Assembly: GCA_020718845.1 (NCBI GenBank)
Contig: DYRG01000010.1
Coordinates: 1 to 64,000 of the forward strand
DNA length: 64,000 nucleotides
Direction of reading: 5' to 3'
Source of the DNA: Thiomargarita sp.
GTDB lineage: Bacteria; Pseudomonadota; Gammaproteobacteria; Beggiatoales; Beggiatoaceae
Shown here piece after piece: positions 1 to 64,000 of the stretch (position 1 is the first letter of the stretch; each line of letters starts with the position of its first letter). The notes beneath the pieces are model-generated. The model saw only the letters and a program-made list of their open reading frames with translations. It was not told where the DNA came from and did not search any database. The position numbers and the translations under genes were made by a program.

Positions 1-62
1 ATAATTAATTCATCGTTGATTTGTTCTAACGTTGCACCATTGTTTTTAGCAATAACTCTTTT
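1..62 (-). other. Partial reading frame at window edge (restriction-locus fragment?)
   Basis: A minus-strand frame running off the window edge reads ..RVIAKNNGATLEQINDELI.., which looks like the start of a winged-helix-like segment. It is preceded in frame by a stop and has no ATG/GTG/TTG, so as it stands it cannot start on its own. It follows the HNH gene directly on the same strand. It may be a frame-disrupted continuation of a restriction or methyltransferase gene. Only about 20 codons are visible, so identity is a guess. Confidence 0.25.
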
Positions 63-73
63 TTAATTTCAAC

Positions 74-865
74 TCAAGTTATAAATATCACATCTCTATG
101 ATATTCTAAATATTCTTTCTTGATTTTATATTTAATTGGCTCTGTAACTTTTTTATTATCTATTCGATCAAGAACAGATTGTAGTTCTGGACTAAAGTTT
201 TTTATTTTACTTGTTAATATTATTTTTAAATTATTATCAAGCGAAAAATATCCCAAATCAAAAAGTTTGTCATATGTTACGAACAAAGCTAATCCATTTG
301 CAGGATCAAGTCTGTACTCTACCTTATTCGCCCATGGTACGATATGGCTTGCAACTATTAACGGAGTTTCATTTATTCCAGTTAAACAACAACTTTCTTT
401 AAAATTTGATAATACCTTTTTTCTAAATACAGATTGTTTAACTCTTGCTTGAATTTCTATAGTTCTATTTTGAATAGCATAATCATTTTCCTCATCTTCA
501 TTCACTTTCTGAAAGTTCCCATTATTGTCTATTAAATTATTATTTCCAAAATATAATCCTATATCAAAATCAAATGGACAATTTCTAATTCTTAATATGT
601 GATTACTAATATTGCCTACCCAGCGTTTATCTAATCTTTTATCCTTTGATAAATATTCTTCTATTAGAAAATTTTTAATTAAAAAATATGGCAAGATATA
701 GAATTGATTAGCTTCTTCTCCATCATAAATAATAATATTAAAATTATCTCCATAATTTAATATTAATTTATCTAACTTGTTCTTATGTAAGCTAAACCAA
801 AACTTATTTAATTTTGATGCTTTTCTAACGTAGTTTAATTGGGAAATTTTTTCATCAATAATCAT
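74..865 (-). CDS. HNH endonuclease (HNH_2-type, restriction-like)
   Basis: 263-aa protein with an HNH nuclease domain in the C-terminal half, roughly residues 140-225. A CCLTG motif precedes ASHIVPW, then DPANGL, then a LFD...GYFSL segment, the layout of HNH_2 restriction-like nucleases: the ASHI histidine and the NGL asparagine would make the beta-beta-alpha metal site. The N-terminal half (residues 1-125) is unrecognised, rich in Asn/Lys/Ile and probably a target-recognition or dimerisation part. No methyltransferase is adjacent in the window. The gene is very AT-rich compared with ppa next door, which fits horizontal acquisition. The start is the only good in-frame ATG, but the Shine-Dalgarno is weak and the frame stays open about 15 codons upstream, so the gene may be truncated at its 5' end. 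Confidence 0.75.
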   Translation of the reverse strand: MIIDEKISQLNYVRKASKLNKFWFSLHKNKLDKLILNYGDNFNIIIYDGEEANQFYILPYFLIKNFLIEEYLSKDKRLDKRWVGNISNHILRIRNCPFDFDIGLYFGNNNLIDNNGNFQKVNEDEENDYAIQNRTIEIQARVKQSVFRKKVLSNFKESCCLTGINETPLIVASHIVPWANKVEYRLDPANGLALFVTYDKLFDLGYFSLDNNLKIILTSKIKNFSPELQSVLDRIDNKKVTEPIKYKIKKEYLEYHRDVIFIT

Positions 866-941
866 AATTAACTCTGAATCACATTCTAAAACTGTTTTAT
901 AAAATGGTCATGCTGCTATTTACTACATCTCAACATTGTAC

Positions 942-1052
942 TTAGACAAAAACTTTGCAAATGAGAATTTCTCTCACACTATCTTCTTTAAAATCGGGTG
1001 AATTTAATTGAGAAAAATCAAAATGATTTATGGTTTCTAGTTTAGCTAACAT
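942..1052 (-). pseudogene. Truncated N-terminus of a restriction-type protein
   Basis: A 36-aa minus-strand frame begins MLAKLETINHFDFSQLNSPD and continues FKEDSVREI before it derails and stops. From memory, the segment D-F-K-E-D-S-V-R-E resembles the N-terminus of restriction endonuclease/methylase-like proteins that continue into a PD-(D/E)XK domain. Right after the match the sequence becomes unrelated and all three frames carry stops. It sits just upstream of the HNH gene on the same strand. Most likely it is the 5' remnant of a gene whose body has been deleted; a real micro-ORF is less likely. Confidence 0.4.
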
Positions 1053-1117
1053 TGCATTGTTGTTCCGTAAAATTTAATAATGAGAAGAGATTATATCAAT
1101 ATGCAGCGCTACCAAAT

Positions 1118-1154
1118 AAAAGGCTTATCGATTAAATCAATCAATGAGCCTTTT
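1118..1154 (-). terminator. Hairpin terminator downstream of ppa
   Basis: Arms AAAAGGCT (1118-1125) and AGCCTTTT (1147-1154) form an 8-bp stem around a 21-nt loop that has some internal complementarity. On the minus strand the stem is followed by TTTTATTT. It lies 17 bp past the ppa stop codon. Confidence 0.6.
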
Positions 1155-1170
1155 ATTTTGAAATAAAAAA

Positions 1171-1719
1171 TTAAAAATGAGGTTTTTGAGGAACGGATTG
1201 GTAACGGGTAATTGCGTCTAAGATTTCTTGTTGAGCAGCTTCTAAATCTTCCCACCCGTCGATTTTGACCCATTTATTGTTTTCTAAGTCTTTGTAATGA
1301 TTGAAGAAATGGGCGATACGTTTGCGTAACATATCGGGCAAATCTGCCAACGATTTCACATGACGATAATCGGTGCAAACTTTATCAATTGGCACGGCTA
1401 ACACTTTGGCATCGGGACCCGATTCGTCGGTCATCCGCAGCAATCCCAACGGGCGGCAACGAATCACCGCGCCACTAATCACGGGAATCGGCGTGGGCAC
1501 TAACACATCAACGGGGTCGCCATCTTCGGACAACGTGTGCGGAACGTAGCCGTAATTGCAAGGATAGTGCATCGCCGCGTTCATGAAACGATCCACAAAC
1601 ATCGCCCCCGTTTCGTGATCCACTTCGTATTTAACGGGATCGCTGTGCGCAGGAATTTCAATAATTACGTTAATGTCGTTTGGAACATCCAAACCAGAAG
1701 TAACTCTATCTAAATTCAT
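1171..1719 (-). CDS. ppa: Inorganic pyrophosphatase (family I)
   Basis: 182-aa soluble, Mg-dependent pyrophosphatase that hydrolyses PPi to two phosphates and pulls biosynthetic reactions forward. Family I markers are all present: [16 protein letters not shown] near residue 30, [11 protein letters not shown] near residue 55, and the metal-binding signature D-G-D-P-V-D-V-L at about 66-73. Length matches the hexameric bacterial enzyme (about 175 aa). It is monocistronic, with a hairpin terminator just downstream, and is divergent from the Sel1 gene at 1829. Base composition is more GC-rich than the restriction debris beside it, as expected of a core gene. Confidence 0.97.
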
Positions 1720-1828
1720 AACAAATTCTCTTCTCGTGTAATTTCAAAATCGGTTATTATACTCGGTTTTTGTTAGATTTATACGTTTTATTGCATCGCA
1801 ACATCAATATCTCTGAGGAAATAACACC

Positions 1829-2260
1829 ATGAATAATAACGATAATTTTGAAATGACTTTGCACAGCGGGATTTCTGCATTTGAAGGAAAACATTTCGCT
1901 CAAGCAATGCAACTGCTTTCTCCATTAGCCGATCAAGGACATTTGGAAGCTCAATATCGAATGGCAATTATGTTACAAAACGGGTTGGGAATGGTTAAAA
2001 ATGAGGAAAAAGCATTTCATTATATGAAAGAATCTGCTGAACAAAATCATGCGTTAGCACAACACGGGTTGGGTTTCATGTATTTAATGGGCGATTGCAT
2101 TTCTCAAAACAGTTTCGAAGCAATGAAATGGTTTCAAAAAGCCGCCGAACAAGGGTTATCTGGATCATTAGTGACTTTGGGAAGAATGTACGAAGAAGGT
2201 TTGGGTGTGGAAAAGAACCCCGACGAAGCACAACGGCTTTACAAACTCGCAGGATTTTAA
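1829..2260 (+). CDS. Sel1-repeat (TPR-like) protein
   Basis: 143-aa protein made of about three Sel1-like repeats. The units carry the A-x-x-x-L-G-x-M-Y-x-x-G-x-G-V pattern, for example AQHGLGFMYLMGD and LVTLGRMYEEGLGV followed by EAQRLYKLAG. Such alpha/alpha repeats form a superhelical scaffold for protein-protein contacts. No signal peptide is seen, so it is probably cytoplasmic. The next gene, an outer-membrane porin, starts 1 bp after the stop codon, so the two are probably co-transcribed, though no functional link is evident. Confidence 0.85.
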   Translation: MNNNDNFEMTLHSGISAFEGKHFAQAMQLLSPLADQGHLEAQYRMAIMLQNGLGMVKNEEKAFHYMKESAEQNHALAQHGLGFMYLMGDCISQNSFEAMKWFQKAAEQGLSGSLVTLGRMYEEGLGVEKNPDEAQRLYKLAGF

Positions 2261-2261
2261 A

Positions 2262-2984
2262 ATGAAAAAAACATTTCTAGGTTTGAGTTTAATCACCACT
2301 TTTTCCTCTGTTCATGCCTTAGAATACAGCACTACCGAAATACAAGCCTTACACGGTTGGAAATATAAACTAGGACTTGAAGAACGTAGTTTAGCAACTT
2401 TAGAACATTCAAGTGGTTGGGATTATGGAATGAACTTCGGTTTTATCGATGCCACCGAGCCTTTCAAAAAGAAACCCGACCGCAATTATTATAGCGAATT
2501 GTACACTTGGTTAAGTTATAAGAAAACTACCCATCAAAAAGAAGCAAAATGGGGCGTATTTGACGATGTTTTATTTGGGATTGGTTGGCAAGGCGATGAC
2601 GCGGGTTTTCGTGCACATTTGGCGGGACCTTCGATTACTTTAAATCTACCTAATTTTGAATATGCAATGTTTAATTTATTTGCCTATCAAGATCAAAAGA
2701 ACTATGACGTAACTTATTCGCCTTCTTTTGCGTGGAGTTATCCTTTTAGTATTTCAAATGTGCCGTTGAAATTTAGAGGATTTTTTACTTTCACGGGCAA
2801 AAATGGCGATTACACTTGGAATATTTCAACACAACCGCAATTGCTCTGGGATATTGGCAAACAATTCTTTCATAAAGAAAATACTTTAATGACAGGTGTT
2901 GAATTACAAATGTACCGAAACAAATACGGTAACAAAGATGTACACGAATTTAACCCTCAATTAATGGTTACTTACGTTTTCTAA
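2262..2984 (+). CDS. Tsx/OmpK-like outer-membrane channel protein
   Basis: 240-aa protein with an N-terminal signal peptide (MKKTFLGLSLITTFSSVHA, cleavage about residue 19) followed by alternating aromatic/polar stretches of an outer-membrane beta barrel. W-x-Y, WDYGMNFGFID, FGIGWQGDDAGFRAHLAGP and a terminal TYVF match the nucleoside-specific channel-forming Tsx/OmpK family. The C-terminal Phe is the usual BAM signal. The substrate cannot be told from the sequence. A longer frame begins at 2205 inside the Sel1 gene, but the ATG at 2262 is chosen because it puts the signal peptide at the N-terminus. Confidence 0.75.
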   Translation: MKKTFLGLSLITTFSSVHALEYSTTEIQALHGWKYKLGLEERSLATLEHSSGWDYGMNFGFIDATEPFKKKPDRNYYSELYTWLSYKKTTHQKEAKWGVFDDVLFGIGWQGDDAGFRAHLAGPSITLNLPNFEYAMFNLFAYQDQKNYDVTYSPSFAWSYPFSISNVPLKFRGFFTFTGKNGDYTWNISTQPQLLWDIGKQFFHKENTLMTGVELQMYRNKYGNKDVHEFNPQLMVTYVF

Positions 2985-3136
2985 CCAAAAATAACAAGGC
3001 GTTGTAATAAATTAATTGCAACCCATTTCTCGCTTTATAATCAAGATTAGAACGGAGATAGTGGTGCATTTACTGAATGATGGTTTCAAGAAGTTAGAAC
3101 AGGATTTCACTCGATGGTGCATCACTATCATCTATT

Positions 3137-3724
3137 TTAATTGTATTTACGATTCACGAGTTGTAATAAATAAAGCCCAATATCTTGCAACGGTAAAATC
3201 TTATCAATCGTGGTTGCTTCGATAGCTGCTTTTGGCATTGCATCTGCTTCCGCAGTTTTAGGGTCTTGAACAATCGTAAAACCACCCGTTTCTTTAATTT
3301 TTTTCAAACCCAAACTTCCATCATGATTTGCACCTGTTAAAATAATGCCAATCAAATGCTGACGATACGCATACACCGCGCTTTCAAATAATACATCAAT
3401 CGAAGGTCGAGAATAATTAACGGGGGATTCTAAAGAAAGAGAAAAAGTGAAATCTTCTTCAATCAGCAAATGATAATTAGGTGGGGCTAAATAAACCCAA
3501 CCTTTTTTGATTAATTCTTTTTCATCAGCTTGCTTAATTTTCAAAGCGGATTTTGTTCCCAAAATATGTGGTAAATGATGCCCACTTTCAGGATGTAAAT
3601 GTTGAACAATAACAATGGGTAAGGGAAAGTCAGCAGGTAATACAGAAAGCACTTTTGTTAGCGCATTAATTCCACCCGCAGATGAACCAATGACAATGGC
3701 TTTATAAGGAGATTTCCTTTGCAT
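3137..3724 (-). CDS. cheB: CheB-type methylesterase domain protein (no receiver domain)
   Basis: 195-aa protein consisting only of the CheB catalytic domain, which removes methyl groups from (or deamidates) glutamates of chemoreceptors or related proteins. The serine-hydrolase triad is visible: IGSSAGG (Ser15), VQHLHP (His42) and an LTGANHDGSLGL loop supplying the Asp. The usual N-terminal receiver domain (about 140 residues) is absent, so activity is not controlled by its own phosphorylation. It overlaps the 3' end of cheR by 23 bp, so the pair is translationally coupled. No receptor, CheA or CheW gene is nearby. It more likely serves a dedicated signalling pathway than flagellar chemotaxis. 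Confidence 0.88.
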   Translation of the reverse strand: MQRKSPYKAIVIGSSAGGINALTKVLSVLPADFPLPIVIVQHLHPESGHHLPHILGTKSALKIKQADEKELIKKGWVYLAPPNYHLLIEEDFTFSLSLESPVNYSRPSIDVLFESAVYAYRQHLIGIILTGANHDGSLGLKKIKETGGFTIVQDPKTAEADAMPKAAIEATTIDKILPLQDIGLYLLQLVNRKYN

Positions 3725-4535
3725 AAATTTTTTCGTCTTTATCTACATCTACAAATATATTTGAATGCTCAGAAAAGCGAATACTTTCTTTACTTCCTAA
3801 GCATAGAATACCGTGATTAATTAAACTATCATTAAACAAACCCAATGCTCTATTTTGTAAATCACGATTGAAATAAATTAAAACATTTCGACAAAAGATA
3901 ACGTGCATTTCTCCAAATACGCCATCAGTGGCTAAATTATGATCAGAAAATAAAATATTTTCTTTTAAAGATTTATTCATCACCACATGATCATAATGCG
4001 CAATATAATAATCACTAAAACTTTCTTTTCCTCCCGCTTTTTGATAATTCTCGGTGTAAAGTTTCAAACGATTTATTAAATAAATTCCTTCTTTCGCTTG
4101 ATTTAAAATTACTTGATTCATATCAGTTGCATAGATTTGAGATTTGTTATATAAACCTTCTTCTTTTAATAAAATCGCCATTGAATACACTTCCTCACCA
4201 CTTGCACAACCCGCGTGCCAAATTTTGAGAAAGGGCTGTTTCTTTAAAAATGGCACAACATTTTGTCGAAAAGAACGGTAGAAATTAGGATCACGAAACA
4301 TTTCTGTGACATTAACGCTTAAATCTAATAAAAGTCGATCAAAAAAATTGACTTCATATAAAATTTTATGCTGGGTTTCGGCAAAACTATTTAAATTTTC
4401 TTTTTTCATAAAATGCTCAACTCGTCGTCGAACCGAGGCTTTTGCATAATTACGAAAATCATAACCATATTTCAAATAAATCGCTTGTAATAATAATTGT
4501 AATTCAATGTTTTGATTATCAATATCATCCAGCAT
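3702..4535 (-). CDS. cheR: CheR-type protein-glutamate methyltransferase
   Basis: 277-aa SAM-dependent methyltransferase that methylates receptor glutamates. The N-terminal alpha-helical CheR_N part (residues 1-75, with VRRRVEHFM) is followed by the catalytic domain: NVTEMFRDPNFYRSF, then the SAM motif HAGCASGEEVYSMA, ATDMN, and CRNVLIYF. Length is normal for stand-alone CheR. Its start lies inside the ABC-ATPase gene (11-bp overlap) and its end overlaps cheB, so tsaD, the ATPase, cheR and cheB form one tightly packed transcription unit. CheR/CheB pairs outside che operons often work with multi-domain histidine kinases; none is in the window. Confidence 0.92.
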   Translation of the reverse strand: MLDDIDNQNIELQLLLQAIYLKYGYDFRNYAKASVRRRVEHFMKKENLNSFAETQHKILYEVNFFDRLLLDLSVNVTEMFRDPNFYRSFRQNVVPFLKKQPFLKIWHAGCASGEEVYSMAILLKEEGLYNKSQIYATDMNQVILNQAKEGIYLINRLKLYTENYQKAGGKESFSDYYIAHYDHVVMNKSLKENILFSDHNLATDGVFGEMHVIFCRNVLIYFNRDLQNRALGLFNDSLINHGILCLGSKESIRFSEHSNIFVDVDKDEKIYAKEISL

Positions 4536-5199
4536 GGATTTTTCCTTGAATTAATTGGTAATGTTTATTACATTGTTGCGCTAATGTATTATCATGAGTG
4601 ACTAATACTAAAGTTGTTCCTTTTTGCTCTCGTAGTTGAAATAAAATTTCAATAATTTTTTCTCCAGTTTTTTGATCTAAATTTCCCGTTGGTTCATCGG
4701 CAAATAAAATATGTGGATTGGTAACAAATGCTCTCGCAATTGCAACGCGCTGTTGTTCTCCACCTGATAATTGATTGGGCGTGTGATATAAACGCTCTTT
4801 TAAACCCACTGCGCTTAAACTTTCAATGGCGAGTTCTTTAGGTTTTTTCATGCCAATTAATTCTGCGGATAACATCACATTTTCTAACGCCGTTAAAGCA
4901 GGTAATAATTGAAAGGATTGAAATACAAAACCGATTTGTCCAGCGCGAAGTTGTGCACGTTGATCTTCATTTAAGTTTTGCAAAGATTGTTCAAATAAAG
5001 TGATTTCACCAGAAGAAGGCTGATCTAATCCCGCTAATAGACTTAATAAAGTCGATTTTCCAGAACCCGATGCACCAACAATTGCAACGGCTTCTCCTTT
5101 AAAGATTTTTAAGGAAATATTTTCTAAAATATGCAAATCACCGTCGACAGTAGAAACGGTTTTAGAAATAGAGTGAGTTGAAATGATAGGTTTTAACAT
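4525..5199 (-). CDS. ybbA: ABC transporter ATP-binding protein, YbbA/LolD-like
   Basis: 224-aa ATPase of the MacB/LolD/YbbA group. Walker [11 protein letters not shown]-loop FQSF, signature [14 protein letters not shown] and Walker [13 protein letters not shown] are intact; DEPTGNLD is typical of this group. These ATPases pair with FtsX-like permeases that move lipoproteins or lipids out of the inner membrane rather than import solutes. No permease gene follows; cheR does. The start is the ATG at 5199, whose ATGTTAA overlaps the tsaD stop by 7 bp; an upstream in-frame start at 5223 would lie inside tsaD and lacks support. The exact ortholog (ybbA versus lolD) is uncertain. Confidence 0.82.
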
Positions 5200-6206
5200 G
5201 AGGCTAATTCGGCTAATAACCAACGAGGACGCGCTTGAAATTTTAAGTTATCTTGTTGATTTTGTTGAAGTCTTAACGCACCCGCATACGCGATCATTGC
5301 ACCATTATCAGTGCAGAAAATTAAACGCGGATAATATATTTTGTAACCACTTTTTTCTAAACTTAAAAAGGCTTCTCGCAAACGATGATTGGCACTCACA
5401 CCACCCGCAACAATTAAACGTTTCAAACCCGTTTGTTGTAAGGCTCTTTTGCATTTAATTAATAAGGTATCGACAACCGCTTCTTGAAAGGCGTGTGCAA
5501 TATCCGCTTTTAATTGAGTTTCTTCACAAATGGGTTGGTTTTTTTGCCACGTTGTTAAAGCGCAGGTTTTTAATCCGCTGAAACTAAAATCTAATCCACT
5601 TTTTTGAGTCATCGGGCGAGGAAATTGAAATACATTTGCTCTACCGTTCTTTGCTAAATTAGCTAATGCAGCGCCACCCGGATAACCTAAACCTAATAAT
5701 TTTGCAGTTTTATCAAAGGCTTCGCCCGCTGCGTCGTCGATGGATTCGCCCAATAATTCGTATTGTCCCACGCCTAACACCTTGAATAATTGGGTATGTC
5801 CGCCCGAAACTAATAGCGCAATGAAAGGAAAGGCGGGCGGGTTTTCTTCTAACATCGGGGCGAGCAAATGCCCTTCTAAATGGTGCACAGCTAATGAGGG
5901 AATGCGCCACGCCCACGCTAAACTGCGTCCGACCGCCGCGCCGACCAACAATGCGCCAATCAATCCGGGACCTGCGGTGTACGCGATCCCGTCAACGGTT
6001 TTTAAATGGACTTCGTGCATAACTTCTTGAATTAATGGGATTAATTTCCGCACATGATCCCGCGATGCCAATTCTGGAACAACCCCTCCGAATTGTGCGT
6101 GTAAATCAATTTGACTATAAAGTGTATGGGCTAATAACCCTTGTTCAGTGTCATAAATCGCCACGCCCGTTTCGTCGCACGACGTTTCAATGCCTAAGAC
6201 TTTCAT
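5193..6206 (-). CDS. tsaD: tRNA N6-adenosine threonylcarbamoyltransferase
   Basis: 337-aa Kae1/Qri7/YgjD-family enzyme that transfers threonylcarbamoyl to A37 of ANN-decoding tRNAs, working with TsaB and TsaE. Seen: N-terminal [16 protein letters not shown], the HLEGH metal-binding histidines with flanking [34 protein letters not shown], the VAGGVSAN segment and [10 protein letters not shown] near the C-terminus. Length equals the E. coli protein. It is the first gene of the minus-strand operon that runs into ybbA-cheR-cheB and is divergent from ribBA at 6321. Confidence 0.97.
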
Positions 6207-6320
6207 TTTTTGAACTCAAATAAAAGATTTATTCTACCAAAGAACTAGTTAATAGGCTTGATTATAAATATTTCTACCTTATAGTTTAGTTTTTTATTTC
6301 ACTTATTTCATGATTTTAAT

Positions 6321-7430
6321 ATGAACTTAAATAGCATTGAAGAGATTATCCAAGACATTCGACAAGGCAAAATGGTCGTGTTGATGGATGACGAAGACCG
6401 CGAAAATGAAGGCGATTTGGTGATGGCTGCCGAGAAAGTTCGCCCTGAAGATGTCAATTTCATGGCGAAATACGGACGCGGCTTGATTTGTTTGACTTTG
6501 ACCAGCGCACGTTGTCAGCAATTGCAATTAGGATTGATGGTCAACGACAACACCAGCGCGCACACGACGAATTTTACAGTGTCGATCGAGGCGGCTCGCG
6601 GCGTGACGACGGGGATTTCAGCGGCGGATCGAGCAACCACCATTCGAGCAGCCGTCGCTCCAAATGCAAAACCTTCCGATCTCGTTCAACCTGGGCACAT
6701 TTTCCCATTAATGGCGCAAGCGGGCGGGGTTTTACGACGCGCTGGGCATACCGAAGCGGGTTGTGATTTGGCTCGATTGGCGGGTTTAGAACCTGCGGCG
6801 GCGATTGTCGAGATTCTCAACGAAGACGGCACGATGGCGCGTCGACCTGATTTGGAAGCCTTTGCGCAACAACACAATTTGAAAATCGGTACAATTGCGG
6901 ATTTGATTCAATATCGAATTCATCACGAAAAAACCGTCGAACACGCGGCGCAATGTCGAATGCCAACGGATTTTGGTGAATTTAAATTGCATTTATATCA
7001 GGATACCATTGATAATTCTATACATTTAGCAATAGTGATGGGCGACATTTCTCCAAACGAACCCACTTTAGTGCGTGTTCACATTAGAAATAGTTTGTGC
7101 GATTTGACGGGAAGTTTGAGAGAAGCGTGCGGCTGGCCTTTGAGAAACGTCATAGAAAGAGTTGCAAAGGAAGGCAAAGGAATTGTGGTCATTTTACGGC
7201 AAGATGAACCGCCTGAGCAATTAATTCAACGTGTGAGAAACTGTGCGCGTCGAGATGCGGGTGAAGACTTACCTGTTCAAGGTCAAAGTGGTGATTTGAG
7301 AACTTTTGGATTGGGCGCGCAGATTCTCTCAGATTTAGGCGTTCGACAAATGCGTATATTAAGCGCACCTAAAAAATTCCACGCCATTTCTGGTTTTGGG
7401 TTAGAAATCGTCGAATATGTAGAGAATTGA
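6321..7430 (+). CDS. ribBA: DHBP synthase fused to a degenerate GTP cyclohydrolase II domain
   Basis: 369-aa riboflavin-pathway protein. Residues 1-200 are 3,4-dihydroxy-2-butanone-4-phosphate synthase, which converts ribulose-5-phosphate: [21 protein letters not shown] and [17 protein letters not shown] are intact. Residues 205-369 resemble GTP cyclohydrolase II, but the zinc ligands normally found in ECLTG...RCDCG are lost (the matching stretch reads [17 protein letters not shown], with no Cys-x-Cys), so this half is unlikely to open GTP. Such RibB plus RibA-like fusions are common in gammaproteobacteria that carry a separate ribA. No FMN riboswitch was recognised in the 114 bp upstream. 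Confidence 0.93.
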
Positions 7431-7443
7431 TTTCTTTTAACGA

Positions 7444-7471
7444 ATCGTTCTCATAATTTTGTGGGAACGAT
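7444..7471. repeat. Imperfect palindrome between ribBA and the Uma2 gene
   Basis: Arms ATCGTTCTCA (7444-7453) and TGGGAACGAT (7462-7471) pair over 10 bp with one G-T pair and an 8-nt loop. No T tract follows, so termination is uncertain. The GTTCYCA/GTGGGAAC theme recurs in the palindrome near 18290, which suggests a small dispersed REP-like family. Confidence 0.5.
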
Positions 7472-7487
7472 AAAGAGGAAATGAAAA

Positions 7488-8126
7488 ATGCAATTTAATT
7501 TAAGCCAACTTGAAATCCCCGCTGGCAATCAATTATTACTAAGAAACGTCGATTGGGAATCCTTTGAGCAACTTTTAGAAGAACTCGGCGATAATCGAGG
7601 AACTCGCCTTTCTTTTAGCGATAATACGGTGGAAATTATGGCTCCAATGGCTGTACATGAAGATGATAAAAGCATGATTAGCGATCTCATTAAAACAATG
7701 TTAGATGAAATGGGCATCGAATTTAGAGCATTAGCATCAACAACGTTCAAAAATAAACAAATGACTCAAGCTGTCGAACCCGATGAATGTTTTTACATTC
7801 AAAATGAAGAAAAAACTAGAGGAAAAGCAAAAATTGATTTAGAACAAGACCCGCCGCCTGATTTGGCGATTGAAATTGATTTAACATCGAGAACCCATTT
7901 CAATAATTATGAGAAACTTGGCGTTCCTGAATTATGGCGTTTTGATGGAAAATCTTTAAATATCAATATATTACAAAATAATGTTTATATTGAAAGTTCT
8001 CAAAGCCGTCAATTTCCTAACATTCCTTTGAAAGAAGCGATTCCTCGTTTTGTTGAAGAAAGTAAAACGCACGGTCGTTCAAAAATGATCAAATCTTTCA
8101 AACTTTGGTTAAAAGATTATTTGTAA
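7488..8126 (+). CDS. Uma2-family (DUF820) putative endonuclease
   Basis: 212-aa protein of the Uma2/DUF820 family, a PD-(D/E)XK-fold group expanded in cyanobacteria and filamentous sulfur bacteria. The core is visible: PPDLAIEIDLTSRTHFNNYEKLGVPELWRFDG, where PPD and the EID acid would be metal ligands and NYEKLGVPELW is the family signature. A good ribosome-binding site (GAGGAAATGAAAA) precedes the ATG. Cellular role is not established for the family; many copies are thought to be mobile or selfish. The next gene follows after 1 bp, but there is no evident functional relation. Confidence 0.85.
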   Translation: MQFNLSQLEIPAGNQLLLRNVDWESFEQLLEELGDNRGTRLSFSDNTVEIMAPMAVHEDDKSMISDLIKTMLDEMGIEFRALASTTFKNKQMTQAVEPDECFYIQNEEKTRGKAKIDLEQDPPPDLAIEIDLTSRTHFNNYEKLGVPELWRFDGKSLNINILQNNVYIESSQSRQFPNIPLKEAIPRFVEESKTHGRSKMIKSFKLWLKDYL

Positions 8127-8127
8127 T

Positions 8128-8400
8128 ATGTTAAAAATAACTTTCTATCGCTGGCTGCTTATTGCAATCCTGTTAGGAATGCAATACGTTGCTTTGCATC
8201 ATGCGGTAGAACATTTATTTCACCAACCAGATATTAGTTGTTCAATTTTTGCTACCGTTGAACATCAAAGCAACGGGCTAATTCAAGATGTTTTTAATTT
8301 TCAATTTATTGTTAATAATCAAATAGTTATTCTTTTTAATTCTCTTCCTTTCATTTCTCTCATTTTTCAAGCCTTTCGAGCTCGCGCACCGCCATTATAA
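8128..8400 (+). CDS. Small membrane protein with His/Cys motif (hypothetical)
   Basis: 90-aa protein with an N-terminal membrane segment or signal anchor (residues 5-22), then HHAVEHLFHQPDISCSIFATVEH, a cluster of histidines, glutamates and one cysteine, and a second hydrophobic stretch near residues 63-80. The H-H-x3-H ... C ... EH spacing recalls small DUF2946-like proteins found beside metal-transport genes. It lies just ahead of the porin and ZnuA/ZnuB-like genes, so a periplasmic metal-handling role is plausible but inferred only. It starts 1 bp after the Uma2 stop codon. Confidence 0.5.
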   Translation: MLKITFYRWLLIAILLGMQYVALHHAVEHLFHQPDISCSIFATVEHQSNGLIQDVFNFQFIVNNQIVILFNSLPFISLIFQAFRARAPPL

Positions 8401-8451
8401 CTTTGCTCAAAAATTTGGTTTTTTATTTCATTTTTAGCAAAGGAATTTTTT

Positions 8452-9708
8452 ATGATGCGTAAAAGTATCTTAGCATTGGCATTGCTTTCTCAAAACATTA
8501 TTGCCGCCGACGATGTTGAATTACGTCAGCAAATCGATCAACTCAAACAAGATTACAACTCACGTTTGCAACAATTAGAAGAAAAATTGCAAACTTCTTC
8601 TAAATCCTCTAATAACAAAAACACCTTTAATCCTGATATTAGCGTGATTTTAGAAGGGCGTTATGCTTATTTCAAAAATGATCCTGAAAATTACTCGTTG
8701 TCTGGATTTCAACTTGGAGAGAAAGTTCACCATTCTTTAGGAGAAAAAGGTTTTTCTTTGGGGCATAGTGAAATTGTAATGAGTTCAAATATTGATGATA
8801 AGTTTTATGGTCAATTAACCGCTGCATTGCACGCCCACGATGGAGAAACCAATATTGAATTAGAGGAAGCCTTTATTCAAACCTTAGGTTTGGGTCATGG
8901 TTTAACGGCAAAATTTGGGCGTTTCTTTTCAGAAATAGGCTATTTAAATCAACAACATCCGCACGCATGGGATTTTGCAGATGCACCTTTAATTTATCGA
9001 GGAATATTCGCCGATCAATATAATGATGATGGATTGCAACTCTCTTGGATTGCACCAACGCCTTTTTATTTGAATATTGGCGCAGAATTCTTGAAAGGAG
9101 GACATTACCCTTCCTCTGGAGAACAAAGCGGTGTTGGGGCTTATACTTTGTTTGCAAAAGCAGGCGATGATTTTAATAGAGAAAACAGTTGGCAAGTCGG
9201 TTTGTCATATTGGAAAGCCTCTAAAATAAAAGAACGTTCAATAATGGATATGATGTTTTTTGGAAAGAGCCAAATTATTGGAGCAAATGCGGTTTGGAAA
9301 TACGCGCCGAATGGTAATTCAAAGTCACAAAACTTCAAATTACAAACGGAGTTTTTTGAACAACGCGATGATGGTAATTACGGTGAGGAAAGTATTGCAC
9401 CAATTTATAAGAACCGTCATCGAGGTGGGTATGTTCAAGCAGTCTATCAATTCATACCACAATGGCGAATTGGATTGCGTTATGATCGGGTAGAAAGTTC
9501 TTATACCAATAATGGAACAACCCCGCAATGTTGTGAGTTTGGAAAACAAACCGCTCATCGATCAAGCATTATGTTGGATTGGTCAAATAGTGAATTCAGT
9601 CGTTTGAGATTGCAATTTAACCGTGATTATTCAAATAAAGAACCTGATAATCAACTATTTCTACAATATGTGCATAGCTTAGGTTCTCACGGCGCACATT
9701 CTTTTTAA
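8452..9708 (+). CDS. Outer-membrane porin-like protein linked to metal uptake
   Basis: 418-aa protein with a signal peptide (cleavage near IIAAD, residue 18-20), a short coiled coil (residues 22-50, LRQQIDQLKQDYNSRLQQLEEKL) and then an outer-membrane beta barrel. Coiled coil plus barrel is the design of several periplasm-spanning trimeric porins. EAFIQTLGLGHGLTAKFGRFFSEIGYLNQQHPHAW is the best-conserved-looking stretch. It lacks a TonB box and plug domain. The genes downstream encode a metal-binding protein and its permease, so it is probably the outer-membrane entry port for the same metal; this is inference from context. Confidence 0.65.
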   Translation: MMRKSILALALLSQNIIAADDVELRQQIDQLKQDYNSRLQQLEEKLQTSSKSSNNKNTFNPDISVILEGRYAYFKNDPENYSLSGFQLGEKVHHSLGEKGFSLGHSEIVMSSNIDDKFYGQLTAALHAHDGETNIELEEAFIQTLGLGHGLTAKFGRFFSEIGYLNQQHPHAWDFADAPLIYRGIFADQYNDDGLQLSWIAPTPFYLNIGAEFLKGGHYPSSGEQSGVGAYTLFAKAGDDFNRENSWQVGLSYWKASKIKERSIMDMMFFGKSQIIGANAVWKYAPNGNSKSQNFKLQTEFFEQRDDGNYGEESIAPIYKNRHRGGYVQAVYQFIPQWRIGLRYDRVESSYTNNGTTPQCCEFGKQTAHRSSIMLDWSNSEFSRLRLQFNRDYSNKEPDNQLFLQYVHSLGSHGAHSF

Positions 9709-9718
9709 TTAATTTCTT

Positions 9719-9742
9719 AAAAGGTAGATTTTTCTACCTTTT
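9719..9742 (+). terminator. Terminator after the porin gene
   Basis: A perfect 10-bp stem AAAAGGTAGA / TCTACCTTTT with a TTTT loop, starting 10 bp past the porin stop. It would end or attenuate transcription before the antitoxin-znuA part. Confidence 0.7.
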
Positions 9743-9759
9743 GATTTGGAGATAAAATT

Positions 9760-10026
9760 ATGCAAACAATTGCTTATACTGAAGCACAGCAACATTTTGA
9801 ACAACTATTTACCAATGTTGTTGAACAACCTGAACCCATTTGCATTCACAAATCGTTAGATAATACAGGTGTTGTGATGATTTCTGAAGCAGATTATAAC
9901 AGTTTATTAGAAACACTTTATTTATTGAGCAATCCATTTAATGCTAATAAATTATTAGACGCGCTAAACCGAACTGTAGAATCTGCGGTTAGTTGGGAAC
10001 AACTTAAATCTAAGTTATCGGCATGA
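9760..10026 (+). CDS. Phd/YefM-type antitoxin (orphan)
   Basis: 88-aa protein with the Phd/YefM fold: an N-terminal AYTEAQQHFEQLFTNV helix that would contact DNA, then PICIHKSLDNTGVVMISEADYNSLLETLYLL, the typical antitoxin core. Such proteins repress their own promoter and neutralise a RelE/Doc/YoeB toxin through the C-terminal tail. No toxin gene follows; the next gene, 7 bp downstream, encodes a metal-binding protein. It is either a solitary antitoxin or one co-opted as a regulator. Confidence 0.75.
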   Translation: MQTIAYTEAQQHFEQLFTNVVEQPEPICIHKSLDNTGVVMISEADYNSLLETLYLLSNPFNANKLLDALNRTVESAVSWEQLKSKLSA

Positions 10027-10033
10027 GGATTCA

Positions 10034-10918
10034 ATGATGAAACAACTTATTTTATTTCTAGCTTTAATTTCTTCTTCATTTGTGAAGGCGGAATTAAATA
10101 TTTTTGCGTGTGAACCTGAATGGGGGGCATTAGCAAAAGAACTGGTTGGAGAAAAAGCCGACATTTATATTGCAACAACTGCACAACAAGACCCCCATCA
10201 TATTGAAGCACGACCGAGTTTATTAGCGAAAGCACGACAAGCTAATTTATTGATTTGTACGGGTGCAGAATTAGAAATCGGATGGTTGCCCATTTTATTG
10301 CAAAAAACGGGTAACAAATCCATTCAAAAAAGTGAGCAAGGATATTTCATGGCGGCGGATTTTGTGGAATTAATTGATAAGCCCACCAAATTAGATCGTA
10401 GCGAAGGCGATGTTCATGCGGCTGGAAATCCCCATATTCAAACTGATCCGCGTCATTTTTTGCAAATATCTCAGGCACTTACGCAACGTTTGCAAATTAT
10501 CGATCCTCAAAATGCTGATTTTTATTCTCAACAAAACCAATTATTTGCAAAAAAATGGAATTTAGCATTACAACGTTGGGAAGAACTTGCAAAGAACTTG
10601 AAAGGAAAACGCATTATTACACACCATAAAAGTTGGGGGTATTTAATACGTTGGTTAGGATTAGAGGAAGTTGCAACGCTTGAACCCAAAGTTGGATTAC
10701 CACCAACCAGTGGGCATTTAGCTAATGTTTTGGAGAAAGCAAAACAAAACAACGCTCAATTAATTGTGTATAGCAATTATGAGGATTCAAAAGCGGCAAA
10801 TTGGTTAGCTGAAAAAACCCAAATTAAGCAAATCATGCTTCCAATTACAGTCGGAGGAACACCTCAAGCTGTTGATTTAGAAAGTTGGTTTAATGATTTA
10901 CTTAACCGATTGTTATGA
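10034..10918 (+). CDS. znuA: Metal ABC transporter substrate-binding protein (ZnuA-like)
   Basis: 294-aa periplasmic protein of the ZnuA/TroA cluster A-I family, binding zinc or manganese. The signal peptide ends near SSFVKA (residue 19). Candidate ligands: the His pair in DPHHIEARPS, HAAGNPHIQTDPRHF, and HHKSWGYLIRWLGLE. The acidic His-rich loop found in many zinc-specific ZnuA proteins is absent, so metal specificity is unclear. Its stop overlaps the permease start by 4 bp (ATGA), so the two are coupled. No zinc-uptake regulator box was recognised upstream. Confidence 0.88.
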   Translation: MMKQLILFLALISSSFVKAELNIFACEPEWGALAKELVGEKADIYIATTAQQDPHHIEARPSLLAKARQANLLICTGAELEIGWLPILLQKTGNKSIQKSEQGYFMAADFVELIDKPTKLDRSEGDVHAAGNPHIQTDPRHFLQISQALTQRLQIIDPQNADFYSQQNQLFAKKWNLALQRWEELAKNLKGKRIITHHKSWGYLIRWLGLEEVATLEPKVGLPPTSGHLANVLEKAKQNNAQLIVYSNYEDSKAANWLAEKTQIKQIMLPITVGGTPQAVDLESWFNDLLNRLL

Positions 10919-11640
10919 ATAGTGAAATTTTATTACCAGCGTTTTTTGCTGGCATTTTAGTGTTAAGCATCCATGTTCCATTAGGTCAAGAAGTTTTGAA
11001 ACGTGGGATAATTTTTATTGATTTAACACTTGCTCAAATTGCTGGGTTAGGATTAATCATTGCGCATAGCTTTGGTTGGGAAGCGCATGGATGGGAAGAA
11101 CAACTCATTGCAACTCTTGCGGCATTAAGTGGAGCAACTTTATTAGCGTGGATGGAGAAACATTTTAAAGAACATCAAGAAGCATTGATTGGTTCTTTAT
11201 TTGTAATCACTGCGAGTTTGGGGATTTTATTGTTAGCGCATAATCCACATGGAGGAGAGCATTTGAAAGATTTGTTGGTGGGACAAATCTTATGGGTAGA
11301 AACTCGACATTTGTGGACAACGATGATTTTATATGCTTTTTTGTTAGGAATATGGTTTTATTTTTCTCATTATCGTGACAAGATTTTTTATTTCTTATTT
11401 GCCTTAGCAATTACGGCTTCAGTGCAATTAGTGGGCGTGTATTTAGTGTTTGCAAGTTTGATTATGCCAGCATTAGCAACATCGCATTTAAAAATCGCTT
11501 ATTTTATTGGAATTATGGGTTATGGAATGGGGTTGGTTTTATCAAATCATTTTGATTTGCCAGCGGGTGCAATGATTGTGTTAATGTTAGCAATAAATAG
11601 TATGATTGCCTTTCTATTAAGAAAGACAATAACTATTTGA
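10915..11640 (+). CDS. znuB: ABC-3 family metal transporter permease (ZnuB-like)
   Basis: 241-aa integral membrane protein with about seven hydrophobic segments, the permease of a ZnuABC/TroABC-type importer. IFIDLTLAQIAGLG at about residues 38-51 and VGVYLVFASLIMPALA near residue 165 are family signatures; the first resembles the coupling region that contacts the ATPase. It overlaps znuA by 4 bp. No ATP-binding gene follows; the next gene is on the other strand. A CbiO-like orphan ATPase lies at 56037, but any pairing is speculative. Slightly shorter than typical ZnuB (about 260 aa). Confidence 0.88.
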   Translation: MNSEILLPAFFAGILVLSIHVPLGQEVLKRGIIFIDLTLAQIAGLGLIIAHSFGWEAHGWEEQLIATLAALSGATLLAWMEKHFKEHQEALIGSLFVITASLGILLLAHNPHGGEHLKDLLVGQILWVETRHLWTTMILYAFLLGIWFYFSHYRDKIFYFLFALAITASVQLVGVYLVFASLIMPALATSHLKIAYFIGIMGYGMGLVLSNHFDLPAGAMIVLMLAINSMIAFLLRKTITI

Positions 11641-11641
11641 T

Positions 11642-12160
11642 TTATCTAAAAAATCTTAACGCTAAAAAACCGCCAATTGCAATTAAACCAACCGCAACAA
11701 ATAACCACAACCAATTTAAAGACGAACCTGAAGATTGTTTGGGAATGAAAGGTGAGGAAATAGAGGTTGGAATAGGAGAAGGGGGTGTTTTTTTAATAGA
11801 AGGATGTTTCTCGGTACTTTGTTTGAGAATCATTGGAATATCATTTAAAGAAGATTCTTTTGCAAGCATTTGATTATAAGCGACTCTTGAGGCAGGATTA
11901 ATTAAGGTTTGATAAGCCTCTTTTATGGCTGTAATTTTTCTTTGAGTAGCTTCTTTAATGTCGGCTAAAGAAGCGGCAGGCGAGATTTCTAAAATTGCGT
12001 AATCATAAGCCTCGCCAATTTCTTCACGCCCTACGCATTGTTGCAAACGTTCAAATGTTTCTTTAAATTCATTCATGCGGGTTTCTGCCGCGACGCGAAT
12101 TACCTCTGGTTTCACCGTATCATGCGAAATTCCCAGCAATAAATAGTAATTTTGGGTCAT
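11642..12160 (-). CDS. Tail-anchored J-domain-like protein without HPD motif
   Basis: 172-aa protein. Residues 1-100 resemble a J domain: YYLLLGI at the start, a long charged second helix, and AIKEAYQTLINPASRVAYNQML, matching the helix III/IV end of DnaJ. The His-Pro-Asp needed to stimulate Hsp70 is not present. A Pro/Ser-rich linker (residues 115-145) leads to one C-terminal membrane segment (about 148-168, WLWLFVAVGLIAIGGFLAL) and a short basic tail, so the domain would face the cytoplasm. It may be a pseudo-J scaffold. It lies 69 bp downstream of ftsQ on the same strand, possibly co-transcribed. Confidence 0.6.
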   Translation of the reverse strand: MTQNYYLLLGISHDTVKPEVIRVAAETRMNEFKETFERLQQCVGREEIGEAYDYAILEISPAASLADIKEATQRKITAIKEAYQTLINPASRVAYNQMLAKESSLNDIPMILKQSTEKHPSIKKTPPSPIPTSISSPFIPKQSSGSSLNWLWLFVAVGLIAIGGFLALRFFR

Positions 12161-12229
12161 TGTAATTCTCCATTTAACAAATATATTTGAAATTGATTAC
12201 GCAAATAATATTCCAATTGTTTTTTAAAA

Positions 12230-12979
12230 TCAAAAACCAACCGCAATGCCGTGAGGATAACGTAAATCAAAACTGACCGCATTGGGAGGAAGTTTGGGGT
12301 AGGATTTGACAAACTGTTTCAAACGAGAAAAATCTTTGCCTATTTTTATAATTAAGCCATTTTGTAAAATGATTTGCCCAGAACCCCACGCATTGATTTG
12401 TAAGGTATTTATTTTAAGTTGATGGGTTTCTAAAACCATACGAGCATCTTCAAATTTTTCTTTTAATTCGATGAGTTGTGAAAGATCGCCTTGCCAAAGG
12501 GGTAAAGTTTCTTTGGTTTCTCCTTTAAATAATTCGCCCGTCGAACTCACTAACCATATTTGATCAACAGTTGATTTCTGCCAACGTGCAATTGGTTTGA
12601 ATTCGGTTATTTTTAGCTGTAATTCGTCGGGGAAAATTTTCTCTATTTTAACGGTTTCAACATTCGGTAAGTTTTTTAGAACAACTTCAATGCTATGTTG
12701 CTCTAAAAACAACCAGCCATTTTCTAAGAACGGCGTGAGAACCATTTTAATCGATGCACCAAAATGCGCGGGCGCATCGATTTTAACTTTTGAAATCTGC
12801 CATTGTTGGGGAGAAAATAACCACGCGCCGCCCGCATAAATTAAAAAACCTAACAAAATCAACCTTTTAATTTTCCAAAGTTCCGAAAAGACTAAAAATA
12901 TAACCTCTTGAATAAATTGAAAAAAAATCGTTGAAAATGAAGGTTCGGGACGACGGGCTTGCGTGCGTTTTACGCGCAT
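12230..12979 (-). CDS. ftsQ: Cell division protein FtsQ
   Basis: 249-aa bitopic inner-membrane divisome protein linking early and late division proteins. A basic N-terminus is followed by one membrane segment (about residues 39-58, LILLGFLIYAGGAWLF), a POTRA domain (ISKVKIDAPAHFGASIKMVL... VKIEKIFPDELQLKITEFKPIARW) and the FtsQ beta domain ending VSFDLRYPHGIAVGF. The start is placed at the ATG at 12979, whose ATGCGCGTAA overlaps the ddlB stop; an in-frame ATG 21 bp upstream is also possible. ftsA and ftsZ, which normally follow, are absent here. Confidence 0.93.
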   Translation of the reverse strand: MRVKRTQARRPEPSFSTIFFQFIQEVIFLVFSELWKIKRLILLGFLIYAGGAWLFSPQQWQISKVKIDAPAHFGASIKMVLTPFLENGWLFLEQHSIEVVLKNLPNVETVKIEKIFPDELQLKITEFKPIARWQKSTVDQIWLVSSTGELFKGETKETLPLWQGDLSQLIELKEKFEDARMVLETHQLKINTLQINAWGSGQIILQNGLIIKIGKDFSRLKQFVKSYPKLPPNAVSFDLRYPHGIAVGF

Positions 12980-13884
12980 GAGGTGTCGAGAATGCGGCAC
13001 ACCAAGTCGTCAAAGTCAATGCCCGCCGCTTTCGCCGCCATTGGCACTAAACTGTGATCGGTCATGCCGGGTACGGTGTTGATTTCTAAGAGAAAAGCCT
13101 TGCTCGTTGCGCCGTCGACCATCATATCAACCCGACCCCAACCGCTCGCGCCGACGCTGTCGAAGGCTTGTAACGCAATGTTTTGTAAGGCTTTTTCTTC
13201 TTCCACACTTAAACCACACGGACAATGGTAAAGTGTTTGATTATCTTGATATTTTGCGGTGAAATCGTAAAATCTCCGCGACGGAATTTCCACTCGAACC
13301 AACGGCAATGCTTCGCCATTTAAAATCGACGCGCTGTATTCTTTGCCGCTAATATATTGTTCTGCAAGGATTTTTTGGTCGAATTGATGAGCGGTTTGCC
13401 ATGCGGCGGGTAAATCTTCAGCGCGGTCGACTTTGCTCATTCCGACGCTCGATCCTTCGGACGCGGGTTTCACCATAATTGGTAAGCCTAATTGTTCGAT
13501 GACGGCGTTCCAATCGGTGTCCGCGCTCAATAACACCGACGGCGGCGTGGGCAATCCGCAGCCTTCCCACAGCGTTTTGGTGCGCACTTTGTCCATTCCG
13601 AGCGCAGAACCGAGCACGTCACTGCCCGTGAACGGAATCCCCAACGTTTTCAATAACCCTTGCATTGATCCGTCTTCGCCGCCACGTCCGTGCAATACAA
13701 TAAACGCCCGATCGGGTTTTAACGCTAAAAGTTGTTCTAAAACATGATGTTGCGTATCAATCGGGGTTGCATCGATACCTTGACGTTGTAAGGCTTGCAA
13801 CACGGCTTGTCCGCTAATTAAAGAAATCTCACGTTCCGCAGAAATCCCGCCCATCAACACCGCTACTTTGCCATAATTGTGCAT
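12970..13884 (-). CDS. ddlB: D-alanine--D-alanine ligase
   Basis: 304-aa ATP-grasp enzyme that makes the D-Ala-D-Ala dipeptide for peptidoglycan. Markers: VAVLMGGISAEREISLISG at the N-terminus, FIVLHGRGGEDGSMQGLL, PFTGSDVLGSALGMDK, VKPASEGSSVGMSKV, GWGRVDMMVD and LLEINTVPGMTDHSLVPMAAKAAG. Length matches DdlB. It overlaps ftsQ as in the classical division/cell-wall cluster, but murC/murB upstream are missing, so this is a two-gene remnant of that cluster. Local sequence is clearly more GC-rich than the surroundings. Confidence 0.97.
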   Translation of the reverse strand: MHNYGKVAVLMGGISAEREISLISGQAVLQALQRQGIDATPIDTQHHVLEQLLALKPDRAFIVLHGRGGEDGSMQGLLKTLGIPFTGSDVLGSALGMDKVRTKTLWEGCGLPTPPSVLLSADTDWNAVIEQLGLPIMVKPASEGSSVGMSKVDRAEDLPAAWQTAHQFDQKILAEQYISGKEYSASILNGEALPLVRVEIPSRRFYDFTAKYQDNQTLYHCPCGLSVEEEKALQNIALQAFDSVGASGWGRVDMMVDGATSKAFLLEINTVPGMTDHSLVPMAAKAAGIDFDDLVCRILDTSCA

Positions 13885-14090
13885 TTTGTGATCCTTTTTT
13901 ATCCAATTCGTGATTTTTACACATTCAATTAAACTCTAAAAATTCTTATTTATTCATAATGGTACGTTTTAGAAAATCATCCAATTTCTCAAAAATGTTT
14001 TCTCATATCTTTTTCGGATTTTATCGAATAATTCACACACAATCTATTGATTTGTATCATAAAATTATAGGTATCTGTAAAATACAATGA

Positions 14091-14339
14091 TTTTATTATA
14101 CAGAAAAAGAGATTTTAAGTGAGCAATGGCGGTTTTTGGATGCTTAACTCCGCCTCGGAAAACGTGCAAAGTGGCGTTATAAACAGTTGAAAAAAAAAGA
14201 AATAGATGCTAAACTTCGCGGCTTAATTACGGCATTGAATGAGTGGTTGCCTATCCATGTAGTTGATGTTGTTATGGGTGAGATTTTTAGTTTAAGTAAA
14301 GATTTATCGAATAAAATCAATAGCTTAAATCAAAAATAA
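14091..14339 (+). pseudogene. Broken small ORF with internal stop (unknown family)
   Basis: One plus-strand frame reads ...EILSEQWRFLDA, then TAA at 14145-14147, then LRLGKRAKWRYKQLKKK and on to EWLPIHVVDVVMGEIFSLS, ending with a stop at 14339. Both sides look like ordinary protein sequence, and a single CAA-to-TAA change would account for the stop. No start codon of the right kind precedes the first part. The family is not recognised. A shorter protein started at a TTG after the stop is possible but less likely. Confidence 0.35.
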
Positions 14340-14343
14340 AGGC

Positions 14344-14365
14344 GTTTGATAAAAGATTATCAAAC
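14344..14365. terminator. Perfect hairpin upstream of rpsA
   Basis: GTTTGATAA (14344-14352) and TTATCAAAC (14357-14365) form a 9-bp stem around AAGA. No T tract follows directly. It sits 4 bp after the broken ORF and may have been its terminator. Confidence 0.45.
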
Positions 14366-14440
14366 AATGTGTTTAACGTTTTTTCAACTTTTTTGAGTCA
14401 GATTCGTTGTACTTTATCGGTAGCGGGTCAGGGGTTTTGA

Positions 14441-16054
14441 ATGGAAAGTTTTGCTGAGTTATTTGCTGAAAGTCAGTCTCAAGTGAATTTAACGCCTGGT
14501 GGCGTGTTGAAAGCAACCGTCGTGGCGGTGCGCGGTGATGTGGTTATTTTAAATGCGGGTTTGAAATCCGAAGGCGTTGTGCCTATCGAACAATTCAAAA
14601 ATGAACAAGGTGAGATCGAAGTCGCAGTCGGCGATGTCGTCGATGTGGTGCTTGAATCTTTAGAAGACGGCATGGGCGAAACTCGTTTATCTCGTGAAAA
14701 AGCCAAACGCGCCGCTTCGTGGATTTTCCTCGAAAAAGCCTTTGAACAAGGTGAAACCCTGACTGGTTTAATTACCGATAAAGTGAAAGGTGGCTTTACC
14801 GTGAATGTCAATGAAATCCGTGCGTTCTTACCGGGTTCGTTGGTTGATGTGCGTCCAGTGCGTGATTCTGCGTTGTTAGAAGGCAAACCTTTAGAATTTA
14901 AAGTTATTAAATTAGATAAACGTCGTAATAATGTGGTGGTTTCTCGCCGCGCGGTCGTTGAACAAGAAAGCAACACCGAACGTCAATCTTTATTAGACAC
15001 CATGCAAGAAGGCATGACCTATAAAGGCGTGGTTAAAAACTTAACTGATTACGGCGCGTTTGTGGATTTAGGTGGCGTTGATGGTTTATTACATATCACC
15101 GACATGGCGTGGAAACGTGTTAAACATCCGAATGAAGTGGTTCAAGTTGGCGACGAAGTGGAAGTTAAAATCCTCAAATTCGACCGCGATCGTACCCGTG
15201 TTTCTTTAGGCTTGAAACAAATGGGCGAAGACCCTTGGCAAGATATTGCACGTCGTTACCCCAATGGCTCTCGTTTGAGCGGCAAAGTCACCAATTTAAC
15301 CGATTATGGTTGCTTTGTGGAAATTGAGGAAGGCGTGGAAGGTTTAGTTCACGTTTCTGAAATGGATTGGACAAACAAAAACGTGCATCCTTCCAAAGTT
15401 GTCCAAGTGGGCGATGAATGCGAAGTGATGATCTTAGACATCGACAGCGAACGCCGCCGTATTTCTTTAGGTATCAAACAATGCCACGTCAATCCTTGGG
15501 AAGAATTTAATAACACCCATAACAAAGGTGATCGCGTTAAAGGCAAGATTAAATCCATTACAGATTTCGGTATTTTCATTGGCTTAGATGGCAACATCGA
15601 CGGCTTAGTGCATATGACTGATATTTCTTGGAATTTAACCCCAGAAGATGCGGTTCGCCAATACAAGAAAGGCGATGAAATCGAAGCAATGATTTTAGCT
15701 ATCGATCCAGAGCGCGAAAGAATTTCTTTAAGTATCAAGCAATTAGACCTCGATCCATTTGGTCAATTTGTTGAATCAAACCCGAAAGGAAGCATGGTCA
15801 AAGGAACGGTCGCCGCCGTTGATGCCAAAGGTGCAACGATCACATTAGGTGAAAGCGTCGAAGGTTATCTTCGTTCCACCGAAATGGCGCGCGATGTGCC
15901 CATCAAAGAAGGCGAAACCATTGAAGCGAAATTTATCGGCGTTGATCGCAAAAAACGTATTATCTCGTTGTCTATGAAGGCAAAAGAAGAAGAAGATAGT
16001 CGCACCACCACCTTGGGCGATTTGATTCGTGAACAAATGGACAGTAGAGAGTAA
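14441..16054 (+). CDS. rpsA: 30S ribosomal protein S1
   Basis: 537-aa RNA-binding protein that brings mRNA to the 30S subunit. It is built from six S1 (OB-fold) domains, recognisable by repeats such as [51 protein letters not shown] and [25 protein letters not shown], each followed by ..[13 protein letters not shown] or ..[10 protein letters not shown]. Slightly shorter than the E. coli protein (557 aa), mainly at the C-terminus. cmk, its usual upstream neighbour, is absent; ihfB follows, as is standard. Codon use is more GC-rich than in neighbours, as expected of a highly expressed gene. Confidence 0.98.
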
Positions 16055-16069
16055 CGTCCTCCCCACCTC

Positions 16070-16091
16070 GGGCAGGGTTAAAACTCTGCCC
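16070..16091 (+). terminator. Hairpin terminator/attenuator after rpsA
   Basis: GGGCAGGGTT and AACTCTGCCC form a 10-bp stem with one G-T pair and a 2-nt loop, followed by AATTTT. It lies between the rpsA stop and ihfB start, so it may reduce read-through into ihfB. Confidence 0.65.
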
Positions 16092-16114
16092 AATTTTATG
16101 CAAGGATATTTCTC

Positions 16115-16399
16115 ATGACCAAATCAGAACTGATTGAAGCATTAGCCACTAAACAAAACCAATTAACTCAAAAAGATATCGATGCTGCGGTTAAAACCTT
16201 GTTAGAACACATGTCGCAAGCATTAGCCGCTGGTGAGCGGATCGAAATTCGGGGTTTTGGTAGTTTTTCATTGCACCATCGTCCAGCGCGCACTGGTCGC
16301 AATCCTAAAACCGGCGAAACCGTTAATTTACCCGCAAAACACGTCCCTCATTTCAAACCCGGTAAAGAATTGCGTGATCGGGTAAATCTCGACGCTTAA
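16115..16399 (+). CDS. ihfB: Integration host factor subunit beta
   Basis: 94-aa DNA-bending protein that pairs with IHF-alpha. [36 protein letters not shown] with the beta-arm arginines and the intercalating Pro, and [15 protein letters not shown] are all typical. Length equals E. coli IhfB. It follows rpsA as in many gammaproteobacteria, separated by a hairpin. Confidence 0.97.
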
Positions 16400-16446
16400 T
16401 TTTTTTAATCCTCAAAACTGTCAATATTTTTTAGAGTAAATTCATA

Positions 16447-16746
16447 ATGTTACGATTTATCAGTTGGATATTTTTAGGCTTGATCTTTATAGTGAGCGTG
16501 ATTTTCACTCTCTATAATCCGCAAACCGTCCAACTTCATTATGTTATCAACACCTTAGAAATACGCTTGGCAGTTTTGTTATTAATCATGTTTTTAGGCG
16601 GGATTACGTTAGGGATTTTGGTTAGCATTGCGTGGATTGCGAAATTACGCTATTTAAACCGTACCTTACGCAAAAATCATCAAGAAGCCGCTGAAGAAAT
16701 TACCCGCCTCAACGCACGTTTATTTCACCGCGATTCTGCTCTGTAG
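16447..16746 (+). CDS. lapA: LapA/YciS-like (DUF1049) inner-membrane protein
   Basis: 99-aa protein with two membrane segments (residues 4-22 and 40-65) and a cytoplasmic C-terminal coiled coil (residues 70-95). NPQTVQLHYV and IMFLGGITLGILVS match the DUF1049 pattern of LapA, which acts with LapB in controlling LpxC turnover and LPS assembly. In gammaproteobacteria ihfB-lapA-lapB is a standard order; here lapB is missing and the region just downstream is a recombination scar, so lapB may have been displaced. Confidence 0.85.
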   Translation: MLRFISWIFLGLIFIVSVIFTLYNPQTVQLHYVINTLEIRLAVLLLIMFLGGITLGILVSIAWIAKLRYLNRTLRKNHQEAAEEITRLNARLFHRDSAL

Positions 16747-16853
16747 GCATAAATACGACATTTTTTCATTGGCACACTAGCTTATAGTCACGTTCCTGCA
16801 TAAAATTCAAAATTATAATTTGTAACCTATTGTTTAAATTAATTTTAAACACT

Positions 16854-16943
16854 TCAATCTTCCTTTAAATCACGGCGTTCAACTGTTGTTGGATCAACGG
16901 TGATCGGGCGATAGATTTCTACGCGACAATTTTCTTCAACTTT
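16854..16943 (-). repeat. Outer copy of 90-bp rnfH 3'-end direct repeat
   Basis: It matches 17925-18014 at 83 of 90 positions, in the same orientation, with no gaps. Homology begins exactly at the rnfH stop codon and ends 30 codons upstream. The repeats bracket about 980 bp holding the integrase start and the secreted-protein gene. Confidence 0.9.
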
Positions 16944-17021
16944 ATGGATGGAATAGTGCAAACGCCGCATTAAATCGCGGGTTTCCGTCAATAGTGTTTT
17001 ACCTGATTGGGTGGTTGACAT
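16854..17021 (-). CDS. Chimeric ORF: integron-integrase N-terminus fused to RnfH C-terminus
   Basis: 55-aa open frame. Residues 1-26 (TLLTETRDLMRRLHYSIH after a short leader) look like the first helix of the SAM-like N-terminal domain of integron-type tyrosine recombinases, where L-x-x-x-R-x-x-x-R-x-x-H-Y-S is characteristic. At residue 27 it switches to KVEENCRVEIYRPITVDPTT and on to the RnfH terminus, 29 residues identical to the intact RnfH at 17925-18194. The two DNA copies differ at 7 of 90 positions, all silent. The catalytic domain of the integrase is gone. It is probably a fossil junction rather than a working gene, though the frame is intact. Confidence 0.55.
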   Translation of the reverse strand: MSTTQSGKTLLTETRDLMRRLHYSIHKVEENCRVEIYRPITVDPTTVERRDLKED

Positions 17022-17162
17022 AGTATAAAGGTAGTGATAGCATCCAAAAAAATATCTTGCTAAATATGCGCGATTACTTGCTCAATAGCAAGTTTATCAA
17101 GGCAAACTTGCCTAATTATATTTAATTGCTTTTTAGTTATTTCCAATGCAGGAGTATCAAAT

Positions 17163-17777
17163 ATGTTGCGTAAACTTTTAGTCGTTGTTTTGTTTTTGGT
17201 ATCAAGTAACTCATATGCTTTGAATCTTAGAGAAGATTCATCTTACCTTACACCATTTCTTAACCAGAAATGGTCATTTAGTAGTTCGATGAAAAGTGAA
17301 ACTATTACGTTTTCAAACTCTATAACAACCTCATCAGTAACTAATTATAAAACACTACTTGGAGTTGGTAAAAGTGATAACTCGGAATGGAAGCTCTCTT
17401 ATGACCAAAACGGTTATGATTTATATCATTCATACATAGACAGTAATAATATAGGTAGAGAAGATCACTTTAAATTTCAATATAGCGGTACTACCTCAAC
17501 AGAAGTCACTGGTACTTATTATTTGTTTTCCTTTAAATCTGTATTTGATACATCAAGAAGTGATAGTGTAATAATTACAGGGAAACTTTTAAATAGTGCA
17601 GAGCAATCTCAAACAACTCAACCGCAAGCTGGTTGCACAACTTTTTACCGTAGTTCCGATCAAACTGTTCACATTCCATGCTTGAAGTTAGAAGGTGACG
17701 ACAATGTTAATTTCAGCGTGATAATGAAACTGATAAACCAGAACCCTCTTGACTTCAGAGTTATAGAATTAAAGTAA
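17163..17777 (+). CDS. Secreted hypothetical protein (possible gene-cassette cargo)
   Basis: 204-aa protein with a clear signal peptide (MLRKLLVVVLFLVSSNSYA, cleavage about residue 19). The mature part is rich in Ser/Thr/Asn with alternating beta-type stretches and two cysteines (CTTFYRSSDQTVHIPC) likely to form a disulfide in the periplasm or outside. No family is recognised. A GCAGGAG ribosome-binding site precedes the ATG. It is divergent from the integrase fragment at 17021, the way the first cassette of an integron faces away from intI. It has its own terminator. Probably acquired DNA; function unknown. Confidence 0.7.
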   Translation: MLRKLLVVVLFLVSSNSYALNLREDSSYLTPFLNQKWSFSSSMKSETITFSNSITTSSVTNYKTLLGVGKSDNSEWKLSYDQNGYDLYHSYIDSNNIGREDHFKFQYSGTTSTEVTGTYYLFSFKSVFDTSRSDSVIITGKLLNSAEQSQTTQPQAGCTTFYRSSDQTVHIPCLKLEGDDNVNFSVIMKLINQNPLDFRVIELK

Positions 17778-17798
17778 TATTTAACTTGTCGCTCAATG

Positions 17799-17823
17799 CC
17801 GACCACTCGCCGTCGGTTTTTTT
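17799..17823 (+). terminator. Rho-independent terminator of the secreted-protein gene
   Basis: CCGAC (17799-17803) pairs with GTCGG (17812-17816), followed directly by seven T. It lies 21 bp past the stop codon. Confidence 0.65.
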
Positions 17824-17833
17824 CGGTTTGATT

Positions 17834-17867
17834 TAAGCTCACTGGCGGCGGCGGTCGCCTGAGCTTA
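17834..17867. repeat. GC-rich bulged inverted repeat
   Basis: TAAGCTCA (17834-17841) pairs with TGAGCTTA (17860-17867), then GGCG (17844-17847) with CGCC (17856-17859), leaving CT as a bulge on one arm. The GC-rich core stands out in AT-rich surroundings. A bulged hairpin next to a cassette-like gene recalls integron attC sites, but I do not find a full pair of core sites. Confidence 0.5.
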
Positions 17868-17924
17868 TCCACTCTACGCGAACTTTCTTTAGAATTATCA
17901 AATCACAACTTCTCAATTTTTCTA

Positions 17925-18014
17925 TCAATCTTCCTTTAAATCACGGCGTTCAACGGTAGTGGGATCAACGGTGATCGGACGATAGATTTCTACACGGCAG
18001 TTTTCTTCAACTTT
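17925..18014 (-). repeat. Inner copy of 90-bp rnfH 3'-end direct repeat (within rnfH)
   Basis: This is the native 3' end of rnfH. The seven differences from the outer copy (in Asn, Cys, Arg, Arg, Pro, Thr, Thr codons) are all third-position and silent. Confidence 0.9.
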
Positions 18015-18194
18015 CGCATCTAATTTGGCGATCTTTCCAAAAATCCCAACTTTTTGTTTGCTCAGATCGATTTCTGGAAATTGTTTTAATAAACCCGAAT
18101 GCTCAATGACTTCTTTCACTGTGCATTCTTCTGGCACTTCTATTTTCAACCAAACTTGTTTCGTGGGTAACGCATACGCAATGCCGACTTTCAT
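17925..18194 (-). CDS. rnfH: RnfH family protein (UPF0125)
   Basis: 89-aa beta-grasp (ubiquitin-like) protein: MKVGIAYALPTKQVWLKIEVPEECTV at the start, VKEVIEHSGLL, and KVGIFGKIAKLD followed by RVEIYRPITVDP, the family signature. RnfH is encoded near rnf operons in some bacteria, and near smpB and ratA in E. coli; its molecular role is unsettled. It lies downstream of rnfE on the same strand, separated by 123 bp that carry two palindromic elements. Its last 90 bp are duplicated at 16854-16943. Confidence 0.88.
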   Translation of the reverse strand: MKVGIAYALPTKQVWLKIEVPEECTVKEVIEHSGLLKQFPEIDLSKQKVGIFGKIAKLDAKVEENCRVEIYRPITVDPTTVERRDLKED

Positions 18195-18231
18195 TTCATT
18201 TTTCCTCTCTTATTTTATTTCATCTCTTTCT

Positions 18232-18264
18232 AAACCTGCAAGGTTTTTGAAACCTTGTAGGTTT
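18232..18264. repeat. Long REP-like hairpin between rnfE and rnfH
   Basis: AAACCTGCAAGGTTT (18232-18246) and AAACCTTGTAGGTTT (18250-18264) pair over 15 bp with one G-T pair and a 3-nt loop. It resembles the AACCT-GCAAGG-TTT palindromes that I recall as abundant in filamentous sulfur bacteria and cyanobacteria. It may also terminate rnfE transcription. Confidence 0.6.
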
Positions 18265-18288
18265 TTAGTTGAAATCCCTTTCTTTTCT

Positions 18289-18312
18289 CGTTCCCACGAT
18301 CGATCGTGAACA
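18289..18312. repeat. CGATCG-centred palindrome near the rnfE stop
   Basis: CACGATCGATCGTG (18295-18308) is a perfect 14-bp palindrome, extended by GTTC and GAAC flanks with one bulged C. It shares the GTTCCCAC edge with the palindrome at 7444-7471. Confidence 0.5.
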
Positions 18313-18317
18313 AGAAA

Positions 18318-18989
18318 TTATGCAGCAACAGTTTCAGAAGATATTGCAGCGGCTTTTTGTTTTGCTCGATTATCCAATAAGCGTTTGCCAACGATTAGAA
18401 ATCCCATTGCAACAAATCCACCGGGAGGAAGTATCATTAAAAGCACGCCTTTGTAATGTGGAATAATGGTCATTTCTAAAAAAGCGAAGTTTTGACCTAA
18501 CAAAAGTGAAGCACCAGAAAACAATGTTCCACTGCCAATAATTTCTCGAATTCCACCAAGCAAAACTAATCCTAAAGTAAAGCCAATTCCCATAAATAAA
18601 CCATCAACCGCTGACGGGAAAACGGGGTTTTGTGAGGCAAAAGATTCGGCGCGTGCTAACACTGCACAATTCACCACAATTAATGGAATGAACAATCCTA
18701 AAACTTTATATAATTCATGGATATACGCATTCATACCCATATCAACTAAGGTAACAATCGTTGCAATTAAAACAATAAAAGCTGGAATGCGCACTTCACT
18801 TGGAATAAAAGAACGCACTAAAGAAATTGCAACATTGGATGCGATAAGAACGGCAGTCGTTGCTAACCCCATTCCTAAGCCGTTAGTGGCGGTACTTGTG
18901 ACTGCTAATAAAGGGCATAATGCAATATTTTGGGCGAGAACAACATTATTTCCCCATAAACCTTCTGAAATGATTTGACGGTAATTCAT
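18318..18989 (-). CDS. rnfE: RNF complex subunit E
   Basis: 223-aa integral membrane protein with about six membrane segments, part of the ion-translocating ferredoxin:NAD oxidoreductase (RNF). N-terminal EGLWGNNVVLAQNIALCPLLAVTSTATNGLGMGLAT with the conserved Cys, and VNCAVLARAESFAS, match RnfE/RsxE; together with RnfA it holds the intramembrane Fe-S cluster. It is the fifth gene of the rnfB-C-D-G-E run. The 5-bp gap to rnfG indicates one operon. Confidence 0.96.
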   Translation of the reverse strand: MNYRQIISEGLWGNNVVLAQNIALCPLLAVTSTATNGLGMGLATTAVLIASNVAISLVRSFIPSEVRIPAFIVLIATIVTLVDMGMNAYIHELYKVLGLFIPLIVVNCAVLARAESFASQNPVFPSAVDGLFMGIGFTLGLVLLGGIREIIGSGTLFSGASLLLGQNFAFLEMTIIPHYKGVLLMILPPGGFVAMGFLIVGKRLLDNRAKQKAAAISSETVAA

Positions 18990-18994
18990 GATTA

Positions 18995-19597
18995 TTACTC
19001 TCCTAAAATAGTTGCTCGATGTGCTTGAAATACTTGTAATGCCTCTTTTATTCCCTTTACAACGGCTCGAGGAGTAATGGTTGCACCCGTGAATTGATCA
19101 AATATTCCGCCATCTTTTTTAACTCCCCATTTGTCGACCGGAGGATTTTCTAAAGAAAGCCCATTGAATTTTGTAATCCAATCCGAACGCTTAACTTCAA
19201 TTTTATCACCTAATCCGGGGGTTTCATTGTGAGCAAGAACCCGCGCTCCTAAAACTTTGCCATCTCGATCTATCCCAAGAATTACTTTGATATTTCCAGC
19301 ATAACCACCTTTGGCTGTCCATTCAAAAGCAACTGCATTGACTTTGTTTTGCAAACGTCCTTTGTAAATAGTGGTTTCTGCTTCGCCTTGTAATTTGAGA
19401 GAAACCGTGTCTTTTACCAAATCATTATCGTAATAGTCTTTTGGAACAACTTGCGTTAAAAAGGCTTTCAAATCTTCCAAACGACTTTGCTCAATTGCAT
19501 CGTGCGTTAAATTGTTTGCAATCACTAATGCCGCGCTGGTTAATAAGGCAATCACGGCTAAAATCCCACCTTGATATTGAATGCTTTGCTGATTCAT
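18995..19597 (-). CDS. rnfG: RNF complex subunit G
   Basis: 200-aa periplasm-facing subunit with one N-terminal membrane segment (residues 8-30) and an FMN-binding domain. The FMN-attachment motif is in DQFTGATITPRAVVKG; the last Thr of TGAT (about residue 173) carries FMN through a phosphoester bond. LAHNETPGLGDK and KKDGGIFDQFTGATI are typical of RnfG/NqrC. It passes electrons within RNF between the Fe-S and flavin subunits. Confidence 0.96.
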   Translation of the reverse strand: MNQQSIQYQGGILAVIALLTSAALVIANNLTHDAIEQSRLEDLKAFLTQVVPKDYYDNDLVKDTVSLKLQGEAETTIYKGRLQNKVNAVAFEWTAKGGYAGNIKVILGIDRDGKVLGARVLAHNETPGLGDKIEVKRSDWITKFNGLSLENPPVDKWGVKKDGGIFDQFTGATITPRAVVKGIKEALQVFQAHRATILGE

Positions 19598-19606
19598 AAG
19601 AAACTC

Positions 19607-20686
19607 CTATTTCTCCGCGTCATTGGAATATTGCAACGGATCGCCTTTGCGCGAACGCCCATACACGCGAGGACGCAACCACCGATCTAATAACGGGGTC
19701 ATCGCGTTCATCAATAACACCGCAAAACCAACGCCTTCGGGATAACCCGCCCAGCTTCGAATCACGAAAATCAACACCCCACAGCCGATTCCAAACACGA
19801 TTTGACCCATTTTGCTGATCGGTGAGGTGACGGGATCAGTGGCAATAAAGAACGCCCCAAGCATTGCCGCGCCACCAAAAAGGTGATAAAAAACAAAAGG
19901 ATATTTATTCGGATTGATACCGTATGCGATGCCTGCGCAGATCGTTAAAGAAACCAAAATCGCTACGGGAATGTGCCAAGTAATAATTCCCATAAAAATC
20001 ATCACGATACCACCTAATAAAATCAAAAAGGCAGACGTTTCGCCCATACTTCCTGAAACTTTACCCCAAAATAACTCATTGATTGAAAAGGTATTTTTTA
20101 GGATTTCAGGCATCGCAATGCCGCGACTTAATTCAGTTTTGATATAACCTAAAGTGGTTGCACCTGTTGAAGCATCAGAGAAAGTTGCTCCTAAAAAAGT
20201 GATGTGTAGGCTTTCAAAAAAGCTCGGCGAACCCATTTCAAAAAGCGGATGCGGAGAAACCCACGTCGTCATTTCAACAGGAAAAGAAATCAACAGAGCA
20301 ATTCGAGCAACCATCGCAGGATTAAACAGGTTTTGACCCAAACCGCCATACACTTGTTTTCCAATCATAATTGCAATGAAACTTCCAACCACGCCAATCC
20401 ACCAAGGCGCGTACGGCGGCAACGTCAGCGCGATCAACCAACCCGTTAAAAGTGCTGATCCGTCATGTATATGAAATTGCACGGGTTTTTGCGACCATTT
20501 CAACGCCAACGCCTCGAAACCAACCGCCGATCCACAGGTGATTAAAAATAAAAAAATCGCTGGAAATCCAAACACATAGAAACCAAATAAGGTCGCGGGC
20601 GTTAAGGCTAACATCACCGTCCACATCACTTTTGAAACGCTCAAACCGCCGTGCGTGTGGGGACTGCTCATTAAAAGAGTGTTCAT
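19607..20686 (-). CDS. rnfD: RNF complex subunit D
   Basis: 359-aa integral membrane subunit with about nine hydrophobic segments, related to NqrB. The covalent FMN site is in DASTGATTLGY. MSSPHTHGGLSVSKVMW at the N-terminus, IMIGKQVYGGLGQNLFNPAM, FFIATDPVTSPIS and FVIRSWAGYPEGVGFAVLLMNAMTPLLDRW are RnfD signatures. It probably contributes to ion translocation. Its start overlaps the rnfC stop by 4 bp (ATGA). Confidence 0.97.
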   Translation of the reverse strand: MNTLLMSSPHTHGGLSVSKVMWTVMLALTPATLFGFYVFGFPAIFLFLITCGSAVGFEALALKWSQKPVQFHIHDGSALLTGWLIALTLPPYAPWWIGVVGSFIAIMIGKQVYGGLGQNLFNPAMVARIALLISFPVEMTTWVSPHPLFEMGSPSFFESLHITFLGATFSDASTGATTLGYIKTELSRGIAMPEILKNTFSINELFWGKVSGSMGETSAFLILLGGIVMIFMGIITWHIPVAILVSLTICAGIAYGINPNKYPFVFYHLFGGAAMLGAFFIATDPVTSPISKMGQIVFGIGCGVLIFVIRSWAGYPEGVGFAVLLMNAMTPLLDRWLRPRVYGRSRKGDPLQYSNDAEK

Positions 20687-22137
20687 GGATTTGCCTCCGC
20701 TTGAGCCGCTTTCGCAGCCTTTTGTTTTGCAAGACGTTCTCGTTTTTCACGCGCCTCACGTTCCAAACGTTCCGCCCGTTGGACAATTAAACGTTTTGTT
20801 TCATCTTGTTGATATTGTTGACGTTGTCGATCAACCAATTCACCACGCGCATATTGAAAATATTGAACCAACGGAATATGTGATGGACAAACGTAAGCGC
20901 ATGATCCGCAAAGAATACAATCTAATAACCCCGAATGCGTCGCGCCATCTAAATCGCCCACTTTCGTGAACGCCGCCATATCCAACGGCAACAATCCGCA
21001 CGGGCACGCATTCACGCATCGCGCACACCGAATGCACGGCATCGCGGCGGTTGAATGGGTTTCGGCGTGCGTTAAGGCTAAAACGCCATTGCTACCTTTC
21101 ACAATCGGGACTTTAGTGGTCGGGAGCATTTGACCCATCATTGGACCGCCCAGCAATAAACGGTCGGGTTCGATGTCAAAACCTCCACAATAATCAATCA
21201 GATACTGAACAGGCGTGCCGATGAGCACTCGAAGATTTTTTGCCTCACGCATTGCCCCGCCGCTGATCGTCACGATTCGAGAAACCAACGGTTTTCCTTC
21301 ACGCAGCGCTTCATGCACCGCAAATGCCGTCGCCACGTTATGCACCACTACGCCAATATCCGCCGTCAAAGCGCGGGCGGGGGTTTCTAAACCCGTCAAA
21401 GTTTGCACTAAATGCTTTTCTGATCCCATGGGATAGCGTGTGGGCACGCCTATCACTTTGATATTATTATATTTTTCTGCTTCTAATTTCAAATATTGTT
21501 GGGCTTTGGGTTTGTTATTTTCGATGGCAATGACGATATTTTTCACGCCCAACGCATAACCCATAATTCTAATTCCATCAAGGACTTGCGCGGTGTATTC
21601 TTGCATTAAACGATCATCGCACGTCAAATAGGGTTCGCATTCAGCCCCATTAATCACGAGGGTTTCCAAGGTGTAGCGTTTGCGCAAATTCAACTTCACC
21701 GCCGAGGGAAACGTCGCGCCGCCCATTCCGACAATCCCTGCTGCGGCAACCCGTTTGCTAATCTCTTCAGGAGCTAAATCGAAAGGATTTTCAACGGGTT
21801 GCAGATCAATCCATTGATCTTCGCCATCGGGTTTGAGCGTGATCGTCAAAACGGGCAAACCCGACGGATGCGGCGCGTGATAATTACCGATTTTGGAAAT
21901 TGTCCCCGACGTGGGCGCGTGAATTGGCGCGGAAATCATCCCTTGCCCGTGCGCAATTAATTGACCTTTCAGGACTTTTTCGCCAATGTGAATAGTTGGA
22001 ATCGCTGGATTGCCGATGTGTTGTTGAACTGGAATTCGCAACGTTTCTGGGATTGGCACGCTTTCAATCGGTGAATGTGCGCTGCGATCTTTGCGTTCTT
22101 GCGGATGCACGCCGCCGCGAATATTAAAGAGTTTCAT
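20683..22137 (-). CDS. rnfC: RNF complex subunit C
   Basis: 484-aa peripheral subunit that binds NADH and FMN and carries two [4Fe-4S] clusters. Domains: RnfC N-terminal barrel-like part, VAAAGIVGMGGATFPSAVKL with the glycine-rich FMN/NAD loop, the SLBB part, then CIRCARCVNACPCGLLP and CILCGSCAYVCPSHIPLVQYF. The tail after residue 440 is a short basic/acidic coiled coil; the long Ala/Lys-rich extension of E. coli RsxC (740 aa) is mostly missing, as in many other bacteria. Confidence 0.97.
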   Translation of the reverse strand: MKLFNIRGGVHPQERKDRSAHSPIESVPIPETLRIPVQQHIGNPAIPTIHIGEKVLKGQLIAHGQGMISAPIHAPTSGTISKIGNYHAPHPSGLPVLTITLKPDGEDQWIDLQPVENPFDLAPEEISKRVAAAGIVGMGGATFPSAVKLNLRKRYTLETLVINGAECEPYLTCDDRLMQEYTAQVLDGIRIMGYALGVKNIVIAIENNKPKAQQYLKLEAEKYNNIKVIGVPTRYPMGSEKHLVQTLTGLETPARALTADIGVVVHNVATAFAVHEALREGKPLVSRIVTISGGAMREAKNLRVLIGTPVQYLIDYCGGFDIEPDRLLLGGPMMGQMLPTTKVPIVKGSNGVLALTHAETHSTAAMPCIRCARCVNACPCGLLPLDMAAFTKVGDLDGATHSGLLDCILCGSCAYVCPSHIPLVQYFQYARGELVDRQRQQYQQDETKRLIVQRAERLEREAREKRERLAKQKAAKAAQAEANP

Positions 22138-22148
22138 AGACTTATCCT

Positions 22149-22679
22149 CTAAGCGACCGCCATGTCGGGTTTATGCCAATACCATGTTTGCAACGTGGGT
22201 TTGATTTCCCTCAAACGGATACATTCGGTCGGACAGGTATCGACGCATTTCCCACAACCCGTGCACGCATCGGTGATAACGGTGTGCAATTGTTTGGGTC
22301 CGCCCATGATCGCGTCGGTCGGACAACGTTTAAAACAGCGTTGGCAACCAATACATAACGCCTCGTTTATAAAGGCAAATTTGGGAGTATTATCAGCGAC
22401 GGACGACAAATCGATGGACACGCCTAATTTGGCGGCGAGTTTTTCCACGACCACTTTTCCGCCCGGCGGACATAAAGTGACGGGGGCTTTGCCGTTTAAT
22501 AAGGCTTCGGCGGCGGGATTGCAGCCCGCAAATCCACACTGACCGCATTGAGAACCGGGTAAAATTTCAAGGATTTCAGCCTGTAACGGATTGCCTTCGA
22601 CGGCAAAATAGCGGGCGGCGATCCCCAACAACGCGCCCAACATCAATCCCATCAAGGTCAAACTAATCACCGCAAACAT
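22149..22679 (-). CDS. rnfB: RNF complex subunit B (ferredoxin-like)
   Basis: 176-aa electron-entry subunit: an N-terminal membrane helix (residues 3-25), the Fe-S domain with CGQCGFAGCNPAAEAL..LCPPGG, and two ferredoxin-type [4Fe-4S] motifs, CIGCQRCFKRCPTDAI and CTGCGKCVDTCPTECI. It receives electrons from ferredoxin. It is the first rnf gene here; rnfA, normally just upstream, is not present in the 400 bp before groEL. Confidence 0.96.
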   Translation of the reverse strand: MFAVISLTLMGLMLGALLGIAARYFAVEGNPLQAEILEILPGSQCGQCGFAGCNPAAEALLNGKAPVTLCPPGGKVVVEKLAAKLGVSIDLSSVADNTPKFAFINEALCIGCQRCFKRCPTDAIMGGPKQLHTVITDACTGCGKCVDTCPTECIRLREIKPTLQTWYWHKPDMAVA

Positions 22680-22694
22680 AAATATATCCCTATC

Positions 22695-22721
22695 TTTGAG
22701 TGTTTTTTTTTAACTCAAAGC
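22695..22721. repeat. Hairpin in the rnfB 5' leader
   Basis: CTTTGAGT (22695-22702) and ACTCAAAG (22714-22721) form an 8-bp stem just upstream of the rnfB start on the minus strand, with an A-rich loop in that orientation. Role unknown. Confidence 0.4.
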
Positions 22722-22852
22722 ACAAAATATGCCGCGTCTTTTTTGGATGTAATACATTGATTTAATTGAATTTATTTTGTAATTTTTAAAAAACGACTTG
22801 TAAGTTTTCTCACAAGAGATTTATTGTTGTCTTGAAACCTACAATTGATTGA

Positions 22853-23026
22853 TCAAAAAGAAAAAGAAAAGGAAAAGGAAAAGGAAAAGGAAAATTAAAG
22901 AAAAAATCAGAAGAAAAGAAACTTTTTAAAGATTTGGTAGACGCTAATAAAAACAGAGCAAAATCTCTAATTGAAATGCGGAAAAATTACAAACACTTTA
23001 ATAAAAAAAACCTACTAGTTTTTTAA
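22853..23026 (+). other. Lys-rich open frame without a start codon
   Basis: The frame opened after the TGA at 22850 encodes KRKRKGKGKGKGKLKKKSEE, then FKDLVDANKNRAKSLIEMRK and a short tail, ending inside the groEL terminator hairpin. The only ATG is near the end. The second part looks protein-like and might be a relic; the first is produced by the hexamer repeat. I do not call a gene. Confidence 0.2.
22855..22890. repeat. Hexanucleotide tandem repeat (AAAARG)6
   Basis: Six head-to-tail units: two AAAAAG followed by four AAAAGG. Such short tandem repeats can change length by slippage. It is not inside a confirmed gene. Confidence 0.8.
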
Positions 23027-23040
23027 AATCTAGTAGGTTT
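23008..23040 (-). terminator. Rho-independent terminator of groESL
   Basis: AAACCTACTAG (23008-23018) and CTAGTAGGTTT (23030-23040) form an 11-bp stem. Read on the minus strand the stem is followed by a run of eight T. It lies 36 bp past the groEL stop. Confidence 0.85.
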
Positions 23041-23075
23041 TTAGATGTTAGAAATAATCTTTTAAATTCAAAAGA

Positions 23076-24740
<1,665 letters not shown>

Positions 24741-24758
24741 TTATAAAAAGAGAAATCG

Positions 24759-25049
24759 TTATTCTTCAATAACGCCCATTAAATCTTCTTCACGCATCAC
24801 GACGAGTTCTTCACCGTCGACTTTCACTTCTGTGCCAGAATATTTGCCAAATAAAACTAAATCGCCTTCTTTGACTTGTAATGCGCGGACGCTACCGTTT
24901 TCCATGATTTTGCCTGTGCCGACGGCTAACACTTTGCCGCGCATGGGTTTTTCGGTGGCGGAATCTGGGAGCACGATGCCGCCAGCGGTTTTGCGTTCTT
25001 CTTCAACACGTTTGACAATCACCCGATCATGTAACGGACGGATTTTCAT
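24759..25049 (-). CDS. groES: Co-chaperonin GroES (Hsp10)
   Basis: 96-aa heptameric lid of Gro[20 protein letters not shown] at the N-terminus, [22 protein letters not shown] with the mobile loop, and [19 protein letters not shown] are typical. An in-frame ATG at 25142 would add 31 residues across the CIRCE element and is rejected; the ATG at 25049 has an AGGAGAAAAACTC ribosome-binding site. Expression should rise on heat or misfolding stress when HrcA leaves CIRCE. Confidence 0.99.
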
Positions 25050-25105
25050 AGAGTTTTTCTCCTGAGAATAAAATGTGAGGTTAATTCGGGGATGGCGGAT
25101 GATTA

Positions 25106-25132
25106 TTAGCACTCGCCACCTGTGAGTGCTAA
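25106..25132. promoter_or_regulatory. CIRCE element (HrcA operator)
   Basis: TTAGCACTC, nine bases, GAGTGCTAA: an exact match to the CIRCE consensus, 57 bp upstream of the groES start. It overlaps the -10 box of the predicted promoter, so HrcA binding would block transcription. Confidence 0.97.
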
Positions 25133-25158
25133 TATAGCGCAAAAAGCCAAACTTTCAA
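25131..25158 (-). promoter_or_regulatory. Sigma-70 type promoter of groESL
   Basis: Read on the minus strand: -35 TTGAAA (25158-25153), 16-bp spacer, -10 TATATT (25136-25131). Initiation would fall within the CIRCE element, a common arrangement. No clear sigma-32 promoter was assigned. Confidence 0.65.
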
Positions 25159-25225
25159 GACTATTCGCGCAAAAAATTTTCCTGCCGTGTAAAATTCCTG
25201 AAACCTAAAAATGAGAATTCAGACG

Positions 25226-26161
25226 ATGGAAGTGATTCGTAGCCTCAGCCAATTACGCGCCCACCACCAAGATTGCGTCGCAACAATCGGTAATTTCGAC
25301 GGTGTCCATTTAGGGCATCAAGCCGTTTTTGCGCAACTTATTGAAAAATCTAAAAAATTGCAATTACCGTCGGTGGTGATTAGTTTTGAACCGCAACCGC
25401 AAGAATTTTTCGTTCCAGATCAAGCACCTGCGCGTTTAACACGTTTGCGGGAAAAAGTTTTAGCGTTGCGACAATTTCCTTTAGATCGACTGCTTTGTTT
25501 GCGTTTTAACCGTCAATTGGCGAGTTGGTCGCCCGAAGCCTTTATTTCTCAAGTTTTGGTTGATGGCTTATCGGTTAAGTATTTGATTGTAGGCGATGAT
25601 TTTCGATTTGGATCGCAACGAAAAGGCGATTTTCATACTTTAGAAAACGCTGGCAAACAATATGGTTTTAAGGTGGTAAATACGCCGACTCGAATTTTAG
25701 AAAACGAACGCATTAGCAGCACTCGAGTCAGAAAAGCCTTACAAAACAATGATATGAATGAAGCCGCACGTTTATTGGGAAGACCCTATTCGTTATGTGG
25801 ACGAGTTGCGCACGGCGCAAAATTAGGGCGACAATTAGGTTTTCCAACCGCTAATATCTCCTTGAATCGTCACGCAATTTCGATCAACGGCGTGTTTGCT
25901 GTAAGAGTTTTAGGCATTGATGAAAAACCGTATTTTGGCGTTGCGAATGTGGGAAATCGTCCGACCGTTGGCGGTGAATTAAAACCTTTATTAGAAGCGC
26001 ATCTCTTTGATTTTAATCAAGATATTTACGGAAAATACTTAGAAATCGAATTATTGCATCATTTGCGCTCTGAACAAAGATTCTCTTCTTTAGACGCGCT
26101 CAAATCTCAAATCTTCCAAGATATTGAAAATGCTCATTTATTTTTTAAAATAAAAGGATAG
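25226..26161 (+). CDS. ribF: Bifunctional riboflavin kinase/FAD synthetase
   Basis: 311-aa enzyme that phosphorylates riboflavin to FMN and adenylates FMN to FAD. The N-terminal nucleotidyl-transferase part has TIGNFDGVHLGHQAVF and VGDDFRFGSQRKGDF and ends with RISSTRVRKAL; the C-terminal kinase has GRVAHGAKLGRQLGFPTANI and FGVANVGNRPT. The ATG at 25226 (MEVIRSLSQL) aligns with the usual N-terminus; an in-frame ATG lies 15 bp upstream. It is divergent from groES. Confidence 0.97.
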   Translation: MEVIRSLSQLRAHHQDCVATIGNFDGVHLGHQAVFAQLIEKSKKLQLPSVVISFEPQPQEFFVPDQAPARLTRLREKVLALRQFPLDRLLCLRFNRQLASWSPEAFISQVLVDGLSVKYLIVGDDFRFGSQRKGDFHTLENAGKQYGFKVVNTPTRILENERISSTRVRKALQNNDMNEAARLLGRPYSLCGRVAHGAKLGRQLGFPTANISLNRHAISINGVFAVRVLGIDEKPYFGVANVGNRPTVGGELKPLLEAHLFDFNQDIYGKYLEIELLHHLRSEQRFSSLDALKSQIFQDIENAHLFFKIKG

Positions 26162-26332
26162 ATTCAAAGCACAACAGGCATCGAGAACACAAAAAACAGC
26201 ACCAAGATAATTAGTTTCTTTTTTAGAAAAAATTAAGGTTTTTTCACTAACCTAGAAATCCATTATCTTAAAAAATTATTGAATTTTTCTAGATAATTAG
26301 TTTCTCAACTTTTTTATTATTATTCATTTCAA

Positions 26333-26357
26333 AGGGTGCACAATTACGTTGCACCCT
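26333..26357. repeat. Hairpin AGGGTGCA...TGCACCCT
   Basis: 8-bp perfect stem with a 9-nt loop between ribF and the convergent DUF971 gene. It may serve as a terminator but has no T tract. A 15-bp direct repeat (AGATAATTAGTTTCT at about 26205 and 26291) lies just upstream. Confidence 0.4.
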
Positions 26358-26388
26358 ACAAAGAACATTAGGAAAAACGCTAAAAAAT

Positions 26389-26760
26389 CTAATTCGAAGG
26401 AGAACGCTTCCCACCACTTTTTTCAAGTTTCTCTAAATATTCTGCCCATAAAAGGTTTTTATTTGTTCCCAAATAATACAACCATTCCCATGAGAAAATA
26501 CCCGTATCGTGATTATCATCAAAATAAAGTTGAACCGCGTAATTTCCTACCCCTTCAATGCGATCAATTTGTACATCTTGCTTACCTACTTGTAAAACCG
26601 CCGTATCATCAGAATGTCCTCTCACTTCTGCGGACGGAGAATTAACCCGTAGAAACTCCGCTGACATTTCAAATTGTTCACCATTTTCAAACTCAACAAA
26701 TAAAACACGGGGAATACGACGATATTCAATATTAGTAGGAACAGGAACATGATGTGCCAT
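26389..26760 (-). CDS. DUF971 family protein (gamma-butyrobetaine hydroxylase-like N-terminal domain)
   Basis: 123-aa single-domain DUF971 protein. RRIPRVLFVEFENGEQFEMSAEFLRVNSPSAEVRGH and GNYAVQLYFDDNHDTGIFSWEWLYYLG are the family signature; the HDTGIFSW segment is nearly invariant. Related modules occur at the N-terminus of carnitine-biosynthesis hydroxylases and in proteins tied to Fe-S assembly. Molecular role in bacteria is unknown. It lies 51 bp upstream of the agmatine deiminase start on the same strand. Confidence 0.9.
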   Translation of the reverse strand: MAHHVPVPTNIEYRRIPRVLFVEFENGEQFEMSAEFLRVNSPSAEVRGHSDDTAVLQVGKQDVQIDRIEGVGNYAVQLYFDDNHDTGIFSWEWLYYLGTNKNLLWAEYLEKLEKSGGKRSPSN

Positions 26761-26811
26761 AATTAAAACTCCTTAAAGAAAAATTGTCTTTTAGAAATGG
26801 TGTTTCTTATC

Positions 26812-27852
26812 TCAAAAATCAAGGGCTGGAATTTGCATCGTCACACAATGCAAGCTCCCATGTTGTTGAATTAATGGCGTGCAATCAATTCCAATGATTT
26901 TTCTTTCTGGAAAACACGCCGCCAAACGTTCCAATGCAAGTTGATCGGATTTATCCTGATAAGTTGGAACAAGCACCGCATTATTTAAAATCAAGAAATT
27001 CGCATACGTTGCGGGAAGCCTTTGATTTTCTTGATCATATTTTGGCTCTGGAAAAGGTAATGCAACCAAATAATAAGGCTCACCATTTAGTTGACGAAAA
27101 GCCTTGAGTTCCTCTTCCATTGCTTTGAATTCCTCAAAATGACTATCATTTGAATCTTCACAACTTTGATAGGCAATGGTTTTCTCATCACAAAAACGCG
27201 CTAAGGTATCAATATGGCTATCTGTATCGTCGCCTTCTAATGCCCCATATTTTAACCATAAAATCCGTTTTGCACCCAATTGTTCAAATAAATAATCTTC
27301 AATTTGCTCAGTATTAAAATGAGGATTTCTTTCGGGTGATTTTAAACAAAATTCAGTGGTTAAAATTGTTCCCAAACCATCACTTTCAATGCTTCCACCT
27401 TCTAAAACAAAATCCAATGAAATTAACGGACTATTTTGAAATGCACCTTGTTGATGTAAATTTGCGGTAATTTGATTATCTAAAGTTGCATCAAATTTAT
27501 TTCCCCAACCATTAAAAGTAAAATCCAAAACTTTACGTTGGTTGTTTTCATAAATACAAATCGCTCCATGATCGCGTGCCCAAGTATCATTTGAAGGAAC
27601 AATATATAATTTAAAATTATTTTTATCAATATCATTCTCAATCAAAAGTTGCTCGACATATTTCAAATGTTTCTCATCAAAACAAGAAACGATCAGTTGT
27701 TCAAATTCACAAACCGCTTTTGCAATATTAACAAAAACAGGTTCGACTTGATTTAAGATGGGTTTCCAATCGGTATTTTCGTGAGGAAAAGTGAGCAAAA
27801 TAGCACTTTGTGGATGCCATTCTGGCGGTAATGTGCGTGAGGAAATAGTCAT
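26812..27852 (-). CDS. aguA: Agmatine deiminase
   Basis: 346-aa guanidino-group-modifying enzyme that turns agmatine into N-carbamoylputrescine in the arginine-to-putrescine route. PPEWHPQSAILLTFPHENTDW, NDTWARDHGAI, VLEGGSIESDGLGTILTTE and GDDTDSHIDTLARF supply substrate and catalytic His/Asp residues; the nucleophilic Cys is in GSLHCVTMQ (about residue 336). The usual partner, N-carbamoylputrescine amidase (aguB), is not adjacent. The regulator gene upstream starts its own unit 9 bp away, so the two may be co-transcribed. Confidence 0.95.
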   Translation of the reverse strand: MTISSRTLPPEWHPQSAILLTFPHENTDWKPILNQVEPVFVNIAKAVCEFEQLIVSCFDEKHLKYVEQLLIENDIDKNNFKLYIVPSNDTWARDHGAICIYENNQRKVLDFTFNGWGNKFDATLDNQITANLHQQGAFQNSPLISLDFVLEGGSIESDGLGTILTTEFCLKSPERNPHFNTEQIEDYLFEQLGAKRILWLKYGALEGDDTDSHIDTLARFCDEKTIAYQSCEDSNDSHFEEFKAMEEELKAFRQLNGEPYYLVALPFPEPKYDQENQRLPATYANFLILNNAVLVPTYQDKSDQLALERLAACFPERKIIGIDCTPLIQQHGSLHCVTMQIPALDF

Positions 27853-27861
27853 AAGTTTCTT

Positions 27862-29265
27862 CTAAATTTCGTTTTTGGCTAAACGTTGCATTTTACTATA
27901 TAAAGTCGTGCGATTGATACCTAATAAACGCGCTGCTTGACTTAAATTTTGCTGGCTCATTTTGAGAGCAACTTCAATATAACGACGTTCCCATTCTAAC
28001 ATTGCATCGTCTAAAGAAAAATTACCTTTGAGTAATAAACTTTCAATATTATCACTTTGATCAAGTTCAGAAGGTGTTTTGATTGAAAAATCTTCTTCTA
28101 ATTCGGCTTCTAATTGCTCTGTATTAACCGTTTGTCCCGCGTATTTGGTGCTCAAACGAATTACAATATTTCTCAGTTCACGAACATTACCAGGAAAATT
28201 ATAAATACGCCATTTGTCTTGCGTGTAACTATCTAATTCAAAAGGCTTTTTATTCATGCTTGCGCTATAGAAAGTTTGAAAATGTTTGAGAAGAATAAGT
28301 TTATCATCTGAACGTTCACAAAGCGGAGGAACTCGAATAGTTAAAACAGTTAAACGATGATATAAATCATTGCGAAAAGAACCTTTGCGCACGGCATCGC
28401 GTAAATCACGATTGGTCGATGCAATAATTCGAGCATTTGATTTGCGAACTTTGGTTTCTCCTAAACGATAGTATTCACCATTTTCTAAAACCCGTAATAG
28501 TTTGGATTGCAACTCTAATGGCATTTCACCGATTTCATCGAGAATTAAACTACCGTTTTCTGCGTCCTCAAAGAAACCCGTTTTTGCACCCGCTGCGCCC
28601 GTATAAGCACCTTTTGCATGACCAAATAATTGTGCGTCTAATAAATCAGCAGTAAAAGCCGCGCAATTAATGGTTAAGCAATTGCCATTTTTGCGAGAAC
28701 TAGAAGTGTGCAAACATTGTGCGACGAGTTCTTTACCTGATCCCGATTCTCCCATGATAAGAACAGGGAAAGGAGAATCCGCAAATTGTTGGGTTTGTGA
28801 TTTGAGAGAAAGCATCGGCAAACTTTCTCCAATAATTCCACAATCCGTTTCTTGATTTTGGGGTTTCTCTTGCTCTGCTTCATAAATAATCAATTGATGT
28901 TTCAAACGTGCGAGCAATAAAGGCGTATCACAAGGTTTAGGAATGAAATCAACTGCGCCTAATGTTAAAGCATGAAGAATGTTTGCTTTGGAATCTTGAC
29001 CAGAAAGCACTAAAATTTTCATTGCTTGATTGAAATTGAGCAATTCAGAAACTAGAGCAAAACCTTCTTCGGGTTGATGTGGATTCGGCGGTAATCCTAG
29101 ATCAATCAATGCGATAACGGGTTGACGCGGTAAAGTTTGTAATAAACGCCGCGCACCCTCACGCGATTCTGCACTATACACATCAAATTCATGACGCAAA
29201 GAAAATTTTAAGATTTCAACGATAGAAAAATCATCATCAACCAATAACAAGGTGGGCTTTAACAT
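27862..29265 (-). CDS. Sigma-54-dependent response regulator, PrsR-like
   Basis: 467-aa NtrC-type activator. Receiver domain residues 5-120: LLVDDD, phospho-acceptor Asp in ALIDLGLPP, and KP in FIPKPCD. AAA+ domain residues 150-375: GESGSGKELVA (Walker A), GAYTGAAGAKTGFFE (a GAYTGA variant of the sigma-54-contacting GAFTGA loop), LILDEIGEMP (Walker B). The C-terminal Fis-type helix-turn-helix is NLSQAARLLGINRTTLYSKMQRL. The receiver, with DLGLPPNP...EEGF and GAVDFIPKP, resembles the PEP-CTERM/exopolysaccharide regulator PrsR. No histidine kinase is adjacent. Targets unknown. Confidence 0.9.
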   Translation of the reverse strand: MLKPTLLLVDDDFSIVEILKFSLRHEFDVYSAESREGARRLLQTLPRQPVIALIDLGLPPNPHQPEEGFALVSELLNFNQAMKILVLSGQDSKANILHALTLGAVDFIPKPCDTPLLLARLKHQLIIYEAEQEKPQNQETDCGIIGESLPMLSLKSQTQQFADSPFPVLIMGESGSGKELVAQCLHTSSSRKNGNCLTINCAAFTADLLDAQLFGHAKGAYTGAAGAKTGFFEDAENGSLILDEIGEMPLELQSKLLRVLENGEYYRLGETKVRKSNARIIASTNRDLRDAVRKGSFRNDLYHRLTVLTIRVPPLCERSDDKLILLKHFQTFYSASMNKKPFELDSYTQDKWRIYNFPGNVRELRNIVIRLSTKYAGQTVNTEQLEAELEEDFSIKTPSELDQSDNIESLLLKGNFSLDDAMLEWERRYIEVALKMSQQNLSQAARLLGINRTTLYSKMQRLAKNEI

Positions 29266-29283
29266 TGGGTATGTTCCTATATT

Positions 29284-30135
29284 TTATGATGTGAGAAAAC
29301 CTAAACGTTTAGAGATTTCTAAAGTGGTTTGAGAACGGTTTAAAGTGTAGAAATGCAAACCAGAAGCACCACCCTTTAATAATTGCTCACACAAATGGGT
29401 AACAACCTCTAAACCAATTGCTTGAATTTGGGGAAGATCATCACCGCAATCTTGCAAACGTCGTTGCAACCAACGAGGGATTTCTGCACCACAGGATTCT
29501 GAGAAACGCGCAAGCTGAGAATAGTTGCTAATTGGCATAATACCAGGAATGATTGGAATTGAAATCCCTAATTTATTACAATCATCAACGAATCTGAAAT
29601 AAGAATCTGCATTATAAAAATATTGGGTAATTGCACAATTTGCTCCCGCGTCGACCTTTTGTTTGAAATAATTTAAATCAGCTTTTGCACTGCGGGCTTG
29701 TGGATGAAATTCTGGATAAGCCGCGACTTCAATATGAAAATAATCACCCGTTTCTGAACGAATAAATTCAACTAATTCATTGGCATAGTGTAATTCTTCT
29801 TTTTCAAATCCGCCCATTCCAGAAGGACGATCTCCTCTCAAAGCAACGATTCTTGAAATATTATTTGCTTTGTAATTTAAAAGTAATTGGCGAATATTTT
29901 TTTTAGAAGAACCCACGCACGACAAATGAGGTGCGGCAGGAATTTTAGTTTGATTTTGGATTTCTACAACGGTTTCAAATGTTTGATCTTGGGTAGAACC
30001 GCCCGCGCCAAAAGTTACAGAGAAAAATGCGGGTTTTAAAGGTAATAATTGCTCACGCGCTGCACGAAAATTTTTCATGCCTTCATCGGTGCGCGGCGGA
30101 AAAAATTCACAACTAAGGGTTAAAGATTGGGTCAT
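29284..30135 (-). CDS. metF: 5,10-methylenetetrahydrofolate reductase
   Basis: 283-aa FAD enzyme that reduces methylene-THF to methyl-THF for methionine synthesis. LSCEFFPPRTDEGM with the catalytic Glu, FFSVTFGAGGSTQDQT, VALRGDRPSGMGGF, GANCAITQYFYNADSYFRF and IPGIMPISNYSQLARFSESCGAEIP match MetF. TIM barrel, cytoplasmic. The start is uncertain between ATGs at 30141 and 30135; spacing to a GAG slightly favours the latter. Confidence 0.96.
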   Translation of the reverse strand: MTQSLTLSCEFFPPRTDEGMKNFRAAREQLLPLKPAFFSVTFGAGGSTQDQTFETVVEIQNQTKIPAAPHLSCVGSSKKNIRQLLLNYKANNISRIVALRGDRPSGMGGFEKEELHYANELVEFIRSETGDYFHIEVAAYPEFHPQARSAKADLNYFKQKVDAGANCAITQYFYNADSYFRFVDDCNKLGISIPIIPGIMPISNYSQLARFSESCGAEIPRWLQRRLQDCGDDLPQIQAIGLEVVTHLCEQLLKGGASGLHFYTLNRSQTTLEISKRLGFLTS

Positions 30136-30214
30136 GGTCATCAACTCAAAAAATTTAGAAGACTATTTTAACGGATATTTTGCTTATTGTACCTTTTTTG
30201 TGCATAATAAAAAA

Positions 30215-30245
30215 CACAGATAAATCAATAGATTATTTATCTGTG
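30215..30245 (-). terminator. Bidirectional-looking terminator after ppnP
   Basis: CACAGATAAAT (30215-30225) and ATTTATCTGTG (30235-30245) form an 11-bp perfect stem. On the minus strand it is followed by TTTTTATTAT. It lies 17 bp past the ppnP stop, isolating ppnP from metF. Confidence 0.75.
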
Positions 30246-30261
30246 TACAAAAGTTGAAAAA

Positions 30262-30579
30262 TCAACCGAAATGGCAAACGTAATGGACGGGGGCGTTGTC
30301 GAGGGCTTCGATATCGAAACGAGTGTTTGCTGCGACGTTGAATTGTTCGCCCGCCCGATAGGTTTTCCATTCGGATTGGGCGATGTTTGCGCGACAGCTT
30401 CCGTCGATGATTTCCATGATTTCTGGCGTGCCCGTGTTGAACGTTAAAACGACGTTGGGCATGATGACCCCGACGTTTTTGCGCGTGCCGTCGGGCATTA
30501 AGACGCTGTGGCTGACGCATTTGCCGTCGAAATAGACGTTGGCTTTTTTGACGACGCTGACTTGATCGAATTGGCTCAT
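30262..30579 (-). CDS. ppnP: Pyrimidine/purine nucleoside phosphorylase (PpnP, DUF1255)
   Basis: 105-aa cupin-fold protein. [32 protein letters not shown] and [17 protein letters not shown], together with the [14 protein letters not shown] segment, match PpnP (YaiE), which phosphorolyses nucleosides to base and ribose-1-phosphate. The start is the ATG at 30579; an in-frame upstream extension (to 30669) looks non-coding. It is a single-gene unit with its own terminator. Confidence 0.93.
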
Positions 30580-30732
30580 TGAAAATTTTCCGCTCTGGTT
30601 GTTAAAAAAGCGATATTGTAGACTAAGAAATCTTTTATAGCAGCACTCTAAAACGCCTAAAGAAATCATAGTTATCTGAATTGCTCAAATGTGTATGACT
30701 TGTTTTAGTTCTAGTCTTTAAAGAAATAAAAT

Positions 30733-30780
30733 GCGGATTGCTCCGCGTCTGAGGGTTTAGAAATCCCCTCCTTTCAGGAG
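30733..30780. repeat. Cluster of three short inverted repeats
   Basis: GCGGA/TCCGC (30733-30746) with a TTGC loop, GAGGG (30751-30755) able to pair with CCCTC (30766-30770), and CTCCT/AGGAG (30768-30780). The last two overlap and exclude each other, as in a switch-like leader, but no known RNA family is recognised. Confidence 0.3.
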
Positions 30781-30832
30781 CACTGGCATTAAAAAGTGGT
30801 CTAATAAGCAAAAAAATTAAGGAGATAGAAAT

Positions 30833-30950
30833 ATGTTAAAAAAAGAGAGCACTAGAAAGGGCTAGGGATTTCATCAATGCAGATGAAAAATGTGAACAGA
30901 AAAAACGACCTGTCCTCAAGCTGGTTAATAAGGTTTTATTTAAAATATAA
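30833..30950 (+). pseudogene. Frameshifted small ORF
   Basis: An AAGGAG site leads to ATG TTA and a run of seven A; frame 0 stops after 10 codons (MLKKESTRKG). A +1 shift at the A run opens a protein-like stretch, ALERARDFINADEKCEQKKR, followed by PVLKLVNKVLFKI and a stop at 30950. A homopolymer indel (mutation or sequencing error) best explains it. Family unknown. Confidence 0.35.
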
Positions 30951-31015
30951 TAAAATCAATCAACAAATAGAAACGTATCATGGATTGCGATTAATTAAAT
31001 GTAAAAACCTTTTAC

Positions 31016-31903
31016 TTATGTTACGCTAGAAAAGCTATTTTTTGATTCTAAAAAATTTTTAATCTCTTCTATAGAAAAGCGGCGGCTTTTGATAGTAGAA
31101 GAACTCATGTTGCTCAAACTTTCAATACGTCCAATATCACGATTTGAAACCTCATAATAAAGTTTTAAATTTTCATTTTCTTGAGGTTTTTTACGCAATC
31201 CTCCTCGCAAACCAAATTTTATATATAAATCTATCTTATTGTTTTGAATCTGGTATTTTTCCATACTTCGATAAATCTCTTTTAATGGTTCTTTAATTCT
31301 TCTCAAATCAACTTCACCATTTTCAGGAACAGGATAAATAATTTGAGGATTATAAATCGTATTTTTGATCAATTCTTTTGGAAAAAGTAAATCATTATGA
31401 AATAATACTTCCAATAAAGCATTATCGGGATTTTCTGGCACAAGTTTTTTACTTTCTTCAAAAAATACTTGAGCAAGTTTCTTATGGGTTTCCATGACAT
31501 AAATTACCGTTAAAAATCTTAAATATTTTGCTTCTTCTGCAGAATCGTTACGTTCTTTTTGGTATTTACGAAGTTTCTCAAAAAGGGTTCTCACCAAATC
31601 AAGATTGTGATGTTTAATTTGACGAAAGGCTCTTTCTATTTCTTGTGGGGGTGCTAATGGTGTTGATAAATCTTTCAATGTATCAAATATTTTACTTAGA
31701 AAGGTTTCTAAGGTTATTATCTGCTCGGTTGACAAATAAGAGGAATGTAATTTCTTTTGCAAATATTCAACCATTTCTTTCGCATAGATTTGGTTTTGCG
31801 TGGGTTTTTTCTTGATTAATAAGCTGGTTAAACGTTGAGAACGATCTTTAATCGTTGTTAAAATCGGCTGTAATGCAACTTTCTTCTTTGAGAAAAATTC
31901 CAT
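31016..31903 (-). CDS. Hypothetical helical protein
   Basis: 295-aa protein, strongly charged and probably all-helical, with a basic N-terminus (FFSKKKVALQPILTTIKDR) and a middle region (residues about 60-170) of amphipathic helices. No signal peptide, membrane segment or known catalytic motif is seen. The C-terminal YEVSNRDIGRIESLSNMSSSTIKSRRFSIEEIKNFLES could be a helix-turn-helix-like tail. An AAAGGATG ribosome-binding site favours the ATG at 31903. It is monocistronic and unrelated to its neighbours. I do not recognise the family. Confidence 0.7.
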   Translation of the reverse strand: MEFFSKKKVALQPILTTIKDRSQRLTSLLIKKKPTQNQIYAKEMVEYLQKKLHSSYLSTEQIITLETFLSKIFDTLKDLSTPLAPPQEIERAFRQIKHHNLDLVRTLFEKLRKYQKERNDSAEEAKYLRFLTVIYVMETHKKLAQVFFEESKKLVPENPDNALLEVLFHNDLLFPKELIKNTIYNPQIIYPVPENGEVDLRRIKEPLKEIYRSMEKYQIQNNKIDLYIKFGLRGGLRKKPQENENLKLYYEVSNRDIGRIESLSNMSSSTIKSRRFSIEEIKNFLESKNSFSSVT

Positions 31904-32044
31904 TGTTATCATCCTTTTTATGGCAAAGTTTTATCAATCAGTGTGCTTTTCAAATAACTAAAAATGCTTTAAGTTCTTTCAAATGAATCAAAACAAGATT
32001 TGTTGAAAACTTCCTCTCAACCAAGAGAAGAAGTTTAAAAGAAT

Positions 32045-33034
32045 TTACGAACGTCTTAAACCACCGCGTTTTACTAAATTCATCCCATCGGTATCATAAT
32101 AGGTTGCACCATGCTCTGTCAAATCATAAACTTCAATATTATGATCTGCAATTGCTTGAATATGTTCAAGTTCTTGTTTCGCACGCACATCATCGACAAA
32201 TAAATGTTTGAAACGTTGTTGGAGTTTCAAATAGTCCGTGACAGGTAATGGATTTCTAATTGGCATTACACCGACTAATCCGCCGCGTTCTAATTCAATG
32301 AGAGGAAATAAACCCGTTTGAACGGCTAATCGCCCGATTTCTACGCTTTCTGATCCGTCGTGTCCCCAACCTAATGGACAAGGGCAATGAATTTGGAGAA
32401 AAGTCGGTCCGTCAATTGCCATTGCGCGTCGAACTTTCTTACGAATATCAGAGGGATACGCCATCGAACTCGTTGCTGCATAAGGAATATGATGCGCCGC
32501 CACAATTGAAACAATATCTTTTTTCAAATGACGTTTGCCCATCCGTTGTTTGCCAGGCGGAGAAGTCGTGGTCATCGCGGCGTGAGGCGTTGAACTCGAC
32601 CGTTGAATCCCCGTGTTCATGTACGCTTCGTTGTCAAAACAAACATATAGCACATTGTGCCCGCGCTCCAACATCCCCGACAACGCCTGAAATCCAATAT
32701 CAAACGTCCCGCCATCACCGCCAAATGCGAGCACTTTGGTGGATTTTCCTTGCATTTTGAGGGCGGCTTCCATGCCTGCCGCGACCGCACCCGTGTTCTC
32801 AAAAAGTGAATGAATCCAAGGAATTCGCCACGCAGATTCGGGCCAAGGCGTGGTAAAAATCTCCAAACAACCCGTCGCATTCGCCACCGCAACATCGGGT
32901 CCCGCCGCTTCCGTGACCAATCGCGCCGCCAACGCTTCACCGCAACCCAAACAGGCTCGATGTCCCGATGTCAACCCTCGAAAACGCGGTTGTGAACGCC
33001 GCAGTTCCTCTATTTTGATCGTCGTTGTTTCCAT
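32045..33034 (-). CDS. porB: Pyruvate:ferredoxin (2-oxoacid) oxidoreductase beta subunit
   Basis: 329-aa thiamine-diphosphate-binding subunit of a multi-subunit 2-oxoacid:ferredoxin oxidoreductase that makes acetyl-CoA and reduced ferredoxin. The TPP/Mg motif is GDGGTFDIGFQALSGMLERGHNVLYVCFDNEAYMNTG; Fe-S cysteines include CLGCGEA near residue 30 and HCPCPLGW. SSTPHAAMTTTSPPGK is typical of PorB. No alpha, gamma or delta subunit gene is adjacent. A very strong AAAGGAGG site lies before the ATG, and the gene follows gyrB by 14 bp, so it is probably co-transcribed. The ferredoxin product would suit the RNF complex (inference). Confidence 0.92.
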   Translation of the reverse strand: METTTIKIEELRRSQPRFRGLTSGHRACLGCGEALAARLVTEAAGPDVAVANATGCLEIFTTPWPESAWRIPWIHSLFENTGAVAAGMEAALKMQGKSTKVLAFGGDGGTFDIGFQALSGMLERGHNVLYVCFDNEAYMNTGIQRSSSTPHAAMTTTSPPGKQRMGKRHLKKDIVSIVAAHHIPYAATSSMAYPSDIRKKVRRAMAIDGPTFLQIHCPCPLGWGHDGSESVEIGRLAVQTGLFPLIELERGGLVGVMPIRNPLPVTDYLKLQQRFKHLFVDDVRAKQELEHIQAIADHNIEVYDLTEHGATYYDTDGMNLVKRGGLRRS

Positions 33035-33048
33035 TGTTTCCTCCTTTG

Positions 33049-35550
<2,502 letters not shown>

Positions 35551-35555
35551 TTACA

Positions 35556-35837
35556 ATGAAACGAAATAAAATCTTAACAATCTTGATTACAAATAGCTTG
35601 CTACTTTTGCTATTAGGATTACAATATCAACTTTGGTGGGGTGTGCTTGAGTGGCGCGAATTGCAGCAAAAAGTTACAGATCGTCAAACCGAGATGACCC
35701 ATTTACAAATCCGTAATGCGATATTAGCTTTTGAAATCAACGACTTAAAATATGGCTTGGATGCCATTGAAGAACGTGCCCGCATGGATTTTGGACTTAT
35801 AAAAAACAACGAACGATTTTTTCAGGTTATTGAATAA
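35556..35837 (+). CDS. ftsB: Cell division protein FtsB
   Basis: 93-aa bitopic membrane protein of the FtsQLB subcomplex: one membrane segment (residues 6-23), then a periplasmic coiled coil with LQQKVTDRQTEMTHLQIRN and the conserved end IEERARMDFGLIKNNERFFQVIE. It bridges FtsQ (encoded at 12230) and FtsL. A TTG 9 bp upstream is an alternative start. Usual neighbours eno and ispD are missing; pcnB begins 1 bp after the stop. Confidence 0.9.
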   Translation: MKRNKILTILITNSLLLLLLGLQYQLWWGVLEWRELQQKVTDRQTEMTHLQIRNAILAFEINDLKYGLDAIEERARMDFGLIKNNERFFQVIE

Positions 35838-35838
35838 A

Positions 35839-37278
35839 ATGTCGCCATATCACAAAATAATGAACGGTTTTAAACGCCTTTTAGGTCAAACACCAGAAAT
35901 CCCTCATTCGGAGAGTCGTTTGCCGTCAGAAGAAAGCATTTCTCATCCGCCGCGCATCATTTCTCGCAATGAGCATTGCATTTCTCGCCAACATATCAAC
36001 AAAAACGCAGTTCGGGTTTTATATCGTTTGAAAGATGCTCGATTTCAAGCCTTTCTCGTGGGTGGTGGTGTGCGTGATATGTTGCTCGGAATTATACCTA
36101 AAGATTTCGACATTGCAACTGATGCAACGCCAGAAGAAATAAGTGATTTGTTTCGTAATTGTCGATTGATTGGTCGACGCTTTAGATTAGCGCACGTTCA
36201 TTTTGGTGAGGAAATCATTGAAGTTGCTACCTTTCGAGCGCGGCACGAATCACATTTCCAACCCGATGACGATATTGAGAACCACGTCGATCAAGATCGG
36301 GTTTTTAAAAATGGTCGTTTAGTGCGTGATAATATTTATGGAACTTTTGAAGAAGATGCGTGGCGACGTGATTTCACAATCAATGCCCTTTATTATAATA
36401 TTTATGATTTCTCGGTTGTTGATTTTACGGGCGGCGTTGAGGATTTGAATGCGCGTTTAATTCGTTTAATTGGCGACCCATTACAACGTTATCAAGAAGA
36501 CCCCGTTCGAATGTTGAGAGCCATTCGATTCGCTGCGAAATTAGATTTCACTATTCATCCAGAAACCGCTGCATCCATTTATGATATGGGAAGACTTTTA
36601 AAAGATATTCCTAGCGCACGTTTATATGAAGAAGTCTTGAAATTGTTTTTAAGTGGACACGGTTGGAAAAGTTTTGAATTATTAGAACAATACAAATTAT
36701 TATTTTATTTGTTCCCACGTTTTGAAAAGAATCTAGCACAAGCAAAACCCTTAATTGAAATTGTTTTAAAAAATACCGATGAACGCAAACAACAACATTT
36801 AACCGTTTCTCCGGTATTTTTATTTGCTGCATTGTTATGGACAGCCGTCGAAGAAAGCGCAAAAACGCTTGAAAAAGAACAAGATATTAACTTTTTTGAG
36901 GCTTTGCATGAAGCAGCACATGAGGTTTCTCATCAACAACATAAACGGGTTGCAATTCCTCGACGCATTGTGTTAGGAATGAAAGAAATTTGGATGACGC
37001 AATCGCGTTTAGAACAAGCATGGAAAAGCAAAAAAGCCTTAGTGTTAGTTAATCAACCCCGCTTTCGAGCCGCTTTTGATTTCTTAACGTTGAGAGCAAA
37101 AATAAATCCAGATTTGAAAGAAATGGTAGATTTCTGGGAAACCTTATTTTTAGCCGCACCCACTGAAAGAATTCAGCTTTTAAATCCACCACCACTTCCT
37201 CAACCAGAAGCTGCACCAAAACGTAAAAAACGGCGGCGAAATTATTTTAAGAAAAAAACAACTGCAACAATTAACTAA
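35839..37278 (+). CDS. pcnB: Poly(A) polymerase I
   Basis: 479-aa nucleotidyltransferase that adds 3' poly(A) tails to RNAs and promotes decay. FLVGGGVRDMLLG and PKDFDIATDATPEEI carry the catalytic acids; RRFRLAHVHFG, RRDFTINALYYNI and DPVRMLRAIRFAAKLDF are class II family motifs. The basic C-terminus (PKRKKRRRNYFKKK) is PcnB-like and separates it from CCA-adding enzymes, though these are close relatives. The ATG at 35839 is used; a TTG at 35830 is possible. folK, a frequent downstream neighbour, is absent. Confidence 0.93.
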   Translation: MSPYHKIMNGFKRLLGQTPEIPHSESRLPSEESISHPPRIISRNEHCISRQHINKNAVRVLYRLKDARFQAFLVGGGVRDMLLGIIPKDFDIATDATPEEISDLFRNCRLIGRRFRLAHVHFGEEIIEVATFRARHESHFQPDDDIENHVDQDRVFKNGRLVRDNIYGTFEEDAWRRDFTINALYYNIYDFSVVDFTGGVEDLNARLIRLIGDPLQRYQEDPVRMLRAIRFAAKLDFTIHPETAASIYDMGRLLKDIPSARLYEEVLKLFLSGHGWKSFELLEQYKLLFYLFPRFEKNLAQAKPLIEIVLKNTDERKQQHLTVSPVFLFAALLWTAVEESAKTLEKEQDINFFEALHEAAHEVSHQQHKRVAIPRRIVLGMKEIWMTQSRLEQAWKSKKALVLVNQPRFRAAFDFLTLRAKINPDLKEMVDFWETLFLAAPTERIQLLNPPPLPQPEAAPKRKKRRRNYFKKKTTATIN

Positions 37279-37302
37279 AGAACCAAATATAGGAACACCA
37301 TA

Positions 37303-37509
37303 ATGTCAATATCGACATTTCACAACCAACGTGGTGCAAGTAATTTTCTATTCATTGTCGCATTTGCAATTATTTTAACCTTAGCGGCAACACTTTTCTT
37401 GTATTTTGAATTTAAAAATATTGAAAATACGGGCATTCAAGTTACACCAGATGCTAAACAACTTTCAGAGCAAGAAAAAAAGGCTTTGTTAGAGAAACTG
37501 CGTAAATAA
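37303..37509 (+). CDS. Small single-pass membrane protein (hypothetical)
   Basis: 68-aa protein: a short polar N-terminus with HNQRGASNF, one hydrophobic segment (residues 15-35, FLFIVAFAIILTLAATLFLYF), then a charged periplasmic or cytoplasmic tail ending EQEKKALLEKLRK. The Q-R-G followed by a hydrophobic stretch faintly recalls a prepilin leader, but the Glu at +5 is missing. First of three small genes of unknown function between pcnB and the PLP homeostasis gene, all on one strand with short gaps. Confidence 0.55.
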   Translation: MSISTFHNQRGASNFLFIVAFAIILTLAATLFLYFEFKNIENTGIQVTPDAKQLSEQEKKALLEKLRK

Positions 37510-37521
37510 TGGTATAACATC

Positions 37522-37737
37522 ATGGCAGAAGAGCAGAAATCTATTACACTAAAAAATTTTATATTTCTACTGGTTATTGGAATACTCACAATGTCGTTTA
37601 TTTTCGATAAAATTCAAAAGAAACTAATGCCTTCTGATCCACTAAAAGCCGCGCCTAAAAAATCTGAAGAAAATACCGCTAAAATAGAATTAAATAAACC
37701 AGAGAAAAAAAACGATAATGCTCCAAAAAAAAAATGA
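37522..37737 (+). CDS. Small membrane protein with charged tail (hypothetical)
   Basis: 71-aa protein: ten polar residues, one membrane segment (residues 11-29, NFIFLLVIGILTMSFIF), then a Lys/Glu/Pro-rich tail (KKSEENTAKIELNKPEKKND...). Topology is probably N-in. It follows the previous small gene by 12 bp and overlaps the next by 20 bp. No family recognised. Confidence 0.5.
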   Translation: MAEEQKSITLKNFIFLLVIGILTMSFIFDKIQKKLMPSDPLKAAPKKSEENTAKIELNKPEKKNDNAPKKK

Positions 37738-38056
37738 AGAACTCAATAAAACAAAATCAACTTTAACGTGGTCGAAATTTAGTCAAAAATTTCAACATTT
37801 CGAAAATAAACGCCAAGAGGTTTTAACTCAGCTTGAACAAAAACTTCCCAATAACCCGCCCAACAAAACAATTTCTTCATTACAAACCCATGAACTTCAA
37901 ATACCAATCAATAATGAAATCGATGAAGAAGAAAAGACTTCGTGGGGAAAAGTGATTCAAGATTGGCAGCAACTTAATGAACAACAACAACGTCTTTCTA
38001 AATCTAATGCAATAGATGAGCAACCATCCAAGAAAAACACCGAAGAAAATCAATAG
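37718..38056 (+). CDS. Small charged cytoplasmic protein (hypothetical)
   Basis: 112-aa hydrophilic protein rich in Gln, Glu, Lys and Asn, with helical stretches (SQKFQHFENKRQEVLTQLEQKL and WGKVIQDWQQLNEQQQRLSK) that could form a coiled coil. No membrane segment. It overlaps the gene before it by 20 bp and ends 8 bp before the PLP homeostasis gene, so it belongs to the same transcription unit. Unknown function; it may act with the two membrane proteins before it. Confidence 0.45.
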   Translation: MLQKKNEELNKTKSTLTWSKFSQKFQHFENKRQEVLTQLEQKLPNNPPNKTISSLQTHELQIPINNEIDEEEKTSWGKVIQDWQQLNEQQQRLSKSNAIDEQPSKKNTEENQ

Positions 38057-38064
38057 GAAAAAAC

Positions 38065-38775
38065 ATGACAGAATTAACCCAATCCGTACAAAATATTTTA
38101 AAGGAAATAACTCAAATATCTCAGCAAAATCAACGAGATATAAATGAAATAACGTTAGTTGCAGTGAGTAAAACAAAACCTATTGAAGCAATTGTAAAAG
38201 CATACGAAGCGGGGTTACGACATTTTGGAGAAAACCGCGCCGAGGAATTAAAGAAAAAAGCCCAAACTTTAGCGCATTTGACGGATATAAAATGGCATTT
38301 CATTGGACATTTGCAAAGTCGTCAAAGCAAGCCTGTTGCAAAATATGCGCATTATTTTCATGCGGTTGATCGAGTTAAAATTGCAGAACGGCTTTCTTCG
38401 CAATTAGATCATGTTTTGCCGATATTTATTGAAGTGAATTTATCGGGTGAGGAAAGTAAAGCGGGTTTTGATTTGAAATATTGGGAAACTTCCGAAGAAC
38501 AACGCCAAGTCTTTTTGAGTGCAATTCAAACAATAATGTCATTGAAAAATATTCAAATTAAAGGTTTGATGACAATGGCAGCTTTTGAAGCATCTGAATC
38601 GACTATTCGTAATGTTTTCAAACGCTTAAAAAATCTCATGATCTGGCTTAATACAATTTTTCCTCATTTGCAAGCGACTGATTTATCAATGGGAATGAGC
38701 AATGATTTTCATATTGCAATTGAAGAAGGTGCTACTTATATTCGAATTGGCAGCGCAATTTTTGGAGAACGCTAA
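38065..38775 (+). CDS. yggS: YggS/PLPBP family pyridoxal-phosphate homeostasis protein
   Basis: 236-aa TIM-barrel protein that carries PLP on a lysine and helps keep free PLP and amino-acid pools in balance. ITLVAVSKTKPIEAI holds the PLP lysine, followed by YEAGLRHFGENRAEELKKK, WHFIGHLQSRQSK, VNLSGEESKAGF, KGLMTMAA and LSMGMSNDFHIAIEEGATYIRIGSAIFG, all family signatures. Length is typical. It is usually linked to proC/pilT; here it ends a run of small unknown genes. Confidence 0.96.
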   Translation: MTELTQSVQNILKEITQISQQNQRDINEITLVAVSKTKPIEAIVKAYEAGLRHFGENRAEELKKKAQTLAHLTDIKWHFIGHLQSRQSKPVAKYAHYFHAVDRVKIAERLSSQLDHVLPIFIEVNLSGEESKAGFDLKYWETSEEQRQVFLSAIQTIMSLKNIQIKGLMTMAAFEASESTIRNVFKRLKNLMIWLNTIFPHLQATDLSMGMSNDFHIAIEEGATYIRIGSAIFGER

Positions 38776-38883
38776 GTTTCTTTGGTGTTAGAAATGAGCA
38801 GAAATTAAAAATTAGAAATTTTTACTTAAAACTCATCAAAAAATCCATTATCATGTTGGTTTTTCATATCAAATTGTGTCGCT

Positions 38884-39360
38884 ATGAAAACCGTCAGAGA
38901 ACGCATCATTGAAACCATCGTCGCGCAGTTAGAAAACATCAATATAAACAACGGTTACGAAAATACCTTAGGCGAAGGACGTATTTATCGTGGCATTCCA
39001 GTGATTCGCCGAAAATACCCGCCGCCCGTCGGATCAATCTGGGAATTACCCGAAAAATGTGAACGAAATCAATTTGGTGGAACGATTCATCGATTATTAA
39101 TTCGCATCGAAGCAATGGTCGAAACCGCCGTCGGACGCGATCCCGCTTCCACTGCCAACGGTTTGCTCGGCGACATCACCAAAGCCTTAATGCTCTCCGA
39201 CATCGCCGCCGAACCCTTAGTTGATGATTTACAAGATGTTGCAGCCGAAATCATGTATTTCGACGACGATGAATTATCCCTTTTCGCCGCCGTTTCGCTT
39301 GATTTTGAAATCCGCTACGTCACCGAATGGGGCAATCCTTACACCCCTCATAATTATTAA
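38884..39360 (+). CDS. Phage-tail-like hypothetical protein
   Basis: 158-aa protein. MKTVRERIIETIVAQLENI, GRIYRGIPVIRRKYPPPVGSIWELPEKCE, HRLLIRIEAMVE, STANGLLGDITKALM and LDFEIRYVTEWGNPYT follow the pattern of small phage tail/terminator-like proteins that start with an R-E-x-I-L-x-A-L helix and end in a beta strand. No other phage gene is near, so it is a solitary or domesticated copy. It is more GC-rich than the glycosyltransferase gene next to it. Assignment rests on overall pattern only. Confidence 0.45.
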   Translation: MKTVRERIIETIVAQLENININNGYENTLGEGRIYRGIPVIRRKYPPPVGSIWELPEKCERNQFGGTIHRLLIRIEAMVETAVGRDPASTANGLLGDITKALMLSDIAAEPLVDDLQDVAAEIMYFDDDELSLFAAVSLDFEIRYVTEWGNPYTPHNY

Positions 39361-39501
39361 TAAACATTTGATTTATATGTATTTTTTGCGAACAACTCGG
39401 TGTTTATCTATGTTAAAAGTTACATCCGATGTAATGTTGCTATATCTGAATACACTATAGAAAATAGTCTAACCCATTATTTAACATGGCAAAAATAACA
39501 T

Positions 39502-40449
39502 ATGACAAATGAACTAATTGAAGTTTCCCTTGTCGTACCGATGTACAACGAAGAAGAAAATATTGCACATTTTTTTGAACGAGTTGAAAGCATTTTCCAA
39601 CAATTAAACATTTCTTATGAAATTATTTGTGTGAATGATGGAAGTAAAGACAAAACTTTGGAATTATTAGTAGAACATCATCAACGTAATCAATATATTA
39701 AAATTGTTGATTTATCTCGTAATTTTGGAAAAGAAATCGCTTTAAGTGCTGGTTTAGATTATTGCAACGGTGCGACAGTTGTTCCAATTGACGCAGATTT
39801 ACAAGACCCGCCAGAATTAATCCCAGAAATGTTAGAAAAATGGCGCGAAGGGTTTGATGTAGTGTATGCAACTCGCAAAGTTCGTAAGGGAGAAACAATT
39901 ACCAAACGTGCCACCGCTGGTATATTTTATAAAATGCTAAATAAAGTGAGTGAAATCGATATCCCAGCAAATACGGGTGATTTTCGTTTAATGGATAAGA
40001 AAGTTGTTGACGCATTAAAGAAACTCCCAGAGAAAAATCGTTTTATGAAAGGTTTATTTGCGTGGGTAGGATTTAAATCAACTGCTATTTATTATGATCG
40101 TGATCCGCGTTATGCTGGAAATACCAGTTGGAATTATTTCAAATTGTGGCGTTTAGCAATTGAAGGAATTACTTCATTTAGTGCATTGCCTCTCGTTATT
40201 TGGGCTTATGTTGGTGCATTTCTTTCTTTCGGAGCGTTTCTTTATGCCTCATTTCTAATTTTGCGGACGCTGATTTTGGGAATTGAATTACCAGGCTATG
40301 CGTCGATTATGGTTGCTATGTTATTTCTCGGCGGGATTCAATTGCTTAGTTTAGGTATTATTGGAGAATATTTGAGCCGTGTTTATACAGAAGTAAAAAA
40401 TCGCCCTTTATATTTAGTGAAAAAATTACATGGTTTTAAGGAAAGTTAG
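39502..40449 (+). CDS. Family 2 glycosyltransferase, DPM1/GtrB-like
   Basis: 315-aa enzyme that probably loads a sugar onto undecaprenyl phosphate. Catalytic part: SLVVPMYNEEENI, CVNDGSKDKTLELL, and the DADLQDPPELI metal/donor site; then two membrane helices near the C-terminus (about residues 230-255 and 265-290) ending in LSRVYTEVKNRPLYLVKK, the usual GtrB/ArnC-type tail. Such enzymes supply lipid-linked sugars to GT-C enzymes like the one at 42118. First gene of a glycan-modification cluster. Confidence 0.92.
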   Translation: MTNELIEVSLVVPMYNEEENIAHFFERVESIFQQLNISYEIICVNDGSKDKTLELLVEHHQRNQYIKIVDLSRNFGKEIALSAGLDYCNGATVVPIDADLQDPPELIPEMLEKWREGFDVVYATRKVRKGETITKRATAGIFYKMLNKVSEIDIPANTGDFRLMDKKVVDALKKLPEKNRFMKGLFAWVGFKSTAIYYDRDPRYAGNTSWNYFKLWRLAIEGITSFSALPLVIWAYVGAFLSFGAFLYASFLILRTLILGIELPGYASIMVAMLFLGGIQLLSLGIIGEYLSRVYTEVKNRPLYLVKKLHGFKES

Positions 40450-40452
40450 TTT

Positions 40453-41184
40453 ATGGACGCGCAACTTTATCTACAAATGGCTGAATTTGAGCAAACGCAT
40501 TGGTGGTTTGTTGGAAGAAGAGTAATTATTGAATCCTTCATTAAGAGATTGCAATTGCCAAAAGATATTAAAATATTAGAAGCGGGTTGTGGAACGGGTG
40601 GAAATTTACTTATGTTATCCAAATATGGAGAGGTTTCTGCGTTTGAACTTAATGAAGAAGCGCAGGTTTTAGCACAACGTTACCAAATCGCAAATGTTAA
40701 ATCAGGTGTATTACCAGATCAAATACCCTTTTCTGAACAACAATTTGATATAATTATTTTATTAGATGTTTTGGAACATTTAGAACATGATTTGGCAGGA
40801 CTTCAGGCACTTTATAAGCGATTAAAAACGGGAGGATATTTGATTTTAACTGTTCCTGCCTTGCCTATTTTATGGAGTGAACATGATGTTCAACACCATC
40901 ATTTCAGGCGTTATACTAAAAAACAATTAATTGAACAGGCTAAAAAGGCTGGCTTTGAAATTAAAAGAGCAAGTTATTTTAATTTTTTTCTATTTCCTGC
41001 TATTTTAGCTGTTAGATTATTACAAAAACTGTTCAAGAAAAAAGCCCAAAATGATTTATCTTTATCACCAATATGGATAAATAATTTGCTTGTTAAATTA
41101 TTTGGTAGTGAAAGTTTTTTATTAAAACATATATCATTACCCATTGGTGTATCTTTGGTATTAACTGTAATGAGGAATAATTAA
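40453..41184 (+). CDS. Class I SAM-dependent methyltransferase
   Basis: 243-aa methyltransferase: EFEQTHWWFVGRRVIIE at the N-terminus, SAM-binding ILEAGCGTGGNLLMLSKYG (motif I), IILLDVLEHLEHD, and GGYLILTVPALPILWSEHD. The HWWF start is typical of methyltransferases in cell-surface polysaccharide clusters. A C-terminal hydrophobic stretch (about residues 177-195) may attach it to the membrane. It starts 3 bp after the GT2 gene. Substrate unknown, probably a sugar or lipid intermediate. Confidence 0.85.
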   Translation: MDAQLYLQMAEFEQTHWWFVGRRVIIESFIKRLQLPKDIKILEAGCGTGGNLLMLSKYGEVSAFELNEEAQVLAQRYQIANVKSGVLPDQIPFSEQQFDIIILLDVLEHLEHDLAGLQALYKRLKTGGYLILTVPALPILWSEHDVQHHHFRRYTKKQLIEQAKKAGFEIKRASYFNFFLFPAILAVRLLQKLFKKKAQNDLSLSPIWINNLLVKLFGSESFLLKHISLPIGVSLVLTVMRNN

Positions 41185-41191
41185 AAATATT

Positions 41192-41956
41192 ATGGCTACA
41201 AATCAGGAGCTAGTTGAATTACAAAAAACGATCTATGAATCTAAAAATCCTACACGGCGTTGGCTACACTGTCTTCGACGTGATTGGTTGTTGAAAAAAA
41301 TAGAGGAATATAGCTTAAAATATGATACTGAAAATTCTTTAGAAGTGGGACCAGGTAGTGGATTATATTTACCTTATCTTTCAACGAATTATTTTAATGT
41401 GTTAGCTGTGGATATAGAAAATGCTTATTTAGAACACGCAAAAATAGTACAATCTCAGCATTCTAATTTACATCTTAAAATAGATGATATGACTTGTTCG
41501 AGTTTGGCAACGAATAGTTTTGATTTTATACTTTGTTCAGAGGTAGTAGAACATACATTAAAGTCTCAAGAAATGATTCAAGAAATGTTTAGAATTCTTA
41601 AGCCAAATGGTATTTTATTACTATCGACACCACAGCCATATAGCTTTTTAGAATTAACTGCAAAAATCGCATTTCTTCCAGGTATAATACAAATAGTTCG
41701 TTTTATTTATAATGAACCAATTATCGAAACAGGACATATCAACCTAATGTCTGAAAAGGTTATTACCCAACAGATTGCTAATGCTGGATTTTCTATATTA
41801 GAAACGCATAAAACTGGCTTTTATATACCCTTATTGGCTGAACTAACGGGTCATATTGGGTTAAATATTGAAAAATGGTTTGCGCAAAAACTTTATAAAA
41901 CACCATTAGATTGGATGTTATGGACACAATATTATGTACTTCAAAAACCTACTTAG
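41192..41956 (+). CDS. Class I SAM-dependent methyltransferase
   Basis: 254-aa methyltransferase with motif I NSLEVGPGSGLYLPYLS, acidic VLAVDIENAYLEHA, FDFILCSEVVEHT and LKPNGILLLSTPQPYS. No membrane anchor is obvious. Although it follows the previous methyltransferase by 7 bp, the two are only distantly similar, so they may act at different steps on the same glycan or lipid. Very AT-rich, suggesting transfer. Confidence 0.83.
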   Translation: MATNQELVELQKTIYESKNPTRRWLHCLRRDWLLKKIEEYSLKYDTENSLEVGPGSGLYLPYLSTNYFNVLAVDIENAYLEHAKIVQSQHSNLHLKIDDMTCSSLATNSFDFILCSEVVEHTLKSQEMIQEMFRILKPNGILLLSTPQPYSFLELTAKIAFLPGIIQIVRFIYNEPIIETGHINLMSEKVITQQIANAGFSILETHKTGFYIPLLAELTGHIGLNIEKWFAQKLYKTPLDWMLWTQYYVLQKPT

Positions 41957-42117
41957 TTTTTCATGAAGACGAGAATAGTGGTACAGAATAGGAGATGATG
42001 TAATGAAATTTTCATTTAATTACATAAAAAACTAATTCAATATTTTTATTATTTAAAATTTGCTAAGTCACCGCGTGAAGCAGTCATTACTCCCTCGTAA
42101 CTATTGAAGAACTTTTT

Positions 42118-43602
42118 ATGGAAAAAATAAAACAACTTTGGCTAATTAGCATTTTAATAGCCATTATTATTGGAAGTGGATTACGTTTCTATCATTTAGG
42201 AGAACGGAGTTTATCCAGCGGGGAAATTTACTCGGTTGCATTAGCAAGTATGGTTGGAAAAAATAATGATTCTTTTCTTCCAGAAATAAAACATCCTCAT
42301 CTATTAACGCTCGAAGATAATTTCTGGACATGGAAATTAACTGATCCGCATCCGCCTTTGTATGATGTATTTCTCGCGGGTTGGGTGAAAATCGCAGGAA
42401 CGTCCGATTTTGCAGTGCGTTTGCCAAGCGTTTTGTTTGGTATTTTTCTCTTAATATATAGTTTTTTTAGATTAAGAAAAATATTACCCATTGAAACGCT
42501 TTTTTATTATATTGCTTGGTTAAGTTTATCTTTAATATTAATTCGTTATGCTCAAGAGTCTCGACCTTATGGTTTAACAGCTTTATTTAGCGGGATGCTT
42601 ACTGTTGAATTTGCACGACTTTTTCTTAGAAATTTTCAAGATTTTACGCCGATTTCTTGGCAATTTATAATAATTGCTTTGATTTTATCATATAGCCATT
42701 TCTATGGATTGTTATTAGCTGGTATTTTTAGTGTATGGATAAGTTTTAATATTTTATGGCGACGAAACTATAAAGAGTTTCTCAAATTTATATTACTTGG
42801 AATTGGGATTTTTCCTTTAATCATAAGTATTATTCATGTTAAACAATATGTTATTACTTTACATCCATTAGATTCTATGTTCAATTTTGATAAAATGTTT
42901 TTTGTAAGTTTAAGCCAAGTTTTTGAAAATATCTTGCCTAAATTAGGATTTTTTGTATTTTTTATTGTTTGTATTAGCTTATTTTTTATTATTAAGAATC
43001 AGATAAAAAAACCAATAATTTATTTAAGTTTAACATTACTTGCAATTACATTGTTATTCGTTTTACTAATGACCATTGGAATGCAAGGTAAAAATGGTTG
43101 GATTGGACGATATTTTATTGCTGGTGTTCCCGTTTTAATATTAGGAGTGAGTATTTTACTCACAGAGATTAAAGCAAATGTATTACTAAAATCTATTTTT
43201 CTTATCGTATTGCTTTGTTTTCCTTTATGTGAAACATGGGGAAATATTCATAAAAAACATCCATACAGAGAGGCATCTCAATTTGTTGGACAACATATCA
43301 CAGATAAAGATATTTTATTAACAAACTGGAAAGCTAATTTTATTCTCTACTTACATTATTTACAGCCGTATGGAAGAACACAAGCTAATAATAAAACAAT
43401 ACCTTTCAATAATAATGAAATTACACCCACTAATTGCCAACTTTTAAGAAACCAGTTACAACAGGGAATGAAAGTGTTTTTGTATTATCATATGTCAGAT
43501 AAAGATTCGATCAAACAATTATTAGAAATGTGTCAATTTCCTAAAAATAAAGTGACCGAGACAGTCTTTAATTATCTGGGTGTAACTATTTACCAACAAT
43601 AG
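42118..43602 (+). CDS. GT39/ArnT-like integral membrane glycosyltransferase
   Basis: 494-aa GT-C fold protein with about ten membrane segments, expected to move a sugar from a lipid carrier to an acceptor on the periplasmic side. N-terminal loop GLRFYHLGERSLSSGEIYS matches the first periplasmic loop of PMT/ArnT-type enzymes, but the usual Asp-Glu reads Gly-Glu. DPHPPLYDVFLAGWVKIAGTSDFAVRLPSVLFG and YAQESRPYGLTALF are typical. The C-terminal 100 residues form a soluble periplasmic part. It fits with the GT2 enzyme at 39502 as donor maker. Confidence 0.82.
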   Translation: MEKIKQLWLISILIAIIIGSGLRFYHLGERSLSSGEIYSVALASMVGKNNDSFLPEIKHPHLLTLEDNFWTWKLTDPHPPLYDVFLAGWVKIAGTSDFAVRLPSVLFGIFLLIYSFFRLRKILPIETLFYYIAWLSLSLILIRYAQESRPYGLTALFSGMLTVEFARLFLRNFQDFTPISWQFIIIALILSYSHFYGLLLAGIFSVWISFNILWRRNYKEFLKFILLGIGIFPLIISIIHVKQYVITLHPLDSMFNFDKMFFVSLSQVFENILPKLGFFVFFIVCISLFFIIKNQIKKPIIYLSLTLLAITLLFVLLMTIGMQGKNGWIGRYFIAGVPVLILGVSILLTEIKANVLLKSIFLIVLLCFPLCETWGNIHKKHPYREASQFVGQHITDKDILLTNWKANFILYLHYLQPYGRTQANNKTIPFNNNEITPTNCQLLRNQLQQGMKVFLYYHMSDKDSIKQLLEMCQFPKNKVTETVFNYLGVTIYQQ

Positions 43603-43612
43603 GAGAGAAAAA

Positions 43613-44212
43613 ATGTACGTTTCAACGGTTTCAGAACATTTGCAATCACGATTAGTTCAGTATTATCGTTGGTTAAGAAATCATGGTTTAAATGATTCGC
43701 ATAGTGGTAATGCATCAGTAAAAATTGGTGAGGAAGTTTGGATTACACCAACTAATGCGTGTGCAGATAGTTTAACCGAGCAACAACTCATTAAATGTTA
43801 TGTAGGAAAACCACCGACAAAAGGTGCATCTTCTGATTCAACATTGCATTTGAAAGTGTATGAAAAAAATCCTCAAACAAACGCAGTTTTACACGCACAT
43901 GGTGCTTATTCTGTGGCGATTACAATGGATGGAAAAGATTTCTATCCGATTGATTTTGAAGGACAATATTATTTTGGAGAAAAAATCACCGTTTTAAGTG
44001 TTCCTTATCGAGATCAATTCACCAAAGCTCATGAATTAGCCGCAGAAATTCTTGCAGAGAAACCGATTGTGATTATGCGAGGTCATGGGGTTTATGCGCA
44101 GGCAGAGAGCTTACAAATGGCATACAAATGGTTAAGTTCATTAGAACTGTCTGCCAAAACAACTTTTCTCGCCCGCCAATATGGTTTCAAAGGCGATCCC
44201 ACATTGCTTTGA
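43613..44212 (+). CDS. Class II aldolase/adducin-like protein
   Basis: 199-aa zinc enzyme of the L-fuculose-phosphate aldolase / L-ribulose-5-phosphate epimerase fold. Zinc ligands: the H-x-H in AVLHAHGAYSV and the His in IVIMRGHGVYAQA; GLNDSHSGNASVKIGEEVWITPTN binds substrate phosphate. An Asp/Glu base may be in IDFEGQYYFG. Substrate cannot be fixed; sugar-phosphate aldolase and methylthioribulose-1-phosphate dehydratase are both possible. It follows the GT39 gene by 10 bp, so it may provide a sugar precursor. Confidence 0.8.
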   Translation: MYVSTVSEHLQSRLVQYYRWLRNHGLNDSHSGNASVKIGEEVWITPTNACADSLTEQQLIKCYVGKPPTKGASSDSTLHLKVYEKNPQTNAVLHAHGAYSVAITMDGKDFYPIDFEGQYYFGEKITVLSVPYRDQFTKAHELAAEILAEKPIVIMRGHGVYAQAESLQMAYKWLSSLELSAKTTFLARQYGFKGDPTLL

Positions 44213-44475
44213 TTGAATGAGAGGAAAAGTAGCGCTGTAAAATAGGGTAAGAATGTTTGTTCAGAAAGTAGCAAGATACGCATCGATAAAATAAAAAATA
44301 ACCCAAAATGATTAATTTTTTTCTCAAAAAAACTGAGCACTTGTTCTTAACCCTAGAAAGTTTTATTTGAATTATAGCTTTCTTTATCACACCATGTACA
44401 GATAGGTTGATGTACAAACCCAAATGAAATGTTGGAGTTACAGTCTAGCCTACGAAATGTTTTATTGTATAGATT

Positions 44476-47340
44476 TTATCCAACATTATTCTTTGCTCTC
44501 TCTAAATTTAATTGTAATAAATGAGAAAGGATTTCGTCGTCGGTTAAATCGTTTTTCAAACCGTAAGCATTAGCGACCGCTTCGTCGAGTTTCTTATGGG
44601 CGTTGATTAGCCAATTGGGTTTTAAATTGTATAAGTTTGTTAAGGTGCGTTTCTTTAATTTTTTTGCCGCGTCTTCATTAATCGGTAAAATGCGGTCGGG
44701 ATACCCTTCAACGATTTCTGGTTCTTTTTTAATCCAATCCGATGGATTTAACCAATTTTCTCTTTTTTCATTCAATTCTTTAGCGGCTTTTGAAATCGCT
44801 TGGGCGTGCGGATTCTTTTCATCATCTTTTGCACAAATGTTTGGCGTTAATCCTTCAGGAAACGCAAAGGTTTCAAATGTAGTGCTCGGTGTATAACGTG
44901 GAGTTTCTCCTAGACTTGTTCCCAATTTTAAAGCCCATAATTCATGAAATCGTGAATGTAAAATTCCAAAAGTTGTATCATCATCTTTTGCAATTACAAC
45001 GACTAAATTTTCTGGAATTTGAATTTTAGGCAACCAAACAAAGAAACGATGTTTTGCTGTTAATGGTGTTGCAATAAAACGAGAAAATGGCTTTATTGTT
45101 TCACGCATTTCTGGGCGACTTCTTTGTAGAATCCACCATTTTTCATTAGCACGTTCTTCTCGCTTTCCTACTCTAAAGGGCTTTATATTTTTTAAAACAT
45201 ATTCAAATGGCATTTCATATAAACTTGCTTCTTCTTCGGACATATTTTCAAAATCAATAATCCAAGTATCTGAATAACGAGTTGTAATATCTCGCCCATT
45301 TGCCCAAGGTCTTAAAACGTCGCTATTTTTGCAACCATTTGGATTGGTTGGTAATTTTAACCACTTTCGAGCTAATTCGCCTGAAATATCAAATGCACCA
45401 TTCTTTTGCGTTCCAATAAAAGAAACGCCCGCATTTTCTTTTAAAGGTTTTACTTTAGTTAAATCAAGATTGGGATTTAAAAGATTAGGCGCAGTTAAAT
45501 CTGCATATATTTCTGTAACATTTTGATTATTAAGATATTTTTGATTATTTTGAAGCGCGTTAAAACACACAATAGAAACCCGAACCGCCGCACCTTCATT
45601 TAGCCATTCTTCATCACTCCACGCATTGAAGATTTCGCCCTTTTCACAAATTTTTTCTAATATTTTACGATTTGAACCGCCGCGAATCGAATTAGTCGAC
45701 ACAAATCCTACCGCTCGCGCTTTTTTGTTATGAATTAAATTAAAGGCTTTCGCAAACCAATAACACACAAAATCCACGCCGCCCACTAATTGTTCTTTAA
45801 ACGTTTCTCGCAATTGATTAACATAAGTTTCTCCTAAAATTCCGATCATTTTCTTATCACCGAGAAACGGCGGATTTCCAATAATAAAATCGGCTTCTTT
45901 CCAAATTGCTTCACTGCCGTCCTCATTTAATAACGCATCTCGACATTCAATGTGTTTCAAATCTCTTAAAACGGGGTTGTTTGGCAAGTTGTAACCGTGT
46001 TTCAACATCCATTGCAAATACCCAATCCACACCGTCACGCGAGCAAGTTCTGCCGCATAAGGGTTAATTTCAATACCACGTAGGATTTCTGGCGTTAATA
46101 CGGGTTGCTCTGCTGGCAAACCCAAATCTTCCATTTCAATTCCAATGCGATGCTCAAAATCTTTTAACATTTGAATTGCGACATATAAAAAATTCCCCGA
46201 TCCACAGGCTGGATCAAGGATTTTTAATTGTTTAAGTCCTTGAATAAATTGAAAATAGGGTTCTCGAATATCATCTTCTAAATTTAAACTATTTTTCTTT
46301 ATTTTAATCTTTTCACGTTCTTTTAATTTTGAAAGAATTTGTTGCTTAACTTGCTCCCATTGTTGCTCTAACGGTTCTATAATCACTGGCTGGACAATTT
46401 TTTCAATTGATTCTTTATCGGTGTAATGTGCACCTAATTGACTTCTTTTATTGGGGTCTAATCCGCGTTCAAATAACGTCCCAAATATCGATGGTGAAAT
46501 ATCTTTCCAATCTTTTTGTGATAATTCATGTAGTTTTTTGATTTGATCTTTCTTTAACGGTAACACCAAATCATTATCAAATAAACTTCCATTAAACCAT
46601 TCAATTTCTTCCGTTCCGTAGAAACCACCCATTTTCATGGTTTGAAATAAACTTTTTAAAACGGGTTCAAAATTTTGAGGAGAATCAATGAGATGCTTTA
46701 AAACATGAGAAAAGAGATTTTTCTCTAATAATTCAATATCTTGCGCAAATAAACAAAATAAAACCCGATTTAAAAAGTGAGCAACTTCAATCGGATTAAA
46801 CTTTTGATCGCGTAATTGTTGCGCTAAGTCTGCAAACTCTCTCGCAAATTCTTCAGTGATTTCATCTTGCGTTAAATTAGGATTAAGTTTCTCTGGATTA
46901 GAAAAAACATTTTTTAATAATTGACGTTTCTCTGGATAAATTAAATCATGTAATTCAAAATGATACGCTTTTTGAATGGTATTATTAAAGTTCGTATATA
47001 TTTTAATAATTCGCATATCAGAAACCACCAACAAAGGCGGATTCTCTAATGCAATCGTGTAACGTTGTAATTGTTGAAATGCGGCTTTCAAATCGCCATT
47101 TGGGGCTTTATATTCCCACGCAAAGAAACCTTTTTTCCACACATCGGCGCGACCTTTTCTTCCATCATTTTTGGCGGCGGCTTTCTCAAATTTGTAGAAA
47201 TCACTTGTTTCTGCGCTTGGCGGCGTTTCCTCTAAAAAATTGCACAAATCTAAAAAATGCAAATGCGCCCCTTGTTGTTCATTTAAATTGTTTTTTTCCC
47301 AACGCCCAATAAATTGTTCTACAGTGAGTTTCTCGGTCAT
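44476..47340 (-). CDS. Type IIL restriction-modification enzyme, MmeI-like
   Basis: 954-aa single-chain enzyme combining cleavage, methylation and target recognition. The N-terminal nuclease shows D66-x9-E76-Y-K78 (FAWEYK), the same spacing as MmeI. The central N6-adenine methyltransferase has LDPACGSGNFLYVAIQML (motif I, about residue 371), GIEINPYAAELARVTVWIGYLQWM and FIIGNPPFLGDKKM (motif IV). The C-terminal third (from about residue 640) is the target-recognition domain with PWANGRDITTR and ALKLGTSLGETPRYTPSTTFETFAFPEG. Self-contained: no separate R or S gene is needed. AAGGAAC precedes the start. The recognition sequence cannot be read from the sequence. Confidence 0.88.
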   Translation of the reverse strand: MTEKLTVEQFIGRWEKNNLNEQQGAHLHFLDLCNFLEETPPSAETSDFYKFEKAAAKNDGRKGRADVWKKGFFAWEYKAPNGDLKAAFQQLQRYTIALENPPLLVVSDMRIIKIYTNFNNTIQKAYHFELHDLIYPEKRQLLKNVFSNPEKLNPNLTQDEITEEFAREFADLAQQLRDQKFNPIEVAHFLNRVLFCLFAQDIELLEKNLFSHVLKHLIDSPQNFEPVLKSLFQTMKMGGFYGTEEIEWFNGSLFDNDLVLPLKKDQIKKLHELSQKDWKDISPSIFGTLFERGLDPNKRSQLGAHYTDKESIEKIVQPVIIEPLEQQWEQVKQQILSKLKEREKIKIKKNSLNLEDDIREPYFQFIQGLKQLKILDPACGSGNFLYVAIQMLKDFEHRIGIEMEDLGLPAEQPVLTPEILRGIEINPYAAELARVTVWIGYLQWMLKHGYNLPNNPVLRDLKHIECRDALLNEDGSEAIWKEADFIIGNPPFLGDKKMIGILGETYVNQLRETFKEQLVGGVDFVCYWFAKAFNLIHNKKARAVGFVSTNSIRGGSNRKILEKICEKGEIFNAWSDEEWLNEGAAVRVSIVCFNALQNNQKYLNNQNVTEIYADLTAPNLLNPNLDLTKVKPLKENAGVSFIGTQKNGAFDISGELARKWLKLPTNPNGCKNSDVLRPWANGRDITTRYSDTWIIDFENMSEEEASLYEMPFEYVLKNIKPFRVGKREERANEKWWILQRSRPEMRETIKPFSRFIATPLTAKHRFFVWLPKIQIPENLVVVIAKDDDTTFGILHSRFHELWALKLGTSLGETPRYTPSTTFETFAFPEGLTPNICAKDDEKNPHAQAISKAAKELNEKRENWLNPSDWIKKEPEIVEGYPDRILPINEDAAKKLKKRTLTNLYNLKPNWLINAHKKLDEAVANAYGLKNDLTDDEILSHLLQLNLERAKNNVG

Positions 47341-47382
47341 TTTATTTGTTCCTTATTCTGTAATTCTTTTGAGAAATTTGAA

Positions 47383-48483
47383 TTAAGCATAATAAACACC
47401 GCCTAAAATAACATCCTGTTTTGCACCCGTTACACTGGGTAAATTGCCCGTTTTTCTTTCTAAAGTTTGTTTCGCCAACCATGCAAAACAACTCGCTTCA
47501 ATCCAATCGGGATCAACGCCGACTTCTGCGGTTGAAATCACCGGAATTTGAAGAACTTCATTTAATTTTTGCATTATCAATGCGTTATGAACACCACCAC
47601 CACATACTAAAACTCGTTTTGGATCAAAGGGTTGTATTGATCTTGAAATGCTGTGAACGGTTAATTCTACTAAAGTTGCTTGCACATCGACGGGGCTTTC
47701 TTTATTTAAATGTTGTTTTAACCAATTCAAATTAAAATAATCACGCCCTGTGCTTTTGGGAAAAGGCAGGTTGAAATACGGATCAGCTAAGAGTTTCTCT
47801 AATAAGTTTTTGTCGACTCTTCCTTGTTTTGCCCAATCACCGTTGAAATCCATTTTTACGCCAAGTTGCTCTAAAATCCACGCATCCAACAAACCATTTC
47901 CACAACCCGTATCAAATCCTAAAATTTGCTTTGAATTTGCGGGAAGAACTGTAATGTTTGCAATCCCACCAATATTTAAAATGATTTGTGTATTTTGAGC
48001 ATTTTGAAATAAATCAGCATGAAAAGCGGGAACTAAAGGTGCGCCTTGACCGCCAACCGCTAAATCCCGTCGACGAAAATCTGCAACTGTTGTAATTTCA
48101 GTACGTTGCGCGATGATGTTGGGATCGCCAATTTGCCAAGTGAAAGGTCGACAATTTAATCCCGAACAACGTGGCGGTTGATGCCAAAGCGTTTGTCCAT
48201 GACTTCCAATAGCTTGAATTTGTTGACTTTTATAATTGGTTTTATTCAAAAGGGCATGAACCGCATCGGCAAAAGTTTCTGCAACGATTTGATCTAAATG
48301 CGCAATGGTCGAAGGAAAAACGGCTTGATTGGATTGGCTAATTTGAAGAAGTTGTTGACGGGTTTCTAAAGACCAAGCGTGAGAATGGGTTGCAATAATT
48401 TGAGGAACTTCATTTGAAAAATCAACGAGCACGGCATCAATTGCATCAATGCTCGTGCCCGACATTAAACCAATATATAACAT
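47383..48483 (-). CDS. anmK: Anhydro-N-acetylmuramic acid kinase
   Basis: 366-aa sugar kinase that converts 1,6-anhydroMurNAc to MurNAc-6-phosphate in cell-wall recycling. YIGLMSGTSIDAIDAVLVDF (phosphate loop and catalytic Asp), QAIGSHGQTLWH, NIGGIANITVLP, GFDTGCGNGLLDAWI and LVCGGGVHNALIM are present. Length matches E. coli AnmK. It lies 3 bp downstream of the copper chaperone gene, so the two are co-transcribed. Confidence 0.97.
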   Translation of the reverse strand: MLYIGLMSGTSIDAIDAVLVDFSNEVPQIIATHSHAWSLETRQQLLQISQSNQAVFPSTIAHLDQIVAETFADAVHALLNKTNYKSQQIQAIGSHGQTLWHQPPRCSGLNCRPFTWQIGDPNIIAQRTEITTVADFRRRDLAVGGQGAPLVPAFHADLFQNAQNTQIILNIGGIANITVLPANSKQILGFDTGCGNGLLDAWILEQLGVKMDFNGDWAKQGRVDKNLLEKLLADPYFNLPFPKSTGRDYFNLNWLKQHLNKESPVDVQATLVELTVHSISRSIQPFDPKRVLVCGGGVHNALIMQKLNEVLQIPVISTAEVGVDPDWIEASCFAWLAKQTLERKTGNLPSVTGAKQDVILGGVYYA

Positions 48484-48486
48484 AGC

Positions 48487-48939
48487 TTAATGGTGATGAG
48501 AATGATCGTGATTCATCATGCCACCGTCTTTTTTAACGGGGATTTTTAATTCTTCAACTTGTTGATTTGAAAAGAATAACTTTACATCAACCATTTCACC
48601 CATTTTAGGAGAAACGCCACTTTTTGCTTCAATCAACATGATGTGCAAGGCTTTGGGTTTTAGTTCAACCATTCCGTTTGCGGGGATTTCAAGTTTCTCC
48701 ATTTCAACCATTTTAGCGACGTTATTTTCGATGATGGTGTTGTGGATTTCAACTTTATTAAATTGAGGGCTTTCTGCTTTGAGCAAATTGATGTTTTCTT
48801 TGGTGTGATTATGCAATTGCAAATAGGCAGCGGTTGTTTTAGAAGTCGGCGGTGCTTCTCGAACCCATGCGTCTTTGACCATTACATCAGCAGCAAATAC
48901 ATTAAAAGAAATTAAAGAAAGACAAATGATTTTCCACAT
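48487..48939 (-). CDS. PCuAC family periplasmic copper chaperone
   Basis: 150-aa secreted protein (signal peptide MWKIICLSLISFNVFA, cleavage about residue 16). The Cu(I) site fits the family consensus exactly: His-x10-Met-x21-His-x-Met, running from VEIHNT through VAKM to ALHIM. PCuAC delivers copper to the CuA/CuB sites of cytochrome oxidases. The C-terminal HDHSHHH tail could bind extra metal. A CcoI-type copper ATPase is encoded at 56677, suggesting a copper-oxidase assembly route in this organism (inference). Confidence 0.93.
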   Translation of the reverse strand: MWKIICLSLISFNVFAADVMVKDAWVREAPPTSKTTAAYLQLHNHTKENINLLKAESPQFNKVEIHNTIIENNVAKMVEMEKLEIPANGMVELKPKALHIMLIEAKSGVSPKMGEMVDVKLFFSNQQVEELKIPVKKDGGMMNHDHSHHH

Positions 48940-48988
48940 AAGAGTTTCCTGAGTGAATTTGAAAGGAATAATCTAAAAGAAGAAGAAA

Positions 48989-49064
48989 TGGCGCGCCCGG
49001 CGGGGATCGAACCCACGACCCTTGGCTTCGGAGGCCAATACTCTATCCGCTGAGCTACGGGCGC
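48989..49064 (-). tRNA. tRNA-Arg (CCG)
   Basis: 76-nt cloverleaf: acceptor GCGCCCG/CGGGCGC, D arm with AGCTCAGCGGATAGAGT, anticodon stem TTGGC/GCCAA with loop CTCCGAA giving anticodon CCG, T arm GGGTTCGATCCC, and encoded CCA. Confidence 0.97.
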
Positions 49065-49123
49065 ATTGTTGGAACGGCGAATTATAATGCTTTTTAAGAT
49101 TGCAGTCTATGCGTTTTTCTAGC

Positions 49124-49140
49124 GTTAAGTTATACTTAAC
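49124..49140. promoter_or_regulatory. 17-bp palindrome upstream of the cytochrome gene
   Basis: GTTAAGT, TAT, ACTTAAC: a perfect inverted repeat 38 bp before the cytochrome start codon, in a position suited to an operator. No known regulator consensus is matched with confidence. Confidence 0.35.
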
Positions 49141-49178
49141 CCTTTTTTGGTAATCCACTCACTTAAAAGGGGAAAAGC

Positions 49179-49937
49179 GTGAATCTGTCTAAAAAAACCT
49201 ATACATCTCTGGCAGTTGCGGCGTTGGCGGCGGCTGGTTTAATTTCACAAAGTTTTGCGGCGACGGATGCCGATCTTGTCAATGCTCGCATTAAACCCAT
49301 CGGTCAAGTGCGCATCAACGACGGATCGACACCCGCTCCAGCCGCACCCAAAGCCGCTGGCGGCGCAAAATCAGCCGCTGATATTTACAAAAAAACTTGT
49401 ATGGCGTGTCATGCCGCTGGCGTGGCGGGCGCACCTAAAGTCGGCGATCAAGCCGCTTGGGACGCTCGAATGGCAAAAGGCATCGATACCTTGCTTGGCA
49501 GCGTCAACAAAGGCATGGGCGCAATGCCTCCCAAAGGTGGCGACGCGAGCTTAACCGACGACGACATCAAAGCAACCATTAAATTCATGGCGGAAGGCGC
49601 GAAAGAAAGCGCAGCCGCTGCTCCTGCTGCCCCCGTTCAAACTGCGGCAGTTGAAGAAAAACCCGCTCCCAAAAAAAAAGAACCCGCTCCTGAAAAATCT
49701 GCGGGTGAAAAAACTTATGACACTACTTGCATGGCGTGTCATTTGATGGGCGTGGCGGGCGCGCCAAAATTGGGCGACAAAGCCGCATGGACTCCTCGAA
49801 TTGCGAAAGGCAACGACGCTTTAAATGCGAGTGTAATCAATGGCTTAAATGCAATGCCACCTCGTGCGGGCAATCCCAAATTAACCGACGCTGACATTCA
49901 ACAAGCCGTTGCTTTCATGGTTGAAAAAAGCAAATAA
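49179..49937 (+). CDS. Tandem diheme class I cytochrome c (c5-like)
   Basis: 252-aa periplasmic protein with a signal peptide (cleavage near QSFAA, residue 27) and two similar cytochrome domains joined by an Ala/Pro/Lys-rich linker. Heme sites are CMACHAAG (about residue 74) and CMACHLMG (about residue 180); each domain repeats VAGAPKxGDxAAW and ends NAMPPRAG or GAMPPKGG, whose Met is the likely sixth heme ligand. It probably shuttles electrons to a terminal oxidase. It starts with GTG after AAAAGGGGAAAAGC. The repeated halves indicate internal duplication. Confidence 0.93.
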   Translation: MNLSKKTYTSLAVAALAAAGLISQSFAATDADLVNARIKPIGQVRINDGSTPAPAAPKAAGGAKSAADIYKKTCMACHAAGVAGAPKVGDQAAWDARMAKGIDTLLGSVNKGMGAMPPKGGDASLTDDDIKATIKFMAEGAKESAAAAPAAPVQTAAVEEKPAPKKKEPAPEKSAGEKTYDTTCMACHLMGVAGAPKLGDKAAWTPRIAKGNDALNASVINGLNAMPPRAGNPKLTDADIQQAVAFMVEKSK

Positions 49938-49956
49938 CTTTCTTTATTTTTAAACT

Positions 49957-49997
49957 AAAACCTGATGATTTGAATTTAAAAAAAGTCATCAGGTTTT
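49957..49997 (+). terminator. Terminator after the cytochrome gene
   Basis: AAAACCTGATGA (49957-49968) and TCATCAGGTTTT (49986-49997) form a 12-bp perfect stem followed by TT and A/T-rich sequence. Confidence 0.85.
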
Positions 49998-50019
49998 TTA
50001 TTATTCAAAAGGTTTAATT

Positions 50020-52425
50020 ATGACTCAAATCCGCGAAGAAGAAATTAAAAACAAACTCGCCCGTGATTATTTTAGCGATTTTGATTGCACACGCATCATT
50101 GGAAATATTGATTTCTGCGTGACGGTTTCTGAAATAGAATCTCTTTTCTGGGCAGAAGCAAAGAAAGGTAATTCCGATATTTACCGTTCTATCGTGCAAC
50201 TTATTTTAACGATTGGAAAAGCACGAACTTTTGATAAACAATTACCGCCCGCTTTTTTAGGTGCGTTTGATGAAGAAAAAATTGCTTTTATTCCTTACAA
50301 CATAATTCAGGATATTTTTTATCAAAATGATTTTAACTGGAACGTAACGCCGTCTAATTATGAAACCAAAGAATTTAAGTTCGTTTATGAGAAAGTAAAA
50401 GACTCTTTAGATAAAGATGCTTTGATTTTTAATTATAATCGAGATAATAAAGAATTAAAGAGTTTTATCAAAGACAATTTTATTACAGGAAAATCCGCTT
50501 TTACTAAAATAAAAATTGATAAAAACAATTTCATTTCAATTTATAACAAATGGTTACAAACTGTCAAACCTACCATTATAATTAATTGGGAATTTGCTAA
50601 GAAAAATGGCATTATTGATGGCGATTTTTATTTAGCAGATTTATTATCAAGTGATAATCAAACGATTAAAGATAAACTGTTTGTGTTGTTGAAAAATGAT
50701 TATTATGAATTAGATAGAAAAATGAATGAAATGGGACTAATTAACAGCAATGCTTGTAGTTTTAACGATAAACAAAAAGCGCATATTCAATTTTGGAACA
50801 AATACGAACGTCCACCGATAGAAGAATACTGGGATTATATTGTTAATCGCCGTGATTTATTAGTGCCGCAGGATATTAGAGAAAGAAAAGGAAGTTTCTT
50901 TACGCCACAAATCTGGGTTGAATTATCTCAGAAATATTTAGCCGATGTATTAGGAGAAAACTGGCAAGATGAATATTACATTTGGGATTGCGCCGCTGGA
51001 ACGGGTAATTTATTAACGGGTTTAACTAATAAATATCATATTTGGGCTTCGACATTAGACAAACAAGATGTTGACGTAATGAAAGATCGTATCATGAATG
51101 GAGCAAATTTATTAGAAAGTCATGTATTTCAATTTGATTTTTTAAATGATGATTTTTCTAAATTACCTCAAGGATTACAAGAAGTTATTAATGACGATGA
51201 AAAACGCAAAAAATTAGTCATTTATATCAATCCTCCGTATGCAGAAGCAAGTAATAGAAACACGGTTGTTGGTAAAGGTGAAAATAAATCAAGCGTTGCA
51301 ACAGAAACGAAAGTTTATAAAAATTACAATGCAATTCTTGGAACAGCTGCTAGAGAATTATTTGTGCAATTTTTAACTCAAATATATGCTCATTTTCCAG
51401 ATGCTAAACTTGCACATTTTTCAAAATTAAAATTTATACAGGGTTCTAATTTTTTTAAGTTTCGTGATTTTTTCAAAGCTGAATTTAAAAAAGGTTTTGT
51501 AGTTCCCGCCGACACGTTTGATAATGTTAAGGGACAATTTCCTATTGGTTTCATGATTTGGAATCTGGAAAATAAACAAAACATAGAAAACATTAAATGC
51601 GATGTGTTTGATGAGAAAGCTCAACTAAGGGGAGTGAAAAAATTTAATACCTATAACAAAGGCGGTTTTGTTATTGATTGGTTGCGAAATTTTTATGATA
51701 AAAACTCAGAAAGAATAGCCTATTTGAGAATGATAGGAACAGATATGCAACATAATCAAGGAATCTTTTTTACAAATCAACCTTCAGAGAATGATATAAA
51801 AAAATATTTGACAGCGGATATTACGCCTAAAAATTTGATTCAAATGTGTATTTATTTGTCCATACGTCAAGTTTGTCAGCAAAATTGGCTTAATGATAAA
51901 GATCAGTTTCTTTTTCCTAATAAAAAATGGGAAAAAGATAAAGAATTTCAACATAATTGCCTTGTTTATGCTTTATTTCATGGACAAAACAGAATTACTT
52001 CAAAAGGTGGTATAAATCATTGGATTCCATTTACTGAAAATGAAGTCGATTCACCTGAGAAATTCAAAAGTAATTTTATGGTGCAATTTATTAATGGAAA
52101 ACTAAAAGCGTCGGGTAATGGTGATGTGTTTAAAAAAGAGAAACTACAAATCACACCATTAGAATTTTCATCTGAAGCACAAGCCGTTTTTGATGCGGGA
52201 CGTGAATTATGGAAATATTACCTTTCTAAACCTGATTGCAATGAGAATGCAGCATTATATGATATTCGTGAATATTTTCAGGGTAGAAACGATAAAGGAA
52301 AAATGAATAACAAAAGTGAGGATCAACAATATGTAGTTTTAATGAATGCGTTAAAAGAAAGTTTAAAAGTTTTGTCGAGGAAAATTGAACCGAAAATTTA
52401 TGAATATGGGTTTTTAATACAGTAA
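50020..52425 (+). CDS. Type IIG-like restriction-modification enzyme (N6-adenine methyltransferase)
   Basis: 801-aa protein. A nuclease-like N-terminus shows D31...E46-A-K48 (DFCV...FWAEAK), a PD-(D/E)XK pattern, with IYRSIVQLILTIGKAR after it. The methyltransferase core has RKGSFFTPQIWVELSQKYL, motif I IWDCAAGTGNLLTGL (about residue 325) and motif IV VIYINPPYAEA (about 401). The C-terminal 250 residues are probably target recognition. It is strongly Asn/Lys/Phe-rich and more AT-rich than the flanking cytochrome gene, a sign of transfer. No separate restriction gene is present. Nuclease activity is inferred. Confidence 0.8.
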   Translation: MTQIREEEIKNKLARDYFSDFDCTRIIGNIDFCVTVSEIESLFWAEAKKGNSDIYRSIVQLILTIGKARTFDKQLPPAFLGAFDEEKIAFIPYNIIQDIFYQNDFNWNVTPSNYETKEFKFVYEKVKDSLDKDALIFNYNRDNKELKSFIKDNFITGKSAFTKIKIDKNNFISIYNKWLQTVKPTIIINWEFAKKNGIIDGDFYLADLLSSDNQTIKDKLFVLLKNDYYELDRKMNEMGLINSNACSFNDKQKAHIQFWNKYERPPIEEYWDYIVNRRDLLVPQDIRERKGSFFTPQIWVELSQKYLADVLGENWQDEYYIWDCAAGTGNLLTGLTNKYHIWASTLDKQDVDVMKDRIMNGANLLESHVFQFDFLNDDFSKLPQGLQEVINDDEKRKKLVIYINPPYAEASNRNTVVGKGENKSSVATETKVYKNYNAILGTAARELFVQFLTQIYAHFPDAKLAHFSKLKFIQGSNFFKFRDFFKAEFKKGFVVPADTFDNVKGQFPIGFMIWNLENKQNIENIKCDVFDEKAQLRGVKKFNTYNKGGFVIDWLRNFYDKNSERIAYLRMIGTDMQHNQGIFFTNQPSENDIKKYLTADITPKNLIQMCIYLSIRQVCQQNWLNDKDQFLFPNKKWEKDKEFQHNCLVYALFHGQNRITSKGGINHWIPFTENEVDSPEKFKSNFMVQFINGKLKASGNGDVFKKEKLQITPLEFSSEAQAVFDAGRELWKYYLSKPDCNENAALYDIREYFQGRNDKGKMNNKSEDQQYVVLMNALKESLKVLSRKIEPKIYEYGFLIQ

Positions 52426-52484
52426 TTTTTATGGTGTTAAAAACAAGAGATTAAAAAATCCCAATAGATTGGAGAAAAAATTAA

Positions 52485-53120
52485 ATGAATTCAAAGCATT
52501 GTGAAGAAATTTTTGCAAGATTTCAAGCGCAAAATCCTCACCCAACCACTGAATTGTTATATCAATCACCATTTGAATTGTTGATTGCGGTGATGTTGTC
52601 CGCGCAGGCGACCGATAAAAGCGTCAATCAAGCCACGCCTAATTTATTTGCGATCGCCAACACGCCCGAACAAATCCTCGCGCTCGGCGAAGAAAATCTT
52701 AAAAAATACATTAAAAACATTGGCTTATATAATTCTAAAGCTGCTAATATCATTAAAACTTGTCAAATCTTAATCGAGCAACATCACAGCCAAGTGCCTG
52801 ATAATCGTAAAGATTTAGAAGCCTTAGCAGGCGTGGGGCGAAAAACGGCGAATGTCATTCTCAACACTTTATATGGCGAGCCAACGATTGCCGTCGATAC
52901 GCATTTATTTCGAATCGCACAACGCATCGGATTGGCGCATGGAAAAACAGTTCGAGAGGTCGAAGAGGGTTTAATCGCAATTATTCCTAAACATTATCAA
53001 CAACATGCGCATCATTGGTTGATTTTACACGGACGTTATACTTGCACCGCTCGCCAGCCTAAATGCGAAAAATGTTTGATTGGGGACTTGTGCGAAACGA
53101 AAAACCGATCTATAATCTAA
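52485..53120 (+). CDS. nth: Endonuclease III
   Basis: 211-aa DNA glycosylase/AP lyase that removes oxidised pyrimidines. Helix-hairpin-helix LAGVGRKTANVILN with the catalytic Lys, VDTHLFRIAQRIGLA with the catalytic Asp, and the [4Fe-4S] ligands C-x6-C-x2-C-x5-C in CTARQPKCEKCLIGDLC. Length equals E. coli Nth. The rnf operon, which often sits beside nth in gammaproteobacteria, is elsewhere here (18-22 kb). Confidence 0.97.
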   Translation: MNSKHCEEIFARFQAQNPHPTTELLYQSPFELLIAVMLSAQATDKSVNQATPNLFAIANTPEQILALGEENLKKYIKNIGLYNSKAANIIKTCQILIEQHHSQVPDNRKDLEALAGVGRKTANVILNTLYGEPTIAVDTHLFRIAQRIGLAHGKTVREVEEGLIAIIPKHYQQHAHHWLILHGRYTCTARQPKCEKCLIGDLCETKNRSII

Positions 53121-53176
53121 CTCTTAACACGTCACGATAATGTTTGAAAGCCAAATAAAAAAGGTTAAAAAAGTAC

Positions 53177-53205
53177 TTGACGAGTTGAAACGAAGTGTAT
53201 AAAAT
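53177..53205 (+). promoter_or_regulatory. Promoter of the tRNA-Gly-Cys-Leu cluster
   Basis: -35 TTGACG (53177-53182), 17-bp spacer, -10 TAAAAT (53200-53205), followed by a GC-rich discriminator GTGCGC typical of stringently controlled stable-RNA promoters, 14 bp before the first tRNA. Confidence 0.7.
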
Positions 53206-53219
53206 GTGCGCTTCTTAAA

Positions 53220-53295
53220 GCGGGAATAGCTCAGTTGGTAGAGCATAACCTTGCCAAGGTTAGGGTCGAGGGTTCGAGTCCCTTTTCCCGCTCCA
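53220..53295 (+). tRNA. tRNA-Gly (GCC)
   Basis: 76 nt: acceptor GCGGGAA/TTCCCGC, anticodon stem TAACC/GGTTA with loop TTGCCAA giving GCC, T arm GGGTTCGAGTCCC, encoded CCA. First of a three-tRNA transcript. Confidence 0.97.
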
Positions 53296-53323
53296 AATTT
53301 AATTTAGAACGACGACGTAATAT

Positions 53324-53394
53324 GGCTGAGTGGCAGAATGGTCATGCAGCGGCCTGCAAAGCCGTGTACGCCGGTTCGATTCCGACCTCAGCCT
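53324..53394 (+). tRNA. tRNA-Cys (GCA), CCA not encoded
   Basis: 71 nt to the discriminator: acceptor GGCTGAG/CTCAGCC, anticodon stem CGGC/GCCG with loop CTGCAAA giving GCA, T arm CGGTTCGATTCCG. The discriminator T is followed by TAA, so the CCA end must be added after transcription, unlike its two neighbours. Confidence 0.95.
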
Positions 53395-53436
53395 TAATTT
53401 TCCCTCGTAGCAAAACTCAGTTGTAAATATCACCCT

Positions 53437-53523
53437 GCCCGGGTGGCGAAATAGGTAGACGCAAGGGACTTAAAATCCCTCGATGGTAACATCGTGCCGG
53501 TTCGAGTCCGGCCCCGGGCACCA
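53437..53523 (+). tRNA. tRNA-Leu (TAA)
   Basis: 87-nt class II tRNA: acceptor GCCCGGG/CCCGGGC, anticodon stem GGGA/TCCC with loop CTTAAAA giving TAA, long variable arm (CGATGGTAACATCG), T arm CGGTTCGAGTCCG, encoded CCA. Confidence 0.96.
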
Positions 53524-53654
53524 TTGAAATTCTTTTTTACTCTCTTACTTTTATCCTCCGCAGACATCCAACAGTTTCTTTTATTTGCTGTTTTGTACTA
53601 TGGCGCAAACCTAGAATCAATAAGAATGCGTAATTTCTTCTTGCCAATTTTTCC

Positions 53655-54737
53655 TTAAAAATTACTACGACAAATAGAGCAATCTGGACGTTCTTTGCAA
53701 CGTTGTTGAAATCTCAAAGGGGCGTGCGGTTTTAATTGATATTGAATCACCGCGCAATCATGTTCTGCTAAAGTTTCTGAGAAGTGATGCTTACCATTTT
53801 CTCCCGTCGCTACAAAGAAAAGATGTTTATTTTGTTTAGGTTGAACGGCGGCAATTAATGCGGCTTTTCCTACTAATGCAATTGGAGTTGGCGGCAAACC
53901 CGTTCTCGTATAAGTATTGTAAGGCGTATCTTTTAATAAATCTTCTTTGCGCAAATTCCCATCAAATGCTGTTTCTAATCCATAAATTACCGTCGGATCG
54001 GTTTGTAATTTCATACCTAATTGTAATCGTCGACTAAATACACCAGAAATCTCAGTTCTTTCTTCTGAATTAGCCGTTTCTTTCTCAATAATTGACGCTA
54101 AAATTAACGCTTGTTCTGGATTTTGTAAAGGTGATTCGGGTGATTTTTGTTCCCAAATTTCTTTTAAAAGATGCTGCATTTTTTTATAAGATCGTTGCAA
54201 AATTTCAATATCAGTGGTTTCTGCTTCAAATAAATAAGTGTCTGGAAAAAAACGTCCTTCTAAATGAGTTTCTGAAATCTCTAATTTTTCAATAATTTCC
54301 TGATGATTTAAGCCTTTTAATAAAGGTTTTATTTTAGGGTGTTTTTGGATATGAAAAAACATTTGTTGAAATATCCAACCTTCAGGAATTGAAATCGAAT
54401 ATTGCATGGTTTTTCCCGATTTCAATAATGCTAATAATTCCTTTGCATTCAAACCTTCAGTTAACGCATATTCTCCCGCTTTAATTTGCGTTTGACGAGT
54501 TAATTTTGCCCACATTACCCACCCTAAATCAAAATAATCTGGCAAAATTCCCTGTTCATTCAAGTCATTAGCAACTTGTCGTAAGGTTGCGCCCGATTTC
54601 ACACGATATTCTAATTGCGAGGAAATCGGTAACGGTTGTTCTAATCCTTGTTTAAAAAACCACGTTACTATGCTACCACTTGCAACAAGTATAGCTGTAA
54701 TAAAAGTAATTAAAATTAAACGAATAATTCTTAACAT
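53655..54737 (-). CDS. mltG: Endolytic murein transglycosylase MltG (YceG)
   Basis: 360-aa inner-membrane enzyme that cuts nascent glycan strands. One N-terminal membrane helix (residues 4-26), a LysM-like part (VKSGATLRQVANDLNEQGI), then the YceG catalytic domain with the Glu in LILASIIEKETAN, LQTDPTVIYGL, YNTYTRTGLPPTPIA and FFVATGENGKHHFSETLAEHD. After the normal end there is an odd tail with cysteines (C-x5-C-x2-C in QQRCKERPDCSICRSNF). The ATG at 54737 overlaps the truB stop (ATGTTAA). Usual neighbours pabC and tmk are missing. Confidence 0.94.
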   Translation of the reverse strand: MLRIIRLILITFITAILVASGSIVTWFFKQGLEQPLPISSQLEYRVKSGATLRQVANDLNEQGILPDYFDLGWVMWAKLTRQTQIKAGEYALTEGLNAKELLALLKSGKTMQYSISIPEGWIFQQMFFHIQKHPKIKPLLKGLNHQEIIEKLEISETHLEGRFFPDTYLFEAETTDIEILQRSYKKMQHLLKEIWEQKSPESPLQNPEQALILASIIEKETANSEERTEISGVFSRRLQLGMKLQTDPTVIYGLETAFDGNLRKEDLLKDTPYNTYTRTGLPPTPIALVGKAALIAAVQPKQNKHLFFVATGENGKHHFSETLAEHDCAVIQYQLKPHAPLRFQQRCKERPDCSICRSNF

Positions 54738-55609
54738 GGTCGACAAAATAAACGTTTGACTTTTAAAACCTGTTCCTCAATTTCACCCAAACCGAGAAAC
54801 GCACTTTTTTGAAATACTTTAATTAATCCATTGGGCAAAGCGTTTTCAAGTGTTACTATTTTGCCCTGTTGCAAACGCAGTGCATTTTCCTCTGATAAAT
54901 CAAGTTGAGGAAGTTGAGGTAAGGCATTTGATAAAGGCAAAAGAAATTGATCGATATTGTCAGTATTTTCTAGGGTTTGAAAATCGATCATTTTATCCCA
55001 TTTTCCAACCGACATTCGCCGTAATTGTCGAACATACGCACCGCACCCTAATGCTGCACCAATATCTTCAACTAAGGTTCTAATGTAAGTTCCTTTTGAA
55101 CAACTGACCCTTAATTTAAAAAAATTATCTTTAAAATCAAGTAATTGAAAATCATAAATCGTAATACGTCGAGGCTCACGATCAATGGTAATGCCTTTTC
55201 TAGCGAGTTTGTAAAGTGGTTGTCCAGCGTGTTTCAACGCGGCAAACATTGGAGGAATTTGCGCTTGTTCTCCCATAAAGGAACTTAAAACAATATTAAT
55301 TTGTTCAATGCTTAAATGAGGGACAGGTTTTTCGGTAAGAACTTCGCCTTCTGCATCGCCAGTAGTAGTTGTAATGCCAAGTTGAGCAACGGTTTGATAA
55401 ACTTTATCGGATTCTAATAAATAACCCGCTAATTTCGTACCTTCGCCAAAACAAATCGGCAATAACCCTTCCGCCAAATTATCTAAGCTACCTGTGTGTC
55501 CTGCTTTTTTCGCTCGAAACAAACGCTTAGCGCGTTGTAAAGCCCCGTTTGAACTAATTCCAACGGGTTTGTCGAGCAATAAAATCGCATCTAAATCGCG
55601 TGAAATCAT
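54731..55609 (-). CDS. truB: tRNA pseudouridine-55 synthase
   Basis: 292-aa enzyme that makes pseudouridine 55 in the T loop of tRNAs. ILLLDKPVGISSNGALQRAKRLF, catalytic Asp in GHTGSLDNLAEGLLPICFGEGTK, and SCSKGTYIRTLVEDIGAALGCGAYVRQLRR match TruB. Its start overlaps the rbfA stop by 4 bp (ATGA) and its stop overlaps mltG, so the three are co-translated. Confidence 0.97.
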   Translation of the reverse strand: MISRDLDAILLLDKPVGISSNGALQRAKRLFRAKKAGHTGSLDNLAEGLLPICFGEGTKLAGYLLESDKVYQTVAQLGITTTTGDAEGEVLTEKPVPHLSIEQINIVLSSFMGEQAQIPPMFAALKHAGQPLYKLARKGITIDREPRRITIYDFQLLDFKDNFFKLRVSCSKGTYIRTLVEDIGAALGCGAYVRQLRRMSVGKWDKMIDFQTLENTDNIDQFLLPLSNALPQLPQLDLSEENALRLQQGKIVTLENALPNGLIKVFQKSAFLGLGEIEEQVLKVKRLFCRPC

Positions 55610-55962
55610 GAATCAGAGGAACTTAGATTAGCTTGATGAAGTAACGTATTGATTTTACTCGCATATTCTAATGATTCATCATATAAAAAATGCAAACGCG
55701 GTGTTACGCGCAAATTCAACCGCTGTGATAAACCATGACGTAAAATACCTACTTGATTTTGAAGGTGTTTTACCGTATCGACTTCGCTTTTATCTCCACC
55801 CAACACCGTCACATAAATCGTTGCTTGTTGTAAATCGGGCGAAATTTTCACCGACGACACCGTAATTAATCCCGATGTGCGAATATTTTCTCTAATTAAA
55901 TCAGCAAGTTCACGTTGAATTAATTCGCTAACTCGTCGCGTCCGACTAAATTCTTTTGGCAT
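55606..55962 (-). CDS. rbfA: Ribosome-binding factor A
   Basis: 118-aa KH-fold protein needed for late 30S maturation and cold growth. SRTRRVSELIQRELADLIRENI at the N-terminus, TVSSVKISPDLQQATIYVTVLG and LRHGLSQRLNLRVTPRLHFLYDESLEYASKI at the C-terminus are diagnostic. It heads rbfA-truB-mltG; infB and nusA, normally upstream, are not here. Confidence 0.96.
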   Translation of the reverse strand: MPKEFSRTRRVSELIQRELADLIRENIRTSGLITVSSVKISPDLQQATIYVTVLGGDKSEVDTVKHLQNQVGILRHGLSQRLNLRVTPRLHFLYDESLEYASKINTLLHQANLSSSDS

Positions 55963-56036
55963 AGCTTTTTATCCATTTTGTAACAATTTGCGTTAGTATA
56001 TATGATTTCAAATTTGGTGTTGAGAAAAATAATTTC

Positions 56037-56684
56037 ATGAGCACAGTCCTAACTTTAGAACAACTTTGTTTTCATTATTCTCCAAATAAACCGTTATTAA
56101 AAAACATTAATTTTGAGTTAAAAGAAGGCGAAAAAGTTGCTTTATTAGGCAATAATGGGAGTGGAAAAACAACGTTATTTCAGCTAATTGTGGGTTTATT
56201 AAAACCGATTTCTGGAAATTTACATTTATTTGGTGAAACACCACAAACTGAACAAGATTTTCAACCTTTAAGATTACAAATCGGTTTTTTATTTCAAGAT
56301 AGCGATGATCAGTTGTTTTGCCCAACAGTTTTAGATGATGTGATGTTTGGTGTTTTAAATCAAGGAAAATCACCCAAAGAAGCAGAAATAATTGCAAGAG
56401 AAACTTTAAACAATTTAGGATTAGAAAAATTTGCAGATGTAACGCCCTTAAAATTATCAGGTGGTGAGAAAAAACTGGTTGCATTAGCAACGATTTTAGC
56501 CATGCAACCAAGTCTTTTACTATTAGATGAACCGACCAATGATTTAGATGATCATGCTCGTCAATGTTTATTAGAAATATTAAAACAACTTCCTCAATCA
56601 ATGTTAATTATTTCCCATGATCAAGCATTTCTAAATCAAATCACAACTCGAGCTATTTTTTTAAAGGAAGGTCATTTTATTTAA
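56037..56684 (+). CDS. CbiO/EcfA-like ABC transporter ATP-binding protein (orphan)
   Basis: 215-aa ATPase: LEQLCFHYSPNKPLLKNINFELKEGEKVALLGNNGSGKTT (Walker A), Q-loop FLFQDSDDQLFCPTVLDDVMFG, signature LSGGEKKLVALATILAMQPSLLLLDEPTNDLD with Walker B. The SDDQLF segment after the Q-loop is characteristic of cobalt/ECF-type ATPases. No permease or substrate-binding gene is adjacent. It might energise the ATPase-less ZnuAB-like importer at 10034-11640 (speculative). It is shorter than usual CbiO (about 270 aa), lacking most of the C-terminal dimerisation part. Its stop overlaps the convergent ccoI stop by 8 bp. Confidence 0.82.
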   Translation: MSTVLTLEQLCFHYSPNKPLLKNINFELKEGEKVALLGNNGSGKTTLFQLIVGLLKPISGNLHLFGETPQTEQDFQPLRLQIGFLFQDSDDQLFCPTVLDDVMFGVLNQGKSPKEAEIIARETLNNLGLEKFADVTPLKLSGGEKKLVALATILAMQPSLLLLDEPTNDLDDHARQCLLEILKQLPQSMLIISHDQAFLNQITTRAIFLKEGHFI

Positions 56685-59112
56685 CTATTGAAATTTTCTT
56701 TTCTGTTAAACGTAACGCATTGAAAACAACCAATAAAGAGCTTCCTGCCATTCCCACACCCGCAATCCAAGGCACAATTAAACCCATCATTGCAGCAGGT
56801 AGAACAAAAATATTATAACCTAATGCCCACCATAGATTTTGATGAATGATTTTTAAAGTCTTACGAGCTGTTTGTAATCCGATTTGTAATTGCTGTAAAT
56901 TTTCACTAAGCAAAATCATATCTGCACTTGCTCGAGCAACTTGTGTTCCACCACCCATTGCAATTGAAATCTGTGCCGCTGCTAAAACAGGTGCATCATT
57001 AACACCATCTCCTAGCATTGCAACGATTGCTCCGTTGTTTTGAAGTTCTTTTACTTTTTGCAATTTATCATCGGGAGAAAGTTGAAATCCAATTTCAGTT
57101 ATTTTAATTGCTTGCGCAACTTTTTTCGCACTATTTTCGTGATCGCCCGTTAAAAGCAATGTTTTAATACCCATTTTTTGAAGATATTGTACTAATTCAA
57201 AAGCACCTTCTCGTAAATGATCACTCAAAGCAAATGCTGCACAAATTTGATTTATATTTGCTAACCAAACTAAAGTATCTCCATTACGTTGCAATTTCTC
57301 TCTTAAATTTTGAGGAATTGAAACATTTTGTTGTTTAAGAAACTCAGCCGTTCCTAAAAAATATTGTGTTCCATTAATGATACCTTGCAAACCAGCTCCC
57401 GCTTGATTGATAACTTGCTCAGCAGTAGGCATTTCTCCAGAAACCGCACTTAAAATAGCTTTTGCAATCGGATGCTCTGAATGTTGTTCTAACGATCCCG
57501 CGATCCCTAAAACTTGCTGTTCATTCAAATCATTATACAAATAGGTTTTCAATAATTGTAATTTACCATCAGTGAGCGTTCCAGTTTTATCAAAAACGAA
57601 ATGAGTTGCTCTCGCCAAAGTTTCTAAAGCATGACCGCGAGTTGTTAAAAGACCATGCTTGGTTAATGTTCCAGTTGCAGCCGTAATTGCAACGGGTGTT
57701 GCTAACGATAATGCACACGGACAAGTAACCACTAAAACGGCTAATGTAATCGGCAACCAAACCGTTGGATCAACCGTCCACCAATACCATGCTACGCCCG
57801 CTGCTAGAAATAAAATTATAATAACAAAATAGGCAGCAATTTTATCGGCGATTTGAGTAATATAAGGTTTCTCACTTTGCGCACGTTCTAATAATCTTAA
57901 AATATGCGATAAAATTGTATCGTCACCTAATTTTTCTACCCGCATTTGTAAAGGGCTTTCAATGTTAATTGTTCCTGCAATCAAATGATCGTTTTCTTTT
58001 TTTAGAAGAGGAAGATTTTCACCCGTTAATAAGGCCTCATTGACACTAGATTGTCCTTCAATTATAATACCGTCAGCGGGAATACTTTCTCCCGCTTTAA
58101 TTAACACCAAATCGCCAATTTTAAGTTCAGCTACTGCGATGATTTCTATGAGATTTTCTTTGATGCGATTTGCCATTGCGGGAAGCATTTGTACTAATGA
58201 TTCAGAAGCCTGCGCACTTCGATGTCGTGCCATTAATTCAAAATAGCGTCCTAACAATAATAGAAACACAAACATCGTCACCGAATCATAATAAACGTGT
58301 TGCCCTTGATAAATCGTTTCCCAAACACTTCCTAGAAATGCTAACCAAATCCCTAATGAAACAGGTACATCCATTCCAAATTGCCCTTGTTTCAAATCAC
58401 GCCAAGCGTTTTGATAAAAAGGTAGTGCAGAATAGAGCAACACAGGGATCGTCATTAACAAATTAATCCAATAAAATAAAACCCTAAATTCATGCTCAAT
58501 TCCATAATAATCTCCCGCGTATAATGCAATAGAAGTCATCATTACTTGCATACTCAAAACACCTGCGACACCTAAACGTCTTAATTGTTGCTGGCGTTCT
58601 TTATCTAGTAATGCTTGTTGTTTAGCTGGATCATAAGGATGGGCGAAATAACCAATTGCACTAATTGCTTGCAAAATTTCGCTTAATTTGATTTGACGTT
58701 CATCCCATTGCACACGCGCACGATGGGTAGTATAATTGATTTGTACATTTAAGATACCTTTTAAGGATTTCAAATGTTTTTCATTTAACCAAATGCACGC
58801 CGCACAAGTAATTCCTTCTAATATCAAAGAGGCTTCTCGCAAATGCTCTCCTGCATCACGAACAAAGCGTTTTTGAATTTCAGGATTATCATAGATTTGA
58901 GTTTGTTGCAGAAATTCAGGGACTAAAGTTTTGCCAGTCGGAGCGGTTTCTGTACGAAAACGGTAGAAATCCGTCAAACCATTTTCTACAATGGCTTGAG
59001 CAACTGCGTGGCAACCTGCACAACACATTTTATGGGTTTGATTATCGATTTCAACGCTTAAATTAACTTCTTTAGGGATTTCTAATCCACAATGAAAACA
59101 GTTTTCTGACAT
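56677..59112 (-). CDS. ccoI: Copper-translocating P-type ATPase, CcoI/FixI-type
   Basis: 811-aa P1B ATPase. The N-terminus has CFHCGL and MCCAGCHAVAQ (DUF-type metal site, as in CcoI) and a heavy-metal domain with GITCAACIWLNEKHL. Eight membrane segments; the metal path is CPCALSLATPVAI; phosphorylation site DKTGTLTDGKLQ; GDGVNDAPVLAAAQIS near the C-terminus. CcoI exports copper needed to mature cbb3-type oxidase; the double-Cys N-terminus separates it from CopA. No ccoNOQP, ccoG, ccoH or ccoS gene is adjacent. Confidence 0.93.
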   Translation of the reverse strand: MSENCFHCGLEIPKEVNLSVEIDNQTHKMCCAGCHAVAQAIVENGLTDFYRFRTETAPTGKTLVPEFLQQTQIYDNPEIQKRFVRDAGEHLREASLILEGITCAACIWLNEKHLKSLKGILNVQINYTTHRARVQWDERQIKLSEILQAISAIGYFAHPYDPAKQQALLDKERQQQLRRLGVAGVLSMQVMMTSIALYAGDYYGIEHEFRVLFYWINLLMTIPVLLYSALPFYQNAWRDLKQGQFGMDVPVSLGIWLAFLGSVWETIYQGQHVYYDSVTMFVFLLLLGRYFELMARHRSAQASESLVQMLPAMANRIKENLIEIIAVAELKIGDLVLIKAGESIPADGIIIEGQSSVNEALLTGENLPLLKKENDHLIAGTINIESPLQMRVEKLGDDTILSHILRLLERAQSEKPYITQIADKIAAYFVIIILFLAAGVAWYWWTVDPTVWLPITLAVLVVTCPCALSLATPVAITAATGTLTKHGLLTTRGHALETLARATHFVFDKTGTLTDGKLQLLKTYLYNDLNEQQVLGIAGSLEQHSEHPIAKAILSAVSGEMPTAEQVINQAGAGLQGIINGTQYFLGTAEFLKQQNVSIPQNLREKLQRNGDTLVWLANINQICAAFALSDHLREGAFELVQYLQKMGIKTLLLTGDHENSAKKVAQAIKITEIGFQLSPDDKLQKVKELQNNGAIVAMLGDGVNDAPVLAAAQISIAMGGGTQVARASADMILLSENLQQLQIGLQTARKTLKIIHQNLWWALGYNIFVLPAAMMGLIVPWIAGVGMAGSSLLVVFNALRLTEKKISIVK

Positions 59113-59185
59113 TTTGTAATCTTTCTTTTTTAACCAAAAAATAATATACTTTTAATATCTCGTATTATATTTCAATTTTATAATT

Positions 59186-59626
59186 ATGACAAATCAAAAA
59201 TTGCTTATTTCTGCACCACTCACAATTTGCCCTATATTTTCCAAAAAATTAGCTTTTTTAATCACCATAACACATGGAGGTGCATTAGTCGGAATTTGGT
59301 TTGCAGCATTAGATATTAAAATAAAAATAGCTCTAAGCATTTGGGTTTTAATTGTAAGCTATTATAATACCAATAAACATTTGTTTTTCAAATATCGACA
59401 AATCACCAAGAAAATTATTCTACAATATGATTATATTTTATTGACTAATGAGCTAACTGCAACCATTCTTTCTCATGTTTATGTGCATTCAAGATTCATT
59501 ATTTTACCTTTAAAATTATCTAACAAGAAATATGAAACGCTGATTCTATTTGAAGATAGTTTAGATGAAACAACCTTTCATTATTTGCGAGTTCGTTTAT
59601 TACATCCACTAAAAAACATTAATTAA
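59186..59626 (+). CDS. YgfX/CptA-like membrane protein
   Basis: 146-aa protein with two close membrane segments (about residues 22-40 and 45-62), then a soluble C-terminal half. The short loop between the segments, IKIKIALSIWVL, and the ending LILFEDSLDETTFHYLRVRLLH resemble YgfX (CptA), whose C-terminus has a DSL...FRxLRxxL motif. In enterobacteria YgfX is encoded with SdhE; here SdhE is absent. Called a toxin acting on the cytoskeleton in E. coli, but that role is debated. Moderate confidence from pattern alone. Confidence 0.55.
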   Translation: MTNQKLLISAPLTICPIFSKKLAFLITITHGGALVGIWFAALDIKIKIALSIWVLIVSYYNTNKHLFFKYRQITKKIILQYDYILLTNELTATILSHVYVHSRFIILPLKLSNKKYETLILFEDSLDETTFHYLRVRLLHPLKNIN

Positions 59627-61718
59627 TCATCACAATTCCACCTTTAATAATTAGAATTCCTCCCCCTTCAACTTGCCCCATTGCTCCGCCTTTTTCTTGC
59701 ATCATTGCACCCCCTTCATTTTTAATCATTACATTACCTTTATTTTCTAATGAAACATTTGCCGTCGATTTAATAGAAACATTCGCATTATTTTCGATAG
59801 AAACGTTAGCTTTATTTTTCATAGTAACGCCTGCTTCGTTCTCAAAATTAATACCGGCTTTGTTTTTCATATTTAACATGGCTTCGGTTTTGATATTTTG
59901 AGAACCTTTGATTGAAACATTACCAGTAACTTCTATTGTTAATGTTCCCATTACTTTCAATTTATAATTACCTGTTACTTCATGTGTAAAATTAGCATCG
60001 TTCTTATGTGTTTCATTACCCGTTACTTTTAAATCACGTTTGCCTTTTACTTCGTGAGTTTCATTACCTGTTTTTACATAAACAAACCGATTACCTTTTT
60101 CAACGGTTAGAGTTTCATGTTCTTCTTCAATGGTTGTTGTGCGATTTTTCTTAATTTTATTTATTTCATCATTTCCTACTGTTTTTTGTCGATCATGCTC
60201 AACCATAATAGTCATATCTTTTTGAGCGTGTTGATAGAAAAGTTCTTCTCCTTTTTTATCTTCAAAAAATATTTCATTAAAATCCTCAGTTCCTCCTTTT
60301 AAACTAGAGCGTGTTTTAAGCGTACTTTTAGTTTTATTTGCGGGCAACGCATAAGGCACAGTTTGCTCTGCATTATAAACCGATCCAATCACTAAAGGAC
60401 GGTCTGGATCACCATTCACAAAACTCACTAAAACTTCTTGTCCAATACGCGGTAGAAACAAACGTCCCCATGCTTTTCCAGCCCAACTTTGATTAACACG
60501 AATAAAACAAGTTGTTTGTTCATCTTTCTTACCTTTTTGATCCCAATGAAATTGCACTTTAATTCGCCCGTATTTATCGGTATAAATTTCTTCACCTTTA
60601 GGTCCTGTGACAACCGCTGTTTGCAATCCAGCAATTCGTGGTTTTGGCGTAGAAACAATTGGGCGAAATTGAACGGTTGCGGGAATTGCCTGAAATGAAT
60701 TTGAATATTCCGTTAAACTCGCAGAAATAGACAATGAATAAATAATATATTCCGCATTTATATCTTTTCTAGGATGTTTTTCTAAGGTAAATTTTCTTCC
60801 CGCTCCAAACCCAATACAATAGCTTTCGCCAAATAAAATTTTCTTCTGCCATTCAAATGATTGAATTCGAGTATTTGCAACCTTATCCGCCGCGCTGGTA
60901 GTATCTATACCTCCTTGATAAGATTGATATTCGTAGATTCGCATTTTACTGGTTGATTTACCCGTAACTTCTGTTTTTAAATCAGTCGAAGGGGTTTCAA
61001 AATGATAATCATCGATTGCATATTTAGCAGGCAACGTTTGTTGAGATATAAAACATTTGTGAATAACATCTTCGGGATTTGAAGATTCATAGATTTCCCA
61101 AAACCGAACTTTATTATAACCAATAACGTTTTGGTGAACACTTAAATCATCTGCGAGAACTAAAGTATGTTTAGATTCTGAATGCTCAAAGAAATAAAAA
61201 ATTCCATCATCTTCCATTAATCGACAAACAAAAGAAAAAGCCGTTTCGTCATATTGTACACAATATTCGCGTTTGGTATAAGTTCCTTTCAAGGAATCTT
61301 TAAAATCTGAAAACCCTAGTTCTTTAAATATAGCTTTAATTATTTCTGGCGTGCTCATATTTTGAAATATTTGGCAATTCTTTGTTAAAGTTAAGAACCA
61401 AAACCAAGGACGCAATGTAACATGATATACAGTCAAATGCGTTTCTGCATCTGGTGTCTTATCACTTTTTGCTTGTGTAAAAGCGGTTGCAATACCATGA
61501 ATATAACGTTTGTAACTATTAGTAAATTCTAAAGTTACACCCACTGGTTTTCCTACAATATTATCAAAGGCTAAATTATTAGTTTCAGAAATCGCTTCTA
61601 CCGTGTATTCAAATAATTCAGAAAGTTTTTCATTACCTTGCAAATGTCTAAAAATAAGTTTATCTTTTCCTAACGGTGTAGATACCTTAAAATATTGATT
61701 ATCTTGTGTAAGTGGCAT
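59619..61718 (-). CDS. vgrG: Type VI secretion spike protein VgrG (TssI)
   Basis: 699-aa spike protein. The gp27-like part (residues 1-350) includes LIFRHLQGNEKLSELFEYTVEAIS, FVCRLMEDDGIFYFFEHSE and RIYEYQSYQGGID; the gp5-like OB fold has VTGPKGEEIYTDKYGRIKVQFHWDQKGK, CFIRVNQSWAGKAWGRLFLPRIGQEVLVSFVNGDPDRPLVIGSVYN. From about residue 600 it ends in roughly ten 8-residue repeats ([GN]V[ST][IM]xNxA) that would form the triangular beta-helix needle. No C-terminal effector domain. The ATG at 61718 has AAAGGAAACTCTT upstream. No other T6SS, PAAR or effector gene is adjacent. Confidence 0.93.
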   Translation of the reverse strand: MPLTQDNQYFKVSTPLGKDKLIFRHLQGNEKLSELFEYTVEAISETNNLAFDNIVGKPVGVTLEFTNSYKRYIHGIATAFTQAKSDKTPDAETHLTVYHVTLRPWFWFLTLTKNCQIFQNMSTPEIIKAIFKELGFSDFKDSLKGTYTKREYCVQYDETAFSFVCRLMEDDGIFYFFEHSESKHTLVLADDLSVHQNVIGYNKVRFWEIYESSNPEDVIHKCFISQQTLPAKYAIDDYHFETPSTDLKTEVTGKSTSKMRIYEYQSYQGGIDTTSAADKVANTRIQSFEWQKKILFGESYCIGFGAGRKFTLEKHPRKDINAEYIIYSLSISASLTEYSNSFQAIPATVQFRPIVSTPKPRIAGLQTAVVTGPKGEEIYTDKYGRIKVQFHWDQKGKKDEQTTCFIRVNQSWAGKAWGRLFLPRIGQEVLVSFVNGDPDRPLVIGSVYNAEQTVPYALPANKTKSTLKTRSSLKGGTEDFNEIFFEDKKGEELFYQHAQKDMTIMVEHDRQKTVGNDEINKIKKNRTTTIEEEHETLTVEKGNRFVYVKTGNETHEVKGKRDLKVTGNETHKNDANFTHEVTGNYKLKVMGTLTIEVTGNVSIKGSQNIKTEAMLNMKNKAGINFENEAGVTMKNKANVSIENNANVSIKSTANVSLENKGNVMIKNEGGAMMQEKGGAMGQVEGGGILIIKGGIVMIN

Positions 61719-61798
61719 AAGAGTTTCCTTTTTACAAAAATCATTTAGTATTAAACACTGAATTACGTTGAGATTCAAGCCCTCAAATGGAGAAAATA

Positions 61799-63019
61799 AT
61801 GAACATTGAGAAAAAAACTATAGAAGAAAATGAGAATTTGCAAGCACCAGCGCGTTATGTGCAGGAAGCGCGTTTGTTATTAACTTATGCGGCACAAAAT
61901 GGTTTGGATTTAGAGGAACGCTTGGTAAAAGAAATAGTGGACGCAAAAAGTGCTTTAGAAACCAATCGGTGGAATGCAGAAATTGAAGCACGTTTTTGGA
62001 TGGCGTTTAATAAAATTGCTAAATTAGTTGCACCAGTTTCGGTGGATAGTTTGAAAGCAACTCACGTTTTAACGGATGATCGAGATTTTAATCGTAAAGG
62101 TGGTTTTTTAAATGATTTAACAACTTGGTTCTTTGGAAAGAAAACCCGTTCTGCTGCTCAAAGAAGTGTGATTACTTATCAACGAGGAACATTATTAGTT
62201 TTAGCATTATTAATGTTAGCACAATTTTATTGGATTATTGTTTCAAACTTAACCACTGATATTTCTCAAACGTTGCCAAAAAAGATTGAAACATTGGAAC
62301 AAGAACGCAGTCGTTTATTATTACAAGTTTCTCCTGAAAAAGCGATTTCTAAAGATAAAAAACCACTTGAAATAGTGGCTGAAGCTGGTATTTCGCCTGA
62401 TGATATTTCTATTCCTCCTAAAAAAATTGAAGAAACGCCTATTTTACCTATTAATCAACAGATTCAAATTATTGAGAAACAAATTGAGGAAACTAAATAT
62501 CGTTTGGAAGCAAATTATAATTTATTAACAGTATGGGTTAGTTCATTTTTTGCTAATAAAACCCAAGAAAATATTAAAAAACAAGGAACATCACAGAAAT
62601 TAGAAGCACAAAGGAATATTTTGAGAGATACTGCCTCTTTACAGGAAGCAAAATTTATTTTACAAGGTATCCAACTCTATATTTTACCACTACTTTATGG
62701 ATTATTGGGCGCAGCGGCTTATGTTTTAAGAACCCTAACAACAGAAATCCGCAATTTAACATACGAAATTGAATCAAACATTCGTTATCGTTTGAGAATC
62801 CAATTAGGTGCAGTTTCTGGTTTGGCGATTGGATGGTTTAGTGATGCGGGCTTAACTTTTTCTGCGAGCACGTTATCGCTTTCTCCTTTGGCATTGGCAT
62901 TTCTCGCGGGTTATAGTGTAGAAGTTTTATTTTCTTTAATGGATCGAATGATTTATACATTTTCTTCTAGTGATGATGTGGAGAAAAAACCAAGAAACGA
63001 TAAATCCTCCGTAAGTTAA
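61799..63019 (+). CDS. Large membrane protein of unknown function
   Basis: 406-aa protein. Cytoplasmic N-terminus of about 125 residues (APARYVQEARLLLTYAAQNG, EIEARFWMAFNKIAKLVAPVS), one membrane segment at about 130-152, a long middle region with coiled-coil stretches (PKKIETLEQERSRLLLQV and IQIIEKQIEETKYRLEANYN), a pair of membrane segments (about 280-305 and 335-375) around TEIRNLTYEIESNIRYRLRIQLG, and a polar tail. Family not recognised. It is divergent from vgrG with only 80 bp between starts, so a shared promoter region is likely. A GGAGAAAATA site favours the ATG at 61799 over 61787. Confidence 0.7.
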   Translation: MNIEKKTIEENENLQAPARYVQEARLLLTYAAQNGLDLEERLVKEIVDAKSALETNRWNAEIEARFWMAFNKIAKLVAPVSVDSLKATHVLTDDRDFNRKGGFLNDLTTWFFGKKTRSAAQRSVITYQRGTLLVLALLMLAQFYWIIVSNLTTDISQTLPKKIETLEQERSRLLLQVSPEKAISKDKKPLEIVAEAGISPDDISIPPKKIEETPILPINQQIQIIEKQIEETKYRLEANYNLLTVWVSSFFANKTQENIKKQGTSQKLEAQRNILRDTASLQEAKFILQGIQLYILPLLYGLLGAAAYVLRTLTTEIRNLTYEIESNIRYRLRIQLGAVSGLAIGWFSDAGLTFSASTLSLSPLALAFLAGYSVEVLFSLMDRMIYTFSSSDDVEKKPRNDKSSVS

Positions 63020-63873
63020 AGATAACTTAATGCTAACCCCATAAAAACCACTAAACCCGCCCAATGATTATTGAGAAACGCTTCAAAACAACGGGCGGGA
63101 TCACGGTCTTTAATTAAATATTGTTGATAAATAAAGAAACCTGCCATTCCTAAAACGCCTAATTGATAAAGAAAAGATAATTTTTGATCGAACCCAATTA
63201 AACTTAAAGAAATTAGAACTAAAATCTGTAAAATTCCGATGATTAATTTATCAAATTTTCCAAAGAAAATTGCAGTGGATTTCACGCCAATTTTTAAATC
63301 ATCTTCTCGATCCGTCATTGCGTATTGGGTATCGTAAGCAACTGTCCATAACAACGCGGTAAGAAATAACCACCATCCCAACAAAGGAACTTCATTTAAA
63401 TAGGCAGAGAAAACCATTGGAATTGCCCAACTAAAAGCCGCGCCTAAAATGATTTGTGGGAAATGCGTATAGCGTTTCATAAACGGGTAAATAATCGCTA
63501 AACAAACCGCTGGAATAGAAAGCAAAATTGTAAAGAAATTTAATTGCAATACCAATAAAAAAGCTAATAAAATCAAAAATATAAATAAATACAAGGCTTC
63601 TTTTGAAGAAACTAAACCGCTTGCAATGGGGCGATCTTTAGTTCGACGAACATGAGGATCGACTTTGCGATCGGCAAAATCATTGATCACGCAACCCGCT
63701 GATCTCATTAGAATTACCCCTAACACAAAAACGATAATTAAATCAAGACTTGGCTGACCTTTGCTCGCCAACCACAACGCCCATAACGTCGGATGCAATA
63801 ACAAATAAATCCCAATCGGACGATGCAAACGCATTAATAAAAAATATTGGTAAAAACGAGTTTTTTTAAACAT
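63016..63873 (-). CDS. ubiA: 4-hydroxybenzoate octaprenyltransferase
   Basis: 285-aa membrane prenyltransferase that attaches the isoprenoid tail to 4-hydroxybenzoate in ubiquinone synthesis. Two Asp-rich motifs: SAGCVINDFADRKVDPHVRRTKDRPIASG and AYDTQYAMTDREDDLKIGVKSTAI, plus about eight membrane segments and the RLHRPIGIYLLLHPTLWALWLA start. The start overlaps the ubiC stop (TGATG; ATG at 63873 or 63876), giving coupling. An upstream in-frame ATG at 63939 lies inside ubiC and is rejected. It overlaps the convergent gene at 61799 by 4 bp at the 3' end. Confidence 0.96.
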   Translation of the reverse strand: MFKKTRFYQYFLLMRLHRPIGIYLLLHPTLWALWLASKGQPSLDLIIVFVLGVILMRSAGCVINDFADRKVDPHVRRTKDRPIASGLVSSKEALYLFIFLILLAFLLVLQLNFFTILLSIPAVCLAIIYPFMKRYTHFPQIILGAAFSWAIPMVFSAYLNEVPLLGWWLFLTALLWTVAYDTQYAMTDREDDLKIGVKSTAIFFGKFDKLIIGILQILVLISLSLIGFDQKLSFLYQLGVLGMAGFFIYQQYLIKDRDPARCFEAFLNNHWAGLVVFMGLALSYL

Positions 63874-64000
63874 CATAGGAAAATTTCTTGAACTAATAAA
63901 GGTTTGTTTTTTAAGATAAAAATGGAGCGACGTGTCCATAAAGAAGGTGGAATTTGTTCTAAATGTCGAGTTGCTAATTGAAATAAAGGATGATTTCTTT
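63873..64000 (-). CDS. ubiC: Chorismate lyase UbiC, C-terminal part (runs off the window)
   Basis: About 41 codons of the C-terminus are visible in a frame other than ubiA: ..LATRHLEQIPPSLWTRRSIF followed by LKNKPLLVQEIFL and a stop. The R-R-S-x-F ... KPLLVxExFL ending is typical of UbiC, which makes 4-hydroxybenzoate from chorismate, the substrate of UbiA. The ubiC-ubiA order and overlap support it. Confidence 0.85.
   Translation of the reverse strand, partial: RNHPLFQLATRHLEQIPPSLWTRRSIFILKNKPLLVQEIFL

Follow-up and report, generated by a model that had tools for sequence, protein, structure and literature searches.

The integron integrase joins cassettes at attI. In one survey, intI pseudogenes made up about one third of intI genes (PMC2426708), and attC clusters that lack intI have been proposed to arise, among other ways, when a deletion or rearrangement removes the integrase (PMC8618304). 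Insertions of ~1 kb through one-sided homology with an illegitimate join are documented as well; when this was tested in E. coli, target duplications, not deletions, were the predominant outcome, and microhomology at the junctions left by such homology-facilitated illegitimate recombination (HFIR) was usually 3-10 bp (PMC3240628). Here we describe a locus in a stretch of 64,000 nucleotides of Thiomargarita sp. DNA (the window) that, judged from its sequence, is a decayed chromosomal integron remnant in which intI has been lost past codon 26, one cassette is left and attC is truncated.

At the center of the locus, a 55-codon frame (16854-17021, minus strand) joins codons 1-26 of intI in frame to codons 61-89 of rnfH, giving a 55-residue product that reads MSTTQSGKTLLTETRDLMRRLHYSIH followed by KVEENCRVEIYRPITVDPTTVERRDLKED. 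As the original prediction had proposed, the first 26 residues look like the start of an integron integrase. An alignment of hybrid residues 1-32 with MSTTQSDKTLLSETRDLMRRLHYSIHTERAYC from G029 and the corresponding G004 and G013 sequences (69-78% over 32 aligned residues) shows similarity that stops at residue 26, where RnfH starts. The last 29 residues (codons 27-55) are identical to RnfH 61-89, again as proposed, and the Pfam Ub-RnfH match covers residues 26-49. An NCBIfam search with the 26-residue N-terminus alone gave no match since the query is too short, and DNA comparison was needed. In that comparison, the intI 5′ end (16944-17021, minus strand) proved 82-87% identical to the intI starts of three genomes of the host's family, and the same range holds for 16944-17106, which takes in the intI start, a Pc-like promoter and the attI region (G004:C134, G029:C1 and G018:C23; E 1e-49 to 2e-34). 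The G029 match sits at the start of a near full-length integron integrase gene recognized by TIGR02249, with the profile interrupted (positions 2-213, then 275-315). Matches of this strength in three genomes, one of them with an adjoining TIGR02249 IntI, are not chance, and by this comparison the 26 codons begin an integron integrase of Beggiatoaceae type. Beyond codon 26 nothing remains of the gene, and profile searches with TIGR02249 and PF13495 found no IntI elsewhere in the host's own genome.

The promoter, TTGACA-17-TAGCAT with a TG before the -10 (17015-17043, plus strand), overlaps the intI start codon and faces the cassette, and its hexamers and spacing are conserved in G004, G029 and G018. 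Alignment to the interval between intI and the cassette in these three genomes places the attI region at approximately 17044-17130 (plus strand); it tracks the relatives' interval and appears internally shortened. An integron is defined by a functional tyrosine recombinase intI, together with attI beside intI and Pc directed towards the cassettes. The latter two appear to be present here, given the 82-87% identity and the conserved promoter, and of intI there are codons 1-26 only; the integrase at this locus cannot work. The intI genes of the three relatives are likewise broken (G029:C1:325308-326080, L086; G004:C134:4930-5305, L085; G018:C23:93818, L087), either by internal deletions or with the start alone left, so decay of the integrase appears to be common in the host's family.

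The cassette gene (17163-17777, plus strand) is an open reading frame for a secreted protein of 204 residues, and it is divergent from the integrase start (hybrid frame 16854-17021, minus strand), which bears out the geometry first noticed. Residues 148-204 are like the C-termini of secreted proteins in relatives, the C-terminal ~50 residues recurring at the ends of secreted proteins of ~280-315 residues in G001, G017 and G036. The module, CTxxYRSxDGTxHIPC...FxVFELK, is C-terminal and common to otherwise unlike secreted proteins of the family (17163-17777; L218, L219, L220 and L221). A RIP identity for the cassette protein was rejected as chance, the Pfam match (E 0.007) being below the cut-off and unsupported by NCBIfam or PDB sequences. 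Structure prediction from the single sequence gave a pLDDT of 34, and searches of phage records, plasmid records and viral contigs turned up nothing related to the locus, the hybrid frame or the cassette protein.

Directly after the cassette gene comes an attC-like site (17782-17867, plus strand) that matches sites in G004, G013, G029, G031 and G018 (E 4e-20 to 1e-5). The repeated sites in these relatives mostly end ...AGCTYAGGCGTTRRRY, and the window's site ends at AGCTTA, cut off before the R′ box (GTTRRRY). Its bottom strand is predicted to form a hairpin (z -2.7). Over nine sites, 92% of the stem cells are paired and seven are double-changed, values that are favored because the structure was drawn from the same sequences. 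Set against the R″-L″-L′-R′ order of an attC, R″ and the stem are present, with covariation over the nine sites, and the R′ box is missing. An Rfam search of 16400-18500 returned nothing meaningful. Between the truncated site and the rnfH stop lies a 57-bp spacer (17868-17924, minus strand) with no match elsewhere, and blastn with the attC-like site found no second attC in the host's own genome. Since neither IntI nor a second attC was matched in a genome that is 99.97% complete, we read the locus as an integron remnant. This upholds one half of the original prediction, that of a collapsed integron, in the form of the intI start, attI, the cassette and the attC-like site. The cassette gene may still work under its promoter. 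With its parts and truncations read as a remnant, the locus would be a case of ordinary genome decay, in which the element is of a known kind and the scar is unusual.

That scar involves rnfH. The intact gene, the final one of the rnf operon (17925-18194, minus strand; Pfam Ub-RnfH E 4e-34; NCBIfam NF002490), lies 0.9 kb away on the same strand, and its 3′ end, codons 61-89 plus the stop, is present a second time at 16854-16943 (minus strand; 92% identical to 17925-18014). Both copies of this 90-bp repeat begin at the stop codon, as first described. The other half of the original prediction, in which an integron integrase or other tyrosine recombinase joined at or captured the rnfH 3′ end through an attachment or crossover site there, did not hold up. 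A duplicated gene 3′ end with direct-repeat flanks does recall the elements whose integration sites are gene 3′ ends, and the junction adjoins an intI start. However, the join falls within intI, after codon 26 and ~100 bp beyond the promoter and attI, away from the attI/cassette crossover. Moreover, the intI/rnfH junction shares ~1 bp and carries no GTTRRRY-type core, no attC-like match was found at rnfH, and both ends of the element are truncations rather than recombination-site ends. We rejected integrase capture on the position of the join and the lack of an attC-like match at rnfH, and we consider it very improbable. In G029, intI and rnfH lie half a megabase from each other (325 kb vs 862 kb), and in G004 they are on separate contigs. 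The locus carries a caution, that a recombinase fragment fused to the end of a host gene need not signal site-specific capture.

On the far side of the second rnfH end, the genome is also disrupted. In nine of the ten same-family genomes with a lapA match, lapA is directly followed by lapB, G008 being the exception. Here, lapA (16447-16746, plus strand; Pfam LapA_dom) lacks this usual neighbor, which was found at G000:C80:10634-11794 of the host's genome (PF18073 and an open reading frame). Between lapA and the rnfH end are the left ~71 bp of a ~108-bp MITE-like repeat (16783-16853, plus strand; terminal inverted repeats TATAGTCGCG...). The repeat is dispersed, and ~5-7 other copies in the genome run on past the truncation point, continuing AAAAATACAATCATTTTAT..., while the window copy stops at 16853, the border of the rnfH copy. 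A full copy with inverted ends is found at G000:C109:1781-1889, and further copies at G000:C111:1470, G000:C25:25861, G000:C107:257-342 and G000:C98:38860-38931. Because lapA and lapB are separated and the repeat is cut exactly at the rnfH copy, the locus is, on this arrangement, a rearrangement breakpoint. Downstream of rnfH, gene content is not conserved among relatives, and the comparison did not help to reconstruct the ancestral junction. On the other side, immediately upstream of rnfH, a stretch at 18220-18290 of the window (CTTTCTAAACCTGCAAGGTTTTTGAAACCTTGTAGGTTT) recurs in many relatives' genomes (L034, L045, L048, L049 and others) and is probably a dispersed repeat.

To account for the two rnfH ends, the differences between them are informative. 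The 90-bp copies differ at seven positions, all of them synonymous third positions, and the encoded protein is identical. The chance of seven out of seven synonymous differences is ~0.0025 with one copy drifting freely and ~1e-4 with both. Since this outcome is improbable under free drift, it suggests that the two ends are alleles, each of which evolved within a working gene before the two were united at this locus, although seven differences in 90 bp are a small sample. Of 46 other rnfH genes, 27 were nearer to the left copy and 12 nearer to the right, relatives not being independent of one another, and the comparison gave no sign as to which end is resident.

The same synonymy could be read as selection on the hybrid itself, that is, as a functional small protein of 55 residues whose C-terminal 29 residues are unaltered despite seven DNA differences, whose frame is open and which keeps the start codon of intI itself. 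Against this, the RnfH fold is only partly present, the ribosome-binding sequence is weak when judged by eye, no homologous hybrid was found across 58 genomes or in viral contigs, and the two-allele reading accounts for the synonymy more simply. We find a retained functional protein very doubtful, and we give marginally less credence still to the idea that the hybrid is translated and under selection, for example, as a small regulatory protein that combines the start signals of the integrase with the tail of RnfH. No relative carries the fusion as a conserved gene, and residues 1-26 matched integron integrases, so neither result that might have overturned the original prediction was obtained. 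Most likely, the hybrid frame is a non-functional scar of rearrangement rather than a recombinase put to a new use; that it is in frame would be a one-in-three accident.

The main rival to recombination between strains is local templated copying, whereby a template switch during repair of a break, either at lapA/lapB or within the integron, copied 90 bp of the nearby rnfH into the junction, with divergence of the copies afterwards. One such event could join the repeat, the 90-bp patch and intI, the junctions are blunt or share ~1 bp, and the source is just 1 kb off. Yet all seven changes are synonymous and fall at third positions (P ~0.003 for a freely drifting patch), and the end of the patch exactly at the stop codon would be chance. 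We therefore regard local copying as possible but unlikely. An assembly artefact from mixed strains would explain two rnfH alleles, and the genome is a draft of 123 contigs; the junctions share ~1 bp, too short an overlap to be merged in assembly, and with completeness at 99.97% and contamination at 0.22%, an artefact is improbable.

We hold, with somewhat better than even confidence, that this chromosome acquired from a related strain ~1 kb of rnfH DNA that carried the integron, either through two crossovers, one homologous and the other illegitimate, or through one alone. The resident chromosome would have had the order lapA, truncated repeat, rnfH, and the donor DNA that of rnfH followed by the integron fragment. 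In the first route, a homologous crossover in rnf would be paired with an illegitimate join of intI codon 26 to codon 61 of the resident rnfH; in the second, a donor circle would have come in by a single crossover in rnfH. Either way, the donor 3′ end would now complete rnfH, and the resident 90-bp end would be left over. The insert between the direct repeats measures 981 bp, which is the form that a single crossover leaves. ComEC is present in the genome, so DNA uptake is possible. The genomes searched include none of the same genus, and the resident and donor arrangements are not among them. The recombination account needs further events for the truncation of attC and for the junction of the repeat with rnfH. 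If it is right, the locus preserves, next to the rnf operon, a trace of recombination with a close relative.

Compared with known systems, the locus is close in its parts to a pseudo-integron, a sedentary chromosomal integron with an intI pseudogene, with which it shares an intI start, a Pc-like promoter, attI, a cassette and an attC-like site. In contrast, intI here is 26 codons long, the cassette is single, attC is without R′, and the whole is set between two rnfH 3′ ends. The locus illustrates how a chromosomal integron may shrink to a promoter with one fixed cassette. Like a CALIN, a cluster of attC sites lacking integron-integrase, it has a cassette and attC without a usable intI. A CALIN comprises at least two attC sites without intI, whereas this genome has one attC-like site, with the intI start and attI region still there. 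The duplication of a gene 3′ end around foreign DNA recalls integrative elements of the attB/attP type, in which the integrase is intact and the end cores are identical, but here there is no intact integrase and no defined att core, the repeats are 92% identical, and the insert ends inside intI. Lastly, the ~1-kb insert, the homology of one side to a resident gene and the partial direct duplication resemble an HFIR or single-crossover scar (PMC3240628), unlike which the microhomology is ~1 bp, shorter than usual, and the donor strain is known only by inference.
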